Shown here: positions 1 through 33,122 of the stretch, in pieces
Layout: every line of letters begins with the position of its first letter
How positions within the stretch are numbered: the first letter of the stretch is position 1
Assembly (NCBI GenBank): GCA_029939505.1
Contig: JAOZSV010000023.1
Coordinates: 2,583-35,704 of the forward strand
Origin: Thiotrichaceae bacterium
GTDB taxonomy: Bacteria; Pseudomonadota; Gammaproteobacteria; Beggiatoales; Beggiatoaceae
Direction of reading: 5' to 3'
Length of the DNA stretch: 33,122 nucleotides
Notes under the pieces: generated by a model
Told to the model about the DNA's origin: nothing
What the model saw: only the letters and a program-made list of their open reading frames with translations
Databases searched by the model: none
Made by a program: the position numbers and the translations under genes

Positions 1-87
1 CCAAATCTGAAGGTTTGGACTCCAAAAAACGCCCAAATCTGAAGGTTTGGACTCCAAAAAACGCCCAAATCTGAAGGTTTGGACTCC
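1..87. repeat. Three-copy 32-bp tandem repeat (family A box variant)
   Basis: Three identical 23-bp units beginning CCAAATCTGAAGGTTTGG and ending ACTCC lie at 1-23, 33-55 and 65-87, separated by the identical 9-bp spacer AAAAAACGC. The unit is a variant of the CCAAAGCTAAAGCGTTGG box found in many other gaps of the window. The array may continue upstream of the window. Identical spacers rule out a CRISPR array. Confidence 0.9.
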
Positions 88-106
88 TATTTTCCAAAGC
101 GGAAGC

Positions 107-150
107 ATTCGAGGCGAAGAATTTTTCTTTAAAAAACTTTCGCCTCGAAT
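107..150. repeat. Family B palindrome
   Basis: An inverted repeat with arms ATTCGAGGCGAA and TTCGCCTCGAAT surrounds an A/T-rich loop containing TTTTTCTTTAAAAAA. It lies just downstream of the minus-strand small lipoprotein gene and could act as its terminator. The same architecture recurs many times in the window, so it is best read as a dispersed element. Confidence 0.85.
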
Positions 151-167
151 GGATTCAAAAAAAAATG

Positions 168-650
168 TTAATCAATTCTCAAATGCTGTTTAAACCATGT
201 AATGAGTTCACTCGTTGACTGAATCGTTTTCCCGCCAAGAGTTTTTATAGAATTAATTAAATTATTCACGATTGTTCGAGTCGTACTTGATTGACATTTA
301 CCCTCTTTTTCTATCCAGTGAATTGTATTTCCAACAACTACAATACTGCCAGACACAATAATTGAAGTCACAGAAATCGCCAAAATGCTTAAAGGAATAA
401 TGAGTAAGCATTCTGGCGTTTGACAAACTTCTGATGACGCTCTCAACATCTCTAAAAATGCGCCCGAAGTTAATGCCTGAGAGCCTTCTTTATAAAAGAC
501 TAATTCTAACTTTTTTGTCACTAATTGACAAGATTGATTTTTTTCAACTAGAACGGCAGGTGAAAAGCATCCGACAATCAGGAAAGAAAGCAGTGCTAAT
601 AGACTGATAGTGCGGAGGGCGCGACGATGGTTAATGAATAGGAGGTTCAT
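168..650 (-). CDS. Small predicted lipoprotein with a membrane segment
   Basis: This 160-aa protein is not a family I recognise. The chosen start gives an N-terminus with basic residues (HRR), a hydrophobic stretch and the lipobox LIVGC, so residue 28 is the predicted lipidated cysteine. Longer in-frame starts up to 713 exist but would bury this signal inside the protein. A second strongly hydrophobic stretch rich in I, V and S lies at about residues 82-108, followed by a polar Ser/Thr-rich C-terminus. The start lies about 20 bp inside the 3' end of the rhombosortase gene, so the two are probably translationally coupled as the third gene of the rhombosortase operon. A role beside rhombosortase is inference from position only. 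It has no GlyGly-CTERM tail. Confidence 0.6.
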   Translation of the reverse strand: MNLLFINHRRALRTISLLALLSFLIVGCFSPAVLVEKNQSCQLVTKKLELVFYKEGSQALTSGAFLEMLRASSEVCQTPECLLIIPLSILAISVTSIIVSGSIVVVGNTIHWIEKEGKCQSSTTRTIVNNLINSIKTLGGKTIQSTSELITWFKQHLRID

Positions 651-1254
651 GGTTGAGAAAAGTGCGTTTGCGATTTTCATGAAATTGGATGGCAAAAAAC
701 AGGAATAGAGCAACTAAACATCCTATAATATGGCTGAGAGGCATTAGTGTAAAATGTCCAGAATCGGCTAAAATGGATTGATTCAGATCAATTTCTAATA
801 AAATCTTTATGGGTATAAAAAACAGAGTTATAATACAGATGAAACGCCAAGGTTGCGATTCACGTAATCCAAAAAGTGCGAGATAATAAATGGAACCAGA
901 TGCTAAACCAGATAATCCTCCATAATAGAGCATGTTTGGCTTCATCACCATCAAAAATACACTTATAAAAAAAGCCATCAACAGACATAGTAGCATAAAA
1001 TGTTGATAGCCTTTATACTCAATAATCCATCCTGCAACGCCGAAAGCGATCAGATTATAAAATAAGTGAAGCGTTGTAAAATGAACTAAATGCGATGAGA
1101 AAAGCCGCCAGATTTCTCCTTGAAATATCGCAACCCGATCATAAATCAAAATAGAAGTCACTTGGGGTAAAGCATACGATATGATGCTTAATCCAAGAAT
1201 AAAGGAAGTCCAGATTGGAAAACGTGACTTTATACCTTTCGGTAAGTTATCCAT
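631..1254 (-). CDS. rrtA: Rhombosortase (rhomboid-family intramembrane serine protease)
   Basis: This 207-aa polytopic membrane protein has the compact six-segment rhomboid layout. The catalytic dyad is visible as Ser115 in YYGGLSGLASG and His175 in MPLSHIIG. The rhomboid-type H-x-x-x-N element is seen in HLFYNL with Asn67, after the motif WRLFSSHLVHF. Rhombosortases cleave proteins carrying a GlyGly-CTERM tail and release or process them at the cell surface. The protein is short and has no extra domains, as expected for that subfamily. It overlaps by about 25 bp the end of the upstream gene, which encodes a lipoprotein with such a tail, so enzyme and substrate form one operon. The substrate assignment is inference from that tail and the adjacency. 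The symbol follows the family name. Confidence 0.85.
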   Translation of the reverse strand: MDNLPKGIKSRFPIWTSFILGLSIISYALPQVTSILIYDRVAIFQGEIWRLFSSHLVHFTTLHLFYNLIAFGVAGWIIEYKGYQHFMLLCLLMAFFISVFLMVMKPNMLYYGGLSGLASGSIYYLALFGLRESQPWRFICIITLFFIPIKILLEIDLNQSILADSGHFTLMPLSHIIGCLVALFLFFAIQFHENRKRTFLNHEPPIH

Positions 1255-2069
1255 AACCAGAATCCGCCCAATAACATCATAAAAATCAAAAAAGAAATAT
1301 CCAAACTCCCGCCCCCAGTATAACCCGGTTTATGGATGATTTGATAATCTTGTGGTGCCTCTTTCACTTTCTCTTTAAACAACCTAAGCTGCTCTTCAAG
1401 ATTGATCACCAGTTTTCTACTGGCGAGTTTAAAACCTTTCAGACTGTCTTTGCGTACCTGTTCTGACAAATTAATAGGGGTTGCCATACTCTTAATATGA
1501 CTCGTGCCTGGTGCCCTAAATAGCATTTTACGGCTTTTGATGTCATAAACTGTGGCATCAACCATCGTATGGGTGTCATTCTTTTCACCCGGCACAATAT
1601 AAGCCCCAATGATTGTCCAATAAGTGATCGAAGCCAATCCCTTATCAGTAAATCGGGTTTGATCATAAGAAAGCAGGGCAATCACATCAATACCGAACAT
1701 TGTGCGAATTTGATCTAAATTCGCAAAACTACCATTTTTCGTCAAATAAGGCGATGGGATGATCTCAATTGATTTAACGAAATCATACTTCTTAAAATGC
1801 GTGCTGACTTCTTTCATCAAATCCGTCTTATTCAGTTCAGTAAGCGTCTTATGGTTGCTCATCGTTTCTGGTACAAAAGCAATACCCACTTTTAATGGCA
1901 AAGATAATGATGGAATTTCAGGCATTTCAATAGGTTGCCTTTTGTTTGGATAAAGATATTGGACGACATTGCTGCTATAATGCTTCGACTTAGAAGTCGC
2001 ACAACCCGTCAATAGCCCATAGACTGCCATGAATAAAAAAATCATGAACAGTCTTCTTAATAATTTCAT
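1230..2069 (-). CDS. Rhombotarget lipoprotein (GlyGly-CTERM substrate)
   Basis: This 279-aa protein has a signal peptide ending in the lipobox LLTGC (Cys23). A periplasmic domain of about 210 residues follows, and the C-terminal tail contains GYTGGGSLD, a hydrophobic helix and a short basic end (TYRKV). A Gly-rich motif, a transmembrane segment and terminal basic residues are the hallmarks of GlyGly-CTERM, the rhombosortase recognition tail. I assign it to the rhombotarget lipoprotein family, which is typically encoded beside a rhombosortase, as here. The start at 2069 is preferred over one 33 bp upstream because GGGAG lies about 8 bases before it and the signal peptide then begins properly with MKLLRR. 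The protein would be anchored at both ends, by lipid and helix, until cleaved. The function of the middle domain is unknown. Confidence 0.85.
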   Translation of the reverse strand: MKLLRRLFMIFLFMAVYGLLTGCATSKSKHYSSNVVQYLYPNKRQPIEMPEIPSLSLPLKVGIAFVPETMSNHKTLTELNKTDLMKEVSTHFKKYDFVKSIEIIPSPYLTKNGSFANLDQIRTMFGIDVIALLSYDQTRFTDKGLASITYWTIIGAYIVPGEKNDTHTMVDATVYDIKSRKMLFRAPGTSHIKSMATPINLSEQVRKDSLKGFKLASRKLVINLEEQLRLFKEKVKEAPQDYQIIHKPGYTGGGSLDISFLIFMMLLGGFWLWITYRKV

Positions 2070-2111
2070 ATTTTTTTCTCCCAAGTATGTACTCAAGCAC
2101 ATTATTATTAG

Positions 2112-2212
2112 CTGATGTTACGCAAAGCGATTCTATTCGAGCTTAGAAATCCGATTTTTTTCAAAAATCGGATTTCTTAAACTTCGTGTGTTCAGAGTTT
2201 TGCAAAAACCTC
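2112..2212. repeat. Composite palindromic element upstream of the rhombosortase operon
   Basis: The left end reads CTGATGTTACGCA, which matches the termini of the family G element at 22911-22990. The middle is a family C hairpin, GAAATCCGATTTTTT paired with AAAAATCGGATTTC. The right end GAGTTTTGCAAAAACCTC matches the right terminus of family H at 3853-4044. It looks like a chimera of two element families and probably lies in the promoter region of the minus-strand operon. Confidence 0.7.
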
Positions 2213-2245
2213 TATAAGTAATTGTTTTTTAAACATTTTTGTATT

Positions 2246-2319
2246 CAGGGCAACCACAAGGGATTGCCCAATGAATATTGTTGTAGGGGCAATCCTTTAT
2301 GGTTGCCCTGAGTAGTTAC
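2246..2319. repeat. Family D palindrome (GGGCAACC element)
   Basis: CAGGGCAACCACAAGGGATTGCCC is followed by TTGTAGGGGCAATCC and GGTTGCCCTGAGTAGTTAC, which gives long complementary arms. Related copies lie at 6850-7001, 24023-24182 and 24334-24370. It lies just downstream of the minus-strand dusB gene. Confidence 0.85.
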
Positions 2320-2383
2320 CATTTTTTTTATATTTGATTAAACGAATTTTCATCCCCCCCAATCTGCCCTTGACTAACAATAT

Positions 2384-3340
2384 CTATTCAAAAAACGCTT
2401 TGGTTAAATTAATTTGCTCAATACGACTTTCTACCCGATTAACTGTATTGCGAAACACCGTACCATTTGGTTGCCCTTTGGAATACCACGATAAATGTTT
2501 ACGAGCAATTCGCACTCCTGTATATTCCCCATAAAACTGATAAAGCATGTTAAGGTGTGCCAATAAAGTGTCGCGGATTTCAGTGATAGAGGGTGAGGGC
2601 AATTTTTCACCTGTTTTCAAATAATGATCTATTTCACGAAATATCCAGGGAAAACCCAAAGCACCACGCCCTATCATTATTGCATCCGCGCCTGTGTAAT
2701 CTAAGACATATTTCGCCTTTTCGGGAGTACGAATATCCCCATTAGCAATAACAGGTATTTTAACCATTGCTTTCACGGCAGAAATTATATCATATTCCGC
2801 CTCACCACTAAAGCCACAAGCACGAGTGCGCCCATGCACTGCGATGGCTTGTGCCCCCGCTTGTTCCGCGATTTTTGCGATACGCACGCCATTACGATGT
2901 TCTTTATCCCAGCCAGTGCGTATTTTTAAGGTGACAGGGATATCCACTGCACTGACGACAGCATCAAGAATTTTGCCCACCAAAGTTTCATTTTTCAGTA
3001 AAGCAGAGCCTGCCATCACATGACAGATTTTTTTAGCAGGGCAACCCATATTAATATCAATGATTTGAGCCCCATTTTCGGCATTGTATTGTGCTGCTTT
3101 TGCCAACAATTGTGGATCAGCACCAACTATTTGTACGCAACGCGGTTCAGTTTCGCCATCATGATCGGCGCGGCGTTTTGTTTTTTCACTTCCCCAAAGT
3201 AAGGAATTTGACGAAATCATTTCAGATACTGCCATCCCTGCCCCCAATTCTTTACATAATTGTCGAAATGGGCGATCAGTTACACCTGCCATAGGTGCAA
3301 GCACGAGACGATTTTTTAGGGTATAAGAACCAATTTGCAT
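2384..3340 (-). CDS. dusB: tRNA-dihydrouridine synthase B
   Basis: This 318-aa FMN-dependent enzyme reduces uridine in the tRNA D-loop to dihydrouridine. The N-terminus reads LAPMAGVTDRPFR, the typical Dus FMN-binding start. The active-site motif INMGCPAKK places the catalytic cysteine at residue 100. KIRTGWD, HGRTR, VIANGDI and IGRGALGFPW follow in TIM-barrel order, and a helical domain ends the protein, with the DusB-like run ARKHLSWYSKG. Length and motifs are normal for DusB. In many gammaproteobacteria dusB is followed by fis. No fis is seen here: downstream on this strand come a family D palindrome and then the rhombosortase operon. No good ribosome-binding site is visible before the start, but the N-terminus matches the family. 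Confidence 0.95.
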   Translation of the reverse strand: MQIGSYTLKNRLVLAPMAGVTDRPFRQLCKELGAGMAVSEMISSNSLLWGSEKTKRRADHDGETEPRCVQIVGADPQLLAKAAQYNAENGAQIIDINMGCPAKKICHVMAGSALLKNETLVGKILDAVVSAVDIPVTLKIRTGWDKEHRNGVRIAKIAEQAGAQAIAVHGRTRACGFSGEAEYDIISAVKAMVKIPVIANGDIRTPEKAKYVLDYTGADAIMIGRGALGFPWIFREIDHYLKTGEKLPSPSITEIRDTLLAHLNMLYQFYGEYTGVRIARKHLSWYSKGQPNGTVFRNTVNRVESRIEQINLTKAFFE

Positions 3341-3506
3341 TTTGGGATTTGGAGATGTTTTGAGAACTTTTTAAGAGTATAATAGTGAATTTTCTTATAA
3401 CTTATTGATTTAAATCACTTTACATTGTTAGAATCAGAATTGACAGAATTTAAGAATTAACAGAATTTAAAAGATTATACTCGATCATCAAGTTTTCTCG
3501 TTTTCG

Positions 3507-3590
3507 ATTCGAGGTTCAAGTTTTTTTTACTGAAAAAAACTTGAACCTCGAATTTTGTTTTTTGAAGAAAAACAAAAACCTCGAAACCAA
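3507..3590. repeat. Family B palindrome plus a half copy
   Basis: ATTCGAGGTTCAAG pairs with CTTGAACCTCGAAT across a loop of T's, ACTG and A's (3507-3553). A partial copy reading TTTTTTGAAGAAAAAC then AAAACCTCG follows immediately. The copy's arms are GTTCAAG-type and still match each other. Confidence 0.85.
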
Positions 3591-3615
3591 ACAGTAACGA
3601 CAGGGATTGTATATA

Positions 3616-3729
3616 ATGCGAATTAAGAGTTAAAATAGAACAAAGCTAAAGCATTCGAGGTTTGAGTTTTTCTTCAAAAAACTCAATTCGAGGTTCAAGT
3701 TTTTTTTACTGAAAAAACTTGAACCTCGA
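3616..3729. repeat. Family F terminus joined to two fused family B hairpins
   Basis: ATGCGAATTAAGAGTTAAAA at 3616 is one terminus of the family F element, here without a recognisable partner end. It is followed by a CAAAGCTAAAGC box. Two B hairpins then run together: the first (CGAGGTTTGAG arm) loses the end of its right arm where the second (CGAGGTTCAAG / CTTGAACCTCG) begins. Confidence 0.75.
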
Positions 3730-3848
3730 ATCGAATGTACTCCAAATAACAAAGTTAATGTGATTTGCATGGATTCTTGTACTATCAACGGTAGTATATA
3801 TTGGCATAGTTATGTTACCATTAAACGTTACAAGAGTATATTCCCGAC

Positions 3849-4048
3849 TTAGGAGGTTCTTGCAAAACTCGCATTTTCGAATTGAGATTTAGAAATCGAG
3901 GCTAAAGTTTTTTCTTCAAAAAAACTTTAGCCTCGATCCGATTTTTGAAAAAATCGCTTAAACATCATACGTTTCGAGCTTAGAAATCCGATTTTTTCAA
4001 AGGATTTCTTAAACCTCGTGTATTCAGAGTTTTGCAAGAGCCTCTTAG
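3849..4048. mobile_element. MITE-like family H element with flanking direct repeats
   Basis: Terminal inverted repeats GAGGTTCTTGCAAAACTC (3853-3870) and GAGTTTTGCAAGAGCCTC (4027-4044) bound about 190 bp. TTAG occurs on both sides (3849-3852 and 4045-4048), consistent with a short target duplication. Inside are a family B hairpin with GGCTAAAG / CTTTAGCC arms (3897-3935) and a degenerate family C hairpin. There is no coding capacity. A shorter relative lies at 12746-12847. Confidence 0.75.
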
Positions 4049-4172
4049 GAATAAAAATTTAATAAAACACAAAACTACAAGGTGGCTTGAAAGTTTCGGA
4101 TGTGATTAAAGCTTCATTCCTTAGTTAGCTGAGTAATTACGATTTTTGGACATTTAGAGATAAGAAAAATAG

Positions 4173-4871
4173 ATGACAACTTATACCATAAAAACAGGTG
4201 ATACCCTGTATCGTGTCGCAAGAAAACATGATATTTCGTACAATCAACTCATGCAGATGAATCCTCAGATTCGTAATGCGAATCGTCTCAGCGTAGGGCA
4301 AGCCATTAATGTACCCAGCGCGACAACATCATCACAAGCCGCGACAACAACGGCGGTCGCAGAAAATGCACCTGCGGCAGCAAATGATCCAGAAAATGTA
4401 CCTGCAGCAGCAAATGATCCAGAAAATGTCTCACCCGATGTCGTTTCCCAAACTGTTTTAGCAGAAATGGATAGTGATGACGCGCCCTGGTTTGACATTG
4501 CTATTCAAGAAAAGGGTGTGAAAGAAATTCGTGGCAGACTTGATAATCCCCGAATAGTCGAATATCATCAAACAACAACCCTTCGTGCGACAGATGATGA
4601 AACGCCTTGGTGTTCAGCCTTTGTCAACTGGTGTATGCAACAAGCTGACATTCAAGGAACAAATTCCGCCTCATCAAGATCATGGCGCAATTGGGGTGAA
4701 AGGCTTCGGGAACCACGCAAAGGCTGTATAGTCTGTTTTAATGGACATGTGGGTTTTTACGACTCTGATCGAGGCCGTAAAATTATGATTTTGGGGGGAA
4801 ACCAGAGTAATCAGGTTAATATTATCCCTTATTCAAAATCCAGAGTGCTGACTTATCGGTGGCCTGATTAG
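4173..4871 (+). CDS. LysM domain plus TIGR02594-type cysteine peptidase/amidase
   Basis: This 232-aa protein starts directly with a LysM peptidoglycan-binding domain (residues 2-48, YTIKTGDTLYRVARKH). An Ala/Thr-rich linker follows, containing a perfect 10-residue tandem duplication PAAANDPENV. The C-terminal domain (about 103-232) has ETPWCSAFVNWC with candidate nucleophile Cys147, GHVGFY with His192, and GGNQSNQVNI with Asn210. This order is typical of the TIGR02594 / CHAP-like NlpC-P60 group of cell-wall hydrolases found in phage and bacterial genomes. No signal peptide is visible, so it is either cytoplasmic, released by lysis, or exported by a non-Sec route. No phage or type VI secretion genes are adjacent. 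The activity is a family inference; substrate bond and export route are unknown. Confidence 0.75.
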   Translation: MTTYTIKTGDTLYRVARKHDISYNQLMQMNPQIRNANRLSVGQAINVPSATTSSQAATTTAVAENAPAAANDPENVPAAANDPENVSPDVVSQTVLAEMDSDDAPWFDIAIQEKGVKEIRGRLDNPRIVEYHQTTTLRATDDETPWCSAFVNWCMQQADIQGTNSASSRSWRNWGERLREPRKGCIVCFNGHVGFYDSDRGRKIMILGGNQSNQVNIIPYSKSRVLTYRWPD

Positions 4872-4880
4872 TCTTTTTTT

Positions 4881-5023
4881 CTGGAGTCCAACGCTTCAGC
4901 TTTAGCATTTTTTCTGGTTCCAAAGCTAAAGCGTTGGACTCCATTTCCAAAGCTAAAGCGTTGAACTCCATTTCCAAAGCTAAAGCGTTGAACTCCATTT
5001 CCAAAGCGGAAGCGTTGGACTCC
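4881..5023. repeat. Four-copy 27-bp tandem array of family A boxes with an inverted fifth copy
   Basis: Units starting CCAAAGC and ending ACTCC lie at 4920, 4947, 4974 and 5001, with a constant 27-bp period and the 4-bp spacer ATTT. An inverted copy starts at 4882 (GGAGTCCAACGCTTCAGC), making a large hairpin with the first unit. Short open frames across the array arise because 27 is a multiple of three. I do not call them genes. Confidence 0.9.
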
Positions 5024-5051
5024 AAAATTACTTTACTGATAATTAAAAAAA

Positions 5052-5975
5052 ATGCCTTTTTTTATTATTTCTCGAATATTAAGTACATTGACTGTTGTAT
5101 TTGGCGTTGTCACCCTCATTTTTTTATTGATTCATCTTGTTCCAGGTGATCCCGTGCAAGCAATGCTCGGCGAAACGGCAACGCCAACCGATTTAGAAGC
5201 CTTACGAAAAGCACTTGGTTTAGATCAACCCCTGCTCACGCAATGGTGGAACTATATGACCAACTTATTGCAAGGTGATTTAGGGACATCATTATATTCC
5301 AAGGAACCTATCATTGACATTTTGATAGAACGTTTTCCTGCCACCTTGGAATTAGCCGCTGCCGGTTTATTAGTCGCTATACTCATCGCACTGCCATTGG
5401 GAAGTATAGCCGCTTTGCGTAAAGACAGTATTTATGACAACTCTGCGATGATGTTTTCCCTATTAGGCGTATCCATCCCTAACTTCTGGTTAGGGCCCTT
5501 ATTAATACTCCTATTTTCCCTAACGCTAGGATGGTTTCCGGTGAGTGGACGTGAAAATATTTTATCACTGGTACTCCCCGCCATCACTTTAGGAACTGCA
5601 TTATCAGCCATTTTAGCGCGTATGATACGATCAACTTTACTAGAAGTGCTCAATGAAGACTATATCCGTACCGCCCGTGCAAAAGGCTTGCGCGAATCAG
5701 CAGTCGTTATTCATCACGCACTACGCAACGCATCACTCCCCATTATCACGATACTCGGATTACAATTAGGGACTTTATTAGGCGGTGCGGTGATCACTGA
5801 AATCATCTTTGCTTGGCCCGGGATTGGACAAATGACCATTGAATCCATTCAGCGGCGTGACTATCCCGTCGTGCAAGCCTGTATCTTATTAATTAGTTTA
5901 AGTTACGTCTTAGTCAATACCTTTACCGACATATTATATGGTTGGTTAGACCCAAGGGTGCGTTACAGTGTTTAA
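5052..5975 (+). CDS. Peptide/nickel-type ABC transporter permease (DppB/OppB family)
   Basis: This 307-aa inner-membrane permease of the binding-protein-dependent ABC family is the DppB/OppB half of an oligopeptide/dipeptide/nickel importer. The N-terminus has a membrane segment followed by LIHLVPGDPV, the characteristic start of this subfamily. The middle carries ILIERFPATLELA and GVSIPNFWLGP. The EAA coupling loop is visible in EDYIRTARAKGLRESAV. The C-terminal DPRVRY is also typical. The next gene, a DppC-like permease, overlaps the stop codon, so the two form a pair. No solute-binding protein or ATPase is encoded in the window, so they must be encoded elsewhere and the substrate cannot be assigned. 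The start follows an A-run with no clear Shine-Dalgarno and lies just after the tandem array. Confidence 0.9.
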   Translation: MPFFIISRILSTLTVVFGVVTLIFLLIHLVPGDPVQAMLGETATPTDLEALRKALGLDQPLLTQWWNYMTNLLQGDLGTSLYSKEPIIDILIERFPATLELAAAGLLVAILIALPLGSIAALRKDSIYDNSAMMFSLLGVSIPNFWLGPLLILLFSLTLGWFPVSGRENILSLVLPAITLGTALSAILARMIRSTLLEVLNEDYIRTARAKGLRESAVVIHHALRNASLPIITILGLQLGTLLGGAVITEIIFAWPGIGQMTIESIQRRDYPVVQACILLISLSYVLVNTFTDILYGWLDPRVRYSV

Positions 5976-6768
5976 ATATCAAATTGTTATTCCTTCATTT
6001 ATATTAATCTTATGGTTATTTGTAGCGATTTTAGGCGATTTTCTCCCCTTAGAACCTAACTACATCATCTTGTCCAATATCTTACAGCCCCCTTCCTTTT
6101 CAGAATGGTTAGGCTATGATGATTTAGGTCGTCCCATTTTAGATCGTTTAATTCTAGGAGCAAGGACTTCATTTTTTGTCGCCCTTTGGGTCATTCTTGT
6201 CTCATCAACCATCGGCATCTTGATTGGGACTGTAAGCGCGTGGCTGGGAGGCTATGTCGATTTAATCATCGTGCGAATCATGGATGTTTTCTTAGCCTTT
6301 CCCGGTATTTTACTGGCGATTGCCTTATCAGGTATTTTAGGACCAGGAATTGAAAACGTCGTTTTTGCCCTATCAGTAGTAGGATGGGTAGGCTTCGCTC
6401 GTTTAGCACGAGCGCAAACCTTATCTCTAAAACACCGAGAACATGTTATCGCTGCCATCGCACTAGGTGCTTCAACACCACGTATTTTGCGCCATCATGT
6501 CATCCCCCTCTTAATGAGCCCTTTACTGATTGAAGCCACATTTGGCATCGCCGGTATTGTCATTGCCGAAGCAGGATTATCATTTTTAGGCTTAGGAGTA
6601 CAACCGCCAACCGCATCATGGGGCAGTATGATACGCGATGGTACAGGGTATATGCTCGTCGCCCCGCATACTGTGTTAGCCCCGGGATTGGCTTTATTAT
6701 TAGTCGTCTTATCCGTCAACATGTTAGGGGACAAATTGCGGGATAAAATGGATGTAAAAAGTCGGTAA
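5968..6768 (+). CDS. Peptide/nickel-type ABC transporter permease (DppC/OppC family)
   Basis: This 266-aa inner-membrane permease is the DppC/OppC partner of the upstream gene. It starts with GTG at 5968, overlapping the upstream stop by 8 bp, which indicates translational coupling. Typical features are the early GYDDLGRPILDRLILGARTS, RIMDVFLAFPGILLA, the EAA loop EHVIAAIALGASTPRIL, and EAGLSFLGLGVQPPTASWG near the end. The order and length match DppC, although the N-terminal extension seen in some OppC proteins is absent. Binding protein and ATPase genes are not nearby. Downstream lies a block of palindromic elements that probably ends the transcript. Confidence 0.9.
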   Translation: MFKYQIVIPSFILILWLFVAILGDFLPLEPNYIILSNILQPPSFSEWLGYDDLGRPILDRLILGARTSFFVALWVILVSSTIGILIGTVSAWLGGYVDLIIVRIMDVFLAFPGILLAIALSGILGPGIENVVFALSVVGWVGFARLARAQTLSLKHREHVIAAIALGASTPRILRHHVIPLLMSPLLIEATFGIAGIVIAEAGLSFLGLGVQPPTASWGSMIRDGTGYMLVAPHTVLAPGLALLLVVLSVNMLGDKLRDKMDVKSR

Positions 6769-6825
6769 AGACTTGATTTTTAACATTTTTTACCGCAAAA
6801 ACAAGAAATATTAATGAACCGATAC

Positions 6826-7132
6826 CACTGAATTAAGAGTTGAATTTTGGTAACGACTCAGGGCAACCATAAAGGATTGCCCCTACAACAATATTTTTAT
6901 GTAGGGGCAATCCCTTGTGGTTGCCCTGATTTGTAGGGGCAATCCTTTATGGTTGCCCTGATTTGTAGGGGCAATCCTTTATGGTTGCCCTGAGTCGTTA
7001 CGAATTTTTAAAAAAAATGGAGTACAACGCTTTAGCTTTGTTGTTGCTTTGTTGTTGGAGTACAACGCTTTAGCTTTGTTGGTTTGCCCAAAGCTGAAGC
7101 GTTGGACTCCTATTTTAACTCTTAATTCGCAT
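6826..7132. mobile_element. Family F element carrying a family D insertion and family A boxes
   Basis: The right terminus TTTTAACTCTTAATTCGCAT ends at 7132, only 14 bp before the fccB-like start codon. A degenerate left terminus (CTGAATTAAGAGTTGAATTT) begins near 6828. Inside are the whole family D palindrome at 6850-7001 and three family A boxes at about 7018-7108, two in one orientation and one inverted. There is no coding capacity. It fills the gap between the permease pair and the sulfide dehydrogenase gene and must supply or displace the latter's promoter region. Confidence 0.7.
6850..7001. repeat. Family D palindrome, multi-arm copy
   Basis: Outer arms GTAACGACTCAGGGCAACC and GGTTGCCCTGAGTCGTTAC are perfect inverted repeats. 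Inside, GTAGGGGCAATCC...GGTTGCCCTGATTT is repeated in tandem. Compared with the GTAACTACTC arms of other copies, this copy carries a G in one arm and the matching C in the other. Confidence 0.9.
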
Positions 7133-7146
7133 CACTAAAACAAGTT

Positions 7147-8445
7147 ATGAACCGTAGAAATTTTATCAAAATGACAGCCGGTATGAGTGCCGCCAGTATG
7201 GCTGGTTGCACTCTCCATCCCATTTCCGGAACCGTAAGTGAAAAGAAGCATGTCGTCGTTATTGGCGGCGGTGCGGGTGGCGCGACTGCAGCAAAATATA
7301 TTCGCAAAAGTGATCCGTCTATTGAAGTCACCCTTATTGAGCAAAACAAGCATTACTATACCTGTTTTATGGGTAACGAAGTATTGGGCGGATGGCGCAA
7401 CGTTAATTCCATTAAATTCAATTATGACGGATTTAAAAAATACGGTGTCAAAGTTGTACATAATCGCGCAACAGGAATTAATCCTAACAAGAAAATAGTC
7501 ACCACCCAAAGCGGCAAGACTTTTCATTATGATCGCCTTATTGTCTCACCAGGCATTGATTTTAAATGGGAAACCATTGAAGGCTATAATGAAAGCGTTG
7601 CGGAAAAAATACCTCATGCTTGGAATAATGGTTCTCAAATTGCCCTGCTACGCAAACAATTAGAAGCCATGAAAGATGGGGGCAAAGTTATTATTACAGT
7701 GCCACGCAGACCTTTTCGTTGTCATCCGGGTCCTTATGGACGTGCAAGCATAATTGCGGACTACTTGAAACAGCACAAGCCTAAATCTAAAGTGCTCATC
7801 TTGGAAGCCAGTGAAAAATTTGCACAACAAAAGTTATTCATCCAGGCTTGGGAAAAACTGTATGGTTATGGCACGGATCACAGCATCATTGAATGGCTCC
7901 CATTTTCTGAAGGCGGCGAAGTCATACGAGTTGATGCCAAAAAAAGGGCTGTTTATACTGATCCGTTTGAAGATCAACATGTTGGAGATGTTCTCAATGT
8001 CATTCCACAACAAAAAGCAGGTAAAATTGCCTTTATTGGTGACTTAGTGGATGAAACCGGTTGGTGCCCTATCAACCAGAGAACTTTTGAATCGGAACGG
8101 CACAAAGACATTCACATTATTGGCGATGCCGCCATTGCTAGTCCAATGGCAAGAGCCGCCAATGCGGCTAATTCTCAAGCTAAAGTCTGTGCGCTTGTGA
8201 TTGTGAAAGCGTTAAAAGGCGAGGAAATGGTACCGCCCTTTCTTATCAATGCGTGTTATAGCATGATCGGCAAAGAATATGGCATTTCCGTTGCCGCCGT
8301 TTATCACTTAGAAGGTGATAAGATAAAATGGATCAGAGGCGCAGGTGGCATTTCACCTATGGATGGTTCTCCTGAACTCAGAAAACGTGAAGTGCTTTTC
8401 GCTCATAGTTGGTTTAAAAATCTGACTCACGATATATTTAGCTAG
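7147..8445 (+). CDS. fccB: Flavocytochrome c sulfide dehydrogenase, flavoprotein subunit (FccB/SoxF family)
   Basis: This 432-aa FAD protein oxidises sulfide in the periplasm and passes electrons to a c-type cytochrome. The twin-arginine signal starts MNRRNFIKM. The dinucleotide-fold motif is VVVIGGGAGGATAAKYI (residues about 36-52). HYYTCFMGNEVLGG contains Cys73, at the position of the cysteine that covalently holds FAD in Allochromatium FccB. Cys192 (FRCHPGPYGRA) and Cys370 (NACYSMIGKEYGISVAAVY) match the redox-active disulfide pair of that enzyme. The C-terminal FCSD flavin-binding domain is complete, ending SWFKNLTHDIFS. No fccA cytochrome gene is adjacent, so the electron-accepting subunit must be elsewhere or differ. 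The signal ends SMAGC, which could be a lipobox. The next gene, 470 bp downstream, is a CopD-like membrane protein and is not obviously coupled. Annotated as FccB/SoxF with high confidence. Confidence 0.93.
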   Translation: MNRRNFIKMTAGMSAASMAGCTLHPISGTVSEKKHVVVIGGGAGGATAAKYIRKSDPSIEVTLIEQNKHYYTCFMGNEVLGGWRNVNSIKFNYDGFKKYGVKVVHNRATGINPNKKIVTTQSGKTFHYDRLIVSPGIDFKWETIEGYNESVAEKIPHAWNNGSQIALLRKQLEAMKDGGKVIITVPRRPFRCHPGPYGRASIIADYLKQHKPKSKVLILEASEKFAQQKLFIQAWEKLYGYGTDHSIIEWLPFSEGGEVIRVDAKKRAVYTDPFEDQHVGDVLNVIPQQKAGKIAFIGDLVDETGWCPINQRTFESERHKDIHIIGDAAIASPMARAANAANSQAKVCALVIVKALKGEEMVPPFLINACYSMIGKEYGISVAAVYHLEGDKIKWIRGAGGISPMDGSPELRKREVLFAHSWFKNLTHDIFS

Positions 8446-8495
8446 TATCTCAAATCATGTCGTAGCCGATTTATCGCCTTTCACGAAATAGAGTT

Positions 8496-8858
8496 GTTCA
8501 GGTAAATCATTTCCAAAAACCTGTCAGGTTTGGTGTGTGAAATATCTGAACATATAGAATGCGAATTAAGAGTTGAATTTTTTTAAAATGGAACTCGAGG
8601 TTTTAGTTTTTTGAAAAAAAACTAAAACCTCGAAAACGCTTTATGTTGTTGGAGTACAACGCTTTAGCTTTGTTGTTGGAATACAACACTTTAGCTTTGT
8701 CAGTCCGCCCAAAGCTGAAGCGTTTTCGAGGTTTAAGTTTTTTAAAGAAAAACTTAAACCTCGAACTCCTATTTTAAGTCTTAATTCGCATATAGAGGTT
8801 CAGGTAAATCACTTCCAAAAACCTGACATGTTTGGTGTGTGAAATGATTTATCTGAAC
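8496..8858. repeat. Two direct copies of a ~55-60-bp imperfect palindrome bracketing a family F element
   Basis: Copies at 8496-8550 and 8798-8858 both start GTTCAGGTAAATCA, contain CCAAAAACCTG and TTTGGTGTGTGAAAT, and end ATCTGAAC. Their ends are complementary, so each can fold. The family F element lies between them. A further relative, GTTCAGATAAAT...ATTTATCTGA, is at about 13153-13184. Confidence 0.75.
8559..8791. mobile_element. MITE-like family F element with 5-bp target duplication
   Basis: The element runs from ATGCGAATTAAGAGTTGAAT to its inverted partner ATTTTAAGTCTTAATTCGCAT. ATAGA occurs immediately on both sides (8554-8558 and 8792-8796), as expected for a 5-bp target site duplication. 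The interior of about 190 bp contains two family B hairpins (8596-8632 with GTTTTAG arms, 8727-8763 with GTTTAAG arms) and three family A boxes. It encodes no protein, so movement would need a transposase supplied elsewhere. Confidence 0.8.
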
Positions 8859-8915
8859 AACTATAGGTGATAAATCATTTACGACGACATTCATCAACTT
8901 GAACATTAAATAATT

Positions 8916-9404
8916 ATGTCTATATCACATACGCCTTATTTTTTAGCCATTCTGCTTACTTTACATATTTTATCTGTTGTCATTTGGGTGGGCGGAATGT
9001 TTTTTGCTCATATCGCTTTGCGCCCAGTTGCTAATCTTATACTTGAACCACCCTTGCGTTTACCTCTGATGTCACAAGTGCTTGGGCGGTTTTTCCCATG
9101 GGTATGGGTGGCAGTGATCTTATTATGGATTACCGGATTATGGCTCATTTTTGGCGTTTATGGGGGCATGGGTAAAACGGCGATGTACATTCATATCATG
9201 TTGACACTGGGAATCGTGATGACAGTATTGTTTATGTATATTGTCTTTATTCCTTTTGTGGCTCTTAAAGAGGCGATTTCTAAAAAGGATTTTAAGTCAG
9301 CTGGTGGTTATTTAGCCACGATTCGTCAAATCATCGTCACCAATTTATGGTTAGGAATCATAACCATTGTCGTTGCCACAGCGGGACGATATATTTTAAT
9401 TTAG
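8916..9404 (+). CDS. CopD-like four-helix membrane protein
   Basis: This 162-aa inner-membrane protein has four predicted membrane segments, at about residues 8-32, 62-82, 90-115 and 137-160. The first contains LHILSVVIWVGGMFFAH, the signature seen in CopD-family and related small integral membrane proteins. Histidines in segment 1 and in YIHIML of segment 3 could coordinate heme or metal, as proposed for relatives, but this is family inference. The role here is unknown. A link to copper or to the sulfide dehydrogenase upstream is not supported beyond being on the same strand, and the 470-bp repeat block makes one operon unlikely. The start is chosen at the only ATG that keeps the complete first membrane segment. 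Confidence 0.7.
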   Translation: MSISHTPYFLAILLTLHILSVVIWVGGMFFAHIALRPVANLILEPPLRLPLMSQVLGRFFPWVWVAVILLWITGLWLIFGVYGGMGKTAMYIHIMLTLGIVMTVLFMYIVFIPFVALKEAISKKDFKSAGGYLATIRQIIVTNLWLGIITIVVATAGRYILI

Positions 9405-9426
9405 GAATGAGGGTTCAATAATACCC

Positions 9427-9495
9427 GACGAGGTTTTAGTTTTCAAAGAAAACCTCGTCATTAAACCTGACAGGTTTTAAAAACCTGTCAGGTTT
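9427..9495. repeat. Family B-like hairpin followed by family E palindrome
   Basis: GACGAGGTTTTAG...AAAACCTCGTC forms a hairpin at 9427-9459. AACCTGACAGGTTTT then pairs with AAAACCTGTCAGGTT at 9464-9495. The second has the same layout as the copy at 15356-15387 and as the palindrome inside the giant kinase gene. Confidence 0.85.
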
Positions 9496-9548
9496 GGCTA
9501 AGGAAATGATTAAATCCTCATTCCTTAGTAAGGAATTTAAAACCTAAC

Positions 9549-9761
9549 ACTCGACTATCAAGTTTTTTAACAACCAGTATTCAAAACACAATAACGACAA
9601 GCACAATAACGATAAGCACTATAACTACAAGGATTATTTATAAGAAAGGATAATCACTCGGTATTTTTTAAATAATTGATTTTTAATCGTTTTTTATCTA
9701 TCCTTTCTTATAAATAATCCTTGTAGTTATAGTTATCGTTTAAAAAACTTGATAGTCGAGT
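9549..9761. mobile_element. 213-bp long inverted-repeat element
   Basis: Outer arms ACTCGACTATCAAGTTTTTT and AAAAAACTTGATAGTCGAGT are perfect inverted repeats. A second, inner pair of arms of about 31 bp (9621-9651 with 9700-9731) contains ACTACAAGGATTATTTATAA and its complement. Short direct repeats (ACAATAACGA-like) occur in the left half. No coding capacity is present. It lies between the convergent CopD-like and ClC genes and could also stop transcription from both sides. Confidence 0.8.
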
Positions 9762-9781
9762 AACAGGTTTTTAAAACCTGT
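9762..9781. repeat. Family E palindrome, short copy
   Basis: AACAGGTTTT faces TAAAACCTGT immediately beside the 213-bp inverted repeat. It resembles the arms of the full copies at 9464-9495 and 15356-15387. Confidence 0.7.
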
Positions 9782-9835
9782 CAGTTTTAATCTCGGAGAT
9801 TATTTCATTCTTAGTAATCTTCAGTGAGTGAAAAA

Positions 9836-11647
9836 TTACGTTGTTATCTGTTCCTTACTTTTTTTCATCGCCTGATTATAAGCGTGAATAATATCAGAGC
9901 GCAGTACAAGACCAACCAATTTCCGTGAGCCTTCTTCTTCAACAACAGGCAATAGAGTCACGTCTTCACGGAGAGTTAAACGTTGTAATGCGGATCCCAT
10001 CGGTTCAGAAGGATAAGCAACTAAAGTGTCTTTTATGATAATCTCTGACACCGTTCGCTTTGCAATGTTCCCTGACGCGATTGCGTTATCTAAATCCCTG
10101 AGATTAACCATGCCAGCGAGTTCTCCCGCTTCATCCACCACTGGAAAACCATGACGGTGCGTTTGATCAAATTTTTCCATCAAATTAAAAAGTGACATTG
10201 TTAAAGGCACAACCTCAATATCTTTAGTCATTGCTTCACCAACAGTAATATTATCCATGATATACAGTTCTTGTCCAGGCGCACCTCTTCTGATTTTCAC
10301 TCCCTGACTGACCAATTTACTGGTGTACATTGAATCTGGGCTAATACTCTTAGCAACTAATGTGGCAACCACCGTTGTTAGCATAATAGGCAGAACCATG
10401 TGATAATTGTACTGTGTTAATTCAAAAGCCACCATAATAGCCGTAAAGGGTGCATGAGCCGCCCCACCAAAAAATGCCGCCATGCCCGCGAGTGCATAAG
10501 CCCCTGATGGTGCTGTTATTTCTGGAAATAGTATATTAACAGCGTATCCAAACGAAGAACCTAACATGATTCCCATAAATAAAGTCGGGGTAAATGTACC
10601 ACCCGTTCCGCCTGAACCTAATGTGAGGCTGGTGGTGAATAGTTTGATGAAAAATAACGAAAAAACAAGTGTGAAGGGAAGTTGACCATTAAGCGCGTGA
10701 GAAATACTTTCATATCCTAAACCATAAAAACGGGGAATATCATTATATTGGAAAAAGGTGATCATACCAATCATGCCTAACAATAAACCGCCAAGTGCTG
10801 GTTTAAAATAATCAGAAACAGGTACTTTTGCCCAGATATTTTCCATAGCGTGCAACGTTTTAGTAAAGGCAATCGCACTGATTGCAACTATGATACCTAA
10901 TACGGCATATAATAACAATTCCCAATTACTGACTAACGGATAGTTCGCAATAGAGGGGATGATTGGGAGCTTATACCCTTGTGCAATGGTGTCAGCCACA
11001 ACGGCAGAAATAACGACGGCACTGAAATAGCCCGCTTCAAGATGACCTAAAATAATTTCTAAAGCAAAAAGTGTCCCCGTAAAAGGGGCATGAAACGTGG
11101 CGGAAATACCTGCACCTGCACCACAAGCTAATAAGAGACGTATTCTATCTTCACTTAAAGTGACTAATTGTCCAACGGCGGAACCGATGGCGGAACCAAT
11201 TTGGGCAATAGGACCTTCAAGCCCGACAGAACCACCTGTACCAATACAAAGTGCCGAAGTCAACGATTTGATAATGCCAACTCGTGGGCGAATACGTCCA
11301 CCATGAACAGATACGGCTTCCAAAACTTCAGATACCCCATGTCCTTTCGCTTCACGCGCAAAAATCAGGATAATCGGTGCAAAAATCAGTGCGCCAATAG
11401 CTGGAATGATCATGAGGTGAAACATTCCCATACCTTCCATTAATCCCCATAATTTTTCTTCAAAGAAAATATGGTGTACTTCTTCAACCAACCATTCAGT
11501 AAAAAGGGCACCAAAACCGGCACCAATACCTACTATGACGGCTAATACGGTGACAAAAACTAAGTTAGGAAGACTTTTGAATTTTCGCAATAATGCTTTA
11601 TTAAATGGTTCAGAAAATGTGACTTTTTTTGAATCGGATGAAGGCAT
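9836..11647 (-). CDS. ClC-family chloride channel/antiporter with C-terminal CBS pair
   Basis: This 603-aa inner-membrane anion transporter comprises a ClC core (about residues 25-440) and two CBS domains (about 466-525 and 532-592). Selectivity-filter motifs are visible: GTGGSVGLEGP with gating Glu144, GSGGTGGTFTP at 344-354, and a tyrosine at 441. The usual GSGIP motif reads GHGVS here. The residue aligned with the internal proton glutamate of the E. coli exchanger is Ile198 (LFALEIIL), so it may be an anion channel rather than a Cl-/H+ exchanger; this is inference. I place the start at 11647 because GGAG precedes it by about 9 bases. An upstream in-frame ATG at 11698 has no ribosome-binding site and lies within a hairpin. 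Confidence 0.9.
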   Translation of the reverse strand: MPSSDSKKVTFSEPFNKALLRKFKSLPNLVFVTVLAVIVGIGAGFGALFTEWLVEEVHHIFFEEKLWGLMEGMGMFHLMIIPAIGALIFAPIILIFAREAKGHGVSEVLEAVSVHGGRIRPRVGIIKSLTSALCIGTGGSVGLEGPIAQIGSAIGSAVGQLVTLSEDRIRLLLACGAGAGISATFHAPFTGTLFALEIILGHLEAGYFSAVVISAVVADTIAQGYKLPIIPSIANYPLVSNWELLLYAVLGIIVAISAIAFTKTLHAMENIWAKVPVSDYFKPALGGLLLGMIGMITFFQYNDIPRFYGLGYESISHALNGQLPFTLVFSLFFIKLFTTSLTLGSGGTGGTFTPTLFMGIMLGSSFGYAVNILFPEITAPSGAYALAGMAAFFGGAAHAPFTAIMVAFELTQYNYHMVLPIMLTTVVATLVAKSISPDSMYTSKLVSQGVKIRRGAPGQELYIMDNITVGEAMTKDIEVVPLTMSLFNLMEKFDQTHRHGFPVVDEAGELAGMVNLRDLDNAIASGNIAKRTVSEIIIKDTLVAYPSEPMGSALQRLTLREDVTLLPVVEEEGSRKLVGLVLRSDIIHAYNQAMKKSKEQITT

Positions 11648-11668
11648 ATAAGAACTCCATAATGTTTT

Positions 11669-11700
11669 CGATGTTTCCTCTTCAAAAAACGGAAACATCG
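11669..11700. repeat. Hairpin in the 5' leader of the ClC gene
   Basis: CGATGTTTCC pairs with GGAAACATCG around TCTTCAAAAAAC, the same loop as the family B palindromes. It lies directly upstream of the ClC ribosome-binding site on the minus strand, so it could affect translation or be a small member of family B. Confidence 0.7.
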
Positions 11701-11791
11701 AAATGATTTAATAGTCCGAAAATAAGGTTTTTATGAATTTAACGATTTGATTAACTAAAAATTTATTTACGGACAAGTATATATAGATAAG

Positions 11792-11824
11792 CTCTCCAAG
11801 ATTTGGTAAACCTTGGAGAGTTTT
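11792..11824. terminator. Hairpin between the secreted-protein gene and the ClC gene
   Basis: CTCTCCAAG pairs with CTTGGAGAG around ATTTGGTAAAC. The T-run follows on the plus strand (TTTT), whereas both flanking genes run on the minus strand. A terminator role is therefore uncertain; attenuation between the two genes is possible. Confidence 0.4.
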
Positions 11825-11838
11825 AACTCAAATGAAAA

Positions 11839-12708
11839 CTATTTTGCAGCCGCTTTTGCTGTTTTTTCAATACCATCTGGTGCTTTACGAATCTTCATAA
11901 ACTGCATCATACTTAGATCGGGAAAACTCAGGGCAATACGGAATTTACCGTGTAATAAATACGCATTTGTGCCAGAAACCAATATTTCATAAGGCATATA
12001 GGCGAGATGTTTCGGCGCTTTGTCTGTTGTATATTTGTTGAGCATTGTCATAATCACCCTATCAGCACCATCATGATCACCTAATATTCCCATACCAAAC
12101 AATGTTTCATCTTTGTTGGGAATATCAACGCGATAAACAAACATGGTGCCGTTGCCCTCTTTTTTAAGAGCGGTTTCAACCTTTTCGACAGCAGCCTTAT
12201 GAGTGCCATGTTTTGCTAACTCAATGGGATCGGTGAAGTAGGGCATAAAAGGCGCGTAATGATATTTACGCAATTCTTTTTTAGTCTTGCCCTTTTTTGA
12301 ACCAAATTCACCTTTATTGCCAAGGGCTTTTTTCAGAGCCGCCGTTATATCAGCTAAATCAGTTGCCATACGATACCCATTTGCCCAATAGACTGGGTTG
12401 GTATAGGAGACTTCATCACCCGCGATAGCAACGCGCTGTACTGCACCATAGCCACCAAAGTCGGATTGAGCAGCCGCATTTTTTAAGGCATCGCTTGTGA
12501 TCACAATCACATTTGCACCCTTATAGGGTTCATACTCGCCAAGCACTTCAAAGCCTTCAGCAGTCAATTTTTCCTTCACTTGAGCAGGCGCAACGCTTGC
12601 CAAAATGTAGGGTTTGTAAGTTGGTTCCGAAGTTGGTGCTGCCTGAGCCATCCCAGTAGCACATAACATCAATATTAAAAACAAAGTTTTGGATAGTTTT
12701 AATTTCAT
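11839..12708 (-). CDS. Secreted protein of unknown function
   Basis: This 289-aa protein has a clear Sec signal peptide (MKLKLSKTLFLILMLCATGM, cleavage likely after AQA, near residue 24). I do not recognise the family. The mature part begins with a small alpha/beta domain (VKEKLTAEGFEVLGEYEPYKG, then VIVITSDALK). It continues through an aromatic stretch (YTNPVYWANGYR), a Lys-rich segment near residues 130-147 and a C-terminal part with LFGMGILGDHDGADRV. No cysteines remain in the mature protein, and no enzyme motif is evident. The start has AGGAG about 12 bases upstream. It lies upstream of the ClC gene on the same strand, with a hairpin in the roughly 190-bp gap. Periplasmic or outer-surface location is inferred from the signal peptide. 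Confidence 0.75.
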   Translation of the reverse strand: MKLKLSKTLFLILMLCATGMAQAAPTSEPTYKPYILASVAPAQVKEKLTAEGFEVLGEYEPYKGANVIVITSDALKNAAAQSDFGGYGAVQRVAIAGDEVSYTNPVYWANGYRMATDLADITAALKKALGNKGEFGSKKGKTKKELRKYHYAPFMPYFTDPIELAKHGTHKAAVEKVETALKKEGNGTMFVYRVDIPNKDETLFGMGILGDHDGADRVIMTMLNKYTTDKAPKHLAYMPYEILVSGTNAYLLHGKFRIALSFPDLSMMQFMKIRKAPDGIEKTAKAAAK

Positions 12709-12745
12709 ACGTTGGAAAATCTCCTGTTATAAATTTAAATAAAAA

Positions 12746-12847
12746 GAGGTTCTTGCAAAACTCTGAACACACGAGGTTTAAGAAATCCGATTTTTTCAAA
12801 AAATCGGATTTCTAAGGCTAAAAACAGTTTTTGCAAGAAAGAGCCTC
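12746..12847. mobile_element. Short family H element
   Basis: The left terminus GAGGTTCTTGCAAAACTC and right terminus TTTTTGCAAGAAAGAGCCTC bound about 100 bp around a perfect family C hairpin (GAAATCCGATTTTTT / AAAAAATCGGATTTC). AAAAAG occurs at both ends (12741-12746 and 12848-12853), consistent with a short target duplication. It lies just upstream of the minus-strand secreted-protein gene. Confidence 0.7.
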
Positions 12848-12942
12848 AAAAAGATAATTTTATCAAAAAATGATGATATAAGTGCTGAAGCATAAATTAT
12901 TGAATATTTTATTCGCCGCTAAGAGTTTTTTGAAAAAACTTG

Positions 12943-13121
12943 ATTCGAGGCTAAAGTTTTTTTGTAACTACTCAGCCTTGAGATTGCAAGGCTAACAGCT
13001 AAAGCAGGCTAAAGCCTGCTAATTCAGATAGTCTGCTTTAGCCAAACTTTAGCTTTCAGCCTTGAAATTGATTTCAAGGCGGAGTAGTTACGTTTTTTTA
13101 AAGAAAAAACTAAAACCTCGA
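12943..13121. repeat. Palindrome nested inside a palindrome
   Basis: The left half of a family B hairpin (ATTCGAGGCTAAAGTTTTTT, 12943-12963) is separated from a right half (AAAGAAAAAACTAAAACCTCGAAT, ending about 13121) by a 128-bp palindrome. That inner palindrome is bounded by GTAACTACTC and GAGTAGTTAC (12964-13091) and contains further inverted pairs: GCCTTGA...CAAGGC at both ends and AGCAGGCTAAAGCCTGCT in the middle. It appears to have inserted into the loop of the outer element. Confidence 0.8.
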
Positions 13122-13527
13122 ATTCTAAATATCCGAAAATTTATGGTTCAGTACATAGATGTTCAGATAAATAATGATCATGATTTATCTGACAATCTAT
13201 AGTATGAGTTTTAGACTTTCGTTTCCGTATAAATTGCGAGGCGAAATGACGCGCAATTTAACGTTGAGAACAGAAATCTCGGATTGACGCACTGAAAAAT
13301 TAAATTCATTGTAAATCAGTTGCTTAAAAATTCACGACTCAATCAAGTGAAATTTAAAACAAATAAAATCAAATAGTTATATATTTTATGCGTCAGTTTT
13401 AAAATTGATCAGTTCATTTTTTTATGGTGATAATTAGCAATGTTGATTTTAAAATAATAATAATTTAATATAAATAACAATTATTTTATTGATTACTTTT
13501 AATATTAAATATTGGGAACTAAAAAAA

Positions 13528-14166
13528 ATGTCTATACGTCGTTTACCTGTCTATTTATTATTAGACTGTTCCTCATCTATGATTGGACAACCCATTGAAC
13601 AAGTTAGACAAGGGCTCAGGGCTTTATTAGACGACTTGAATACCGAACCAATGGCTATCGAAACAGTCTATTTATCGGTTATTACATTTGATAGCACTGC
13701 TCAACAATTAATGCCCTTAACAGAATTGATGCAGTTTAAAGAGCCACAACTTAAAGCACGCGGTGCAACAGCATTAGGAGCCGCTTTGCGCTTATTAAAG
13801 GATTGTTTAGAGAAAGAAGTCCGTCAAAATACCGAAGATCAAAAAGGCGATTGGAAACCACTCGTCTTTTTGATGACTGATGGTATGCCAACAGATTCTT
13901 GGAAAGAAGTAGCAGATGACATCAAAATACAAAAGAGGGCTAACTTAATTGCTTTTGCAGCGGGATTAGAGGCGGATGTGAGCAATTTAAAATGTATCAC
14001 GGATATTGTTTTAAAATCTGATGAACTTTCACCTGGTGCCTTGAAAGCCTTTTTCCAATGGATGAGTCAATCTATTTTGCGTACTGGTCAAAGTGTGCAA
14101 GTCATGGCACAAGGCATACCAGTTGATTTGCCGCCACCGCCACCGCAAATTCAGATTGTGCCATGA
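13528..14166 (+). CDS. VWA-domain protein, TerY-like
   Basis: This 212-aa cytoplasmic protein is essentially one von Willebrand factor A domain. The metal-ion-dependent adhesion motif DCSSS begins at Asp13 (VYLLLDCSSSM). The conserved threonine region ARGATALGAAL and the later MTDGMPTD complete the site. Together with the WKPLVFLMTDG strand and a short Pro-rich tail, this matches TerY-like proteins from tellurite/stress clusters. TerY usually occurs with a PP2C phosphatase and a kinase (the TerY-P triad). Neither is adjacent here, so the function is uncertain. The start at 13528 is preferred over an ATG 39 bp earlier because MSIRRLPVYLLLD is the usual N-terminus and GGGA precedes it. Confidence 0.8.
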   Translation: MSIRRLPVYLLLDCSSSMIGQPIEQVRQGLRALLDDLNTEPMAIETVYLSVITFDSTAQQLMPLTELMQFKEPQLKARGATALGAALRLLKDCLEKEVRQNTEDQKGDWKPLVFLMTDGMPTDSWKEVADDIKIQKRANLIAFAAGLEADVSNLKCITDIVLKSDELSPGALKAFFQWMSQSILRTGQSVQVMAQGIPVDLPPPPPQIQIVP

Positions 14167-14535
14167 TTATAAAAATTTGAGTCATGTTCGAGGCTCAGTT
14201 TTTCTTTAAAAAACTTTCGCCTCGAATGCTTTGGGCGTTTATTGGAGAGACACACGGCTATGTATGCATTGAAAATGGAGTACAACGCTTTAGCTTTGTA
14301 TTTTGGAGTACATTCGAAGTTTGAGTTTTTCTTCAAAAAACTCAAACCTCGAATGCTTTAGCTTTGTCAATCCGTCCAAAAAACGCCCAAAGCTGAAGCG
14401 TTTTCGAGGTTTAAGTTTTTCTTCAAAAAACTTAAACCTCGAACTCCATTTTTAACTCTTAATTCGCATTAGGTGTCTCTACATCTTTGGGCGTTTTTGC
14501 TTTATCACTAAAAGTTTTTAGGAACAGGTTTTTCA
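14167..14535. other. 369-bp gap filled with family A, B and F repeats
   Basis: No gene is seen. A family F right terminus (AACTCTTAATTCGCAT) ends at 14470, and a shortened left terminus (ATGCATTGAAAATGG) starts at 14264. Between them are two family B hairpins (14315-14351, GTTTGAG arms; 14405-14441, GTTTAAG arms) and family A boxes. Another B hairpin at 14189-14224 has mismatched arms (GGCTCAG against TTTCGCC). Outside the element, AGAGACAC and GTGTCTCT face each other at 14246 and 14474. Confidence 0.75.
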
Positions 14536-15195
14536 ATGATTAAATTAATTTTTTCAAAAATCACGCAAGATGATCTCAAACAATTTGTCAAGATTCAAGA
14601 ACAAGGTATTGCCACTTACCCTTGGACTCAAGTTGACACGATTTCCATTAATGAAAAGGAACAAAATTATTTAGAAGCAATTAAGTCACATTTGTTTAAT
14701 TATGACACCCACCTAATGAATGAAGCGACAATTTGGGCGAGGGCTATTTATCCTTTGTTATTATTATCAGAACAGGGTAATATTCAAGCTTGGGCTGAGG
14801 TACCTTTAAAAGCACAATATGGTCAATTTGAATTGGAAGGCGTTGTAGATGGTGCATTAGGAAAATGTGTCAGCGGTTTTCTGGAAACACCTTATTTAGT
14901 CATTGTAGAAGCCAAACGTGGACTGGAAAACGAAAATCCCCTTTTTCAACTTTATGGTCAACTTTTAGCGGCGGCTTATTTGAATTGGAAAGATGATGGC
15001 AATGATCCCCAAACGATTTTTGGTGCTTATACCATTGCAGATACTTGGAAGTTTTTAAAAGCAGAAATTGAGGGGATAGATACTGATCAAACGCAAATGC
15101 GTATTGAAGCTTCAAGAGAATATGTTGAAAAACTGGAGACTGAAACCATTTTTAAAATTTTGAAAGGATTTGTTAGAATGGTGAATGAAAAATAA
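14536..15195 (+). CDS. Predicted PD-(D/E)XK nuclease-fold protein
   Basis: This 219-aa soluble protein has no signal peptide. The segment ELEGVVDGALG (Asp105), a short spacer and LVIVEAKRG (Glu125, Lys127) form the D...ExK signature of the PD-(D/E)XK nuclease superfamily. They are followed by FQLYGQLLAAAY, with the Gln and Tyr of a typical Q-x-x-x-Y helix. The N-terminal half is helical and the C-terminus (YVEKLETETIFKIL) could mediate dimerisation. Similar stand-alone proteins are common in filamentous cyanobacteria and Beggiatoaceae, as far as I recall. No methyltransferase, helicase or other partner is next to it, so a restriction, repair or housekeeping role cannot be chosen. The start follows a moderate AGGAAC at suitable distance. 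Confidence 0.6.
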   Translation: MIKLIFSKITQDDLKQFVKIQEQGIATYPWTQVDTISINEKEQNYLEAIKSHLFNYDTHLMNEATIWARAIYPLLLLSEQGNIQAWAEVPLKAQYGQFELEGVVDGALGKCVSGFLETPYLVIVEAKRGLENENPLFQLYGQLLAAAYLNWKDDGNDPQTIFGAYTIADTWKFLKAEIEGIDTDQTQMRIEASREYVEKLETETIFKILKGFVRMVNEK

Positions 15196-15355
15196 CTTAA
15201 TATAAGTCGTTGTTTTTAATAACACATTTCTATTCATAGAATAGAAATCAACTTTTTGTTAAAGGAATTTTCACCACCATCGCAAAATCTGAATCAGGAT
15301 TTATTGTAAATTATAAGGAATGAGACTTTAATAACTTCCAAAACTTTTAAAGCCA

Positions 15356-15416
15356 AACCTGACAGGTTTTCAAAACCTGTCAGGTTTAGTTTTTTGAAGA
15401 AAAACTAAAACCTCGA
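15356..15416. repeat. Family E palindrome fused to half a family B hairpin
   Basis: AACCTGACAGGTTTT pairs with AAAACCTGTCAGGTT at 15356-15387. It is followed directly by TTTTTTGAAGAAAAAC and AAAACCTCG, the loop and right arm of a family B element whose left arm is missing. It lies 40 bp upstream of the LysM/SH3 gene. Confidence 0.8.
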
Positions 15417-15455
15417 AAGTGTTTTATTAAATTTTTATTCATAAGGAGAAAAAAA

Positions 15456-17624
15456 ATGACTTTTTATAAAACCAGCTTTTTACTCGTTGCCAATTTATTA
15501 TGCTTCACGCATATCGTACAGGGCGCAACTATTTGGCACGGCGCAAGTGGTAATTTAAATATCCGCTGGACTCAAGCAGATATAACGGCAACAGCTAAGA
15601 ACAAAATTTTATTTTCTGCCCTGACATTAGCCAAAAAAGATTTTGAGGCTGACTTCTTAGCCGATCACTCTTTGGGCAAGGATAATTCATGCGAATATGA
15701 ACGCCGTTTTACCCTGTTGTCTGTGGTTGGCAGTATCGCTAGTCTTGAAGATGCAGAAATTACCTTCTGTCAGGGGGCAGCGCATCCATCCATCGAAACA
15801 AAATTTACGGCGATTGATCTCGCTAAATCTGGTCAAACCGTAAAACTCACAGACTTTTTTGTCGAATCGGATATTCTTAACGCATTACTTGCCGATGGCG
15901 TGATTAAAACCGCCCTGAAAAAAGCGGGGGCAAAAACGCCAACAACGCTGACAGGACTTTATGAAGCCTTAGAGTGGACAAACATGATAGTTAAAGGCTG
16001 TGGATACCATTTACCAGAAGATTTTTTGACCCGATTTGCGTTTCACCATATTAAAGGAAATCAAGTGGCGATGCGTCTTGAGTTGCCACCAACCGCTCAT
16101 GTTTGTCAATCGACAAACATTCAACTTGGATTTTATCTCCCTATTCCCAACACGTTGAAGGGAGATATTAATAAGGCAAAGCGGCGTAAGGCTGGCTTTT
16201 TAATGAAACAGAGTAAAAAAATCGCAGATCAAAAAAGTACGAAAATGTCTTTTTCCACGGCAACCTATTCTCATGATGTGCAACCCAGCACAGTTTCAAA
16301 GAAAACGTCTTCGGACAAAATCACGGTACAAGCAGGGGAAACCTTATATAGTATTTCCAAACGTCATGGTTGTCAGGTTGCTGATTTAGTCGCCTGGAAC
16401 AATTTACAATCCCCTTATAACTTATCCTTGGATCAAAGTTTATGGGTGAAACCGCCTCCTGTGGCAGAAGAACTCAAAAAATCTAACGTCTCAAAACCAA
16501 CAGTTAAATCGACACCACAGGCAGATAAAGAGACGATAAGCTATCACAAAGTTACTGCCGGAGAAACTTTATATGGCATTGCGAAGCGTTATAATCGCAA
16601 TTTCAAAGAGATTATCACTTGGAATGATTTACAACCGCCCTATTATTTATTGATTGGGCAAAAATTGCAGGTGTCGTCCCCAAAATCCGATAAAATTCAA
16701 AGGAATGAAAAAGGAGATGAACAAAGAGAGAAAAATGAAAAAACGGTTGAAAAACAAAGAATTATAATTAAATCAGCCGTGAATATGCGTTCAAAATCCA
16801 AACGGAATGCCCGTCGTGTTGGGCAATTGAAATTCGGCACTGTTGTCAAAGAACTCGCCCGTTCAAATCGTCAAGAAAAAATTGGGAGTACCAAAGACTA
16901 TTGGTATCAGATTGAGAAGTCAAATGGCAAAAAGGGATGGATATTTGGCACTCTCTCTATCCCCTTTGATGCAAAGCAAAAGGGCGAAATCTATTTACAG
17001 ATTGCACAAAAACGGTTACAGGAAAAGTTAAACAGATCAAATCAGATAGATTTGCTTGACTTCCTAACACGAGCGAAAGAAGAAGTGCAATTTCCAGCAG
17101 AAACTGTTGAATTAGCGTTATTACACCTTTCGTCATTACAAAATACGCTTGAACAAGTTGATCTGGACAAGCAAAATAAGCCCCCGCTGGCTGCTTGGCT
17201 TAAAAAACAAGAACAAGAAGAACTCATTTTCTATAATGAGATTGGGGGAAATTGGATTATTAATCCCGACGTTTTTTGGCGATTACATGAGGCTTATTAC
17301 CCGCTACCCGTTGCTGATCGCATTGCTTGGGCAGCGGCAAACGCGCCTCTAGGGGGAGAATGTGAAAATTTTTTAGAATGTTCTCTTGAATGGACGAACC
17401 GCACCACAGCGAAATATTTAAAATACCATCCCACAGGTAAACATGCTGGAGAAGCACTTGAACAGATTGTGGAATTACTCAAGAGTGATGCAGAAATGAG
17501 CAAGGAAGATGTTGCCTTGCCCAGACTGCTTGCCGTATTACAAGCCACCGTTGAAAAAACGAACCATCCCAAAAAGGCTCAGGTACTTCGCCAAATTGAA
17601 AAATGGCAACAGCTTCTTGAATAG
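15456..17624 (+). CDS. Secreted protein with two LysM domains and an SH3-like domain
   Basis: This 722-aa protein has a signal peptide (residues 1-24, ending VQGA). An N-terminal domain (about 25-235) with TAIDLAKSGQTVKLTDFF resembles the DUF3298-type fold found after signal sequences; this is tentative. LysM domains lie at about 288-333 (VQAGETLYSISKRHG) and 363-408 (VTAGETLYGIAKRYN), each with WN(N/D)LQ. A Lys/Glu-rich linker leads to a bacterial SH3 domain at about 438-503 (SAVNMRSKSKRNARRVGQL, then GKKGWIFGTL). The C-terminal 220 residues are mainly helical and unrecognised. LysM and SH3 suggest peptidoglycan binding, so a periplasmic cell-wall-associated scaffold is likely. No catalytic hydrolase domain is evident. 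The start has AAGGAG 9 bases upstream. The last 38 bases of the gene are copied downstream at 18300-18337. Confidence 0.8.
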   Translation: MTFYKTSFLLVANLLCFTHIVQGATIWHGASGNLNIRWTQADITATAKNKILFSALTLAKKDFEADFLADHSLGKDNSCEYERRFTLLSVVGSIASLEDAEITFCQGAAHPSIETKFTAIDLAKSGQTVKLTDFFVESDILNALLADGVIKTALKKAGAKTPTTLTGLYEALEWTNMIVKGCGYHLPEDFLTRFAFHHIKGNQVAMRLELPPTAHVCQSTNIQLGFYLPIPNTLKGDINKAKRRKAGFLMKQSKKIADQKSTKMSFSTATYSHDVQPSTVSKKTSSDKITVQAGETLYSISKRHGCQVADLVAWNNLQSPYNLSLDQSLWVKPPPVAEELKKSNVSKPTVKSTPQADKETISYHKVTAGETLYGIAKRYNRNFKEIITWNDLQPPYYLLIGQKLQVSSPKSDKIQRNEKGDEQREKNEKTVEKQRIIIKSAVNMRSKSKRNARRVGQLKFGTVVKELARSNRQEKIGSTKDYWYQIEKSNGKKGWIFGTLSIPFDAKQKGEIYLQIAQKRLQEKLNRSNQIDLLDFLTRAKEEVQFPAETVELALLHLSSLQNTLEQVDLDKQNKPPLAAWLKKQEQEELIFYNEIGGNWIINPDVFWRLHEAYYPLPVADRIAWAAANAPLGGECENFLECSLEWTNRTTAKYLKYHPTGKHAGEALEQIVELLKSDAEMSKEDVALPRLLAVLQATVEKTNHPKKAQVLRQIEKWQQLLE

Positions 17625-17769
17625 AATGAGGTTCAAGAAATGAGGTTCAAGCGATTTTTTGAAAAAATCCGATTTCTAAGCTCAAAAATGAATAGGGCCG
17701 GATAGGTTCATAGAATAGCCTTATGATGCAGGTGGGCAACAAAAAGACGTTGCCCACCCTACCTGGCTA

Positions 17770-17971
17770 ATGCGAATTAAGAGTTGAATTTTTTTTGAAA
17801 ATGGAATACAACGCTTTAGCTTTGTTCTTTGGTATCCAACATTAACTTTGTTCTTTGGTATCCAACATTAACTTTGTCAGTCGTCCGCCCAAAGCTGAAG
17901 CGTTTTCGAGGTTTAAGTTTTTTGAAGAAAAACTTAAACCTAGAACTCCTATTTTAACTCTTAATTCGCAT
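17770..17971. mobile_element. MITE-like family F element
   Basis: The element runs from ATGCGAATTAAGAGTTGAAT to ATTTTAACTCTTAATTCGCAT and is 202 bp long. Inside are four family A boxes, two of them diverged in the same way (TATCCAACATTAACTTTGT-type), and one family B hairpin (17907-17943) with a single arm mismatch. No target duplication is evident at this copy. Confidence 0.8.
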
Positions 17972-17994
17972 TTTCAGATTAAGGAGATAAAAAA

Positions 17995-18078
17995 GTGAAT
18001 ACTGAAAATTTAATGGCTGATACGATTTATCAACGTGTCAAAACGATGCCAATGGCGAATATTTATGAAGTTAAGTAG
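17995..18078 (+). pseudogene. Truncated DUF2281-like antitoxin gene
   Basis: A strong AAGGAG precedes GTG at 17995. The 27-codon frame gives MNTENLMADTIYQRVKTMPM and ends NIYEVK. ADTIYQRVKTMP followed by EV is the usual N-terminus of DUF2281-type small antitoxins, which normally continue into a DF-x-EFL motif and run to about 70-80 residues. Here the frame stops exactly where the GTAGGTCGGGTTAG palindrome starts, so that element probably cut the gene. No remainder was found after the element and no toxin gene follows. The family assignment rests on a short stretch and is moderate. Confidence 0.5.
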
Positions 18079-18188
18079 GTCGGGTTAGATTTTTTTGCGC
18101 AGCAAAGTAACCCGACACAAGGCGATTTATTAGGTAAATGTCGGATGACGTTATCAGGCGACGCTTGATAAGCTAACCCAACCGACCA
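18076..18188. repeat. Family J palindrome (GTCGGGTTAG element)
   Basis: GGTCGGGTTAG at 18078 and CTAACCCAACCGACC at 18173-18187 are imperfect inverted termini of a roughly 110-bp sequence with internal GTAACCCGACA and TGTCGGATGACG pairs. GTCGGGTTA repeats of this kind are common in many bacterial genomes. It truncates the antitoxin-like gene. Confidence 0.7.
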
Positions 18189-18299
18189 TACAAGGAACAA
18201 AAATAGGGGGGGAATACTTGGCAAAATCAAGCGAGATTTAACACCCCAGGGTAGAACGGTAGCGAAACCCACCATTAAATGGTAGATTTCCACCCTACG

Positions 18300-18337
18300 C
18301 TTCGCCAAATTGAAAAATGGCAACAGCTTCTTGAATA
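18300..18337 (+). repeat. 38-bp exact copy of the 3' end of the LysM/SH3 gene
   Basis: The 38 bases here are identical to 17586-17623, the last codons of the LysM/SH3 gene up to the first two bases of its stop codon. They contain CAAATTGAAAAATGGCAACA. The sequences on either side differ. It marks a duplication at the borders of the repeat-filled gap. Confidence 0.9.
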
Positions 18338-18456
18338 AAATTATGTACCGAACCATAAATTATCAGATGAACCTATCCCGCCCTATTCAATAAATGGTGA
18401 ATAATGAATCAAATCAATCCGCAATTCGCCTGATTTTTTAAATCAAACGAGGTTCA

Positions 18457-18489
18457 AGAAATCCGATTTTTTCAAAAAATCGGATTTCT
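18457..18489. repeat. Family C hairpin upstream of the Rpn-type gene
   Basis: AGAAATCCGATTTTTT pairs perfectly with AAAAAATCGGATTTCT around one base (C). Related hairpins occur at 2149, 3985, 12780, 30712 and the window end. It is preceded by GAGGTTCA, as in other copies. Confidence 0.85.
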
Positions 18490-18540
18490 AAAAAATGGAT
18501 GATTCGGTATTTAATGACAAAAAACCAAAAAGGAAATTAA

Positions 18541-19440
18541 ATGAAACAAGTCGCTCCATTACGTTACGATGTCATATTCAAAAAAGCCTTTTCTGTTCCA
18601 GAAATATTCACCGCTTTTGTCCGTGACTTTGTGGGCATTGAAATTGAAATTGACATAGTCGAAAAAGATAAAGTCTATGATCCACCCATCGGCAGTGTCG
18701 CCACCAAATTTGATCTCTATGCGGAGGACAAGAAAAACCGGGTCATTGTCAATATAGAACATGAAGGTTATCTATCTGATTATGATCGTGCGATATATTC
18801 CCATGCCGCTTTATTAACGCAGAAAACCGACAACAGAAATCTTGATCATCCTGAATGGAAAATATTTACATTGGTGGTTTTTACTTCTGCTGATAAGCAT
18901 CAAACCGATATCTCCATCACTGAACTTACCCCCAAGAATTTGAAAGGTGAACCGTTGGAAGAATCGCATTACAAAGTCATTTACATTTGTCCTAAATATC
19001 TTAAAGACGATACGCCTGAAGAATACCGCGAATGGATGGAAGCAATAGAAGACACTCTGGATGAACAGGTTGATGAATCGCATTATACCTGCCCAGAAAT
19101 ACAACGTATTTTTAAACTGATTGAGAAAGACAAAGTCACTCCCCAAGAACGGGCTAAAATGTTCGATGAATATAGCATGGAAGCCGTGAAACAAGAAAAA
19201 ATCCAGAAAATAAAGGAAGAAGCTCGGAAAGAAGGCAAAGAAGAAGCTCGCAAAGAGGCTCGCAAAGAGACAGAAAACGCTCGCAAAGAGGCAGAAAACG
19301 CTCGCAAAGAGACAGAAGCAATTCGTAAGACAATAGAAGAAACTGCCCGTAACTTGTTATCTATTGAAACATTTACAGAGGAACAGATAGCACAAGTAAC
19401 CGGGTTGACTTTGGAAAAAGTGAAAGCACTTAAAGTTTGA
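18541..19440 (+). CDS. Rpn-family recombination-promoting nuclease / PD-(D/E)XK transposase-like protein
   Basis: This 299-aa protein has the N-terminal nuclease-like domain of the Rpn/PDDEXK_2 family. It starts with LRYDVIFKKAFSVPEIFTAF. The active-site region TKFDLYAEDKKNRVIVNIEH carries Asp58, Glu73 and Glu75. The helix DYDRAIYSHAALL follows. The second half (about 210-270) is a highly charged coiled coil of repeated ARKE and ENARKE units. The C-terminus SIETFTEEQIAQVTGLTLEKVKAL is the usual tail of this group. Relatives occur in many copies in Beggiatoaceae and cyanobacteria. E. coli RpnA-type proteins are Ca2+-dependent DNases that promote RecA-independent recombination. It is intact and has AGGAAAT just before the start. 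No mobile-element ends are seen around it. Confidence 0.8.
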   Translation: MKQVAPLRYDVIFKKAFSVPEIFTAFVRDFVGIEIEIDIVEKDKVYDPPIGSVATKFDLYAEDKKNRVIVNIEHEGYLSDYDRAIYSHAALLTQKTDNRNLDHPEWKIFTLVVFTSADKHQTDISITELTPKNLKGEPLEESHYKVIYICPKYLKDDTPEEYREWMEAIEDTLDEQVDESHYTCPEIQRIFKLIEKDKVTPQERAKMFDEYSMEAVKQEKIQKIKEEARKEGKEEARKEARKETENARKEAENARKETEAIRKTIEETARNLLSIETFTEEQIAQVTGLTLEKVKALKV

Positions 19441-19463
19441 TCTGATCAGATTTTTTTTGACTA

Positions 19464-19530
19464 TGAATCCCAAAGCTAAAGCGTTGGACTCCAAAATCTC
19501 TGAATCCCAAAGCTAAAGCGTTGGACTCCA
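19464..19530. repeat. Two-copy 37-bp tandem repeat of family A boxes
   Basis: The unit TGAATCCCAAAGCTAAAGCG, then TTGGACTCC, occurs at 19464 and again at 19501, with CAAAATCTC between the copies. The array lies between the Rpn-type gene and the NfeD gene. Confidence 0.9.
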
Positions 19531-19565
19531 AAATATCCGATAATCAGTACTTATCAATTTGCATT

Positions 19566-20909
19566 ATGAATAAATTTAGTGTATTTTTATCGAAGATTTT
19601 AGTTTGTTTATTACTATCCCTTCAAGCACAAGCCGGTGAAAAAGCCTGGGTATTGGAAATCAAAGGGGCGATTGGTCCGGCTACATCGGATTATCTCAAA
19701 AAGGGTTTGGAAAAAGCACAAGAAGAGAAAGTCGCTTTGGTCGTATTGCAAATGGATACGCCAGGTGGCCTTGATGTTGCCATGCGTGAAATTGTACAAA
19801 CGATTATCGCTTCTCCAATTCCCGTTGTCACTTATGTTGGACCCTCTGGCGCACGGGCAGCAAGTGCAGGTACTTATATTCTTTATGCCAGTCATGTCGC
19901 AGCGATGGCTCCAGGGACAAATTTAGGCGCGGCCACTCCAGTACAAATCGGTGGACTTGGCTTTACACCTGAAGAGCCAAGTGACTCCGAAAAGGATGAT
20001 ACTCAGAAGGCAGTTAAATCGACTGGCGACACGATGACACATAAAATGGTTAACGATGCGGAAGCCTATTTGCGCTCTTTAGCACAGATGCAAGGGCGAA
20101 ATCCAGAATGGGCAGCAGAAGCTGTGCGTCAATCTGCCAGTTTATCGGCAGAAGATGCTTTGGAAAAAGGCGTTATTGACTTGATAGCCGTGGATATACC
20201 ACAATTGCTCAAAAGAATAAATATGAGAACAGTCAAACTATTAGGTGAAGAACGTCAGCTTTCAACTTTAGAGATGAAGATACAAACCTATAAACCAGAT
20301 TGGCGAAATAGGCTACTGTCTGTCATTACTAACCCCAATGTCGCCTATATTCTTATGCTGCTAGGCTTTTACGGATTATTTTTTGAGATGGTTAATCCAG
20401 GCAGTGTATTACCAGGTGTCATAGGCGGTATTTCCTTATTACTCGCCTTATTTGCCTTTCAAGTATTACCCGTGAATTTTGCAGGTATGGCATTGATTTT
20501 ATTGGGAATTGCCTTCATGGTGAGTGAAGCGTTTATACCGAGTTTTGGTGCGCTTGGCATAGGTGGTTTGATTGCCTTTGTGATTGGCTCTGTCATTTTA
20601 ATAGATACAGAAACGCCAGATTATGCCATTTCTCGTTCTCTTATTGGCGGGATTAGTTTAGCTAGTCTCCTCTTTTTTTTATGGGTTATCGGTGCCATCG
20701 TTAAGATACGCGCAAAACCCGTCGTTAGCGGGCGAGAAGAAATGATCGGAAAAGAAGGTAAATGCTTGAGTAATGAGGGTGAACCATTGCGTGTCACTGT
20801 TCACAGTGAAGCTTGGAATGCACAAGCTTCGATTTCCATTAGCCCGGGAGAGCGTATTAAAGTAATCAGTATAGATGGACTCATCTTAAAAGTTGAACCG
20901 ATACGCTAA
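19566..20909 (+). CDS. nfeD: NfeD-family membrane serine protease (long form)
   Basis: This 447-aa protein has a signal peptide (residues 1-23, ending LQAQA). It continues with a ClpP-like protease domain (about 27-225), four to five membrane segments (about 240-370) and a C-terminal NfeD OB-fold (about 385-447). The nucleophile is Ser100 in ARAASAGTYI and the probable general base is Lys160 in THKMVNDAEAYLR, as in the Ser/Lys dyad of archaeal PH1510. MDTPGGLDVAMREI is also characteristic. An acidic insert (EEPSDSEKDD) lies near residue 136. The start at 19566 gives a proper signal peptide; an ATG 45 bp upstream lies in the repeat. A slipin gene follows 27 bp later, the classic NfeD-stomatin pair thought to act in membrane protein quality control. 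Confidence 0.92.
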   Translation: MNKFSVFLSKILVCLLLSLQAQAGEKAWVLEIKGAIGPATSDYLKKGLEKAQEEKVALVVLQMDTPGGLDVAMREIVQTIIASPIPVVTYVGPSGARAASAGTYILYASHVAAMAPGTNLGAATPVQIGGLGFTPEEPSDSEKDDTQKAVKSTGDTMTHKMVNDAEAYLRSLAQMQGRNPEWAAEAVRQSASLSAEDALEKGVIDLIAVDIPQLLKRINMRTVKLLGEERQLSTLEMKIQTYKPDWRNRLLSVITNPNVAYILMLLGFYGLFFEMVNPGSVLPGVIGGISLLLALFAFQVLPVNFAGMALILLGIAFMVSEAFIPSFGALGIGGLIAFVIGSVILIDTETPDYAISRSLIGGISLASLLFFLWVIGAIVKIRAKPVVSGREEMIGKEGKCLSNEGEPLRVTVHSEAWNAQASISISPGERIKVISIDGLILKVEPIR

Positions 20910-20936
20910 CCTTTCAGTGAAAAATAGGAGTTAATT

Positions 20937-21701
20937 ATGTCTAATTATGTTATTGGTATTGGTATTGTCTCTTTAGCCATTTTATTTTATTCCGTAAGAA
21001 TATTGCGCGAATATGAACGTGGCGTGGTCTTTCTTTTAGGACGTTATCAAACAATCAAAGGACCTGGATTAATCACCATTATCCCATTTGTTCAACAAAT
21101 GGTTTTGGTCGATCTGCGTACAGTCGTCATGGATGTGCCTACCCAAGATGTCATCTCGCAAGACAATGTGTCGGTTAAAGTCAACGCGGTGGTTTATTTT
21201 CGGGTGATGGAACCAGATAAAGCTATCATCCAAGTTGAGAACTTTCAACAAGCAACCAGTCAACTGGCTCAAACGACGCTACGTTCCGTTTTAGGTCAAC
21301 ATGAACTGGATGATATGCTTTCTGGACGTGACAAACTTAACAGTAGTATCCAGGAAATTCTGGACCGGCAAACCGACGCTTGGGGGATAAAAGTGGCTAA
21401 CGTCGAAATCAAACATGTTGATTTGAACGAATCGATGATTCGAGCCATTGCCCGTCAAGCAGAAGCGGAGCGTGAACGCCGCGCCAAGATCATCCACGCC
21501 GATGGTGAATTTCAAGCCTCTCAAAAATTGCAGGAAGCGGCAAGGATTTTATCCAAAGAACCTCAAGCAATCCAATTGCGCTATTTGCAGACGCTCAGTG
21601 ATATTGCCAATGAGGATAAGAGCCATACTGTCATTTTCCCATTGCCCATGGATCTGATTCGTCCTTTACAGGATTTGCTTGATCAAAAATTAAAAAAATG
21701 A
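20937..21701 (+). CDS. Slipin (SPFH/stomatin-like membrane protein)
   Basis: This 254-aa protein has one N-terminal membrane segment (about residues 4-22) followed by the SPFH domain. Characteristic stretches are [59 protein letters not shown] and [20 protein letters not shown]. The C-terminus is a coiled coil and ends with FPLPMDL. AGGAG lies 7 bases before the start. Slipins are substrates or partners of the adjacent NfeD protease and form membrane microdomain complexes. The gene directly follows nfeD, so both are probably co-transcribed. Length and motifs are complete. Confidence 0.93.
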
Positions 21702-21736
21702 GACCATTCGAGGCGAAAGTCAGAATGTAGTGGGAT

Positions 21737-21761
21737 GGTGGGCAAACCACGTTTGCCCACC
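21737..21761. terminator. GGTGGGCAAA hairpin after the slipin gene (family I repeat)
   Basis: GGTGGGCAAACC faces GTTTGCCCACC and is followed by CTACCTGGCT. The same block follows the hairpin at 17731-17758. It lies 36 bp after the slipin stop. It may terminate transcription, but there is no T-run, so it is mainly a dispersed repeat. Confidence 0.5.
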
Positions 21762-21830
21762 CTACCTGGCTGAAGTGGATACCCAGTGGTGGGAAGCAGC
21801 GTTACCAATAAACAAAAAGGAAGCAATAAA

Positions 21831-22592
21831 ATGAGTATAGGTATATTTTCATATATCGGAACATCGTATGTTAAGGCGGCGAAAAATACATTTTATTTCA
21901 CAAAGCATGCCCCATTTTTGCTGAAACCATTTGCATTGGCATTCGCTCTATTTTATTCAGTTATTCTATTGATTATTAGTCTTTTTTTCTATGCTCTAAT
22001 TATCTTAGATTGGTTAGGCAATCTAACTGATACATTGAGAAAGGGTTTGCTTAATGCAATAGATAGACAGAGCAGGAAGATAAATAATGGCATTCTGTCA
22101 TTTATCTTAAGTCCAATAATTATTGTTCTATTGTCACCGTTGTTTTTGCTTTCGGTGTTCATCCCAAAGGTATCAAGTACTCCAGTCGAGGATTTTGCTG
22201 TCAATGAAATATCCGATATTTTTAGTGGGGCTGGTGCCTTTAAACGAATTAACAAGATTATATGGGGTGCAGCAAGAAGGTTATTTAGATATGTAGGAAA
22301 TACCAACCTTATACTTATGCCAATTTTAGCAATCATAGCAATTTTGTACTCAATTGTTTTAATAGCCGTTGGCTCAATATTTGCTATTTTGATACCTCTT
22401 GATTGGATAAGTTATTTGATTGAATCAATACGACAAAGAATTGTTAGTTTTACAAATAATCAGCAGCAAAAAATACGATATAGTGGTAGCTCATTTCTCA
22501 TTGCTCCCGTTTTATTAGCGGTTTTAGCACCCCTATTTCTTTTGCTTTTGATTATTCCAAAGTTTACAACACAGCTAGATGTTGAAGTGTAA
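21831..22592 (+). CDS. Polytopic membrane protein with internal duplication, unknown function
   Basis: This 253-aa protein belongs to no family I recognise. It consists of two similar halves. Residues about 31-113 contain FYSVILLIISLFFYALIILD, then WLGNLTDTLR and SPLFLLSVFIPK. Residues about 159-244 contain ILYSIVLIAVGSIFAILIPL, then DWISYLIESIRQ and APLFLLLLIIPK. Each half thus has two hydrophobic stretches, a conserved LDW, an amphipathic segment with basic residues and a hydrophobic stretch ending in IPK. A short polar linker (VEDFAVNEISDIFSGAG) joins them. GGAAG lies about 8 bases before the ATG at 21831, which is preferred over an ATG 45 bp upstream. It follows nfeD and slipin on the same strand after about 130 bp. 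A role with them is only a positional suggestion. Confidence 0.65.
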   Translation: MSIGIFSYIGTSYVKAAKNTFYFTKHAPFLLKPFALAFALFYSVILLIISLFFYALIILDWLGNLTDTLRKGLLNAIDRQSRKINNGILSFILSPIIIVLLSPLFLLSVFIPKVSSTPVEDFAVNEISDIFSGAGAFKRINKIIWGAARRLFRYVGNTNLILMPILAIIAILYSIVLIAVGSIFAILIPLDWISYLIESIRQRIVSFTNNQQQKIRYSGSSFLIAPVLLAVLAPLFLLLLIIPKFTTQLDVEV

Positions 22593-22627
22593 ACAAGCAT
22601 CACCTTGGGTTAAATGTGGAATTGTAA

Positions 22628-22663
22628 GGTGGGTTTCGCTATAGCGAAACTCACCTTTTTTTT
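22628..22663 (+). terminator. Rho-independent terminator
   Basis: GGTGGGTTTCGCT pairs with AGCGAAACTCACC with one mismatch and a minimal loop, followed by eight T residues. It stands 36 bp after the stop of the duplicated membrane protein gene and is the most conventional terminator in the window. Confidence 0.8.
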
Positions 22664-22910
22664 GTCCACCACAATATAACTCGTAAGCCACATATGTTTG
22701 ATTGATAAATTATGATTTGGTAGGGTGCATAAGCGATAGCGTCATGCACCTTATATAATAGAATAATAGGGGACAGACCACATTTATTTTCAAAGCATTT
22801 TTTGCTAAAATCTTTGCATTTTTTTGCTAAAATCTTTTGTTCAGACGAGCAAGCGTAGCATGGGTAAATTGAGGGATGGATTGATGAATCATCGTAGCAA
22901 TCATAATTAA

Positions 22911-22990
22911 CTGATGTGACGCAAGGTGCTTCCAAGTTCCACCGATTTCATCGGTGGTATTCAAATTGGAAGAACCCTGCGTAACATCAG
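22911..22990. mobile_element. MITE-like family G element
   Basis: Termini CTGATGTGACGCA and TGCGTAACATCAG are inverted with one mismatch. The inner arms CTTCCAA / TTGGAAG and CCACCGAT / ATCGGTGG form a near-continuous hairpin across 80 bp. TTAA-like sequence lies on both sides, so a short target duplication is possible. Single ends of the same family occur at 2112 and 33069. Confidence 0.75.
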
Positions 22991-23040
22991 TAATTAATTG
23001 AAAAATGGTGCCGTTTCACTCACCTACGCTTACTGAGTCA

Positions 23041-23165
23041 TGTAGGGTGGTTTCGAGGTTTTAGTTTTTTGAAGAAAAACTAAAACCTCGAAAACGTCTT
23101 TTTGTTGTCCACCACTTTTTTAATGAGGAAGCCGTTGCACGAAAAGGACTTTGCCCACCCTACAT
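23041..23165. repeat. Family I repeat split by a family B hairpin
   Basis: TGTAGGGTGG at 23041 and TTTGCCCACCCTACATGA near 23150-23167 are the inverted ends of a family I repeat. A complete family B hairpin (23054-23090, CGAGGTTTTAG / CTAAAACCTCG) sits inside its left arm. After it, the sequence resumes with ACGTCTTTTTGTTGTCCACC. Confidence 0.75.
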
Positions 23166-23218
23166 GACTTAAAACAAGCGTAGCTTGCTTAAAGACGTTG
23201 CCTACCTGGCTTGCTTCA

Positions 23219-23557
23219 TCACAATAATGGTCTTGTAACCCGTATTAATTGATTGTCTAATTGCTGTACCTCTCTAATTTGTTCATCAATTCTTTGAGCT
23301 AATTGTTGGTAATCCTTATTGTGAGTACATGAAATAATGCCGCTATGCTCATTATTTGTATGTAGCCTGTAAAAATCCTTGTGATTGTGCGTCAGTATCA
23401 CACGCATTTCAGAAACGGCATAAACCAATTGCGCTTTATCATCAGTTCCTTTTCCAGCTTTTCCGATTTCTTGAGTGGTTTTGATGTCATACCCCATTTT
23501 CCTTAATATTTTGACAGCAAGGTAATTAAAATCTTCATCGGCATAAAGTTTAATCAT
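23219..23557 (-). CDS. DUF5615-type PIN-like toxin
   Basis: This 112-aa protein starts MIKLYADEDFNYLAVKILRK, the characteristic N-terminus of DUF5615 PIN-like proteins, with the acidic ADED metal-binding cluster. Further acidic positions are in GTDDKAQLVYA and THNHKDFYRL, where H-x-x-D-F is typical. The predicted activity is Mg2+-dependent RNA cleavage, by family inference. It overlaps the upstream antitoxin gene by 4 bp (ATGA), a normal toxin-antitoxin coupling. Length is usual and no frameshift is present. The target RNA is unknown. Confidence 0.8.
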   Translation of the reverse strand: MIKLYADEDFNYLAVKILRKMGYDIKTTQEIGKAGKGTDDKAQLVYAVSEMRVILTHNHKDFYRLHTNNEHSGIISCTHNKDYQQLAQRIDEQIREVQQLDNQLIRVTRPLL

Positions 23558-23922
23558 AAACCATTCTCTTCTTCAATTTCTTGATCTATTTCATTTTGAT
23601 AAAGAGCATAATACTTCCATGCTGCTTTTAAATCCGATTGCTTAAGACTCGGATAAACTTCTAAAAGTTCGCTATCAGACGTGTCTTCTTGCCGATATTG
23701 TACCAAGCTCCTGACAGGAATGCGGGTATTGCGAATATGTGGACTACCGCCACAGATTCCCTGCGTTTTTTGAACCAAGTGGTTATCCTTGTTTTGAGGA
23801 TATACATCTTGAAAAACACGATTTTTGAGAGATAAAACGAAATCTAGCGTTTTTTCAAGTTTTTCGATTGAAAGATTATGAATTTCGTGTAAGAGTCTAT
23901 TTTCTATTTCAACTTGATTCAT
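23554..23922 (-). CDS. DUF433 antitoxin with extended N-terminus
   Basis: This 122-aa protein has a DUF433 domain at about residues 52-108 (GICGGSPHIRNTRIPVRSLV, then SELLEVYPSLKQSDLKAAW), a helix-turn-helix-like DNA-binding antitoxin fold. The first 35 residues (ENRLLHEIHNLSIEKLEKTL, then DFVLSLKN) resemble a DUF2281-type N-terminus, so it seems to be a fused or extended antitoxin. AGGGAGGA lies 8-9 bases before the start, the best ribosome-binding site in this part of the window. It precedes and overlaps the DUF5615 toxin gene. Autoregulation of the pair is likely by analogy with type II systems. Confidence 0.8.
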   Translation of the reverse strand: MNQVEIENRLLHEIHNLSIEKLEKTLDFVLSLKNRVFQDVYPQNKDNHLVQKTQGICGGSPHIRNTRIPVRSLVQYRQEDTSDSELLEVYPSLKQSDLKAAWKYYALYQNEIDQEIEEENGL

Positions 23923-24022
23923 TGATTTTATCCTCCCTTGGTATTAGCAATGATCGTAGCGAAGTTACCGCGTTGATCGCAGCGAAGCGGTGTTAGTTTA
24001 TCCAAAACAGAGTTTGGGAACG

Positions 24023-24182
24023 GTAACTACTCAGGGCTACTCAGGGCAACCATAAAGGATTGCCCCTACAACATTTCAGCCTAAAGTTTTTCTTCAAAAA
24101 ACTTTAGGCTGAAATATTCTTAATACGGACGAAAATATTCTGATGTAGGCTGCACCCCCTTGTGGTTGCCCTGAGTAGTTAC
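24023..24182. repeat. Family D palindrome containing a family B-like hairpin
   Basis: Termini GTAACTACTCAGGG and GGTTGCCCTGAGTAGTTAC bound 160 bp. In the middle, ATTTCAGCCTAAAG and CTTTAGGCTGAAAT (24073-24115) form a hairpin with the TTTTTCTTCAAAAAA loop of family B but lacking CGAGG. The left arm is partly duplicated (CTACTCAGGG twice). Confidence 0.85.
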
Positions 24183-24333
24183 TGGGAACGAATAGTTTAT
24201 TTTCTATTTCAACTCATTACCTTTAGATTAGCAGGGCAAAATGATGTGTTAGTATAACACGCCCTTCGGAAAAATAAAAGCCCCTACTGAGTCTGCTTAT
24301 AGCATTTCCTTTTTGAGTTAAATACATCATTTT

Positions 24334-24370
24334 GTAGGGGCAATCCTTTATGGTTGCCCTGAGTAGTTAC
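24334..24370. repeat. Half family D element
   Basis: GTAGGGGCAATCCTTTATGG, then TTGCCCTGAGTAGTTAC, is the right half of the family D palindrome without its left half. Confidence 0.85.
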
Positions 24371-24556
24371 AAAAAAGATTAAAAGAGAGCATTGAGCTTT
24401 CATTCAATACTTGAATAATAGTAGGCAAAAAACCGTTCAAAATATGAGATACTTTTTTTACAATCTCAAATTGATTTCTTAAAATGCGAGACTTTGCACA
24501 GTTGCCTTATTTAGAAACTGCCCGTTTCTTGCTTCACTAACGCCCAAAGTAAGACA

Positions 24557-27500
24557 ATGATGAACATTCCCAATTACAAAAATATTAAACTCATTTACGA
24601 AAGTAGCAACTCTTTCGTTTTTCGTGCGATAAATAAGGATAATCAACAGGTTATCCTCAAGATGTTTAAAGAAAATTATCCATCGCCTGAGGAATTGACG
24701 CGCTATCAGCAAGAATATGACTTCATGCGCCGCCTAGCCGATTTGGATGGCGTTATCAAAGTCTATCGCCTCGAAAAATATCAAAAAACACAAATGATAT
24801 GTTTAGAAGATTTTGGTGGCGAGTCTTTAAAGTATTGGCTAACAATGCGTTCCTTTAGTCTGGATGAATTACTTCGCCTTGCTATTCGTCTCAGCGATAT
24901 TTTGGAAGAAGTACATAAAAAACATATTATTCATAAGGATATTAATTCCACCAATCTCGTTTGGAATCCTGTGACTGATGTACTGAAAATAATTGATTTT
25001 GGCATTTCCACCAAATTATCACAGCAACAGATCACGTTTAAAAACCCCAATTTTTTAGAGGGAACTTTAGCCTACATCTCCCCAGAACAAACGGGGCGGA
25101 TGAATTGCGCTTTGGATTATCGCACTGATTTTTACTCACTGGGGGCAACGCTTTACGAATTATTTACTGGCGTTGTGCCTTTTAATGCGACAGAACCGAT
25201 GGAATTAATTCATTGTCATCTCGCCAAACAACCCGTGCCGCCTTTTGAATTGATGAAAAGGGCAAAAGAACAGGATTTGATAAAAGGGGTAAAAAAAGCG
25301 ATTTCTGCTATCATATTGAAATTATTAGAAAAAACAGCAGAAGATCGCTATCAAAGTCTCTATGGACTTAAAACCGATCTTCAGGAATGTCAGCTTGCTT
25401 TGTCTGAAGGTAAAACACTTGACTCTTTTACTCCGGCTCAAAACGACATTTCTGCTTCCTTTCAAATTCCGGAAAAACTTTATGGGCGTGAATATGAAAT
25501 AAAAACCTTACTCGCCGCTTTTGAGCGCGTGGCGGGCAGTTCCTCATCAACAAGGAGCCAAACCTCAGAGGTTTCTAAAACCTCTGAGGTTTTTCGTGAA
25601 ATGAGCCAAACCGAGGTTTTTCCTGAAATGAGCCAAACCTCAGAGGTTTCTAAAACCTCTGAGGTTTTTCGTGAAATGAGCCAAACCGAGGTTTTTCCTG
25701 AAATGAGCCAAACCTCAGAGGTTTCTAAAACCTCTGAGGTTTTTCGTGATAAAAGCGAAATCCTGTTAATCACTGGTGATTCAGGTATTGGTAAATCGGC
25801 ATTGGTTAAAGAAGTGTATAAATTGCTCACAAAAAAACGGGGCTATTTTATCACCGGAATTTTTGACACATTTCAACGCAATATTCCTTACAGTGCTATC
25901 GTTACCGCTTTTGAAGAATTAGTGCAACAACTCCTGACGGAAGGCGAAACGCAATTAGCACAATGGAAAGAGAAATTATTAGCCGCCCTGGGTAGTAATG
26001 GACAAGTCATTATTGATGTCATTCCAAAGATGGAACGGATTATTGGGCAACAACCGGCTCTCCCTACCTTAGAAATAACAGAATCTAAAAACCGTTTTAA
26101 CTTGGTTTTTCAAAACTTTATACGGGTATTTTGTCAACCTGATCATCCCTTAGTGATTTTTTTGGACAACTTGCAATGGGTAGATTCGGCAAGCCTGAAA
26201 TTATTAGAAATGGTGATGATGGATAGGGATACTACCACCCTATTCTTGATAGGGGCTTATCGGGATGTTGAACCAAATCATCCTTTAATGATGGCGTTTG
26301 ACGTACTCCATAAAGAAAACGTGATCATTAATCAAATCACCTTAAAGCCTTTAACTTGTGAAGAGATTAATCAATTAATTACAGAGAGTTTGCATCAAAA
26401 AGCAGTGGATTCACTAACCAACGTGGTGATGCGTAAAACAAAGGGCAATCCGTTTTTTGTGAATCAATTTCTTCACAAATTGGTTGAAAACAAATTACTC
26501 CATTTTGTTTCTAAAAGAGGCACTTGGGAATGGGATTTAGAAAAAAATGAGGCGGTGAATATCACCGATAATGTGGTGGATTTGATGATTTGTCAATTGA
26601 AAAAATTGCCTCAATCAGCGCAGCACGTTTTACGTTTAGCGGCTTGTGTGGGTAATTATTTTGATTTGGATACCTTATCTTTCATTTATAAAAAGTCGGT
26701 TTCCGACACTTTCAATGATTTGATGCCGGCGATGATGGAAGGAATTATTTTATCCACCACACAATTGGAAATCATGATTAAAGAGGAGAATTCGCCTTAT
26801 ACGATTCGCCATTTCCAATTTCTCCATCATCGTTTTCAACAGGCGGCTTATGCCCTGGTTGATGAGGTTAAGAAAAAAGCGGTGCATTTACAAATAGGGC
26901 GTTTGTACCTTCAAAATATCCCAGACGAAGCGTTAGAAGAACAAATTTTTCATATTGTTGGACAACTTAATCTTGGCTTTGAATTGGTTGAGGAAGATTC
27001 ACTGCAATTAAAAATGGTTCAATTGAATTTGAAGGCGGGAGAAAAAGCGAAAGAGGCCACAGCTTATGCTGCTGCTAAACAATATTTTAGCTTTGGGCGG
27101 AAGATATTGCAGAGTCAACTTTGGGAAGAGCATTATGACTTAACTTTTGCTTTATACAAGGAGGAAGCAGAAGTGGAATATCTCAATGGTCATTTTGAGC
27201 AGTCAGAGGCTTTGATTCAAGAGATACTGGTTCAGGCTAAATCGCCATTGGAGAAGGTGGAAATTTATAGAATGCTTGTGGTTCAATATACCATGAAAGG
27301 GGAATATGTCGAAGCGGTTAAAATCGGGAGAGAGGGGTTACGGTGCTTAAATATTGATTTACCAGAAAGCGATTTCAAAACCGCTTTTAAAAAAGAAATG
27401 GCTAAAGTCAATCTGGGCAACAGAACGATTGGCTCACTGATTCACCAAGATAAAGTCACCAATCGGGAAATTATCCTTGCCATCAGATTATTAAGATATA

Positions 27501-30500
27501 TGGCTATCCCCGCTTATTTTTTTGATCAGGATATCTGGTTTCTTCTGACGATGAAAAATGTCAATTTATGTCTAACGTATGGACAAGTACCAGAAACGCC
27601 TCCCATTTTCTGTGCTTATGGTATTATACTCGGCACTATTTCCAGAGATTATCAAGCGGCTTATCAATTTGGTTTGGTTGCTATTGAAATCAGTGAAAAG
27701 CTCAATCGTTACAAATGCCAAACCAAAGTCATGATGGGTGGTTTTTTGATGCCCTGGGTAAAACATATCAAATATAGCATAGCGGTGATTGATGAGGGGT
27801 ATCAAGCGGGGCTGGAATCGGGTGATTTACAATATGTTGGTTATTTGATGATTTTGCAGCTTTTTAATCGGTTCTATCAAGGTGACAATTTGCAAAAGAT
27901 TTTATCAGAGATTTCAAAGGGGTTGTCTTTTAACAGAAAAGCCAAAAATCCATTTCCAACGAATCTGATATTAGGCTTTCAAATGTTCGTTTTCAATTTA
28001 ACGGGATTGACAGAAAGTCGAGAAGATTTTCATAATGAAGACATGAGTGAAGCGCAATATTTGGAGCAGAACAAAAAACATCAAAACATTCTATGTTACT
28101 GTTTTATATTGAAATCTCAAATCTTTTATCTCTATGGTGAACCTGCCAGCGCAATTCAGTGCGCTATCGAAGCCGAAAAGCGACTTGATTTGATTCGTGG
28201 CGTTGTCACGCTCGTCGATAATCACTTTTATTATTCACTGAGTTTACTTGCTCTCTACCCCACCGTTTCTGCGGAAAAACAGGTAGAATATTGGAATAAA
28301 GTCGAAGAGAAGCAAAAGCAGATGAAAATCTGGGTTGATCATGCTCAAGAAAATTTCTTACACAAATATCAATTAGTCGCTGCTGAAATCGCCCGTATTT
28401 CTGGCAAAGATTCAGAAGCGGTTTTTCTCTATACCCAAGCGATAGCTTCTGCTAAGAAAAATGGATTTGTCCAAGATGAAGCATTGGCTAATGAATTAGT
28501 TGCCCAATTTTGGTTAGCTAAAGGCTTTGAGCAGTATGCCAATATCCATCTCTGCGAAGCGCATTATGCTTACCAGCAGTGGGGGGCAGTGGCTAAGATT
28601 GCGGATTTTGAGGAAAAATACCCCTTGTTAGCACTATCCTCAACGCCAGTTTCAACGCCAGTTTCAACTTCCACCGTTTTAAGAACGCAAAATTTTTCGC
28701 TATCGACTCAAACGACTTCCAGTTACTTAGACTTAAATAGTATGGTGAAAGCGTCTAATGCCCTGTTAGGAGAAATCGTTTTGAGTCGTTTATTAGAAAA
28801 AATGATGCAGATTGTCATTGAAAATGCTGGGGCAGAAAAGGGCTTTTTGCTACTACCACAACAAGATAAGTGGTTTATTGAAGCGGAAGGGCATGTTAAT
28901 AGCACTGATGTGACTGTCTTGCAATCCATCGCGCTTGAAAAAAGTGAGCAAGTTTCGGGCAATATTATTCACTATGTTGCTCATACTCAAGAAGAGATCG
29001 TGTTGCACGATGCCACAGAATCTAGCCACCATTTTACCCACGATCCGTACCTCGTCAAATTCTGCCCAAAATCGGTATTATGTGCGCCGTTGATCAATCA
29101 AGGAGAGTTAACAGGTATTTTGTATTTAGAGAACAACTTGATGACAGGCGCATTTACACAAGAAAGGTTGGAGGTGTTAAATCTGTTATCCTCGCAAATC
29201 GCGCTCTCTATTAAAAATTCATTATTATACAATAACTTAGAAGACAATGTTGCAGAACGTACTCGTGAACTGGCGCAAGAAATCGTCGTCAGAAAAAGCG
29301 CAGAGAAAGCGGCTAAAGTGGCGAACAAAGCGAAAAGTGCTTTTTTGGCGAATATGAGCCATGAACTTCGCACGCCACTTAATGCGATTTTGGGCTTTGC
29401 CCAAATTATGACTCGTAGCAAAAAACTTGATCATGAAAACCAAGAAAATATCGGTATTATCAGCCGTAGCGGCGAACATCTTCTGACACTCATTAATCAA
29501 GTACTTGATCTGACAAAGATTGAGGCGGAACGGATTACCCTTAATGAAATCCAGTTTGATTTATACCGTTTGTTGGAAGATTTAGAAGATATGTTCAATC
29601 TTAAAGCAGATGATAAGCATTTACAATTGATTTTTGAGCGTGAACCATCCGTTCCACAATATCTTCTTGGTGATGAAGTGAAATTACGGCAGGTGTTGAT
29701 TAATTTGCTGAATAATGCCCTTAAATTTACTCAAGAGGGCGGTGTGATAGTGCGTGTGGCGGTTTCTGAAGAAGGCAAGTCCATTTCTCAACTTCACTTT
29801 GAAGTCGAAGATACGGGACCCGGGATTGCATCCAATGAGTTAGATCAACTTTTTGAAGCCTTTGTGCAAACGAGTACAGGCAAACAAACTTCTGAGGGAA
29901 CCGGCTTGGGTTTAACGATTAGTCGTCAATTTGTCCAATTAATGGGCGGAGAGATGATTGTGAAGAGTGAAGTTGGGCGTGGCACGACGTTTGAGTTTAG
30001 CCTGCCATGTCAATTAGCGGATGCGAGTGAACTTAAAAAAACGACTTCTAAAAAACAAGTGATCGCTTTGGTGCCAAATCAACCCCGCTATCGGATTTTG
30101 GTTGTAGATGATAAATGGGCAAGTCGGCAATTGTTGATCAAACTGCTTAGTCCTCTTGGCTTTGAGATTCAGGCGGCAGAAAATGGTCAAGAAGCCATTG
30201 AGATTTGGGAAAAATGGCAACCACATTTGATTTGGATGGATATGCGGATGCCAGTGATGGATGGCTATGAGGCGACTCAGCGGATTAAGGCTCAACTTTC
30301 AGGACAAGCAACGGCTATCATCGCCCTGACAGCCAGTGCTTTAGAAGAAGAACGGGCAATTGTTCTTGACGCGGGTTGTGATGACATGTTACGGAAACCC
30401 TTTCAGGAAAGCAATATTTTTGAAGTCATGCACAAACATCTTGGGGTGCGTTATATTTATGAAGAGGAGATTGCCGAACCAGAAAACGAGGAAGAGATTA

Positions 30501-30712
30501 AAATCCCAAATCTCGCGGCTCAAATGGCTAAATTACCAGAATCTCTATTCGTACCACTTCAAAATGCCATCGAATGCGCGGATTTACAAGCCATGAAGCC
30601 GCTTATTGAGCAGATAAGTGAAAACGATAAACCATTGGCTAAGACATTGAATAAATTGGCGAAGAATTTTCGTTTTGATATACTTCAAGAAATTCTTGAA
30701 GAAATGGTTTAA
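24557..30712 (+). CDS. Trifunctional Ser/Thr kinase / AAA ATPase / GAF hybrid histidine kinase
   Basis: This 2051-aa cytoplasmic signalling protein has no membrane segment. The Ser/Thr kinase domain (about 8-270) has Lys35, HKDINSTN with Asp128, DFG at 147 and SPEQTGRMN. An AAA/NACHT-like ATPase (about 310-700) has Walker A GDSGIGKS at 407 and Walker B VIFLDNLQWVD near 535. A long TPR-like helical region (about 850-1380) is followed by a GAF domain (about 1408-1550), a coiled coil and a HisKA domain with His1602 (MSHELRTPLNAI). The HATPase domain (about 1705-1817) has NALKF, DTGPGIA and GTGLGL. A receiver domain (about 1845-1958) has Asp1895, and a short helical tail ends the protein. This architecture is the cyanobacterial Hstk-type family. 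A 25-residue repeat at 334-398, derived from a palindromic DNA element, interrupts the ATPase just before Walker A. The start may be either of two adjacent ATGs. The stimulus is unknown. Confidence 0.92.
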   Translation: MMNIPNYKNIKLIYESSNSFVFRAINKDNQQVILKMFKENYPSPEELTRYQQEYDFMRRLADLDGVIKVYRLEKYQKTQMICLEDFGGESLKYWLTMRSFSLDELLRLAIRLSDILEEVHKKHIIHKDINSTNLVWNPVTDVLKIIDFGISTKLSQQQITFKNPNFLEGTLAYISPEQTGRMNCALDYRTDFYSLGATLYELFTGVVPFNATEPMELIHCHLAKQPVPPFELMKRAKEQDLIKGVKKAISAIILKLLEKTAEDRYQSLYGLKTDLQECQLALSEGKTLDSFTPAQNDISASFQIPEKLYGREYEIKTLLAAFERVAGSSSSTRSQTSEVSKTSEVFREMSQTEVFPEMSQTSEVSKTSEVFREMSQTEVFPEMSQTSEVSKTSEVFRDKSEILLITGDSGIGKSALVKEVYKLLTKKRGYFITGIFDTFQRNIPYSAIVTAFEELVQQLLTEGETQLAQWKEKLLAALGSNGQVIIDVIPKMERIIGQQPALPTLEITESKNRFNLVFQNFIRVFCQPDHPLVIFLDNLQWVDSASLKLLEMVMMDRDTTTLFLIGAYRDVEPNHPLMMAFDVLHKENVIINQITLKPLTCEEINQLITESLHQKAVDSLTNVVMRKTKGNPFFVNQFLHKLVENKLLHFVSKRGTWEWDLEKNEAVNITDNVVDLMICQLKKLPQSAQHVLRLAACVGNYFDLDTLSFIYKKSVSDTFNDLMPAMMEGIILSTTQLEIMIKEENSPYTIRHFQFLHHRFQQAAYALVDEVKKKAVHLQIGRLYLQNIPDEALEEQIFHIVGQLNLGFELVEEDSLQLKMVQLNLKAGEKAKEATAYAAAKQYFSFGRKILQSQLWEEHYDLTFALYKEEAEVEYLNGHFEQSEALIQEILVQAKSPLEKVEIYRMLVVQYTMKGEYVEAVKIGREGLRCLNIDLPESDFKTAFKKEMAKVNLGNRTIGSLIHQDKVTNREIILAIRLLRYMAIPAYFFDQDIWFLLTMKNVNLCLTYGQVPETPPIFCAYGIILGTISRDYQAAYQFGLVAIEISEKLNRYKCQTKVMMGGFLMPWVKHIKYSIAVIDEGYQAGLESGDLQYVGYLMILQLFNRFYQGDNLQKILSEISKGLSFNRKAKNPFPTNLILGFQMFVFNLTGLTESREDFHNEDMSEAQYLEQNKKHQNILCYCFILKSQIFYLYGEPASAIQCAIEAEKRLDLIRGVVTLVDNHFYYSLSLLALYPTVSAEKQVEYWNKVEEKQKQMKIWVDHAQENFLHKYQLVAAEIARISGKDSEAVFLYTQAIASAKKNGFVQDEALANELVAQFWLAKGFEQYANIHLCEAHYAYQQWGAVAKIADFEEKYPLLALSSTPVSTPVSTSTVLRTQNFSLSTQTTSSYLDLNSMVKASNALLGEIVLSRLLEKMMQIVIENAGAEKGFLLLPQQDKWFIEAEGHVNSTDVTVLQSIALEKSEQVSGNIIHYVAHTQEEIVLHDATESSHHFTHDPYLVKFCPKSVLCAPLINQGELTGILYLENNLMTGAFTQERLEVLNLLSSQIALSIKNSLLYNNLEDNVAERTRELAQEIVVRKSAEKAAKVANKAKSAFLANMSHELRTPLNAILGFAQIMTRSKKLDHENQENIGIISRSGEHLLTLINQVLDLTKIEAERITLNEIQFDLYRLLEDLEDMFNLKADDKHLQLIFEREPSVPQYLLGDEVKLRQVLINLLNNALKFTQEGGVIVRVAVSEEGKSISQLHFEVEDTGPGIASNELDQLFEAFVQTSTGKQTSEGTGLGLTISRQFVQLMGGEMIVKSEVGRGTTFEFSLPCQLADASELKKTTSKKQVIALVPNQPRYRILVVDDKWASRQLLIKLLSPLGFEIQAAENGQEAIEIWEKWQPHLIWMDMRMPVMDGYEATQRIKAQLSGQATAIIALTASALEEERAIVLDAGCDDMLRKPFQESNIFEVMHKHLGVRYIYEEEIAEPENEEEIKIPNLAAQMAKLPESLFVPLQNAIECADLQAMKPLIEQISENDKPLAKTLNKLAKNFRFDILQEILEEMV
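25556..25749 (+). repeat. 75-bp in-frame repeat made of palindromes inside the kinase gene
   Basis: Units start at 25556, 25631 and 25706 (the last partial). Each contains AACCTCAGAGGTTT, then CTAAAACCTCTGAGGTTT, a near-perfect palindrome, followed by ACCGAGGTTTTTCC. They read in frame as SQTSEVSKTSEVFREMSQTE plus VFPEM. Copies are identical at DNA level where they overlap. The layout equals the intergenic family E palindromes with CTCAGAG in place of CTGACAG. Confidence 0.95.
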
Positions 30713-30744
30713 GAAATCCGATTTTTGAAAAAAATCGGATTTCT
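30712..30744. terminator. Family C hairpin between convergent kinase and dksA genes
   Basis: AGAAATCCGATTTTT pairs with AAAAATCGGATTTCT around GAAA. The hairpin starts at the last base of the kinase stop codon and ends just before the dksA stop. The arms carry T-runs in both directions, so it may serve as a bidirectional terminator while also being a dispersed repeat. Confidence 0.55.
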
Positions 30745-30746
30745 AA

Positions 30747-31184
30747 TTATCTTCTTCTCATCACACGCTGTTTTTCTCGATTCTCATCCTGCGTTTTGCA
30801 ATCAATGCACTTTATTGCGGTAGGTCTAGCCTCCATGCGAGAGATACCAATTTCAGCTCCGCAACTTGCACAAAAACCATATTCGCCACTCTCAATCGTT
30901 TTCATGGCTGTATCAATTTTTTTAATTAATTTACGCTCCCTATCCCGAGTGCGTAATTCTATTGAAAATTCTTCTTCATGCGAAGCCCGATCATTTGGAT
31001 CGGGAAAATGTTCAAAATCATCCTGCATATGATGCACAGTCTTATCGACTTCTCCCATTAAATTACTTTTCCATTGCAACAAAATTTGCTCAAAATGTTT
31101 AAGTTGTGCCTCACTCATATATTCTTCCCCCTCGCTCTTATGATAAGGGGTGAAGATGAGTTCAGTCGTGTTGGCATCAGACAT
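30747..31184 (-). CDS. dksA: RNA polymerase-binding transcription factor DksA
   Basis: This 145-aa protein binds in the secondary channel of RNA polymerase and works with ppGpp in the stringent response. The coiled-coil tip motif DPNDRAS supplies the two acidic residues Asp62 and Asp65. It is followed by EEEFSIELRTRDRERKLIKK, which is almost diagnostic of DksA. The C4 zinc finger is Cys105, Cys108, Cys126 and Cys129 (CASC ... CIDC). The order and length match gammaproteobacterial DksA. AAAGGAAAG is a good ribosome-binding site about 8 bases before the start. The gene converges on the giant kinase gene, with a hairpin separating them. Confidence 0.95.
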   Translation of the reverse strand: MSDANTTELIFTPYHKSEGEEYMSEAQLKHFEQILLQWKSNLMGEVDKTVHHMQDDFEHFPDPNDRASHEEEFSIELRTRDRERKLIKKIDTAMKTIESGEYGFCASCGAEIGISRMEARPTAIKCIDCKTQDENREKQRVMRRR

Positions 31185-31208
31185 GATTTACTTTCCTTTA
31201 AAAAAATG

Positions 31209-31288
31209 CTTACAACTCAGCCTTGAAATCAATTGCAAGGCTGAAAGCATTCGAGGCTAAAGTTTTTCTTCAAAAAACTTTAGCCTCG
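31209..31288. repeat. GCCTTGAAATC palindrome followed by family B hairpin
   Basis: TTACAACTCAGCCTTGAAAT, then CAATTGCAAGGCTGAAAGC, forms a small hairpin similar to the ends of the nested element at 12964-13091. A perfect family B hairpin with CGAGGCTAAAG / CTTTAGCCTCG arms follows (31252-31288). Both lie in the divergent promoter region between dksA and the efflux adaptor gene. Confidence 0.85.
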
Positions 31289-31403
31289 AATAGTCTGTTA
31301 AAACAGACTAATTAGAGTTTAGTAAAAATTCGTTTATTTCGTTAATTCGCTGTACTATTAGCATATCAACCTCAACAACATTGCATTAATTATACCATAA
31401 AAC

Positions 31404-32426
31404 ATGCCCTGGACTATTTTCCCCCTCATTTTTTTATTACTCACAGCCTGTAGCCAACCACCGCCCCCCACACGTACAGCCAGAAAACCCTCTACTCATC
31501 TAGTAAAAACAGCAATAGTCAAACCGCAACCTTTAACCACAGCAGCCGTTTACACTGGCAGTTTACGAGCTAGGCGCGTTGCACGTATTTTCACGCAAGA
31601 AACAGGGCGTATTACTCATTTACCCTTTTACGAAGGTGATAGCATTAAAGCGAATGCACTGCTTATACAATTAGATGATGCCCTCTTAAAAGCAGAATTA
31701 GACAAGGCGATAGCGACTCATAAATATGCCCATCTCAATGTACGCCGTTTAGAGAAGTTGGCAAAAAAGCATTTAGTTTCCGCAGATGAATTATTACGCG
31801 CACAAACGGAACAGGAAATTGCCAAAGCAGAAGTTATTATATTGCGAACCCGTTTAAGCTATACAAAAATGACAGCCCCCTATGCTGGCATCGTTACAGC
31901 CCGTTTAGCAGAGCCGGGCGACGTGATTAGTGCGAATACTCACCTATTAACTCTCATTGATCCTGCTTCATTAATTATAGAAGTCCATCTTTCAGAAAAA
32001 CGCTTATCACAAGTTAAACAAGGAGAAATCACTTCTGTTCAAATTGACGCACTTGGAACAAGAAGGTATAAAGGCATTATCTCACGCATTCATCCCACCA
32101 TTGATTCCCGTACCCGTTTTGGGCGAATAGAAATCGCTTTGCGCCCTTTACCCAAAGGGGTACAAGAAGGACAATTTTGCCGCGTTACTTTGATAAGCCA
32201 AATATCACCCAAATTGAGTTTACCTTATAGCGCGTTACGTCGAGATCGTGAAGGCGAATATGTGTTTTTAGTGGATGAGAATAAGGCGCAACAACAAAAA
32301 ATACGCAGTGGGCGGCGTTTAGCTGATAGGGTTGAAATATTGGAAGGACTAAAAATAGGACAAACTATTGTTATAAAAGGATTTTTAGGATTGGAAGCGG
32401 GTAAAAAGGTGCAGATTGTGGAATAA
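31404..32426 (+). CDS. Efflux RND transporter periplasmic adaptor (membrane fusion lipoprotein)
   Basis: This 340-aa HlyD/MexA-family adaptor has a short signal peptide ending in the lipobox LLTAC (Cys16), so it is probably anchored to the inner membrane by lipid. A Pro/Arg-rich spacer follows. The barrel-sandwich half-motif TGRITHLPFYEGDSIKANAL lies near residues 67-88. An alpha-hairpin occupies about 95-150 (HKYAHLNVRRLEKLAKKHLV). The second lipoyl half is MTAPYAGIVTARLAEPGDVI. A beta-barrel and membrane-proximal domain with GLKIGQTIVIKG complete the protein. Adaptors of this kind link an inner-membrane RND pump to an outer-membrane channel. The usual pump gene is not present in the remaining 700 bases, which is unusual but not unique. 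No good ribosome-binding site is visible. Confidence 0.9.
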   Translation: MPWTIFPLIFLLLTACSQPPPPTRTARKPSTHLVKTAIVKPQPLTTAAVYTGSLRARRVARIFTQETGRITHLPFYEGDSIKANALLIQLDDALLKAELDKAIATHKYAHLNVRRLEKLAKKHLVSADELLRAQTEQEIAKAEVIILRTRLSYTKMTAPYAGIVTARLAEPGDVISANTHLLTLIDPASLIIEVHLSEKRLSQVKQGEITSVQIDALGTRRYKGIISRIHPTIDSRTRFGRIEIALRPLPKGVQEGQFCRVTLISQISPKLSLPYSALRRDREGEYVFLVDENKAQQQKIRSGRRLADRVEILEGLKIGQTIVIKGFLGLEAGKKVQIVE

Positions 32427-32491
32427 TGACTTGTTCCCACGGTGGCGCGTTGGAACGAGGAAAACTACAAGGATTGTATATAAGTCAAAAA

Positions 32492-32569
32492 GTAGGGTGG
32501 GCAAGGTGTTTTGGGTGCAACGGCTTCCTTAGCTTTAGAAGGTGGGCAAAAAAACACTTGCCCACCTAC
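32492..32569. repeat. Family I repeat
   Basis: GTAGGGTGGGCAAGGTGTTTT and AAAACACTTGCCCACCTAC are inverted ends, with a second GGTGGGCAAA inside. It lies about 65 bp after the efflux adaptor gene. Confidence 0.8.
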
Positions 32570-32677
32570 AGACTTAAACCTCGAATAAAGTTTTTTGAAT
32601 ACTTTAGCCTCGAAGTTCACTCCCCTGATCCGTTGTACTAAATATAGAACAGTGGTTTTTCTTCAAAAAACTCAAGT

Positions 32678-32716
32678 CGAGGTTAAAGTTTTTTTAAAGA
32701 AAAAACTTTAACCTCG
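32678..32716. repeat. Family B palindrome, GTTAAAG-arm version
   Basis: CGAGGTTAAAG pairs with CTTTAACCTCG around TTTTTTTAAAGAAAAAA. It is preceded by the loop and partial arm of a second copy (TTTTTCTTCAAAAAACTCAA), showing two B elements fused as at 3656-3729. Confidence 0.85.
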
Positions 32717-32960
32717 ACTCTCGAACAGCACCTGAGTAGTTACCAATAAATATTTTTCTAATCAAGTACTGGACTTAAACAGGTTAAAAGCGTTATTATT
32801 TCCATTGATGATTGTGTTTCCTAATATTGTCTATTGACGAATCAAACGCTTTTTATCCAATCCGATGAAACGTCGATTGAACATATTGTTCGTATTTTAG
32901 GGATGTTTGTTAAGATGATTTCTGCGTAAGGAACGTGGTAAGACTGACGCAATTGTGACG

Positions 32961-32998
32961 AGAAACCCCGTTTTTTTGAAAAAACGGGGTTTCTTTTT
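32961..32998. terminator. Strong bidirectional terminator-like hairpin
   Basis: AGAAACCCCGTTTTTT pairs with AAAAAACGGGGTTTCT, followed by a T-run. The G+C-rich stem base and T-runs give it terminator shape, although no gene ends nearby within the window. Confidence 0.6.
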
Positions 32999-33068
32999 AT
33001 GTCGGTTATTTCCTATTCTCAACACGCCTCCCCAACAATCCGTTTTATTCCCAAATCCGTTGTACTCA

Positions 33069-33122
33069 CTGATGTTACGCACTATGTTTCCAAGAGGTTT
33101 AAGAAATCCGATTTTTGAAAAA
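33069..33122. mobile_element. Left part of a family G/C element cut by the window edge
   Basis: CTGATGTTACGCA is a family G terminus. It is followed by AAGAGGTTTAAGAAATCCGA, the left arm of a family C hairpin. The same order occurs at 2112-2178. The other end lies outside the window. Confidence 0.65.

Follow-up and report, generated by a model that had tools for sequence, protein, structure and literature searches.

The window, a 33,122-bp stretch of DNA, covers positions 2583–35704 of contig C151 in a fragmented 5.58-Mb assembly of 497 contigs (genome G000). The conserved gene adjoining the nested repeats described below encodes a protein with 96% identity to its counterpart in Thiomargarita sp. 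RS_2_10, the sister genome (taken to be G002). Loci sampled from G000 (numbered with the prefix L) comprised 1.616 Mb or 29% of the genome, and approximately half of this sequence was picked for matches to the elements A or B, making the sample non-random. An Rfam search of the window returned no RNA families. Elsewhere in the window, an ORF at 18541–19440 showed weak likeness to an Rpn-family recombination-promoting nuclease/putative transposase (TIGR01784, below cut-off), and a 2051-aa protein encoded at 24557–30712 combined an N-terminal Ser/Thr kinase with a C-terminal hybrid histidine kinase and contained an internal SQTSEVSKTSEVFREM repeat. Two small overlapping ORFs on the minus strand (23219–23922) were toxin-antitoxin-like, presumably of the DUF5615/DUF433 type, and had no match in NCBIfam. 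Hairpins were dense: the 1.6-Mb sample contained 839 (~519 per Mb) with a stem of 13 bp or longer, and their families included TCGAGG, AGAAATC, AAACCTC, ACCTG and AGAAACC.

Anatomy of the nest and order of insertion

A preliminary description of the window placed a 128-bp palindrome between the two halves of a family B hairpin at 12943–13121, and that arrangement was found as stated, with the same start and with an end 2 bp further on, at 13123. The left arm of B (ATTCGAGGCTAAAGTTTTTTT, 12943–12963) finishes in 8 bp that constitute the left copy (12956–12963) of a target-site duplication, GTTTTTTT. This is followed by A, most likely an IS66-type MITE, which occupies 12964–13091, ends in GTAACTACTC and GAGTAGTTAC and folds end to end, then by the right copy of the duplication (13092–13099) and the right arm of B (AAAGAAAAAACTAAAACCTCGAAT, 13100–13123). 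The copies of GTTTTTTT on both sides of A match perfectly over 8 bp and lie inside the loop of the TTCGAGG hairpin B. A third layer, missed in the preliminary description, was a further repeat, at ~12875–13202, into which the B at 12943 had been inserted. This host repeat, T, is an outer composite insertion with TATAAG...TATAG ends and its own AGAAACC-type hairpin.

The expectation that a relative order of insertion could be read from the nest held. At the orthologous locus of RS_2_10 (contig L081), the flanks aligned at 97% on both sides, and window positions 12741–12847 and 12875–13202 were wholly missing, leaving a locus empty of all three layers. A paralog at L218:4845–4963 had this host repeat and a whole B, and no A. 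At L034:11245 the host repeat had no B, and its sequence was AAAAAACTCG-GTT-TCTAA, as opposed to AAAAAACTTG-[B]-TCTAAAT in the window; relative to this copy, B replaced GTT in an arm of T's own hairpin. Together with the 8-bp duplication of A inside B, these copies show that the host repeat arrived first, that B then entered the arm of its own hairpin, and that A came last, in the A/T-rich loop that B provided. The other segment missing from RS_2_10, at 12741–12847, is a 107-bp insertion with GAGGYTCTTGC ends and a flanking direct repeat, AAAAA(GA), which encloses a AGAAATCCG hairpin and is a further MITE-like family.

Two more nests had been proposed in the window, and both were recovered. 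A second A element of 160 bp (24023–24182), flanked by the 8-bp target duplication TGGGAACG (24015–24022 and 24183–24190), contains a 43-bp B-like hairpin of family F (TTTCAGCC..GGCTGAAA, 24073–24115), and a junction related to this hairpin, at L126:5291, had 3 bp (AAT) replaced. In the reverse direction, a B hairpin (23051–23093) splits a family I inverted repeat (AGTCATGTAGGGTGG/CCACCCTACATGACT), which had been noted at 23041–23165 and extends over 23036–23169. This B is located in the arm of the repeat rather than its loop, and comparison of the paralogous junction L109:2005 with L100 showed replacement of GCA.

Element A and the IS66 family

Element A is of the non-autonomous DDE type: it is bounded by GTAACTACTC ends that match those of IS66-family elements in relatives, and it duplicates 8 bp of its target. 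Near-exact A ends occurred 10 times in the window compared to 0.73 expected, and exact ends occurred 235 and 246 times genome-wide compared to 14 and 9 for reversed-pattern controls. A total of 40 A end pairs in the 1.6-Mb sample were flanked by an 8-bp duplication (30 exact and 10 with one mismatch), and flanking exact repeats of other lengths were found once or twice each at 4–7 bp and never at 9 bp or more; five control end sequences gave no pairs with an 8-bp duplication in the same sample. The targets were A/T-rich 8-mers. Copies were gene-free, 26–299 bp long and often fully palindromic, with several unrelated kinds of interior, among them a minimal palindrome of 26 bp and, at the other extreme, tandem repeats. 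The 26-bp element at L031:14956–14981 (GTAACTACTCAGCCTTGAGTAGTTAC), unusually small for a transposed unit, had a perfect 8-bp duplication, and palindromic versions of 44 and 48 bp also occurred. Orthologous A insertions with 8-bp duplications were present in RS_2_10.

The transposase behind A was sought through PF03050, the IS66 domain. In G018 (L147), a 1250-bp element with A-type ends and the 8-bp duplication CATTTGAC contained PF03050 remnants, and in G025 (L139) a PF03050 ORF terminated within GAGTAGTTAC. The search of G000 gave no matches to a PF03050/IS66 gene, an absence weakened by the fragmentation of this assembly into 497 contigs, and because no IS66 gene was found there, the mobiliser of A was deduced from relatives. 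A distant IS66-like gene in the sister genome was rejected as the parent of A, as its own flanks were without GTAACTACTC and the A-type ends on its contig belonged to neighbouring A copies. Four contigs of G009 (C223, C338, C357 and C450) began with a common 13–14 bases followed by GAGTAGTTAC; this assembly is broken there by a multicopy element that bears the A end sequence and may be an intact relative. A genome from another family of the same class (G033) had 74 and 54 GTAACTACTC ends, no B hairpin and no PF03050 match.

IS66 family ends begin GTAA, and A shares with this family and its derived MITEs the GTAA ends, the 8-bp direct repeats and, in relatives, PF03050 within A-type ends. It differs in the 26–299 bp size of its copies, in their geneless, unrelated and often fully palindromic interiors, and in that no IS66 gene was found in G000. 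Members of the IS66 family have been reported to generate 8-bp direct repeats (PMC3281130). A would be moved in trans by an IS66 transposase making an 8-bp staggered cut.

Element B and its 3-bp replacement

B is a ~41-bp perfect palindrome with loops of T and A runs. The strict pattern TTCGAGG-N6-T5...A5-N6-CCTCGAA occurred 909 times in G000, 570 times in the sister genome and 30 times in another species of the genus (G001), and was absent from most other relatives; a reversed-pattern control had 0 occurrences, and B was not found in a plasmid collection. Both arms were identical over 16 bp in 343 of the 363 sampled copies, a figure somewhat inflated because detection required paired arms. 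Between randomly chosen copies, 2.26 of 16 positions differed, and changes at the variable positions affected both arms together. In the A-interrupted B at 12943–13123, the arms came from different B subfamilies, with CTAAAG on the left and TTTTAG on the right, and homogenisation of the arms may have stopped after the loop was interrupted.

Empty sites were searched for by removing the hairpin and matching the two 20-bp flanks elsewhere, which yielded 114 unique B junctions with a matching empty site. Untrimmed, the flanks were separated by 3 target bases in 65 of the 114 and by 5 in 24; the outermost pair of the hairpin belonged to the target in most of these 24. After such target-derived pairs were trimmed, exactly 3 bp were replaced in 89 junctions, which were collapsed to 38 distinct target sites because paralogous empty sites are not fully independent; the other 25 were without an exact 3-bp replacement. 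Of 566 trials with pseudo-elements placed beside real B copies, 16 recovered an adjacent flank, and there was no peak at 3. The sister genome yielded 13 B junctions with an empty site, and 12 of them had exactly 3 bp replaced. Only two filled/empty pairs were orthologous, with TGC replaced at L160/L238 and ATA at L170/L108. Within the window, the B at 31249–31291 replaced TAA, as judged from an exact empty site elsewhere whose 40 flanking bp contain no mismatch. GGA was replaced both by the B at 14403–14443, in a TTGGACTCC repeat for which L112 has an exact empty site, and by the B at 8725–8765, in a TTGGACTCC-type repeat with an empty site in L122. No target duplication, whether of fixed length or of the AG/ACT type, and no conserved motif in the target flanks were found at the B junctions; outer triplets varied, as did the outermost inserted base pair, giving ends of 7 or 8 bp. 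Overall, B is a palindrome separate from A that produces no target duplication and mostly swaps in for exactly 3 bp of target.

The AGAAATC, AAACCTC, ACCTG and AGAAACC hairpins were rejected as mobile bare hairpins. They had 0–4 empty sites each and no 3-bp peak, and thus look like parts of larger repeats; since these four families were almost without empty sites, the 3-bp result is not general to hairpins.

A two-state comparison alone gives no polarity and palindromes are prone to deletion, so that B might be immobile and the empty sites precise deletions of an ancestral hairpin that left 3 bp behind. We consider this scarcely credible, as the three bases of the empty sites correspond to the consensus of the surrounding repeats, the contexts of B are many and unrelated (A elements, family I and other B copies among them), and ~900 copies in one species, when a second species of the genus has 30 and most relatives have none, require spread.

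How B spreads is a more tentative matter. We propose, as a possibility that falls short of probable, that it uses an undescribed integration chemistry in which a folded hairpin, defined by its pairing to a greater degree than by the sequence of its ends, is substituted for exactly 3 nt without duplication. Speculatively, B would travel as a folded single-stranded hairpin with its two ends side by side at the foot of the stem, a width that would approximate the length of three nucleotides, and the ends could bridge a single-strand gap of 3 nt and be joined there, after which replication would fix the insertion. Such gap bridging would account for the absent duplication, the constant loss of 3 bp, the perfectly matching arms and the ends that vary by 1 bp. 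If true, this would make B transposition distinct from the DDE, HUH, serine, tyrosine and retro-mechanisms in their known forms. Candidate enzymes are a Y1 HUH transposase or one that makes a 3-nt staggered cut that is trimmed, and each of these also underlies a rival explanation.

In the first, B is REP-like and moved single-stranded by a Y1 HUH transposase (TnpA_REP or IS200-like), consistent with the three Y1_Tnp (PF01797) genes in G000 and with a short palindrome without target duplication, as single-stranded transposition predicts. We regard this route as rather unlikely: there was no conserved tetranucleotide at the hairpin foot, the outer bases varied and the flanks were motif-free, and no B lay beside the two Y1 loci of G000 that were examined. 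Y1 elements are not known to remove target bases. The arms of B are also perfect, whereas E. coli REPs are reported to need a bulge in the stem (PMC8266576). In the second, B is a DDE-type MITE for which a 3-nt staggered cut was trimmed rather than filled, leaving a 3-bp deletion instead of a duplication. The replaced length is exactly the duplication size of several IS, and the TTCGAGG ends form terminal inverted repeats; however, the junction set contained no fixed direct duplication, the outermost inserted base pair varied between 7- and 8-bp ends, and the arms matched throughout, beyond the ends. This explanation, too, we hold to be rather doubtful. The 3-bp rule itself is directly open to test with the more than 100 empty/filled B pairs available.

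Probable chance nesting and known systems

The preliminary description had suggested targeting, either of hairpin loops or of one element by the other. This would be expected if a transposase recognised extruded cruciforms, with a preference of A for B loops and of B for A loops, and the presence of three nests in one 33-kb window appeared to favour it. A insertion points were rebuilt as empty sites and scored against AT-matched intergenic and genome-wide sites. Three of the 40 A sites lay at palindrome centres, compared to 2.97 expected from AT-matched intergenic sites and 2.44 genome-wide, and A was found inside B/F hairpins twice, compared to 1.65 expected by area and 1.85 with A/T matching. 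The reverse nesting, B/F inside A, was slightly over-represented (9 observed versus 4.8 expected, P = 0.056), and several of these were inherited copies of one nested unit. B avoided palindrome centres (2.9% of its sites versus 7.0% of 4200 matched intergenic sites) and was located in the arms of repeat I and of T's hairpin. The catalogue of junctions against an A/T model that had been suggested as a check thus gave no excess of A at hairpin loops in the 1.6-Mb sample. These results largely refute cruciform or loop targeting, which we judge to be highly improbable. The preference of A for A/T-rich 8-mers and the T/A runs in the loops of B are enough to explain A in B, and nesting, which reflects crowding, was no commoner than density and A/T content predict, although with 40 A sites a weak preference is compatible with the counts. 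The locus as a whole is very probably the product of two unrelated mobile palindromes, an IS66-type A and a 3-bp-replacing B, that were inserted in the order host, B and A and nested by chance in crowded, A/T-rich intergenic DNA.

If so, one abundant MITE type of Thiomargarita, a giant sulfur bacterium, can be tied to an IS66 parent, and the idea that hairpins attract hairpins is replaced by a measured null. Flood et al. 2016 reported abundant MITEs in Candidatus Thiomargarita nelsonii, one of them TATAG-ended, and no parent IS (PMC4853749). The hupL and dsrA-intron MITEs of that organism come from the same genus and are likewise abundant, intergenic and palindromic; the dsrA MITE has the TATAG ends seen in host repeat T, and the hupL MITE differs in having 10-bp repeats and a 19-bp inverted repeat (PMC4853749). 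Neither a GTAACTACTC element nor an analysis of nesting nor a replacement of 3 bp is described in the accessible portions of that paper (PMC4853749).

A fixed 3-bp target replacement by a hairpin element was not found in a limited search of partly available, non-subscription literature. B is a mobile palindrome with hundreds of copies and an exact 3-bp substitution footprint unlike standard transposons; it differs from a classical MITE in that it lacks a target-site duplication and replaces 3 bp of target. REPs mobilised by TnpA_REP (RAYT) are, like B, short intergenic palindromes with hundreds of copies, but B is without the GTAG/CGTC tetranucleotide, has perfect arms and makes a fixed 3-bp replacement; a tetranucleotide tag is reported for REPs (PMC3733652, PMC8266576). 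Rickettsia palindromic elements (RPE) are also bacterial palindromic insertions that spread as repeats, but are often within genes. B may also bear on the long-open question of how small hairpin repeats spread in bacteria and mitochondria. The yeast mitochondrial GC clusters and the Allomyces/sponge hairpin elements are, like B, mobile palindromes of ~40 bp (PMC4478555, PMC2800124). The GC clusters (GC42) duplicate AG or ACT, unlike B (PMC4478555), and the Allomyces elements resemble B in being without flanking duplications (PMC2800124). Both groups differ from B in being organellar rather than bacterial, and the available portions of these sources report no fixed target loss for either (PMC4478555, PMC2800124).

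Follow-up and report, generated by a model that had tools for sequence, protein, structure and literature searches.

The genes for stomatin and NfeD form an operon, and the part of the published description available to us names no third member (PMC10153343). The TerY-P triad consists of a TerY-like vWA protein, a PP2C phosphatase and a Ser/Thr kinase with a C-terminal zinc ribbon, and the available portion of that source names no membrane protein of the kind described below (PMC11090510). EAD systems, in the part of the account at hand, follow the principle of a small helical domain fused to varied C-terminal modules (PMC7159879).

We analysed a 33,122-nucleotide stretch of bacterial DNA (the window), in which a gene for a protein made of two similar units lies 130 bp behind slipin, on the same strand, the two upstream genes being a normal nfeD–slipin pair. 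The explanation that we favour, at a probability of roughly 45%, is that this protein, in its divergent relatives, provides the membrane output or anchor of a vWA + PP2C (TerY-P-like)/EAD-like switch, and that the window copy is a solo, mobile form standing behind nfeD–slipin by chance.

A duplicated protein without a named family

The gene and its signals, with unit boundaries taken from an ungapped half-versus-half alignment, are:

21831 to 22592, + strand: open reading frame from the ATG at 21831 to the stop ending at 22592, encoding a predicted two-unit membrane protein of 253 residues
21817 to 21823, + strand: ribosome-binding site AAGGAAG, 7 nt 5' of the ATG, within the stretch conserved in a second genome of the genus (G001)
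21840 to 22178, + strand: first unit, residues 4–116
22233 to 22571, + strand: second unit, residues 135–247
22626 to 22657, + strand: terminator-like hairpin with a 14-pair stem and a T run after it, conserved in G001

This is a real gene with a good ribosome-binding site. The protein of the G001 copy is 91% identical; between the two genes dN was 0.049 and dS 0.241 (dN/dS ~0.2), which indicates purifying selection on the reading frame. The hairpin bears out the clean terminator seen in the original prediction, and two further similar elements occur on the G001 contig.

Residues 4–116 and 135–247 aligned over 113 residues without gaps, 35 of them identical, with a BLOSUM62 local score of 181. 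The highest score reached by 2000 uniform shuffles was 63, and shuffles preserving the hydrophobic/polar pattern reached at most 84 (n=2000) and 85 (n=1000). Judged by this alignment, the halves are homologous, as the original prediction had proposed, and the order of elements that it described recurs in both: a basic stretch, a long hydrophobic stretch, LDW (residues 59–61 and 190–192), a basic amphipathic stretch, a second hydrophobic stretch and IPK (residues 111–113 and 242–244). Half-versus-half scores in the relatives from G001 (177) and G005 (72) exceeded all 1000 shuffles, and that in G023, the most divergent copy, was marginal (54, equalled by 1 of 1000 shuffles). A profile of the halves, built with these copies included, detected both units in all four full-length copies, so the duplication most likely predates the split of the lineages of the window's genome (G000), G001, G005 and G023. 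Three columns are invariant among the eight halves: one Phe within the first hydrophobic segment, the LDW Asp and the IPK Pro. A single-unit ancestor was also considered, and the profile of the eight halves found no intact single-unit protein in the 42 genomes of the window's taxonomic family.

The protein matched no Pfam or PADLOC family, and its best matches in NCBIfam (E 0.42) and PHROGs (E 0.068) were non-significant, in keeping with its earlier description as unrecognised. A PDB sequence search returned EMC7 as the best match, at an E of only 0.51. The protein is a member of a rare family without a name, and clearly exemplifies an internally duplicated membrane protein absent from the family libraries searched.

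Membrane arrangement

The two-unit protein has four hydrophobic segments and is probably an integral protein of the inner membrane. Net charge is positive at the N-terminus and in each of the three loops in the window copy, G001 and G005, and the K+R density of the window copy's loops does not alternate as a positive-inside pattern would, so we kept both four crossings and membrane hairpins as possible arrangements. AlphaFold models built from the window and L007 rows only were all helical but too weak to use, the full-length protein reaching a pLDDT of 46 and a single unit 57.

Internal duplication is common in transporters. Because it has four hydrophobic segments and, as expected of a duplicated transporter, repeats its membrane unit internally, the protein could be a small transporter or channel whose four transmembrane helices form two parallel units, working independently of signalling genes. 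We regard this as unlikely: no transporter family was matched, the loop charges lack the alternation just mentioned, and both divergent relatives adjoin signalling modules (see below).

Reticulons and caveolins have hairpin segments that enter and leave the membrane on the cytosolic side. A monotopic membrane-shaping or anchoring protein built in this way, its hydrophobic segments dipping in from the cytosolic side and its amphipathic stretches lying on the surface, would accord with the net-positive N-terminus and loops, with first hydrophobic segments of ~27–32 residues and with the prolines that the second segments contain. For segments entering and leaving on one side, only the charges are compatible. 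No sequence relation to the reticulon or caveolin families was found, the hydrophobic moments of the amphipathic stretches exceed those of shuffles only weakly, loop 1 is net negative in G023, and the models are too weak to lend support. We consider a hairpin protein distinctly unlikely.

Position behind nfeD and slipin

The original prediction held that the gene could be a third member of the nfeD–slipin unit and had made this depend on relatives lying near those genes. A slipin relative was found in 39 of the 42 genomes at E 1e-30 or better and in 23 at E 3.7e-110 or better. The two-unit gene follows slipin at one of these 23 close loci, solely the window's own, some of the loci stopping near slipin at a contig end; for genomes with slipin near a contig end, a genome-wide search found no full two-unit gene except in G000 and G001. 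In G001 the two-unit gene lies on contig C73 and the slipin orthologue on C113, and DNA similarity to the window starts only 28 bp before the ATG. Membership of an nfeD–slipin operon, for all that the gene stands on the same strand within 130 bp and has a hairpin at its 3' end, is therefore scarcely credible; the relatives of the gene are not near nfeD or slipin. In terms of the operon as described in the available part of the source (PMC10153343), the two upstream genes are such a pair, but the two-unit gene is no conserved part of it. Since the distant relatives adjoin phosphorylation-switch genes instead, the position behind nfeD–slipin looks accidental on comparison of loci. A tempting but wrong operon assignment is thus corrected, and a lead is put in its place.

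Distribution and mobility of the gene

A profile search of the 42 family genomes (cut-off E 0.01) gave matches in eight, four of which (G000, G001, G005 and G023) carry full-length copies. C-terminal remnants were found in two:

L020, 8229 to 8360: C-terminal remnant in G017
L021, 8673 to 8813: C-terminal remnant in G004, just 5' of a hisD-like gene

An identity of 52% over 46 columns to the C-terminus of the G005 copy led us to retain the G004 match as a remnant. Profile matches in G033 and G028 were set aside as chance, as were a match in G021 lying within another, longer ORF and one in G034 with seven stops. An order-level search, which covered 42 genomes, the same number as the family search, returned identical full-length matches. 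Matches in 2 of 369 genomes of a class sample and 2 of 398 of a phylum sample were the window's genome (both samples), G023 of the same family and G723. The last, 45 residues with a stop, was rejected as chance because unrelated genes surround it, and neither sample held a convincing relative beyond the taxonomic family. Among viral contigs, 349 pattern matches yielded 0 confirmed ones, and the plasmids and phages searched held no relatives. The sole match in a single-protein scan of genome contigs was QNES01000073.1, from a gammaproteobacterial MAG, apparently the same contig as that of the G001 copy.

DNA similarity between the window and G001 that covers the gene is confined to 21803–22663. 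Because it ends at these two positions, the gene, its ribosome-binding site and its 3' hairpin form a shared cassette. The window copy stands between nfeD–slipin and DUF433/DUF5615 genes, whereas the G001 copy has a HigB-like toxin gene and a likely antitoxin gene before it and a probable MazE-like ORF after it. The third genome of the genus is without the gene. Because the flanks differ within the genus, one genome of the genus lacks the gene and two family genomes hold remnants, we regard the gene as mobile; the remnants are signs of repeated gain and loss, and the best reading of the window copy is a solo, mobile form. The same rarity and patchiness, remnants and absence could also mark a lineage-specific gene heading for loss and of no present function. 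We give this only a slim chance, as dN/dS is low between the two closest copies and both the ribosome-binding site and the 3' hairpin are retained.

A TerB-family gene (L017, 8271–8756, − strand) lies ~5.5 kb from the G001 copy, on the opposite strand and with other genes between. The DUF5615 and DUF433 genes of the window (23219–23922, − strand) overlap, a layout resembling that of a toxin–antitoxin pair.

Relatives beside vWA, PP2C and EAD-like genes

In G005 the two-unit gene comes directly after a vWA ORF and a PP2C ORF on the same strand. These two overlap by seven bases, and PP2C is separated from the two-unit gene by 25 or 49 bases, depending on the start chosen. Close PP2C relatives were found at 16 places in 12 of the 42 genomes. 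Within the stretches examined, a vWA ORF was present at 15 of the 16 loci and an EAD-like ORF, so labelled for its small N-terminal helical domain, at 13, directly after PP2C at 11. A kinase was present in 6 of the 11 longer stretches (L040–L050), that of G020 with weak zinc-ribbon matches near its C-terminus. By their gene content, the vWA/PP2C/kinase loci of the taxonomic family have the TerY-P layout. Set against the triad as given in the available part of its description (PMC11090510), the G005 relative stands behind vWA and PP2C genes, and related operons of the family include the kinase; the window copy, however, lacks such neighbours, and no kinase turned up in G005. Relatives of PP2C (E 1e-8) were absent from G000 and G001, and a TerY-P-type kinase (E 1e-20) from G000, G001, G005 (its assembly 87% complete) and G023.

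At the PP2C loci the EAD-like domain, which Pfam does not recognise, precedes LRR, FGE-sulfatase, Lcl_C or membrane segments, and proteins combining it with predicted membrane segments are found there repeatedly. G005 too has a partial EAD-like match, at the contig start and ~3.8 kb ahead of its PP2C ORF. In G023 the genome's single EAD-like domain is directly upstream of the two-unit membrane ORF, and the contig starts 129 bases ahead of that domain. The ORF with the domain and the membrane ORF overlap, each in its own frame, at a stretch of seven T's. Weakly, at 6.2 bits, a score that 0 of 200 shuffles reached, the tail of the EAD ORF matched positions 16–43 of the unit profile, and the second ORF begins at profile position 45. 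Connecting the ORFs through an X gave the first unit a score of 27.8 bits, against 17.4 unconnected. Compared with single N-termini, the tail gave a non-significant result (111 of 2000 shuffles reached the best of four). The simplest reading of these scores is that G023 would encode one protein in which an EAD-like domain precedes the two units, the one-base shift that divides it being either genuine or an error of the assembly.

The likeness to EAD systems, in the part of their description available (PMC7159879), is that the EAD-like domain is fused to varied modules and, in G023, apparently to the two-unit protein across the shift. In the scheme of Kaur et al. (2020), an EAD-coupled effector carries the small adaptor domain and a core component bears another copy of it. 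The differences are that no core component is seen with the same domain (in the 27 stretches around PP2C, L024–L050, no vWA, PP2C or kinase ORF was among the EAD-like hits), that the domain escapes Pfam and that the window copy lacks it. A similar layout was seen in an alignment (A3) of 11 proteins from ten family genomes including the window's, in which the EAD-like domain precedes several hydrophobic segments; two of these proteins were checked and had no Pfam match. The member from the window's genome is:

L071, 673 to 1812, − strand: A3 protein with an EAD-like domain and hydrophobic segments, on contig C374 of G000

Profile comparison gave a probability of 0.2% that the A3 proteins are kin of the two-unit family, and we rejected them as such.

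A proposed membrane module of a phosphorylation switch

Read from the surroundings of the two divergent relatives, the two-unit protein would serve as the membrane output or anchor of a vWA/PP2C-type switch. It would be an integral membrane protein whose two tandem units share one order of elements, a basic amphipathic stretch linking the two hydrophobic segments of each. It could be recruited to the switch complex through its operon partners, as in G005, or through a fused EAD-like domain, as in G023, and its activity would follow the phosphorylation state. The window copy would have landed behind nfeD–slipin as a solo gene without switch partners, and because its genome lacks a PP2C relative and a kinase at the thresholds given above, it may act alone or with other partners. 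The link to TerY-P/EAD-like signalling, carried by only these two relatives, is suggestive but thin. The duplication, the family, the gene neighbourhoods and the profile match of the EAD ORF's tail in G023 are observed; membrane location, recruitment, control by phosphorylation and any action on the membrane are inferred. With a vWA–PP2C operon in one genome and an apparent EAD-like fusion in a second, the rare family offers a concrete candidate for a TerY-P-like membrane output. It is doubtful that the module is in addition a new membrane-acting effector of TerY-P/EAD-like stress or defence switches that also spreads from one bacterial chromosome to another as a solo cassette; if so, it might, for example, permeabilise or remodel the inner membrane.

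Other genes in the window

The window holds a lone vWA gene (13525–14163, + strand; Pfam VWA, E 1.1e-12), which presumably is TerY-like, ~7.7 kb before the two-unit gene and on the same strand. It has no recognised PP2C or kinase gene adjoining it, and the next ORF (14536–15195) has a PD-(D/E)XK-like PADLOC match. A protein of 2051 residues (24557–30712, + strand) combines a Ser/Thr kinase-like N-terminus with a hybrid histidine kinase C-terminus and carries several near-identical short repeats near residues 330–400 (SEVSKTSEVFREMSQTEVFPEMSQT).
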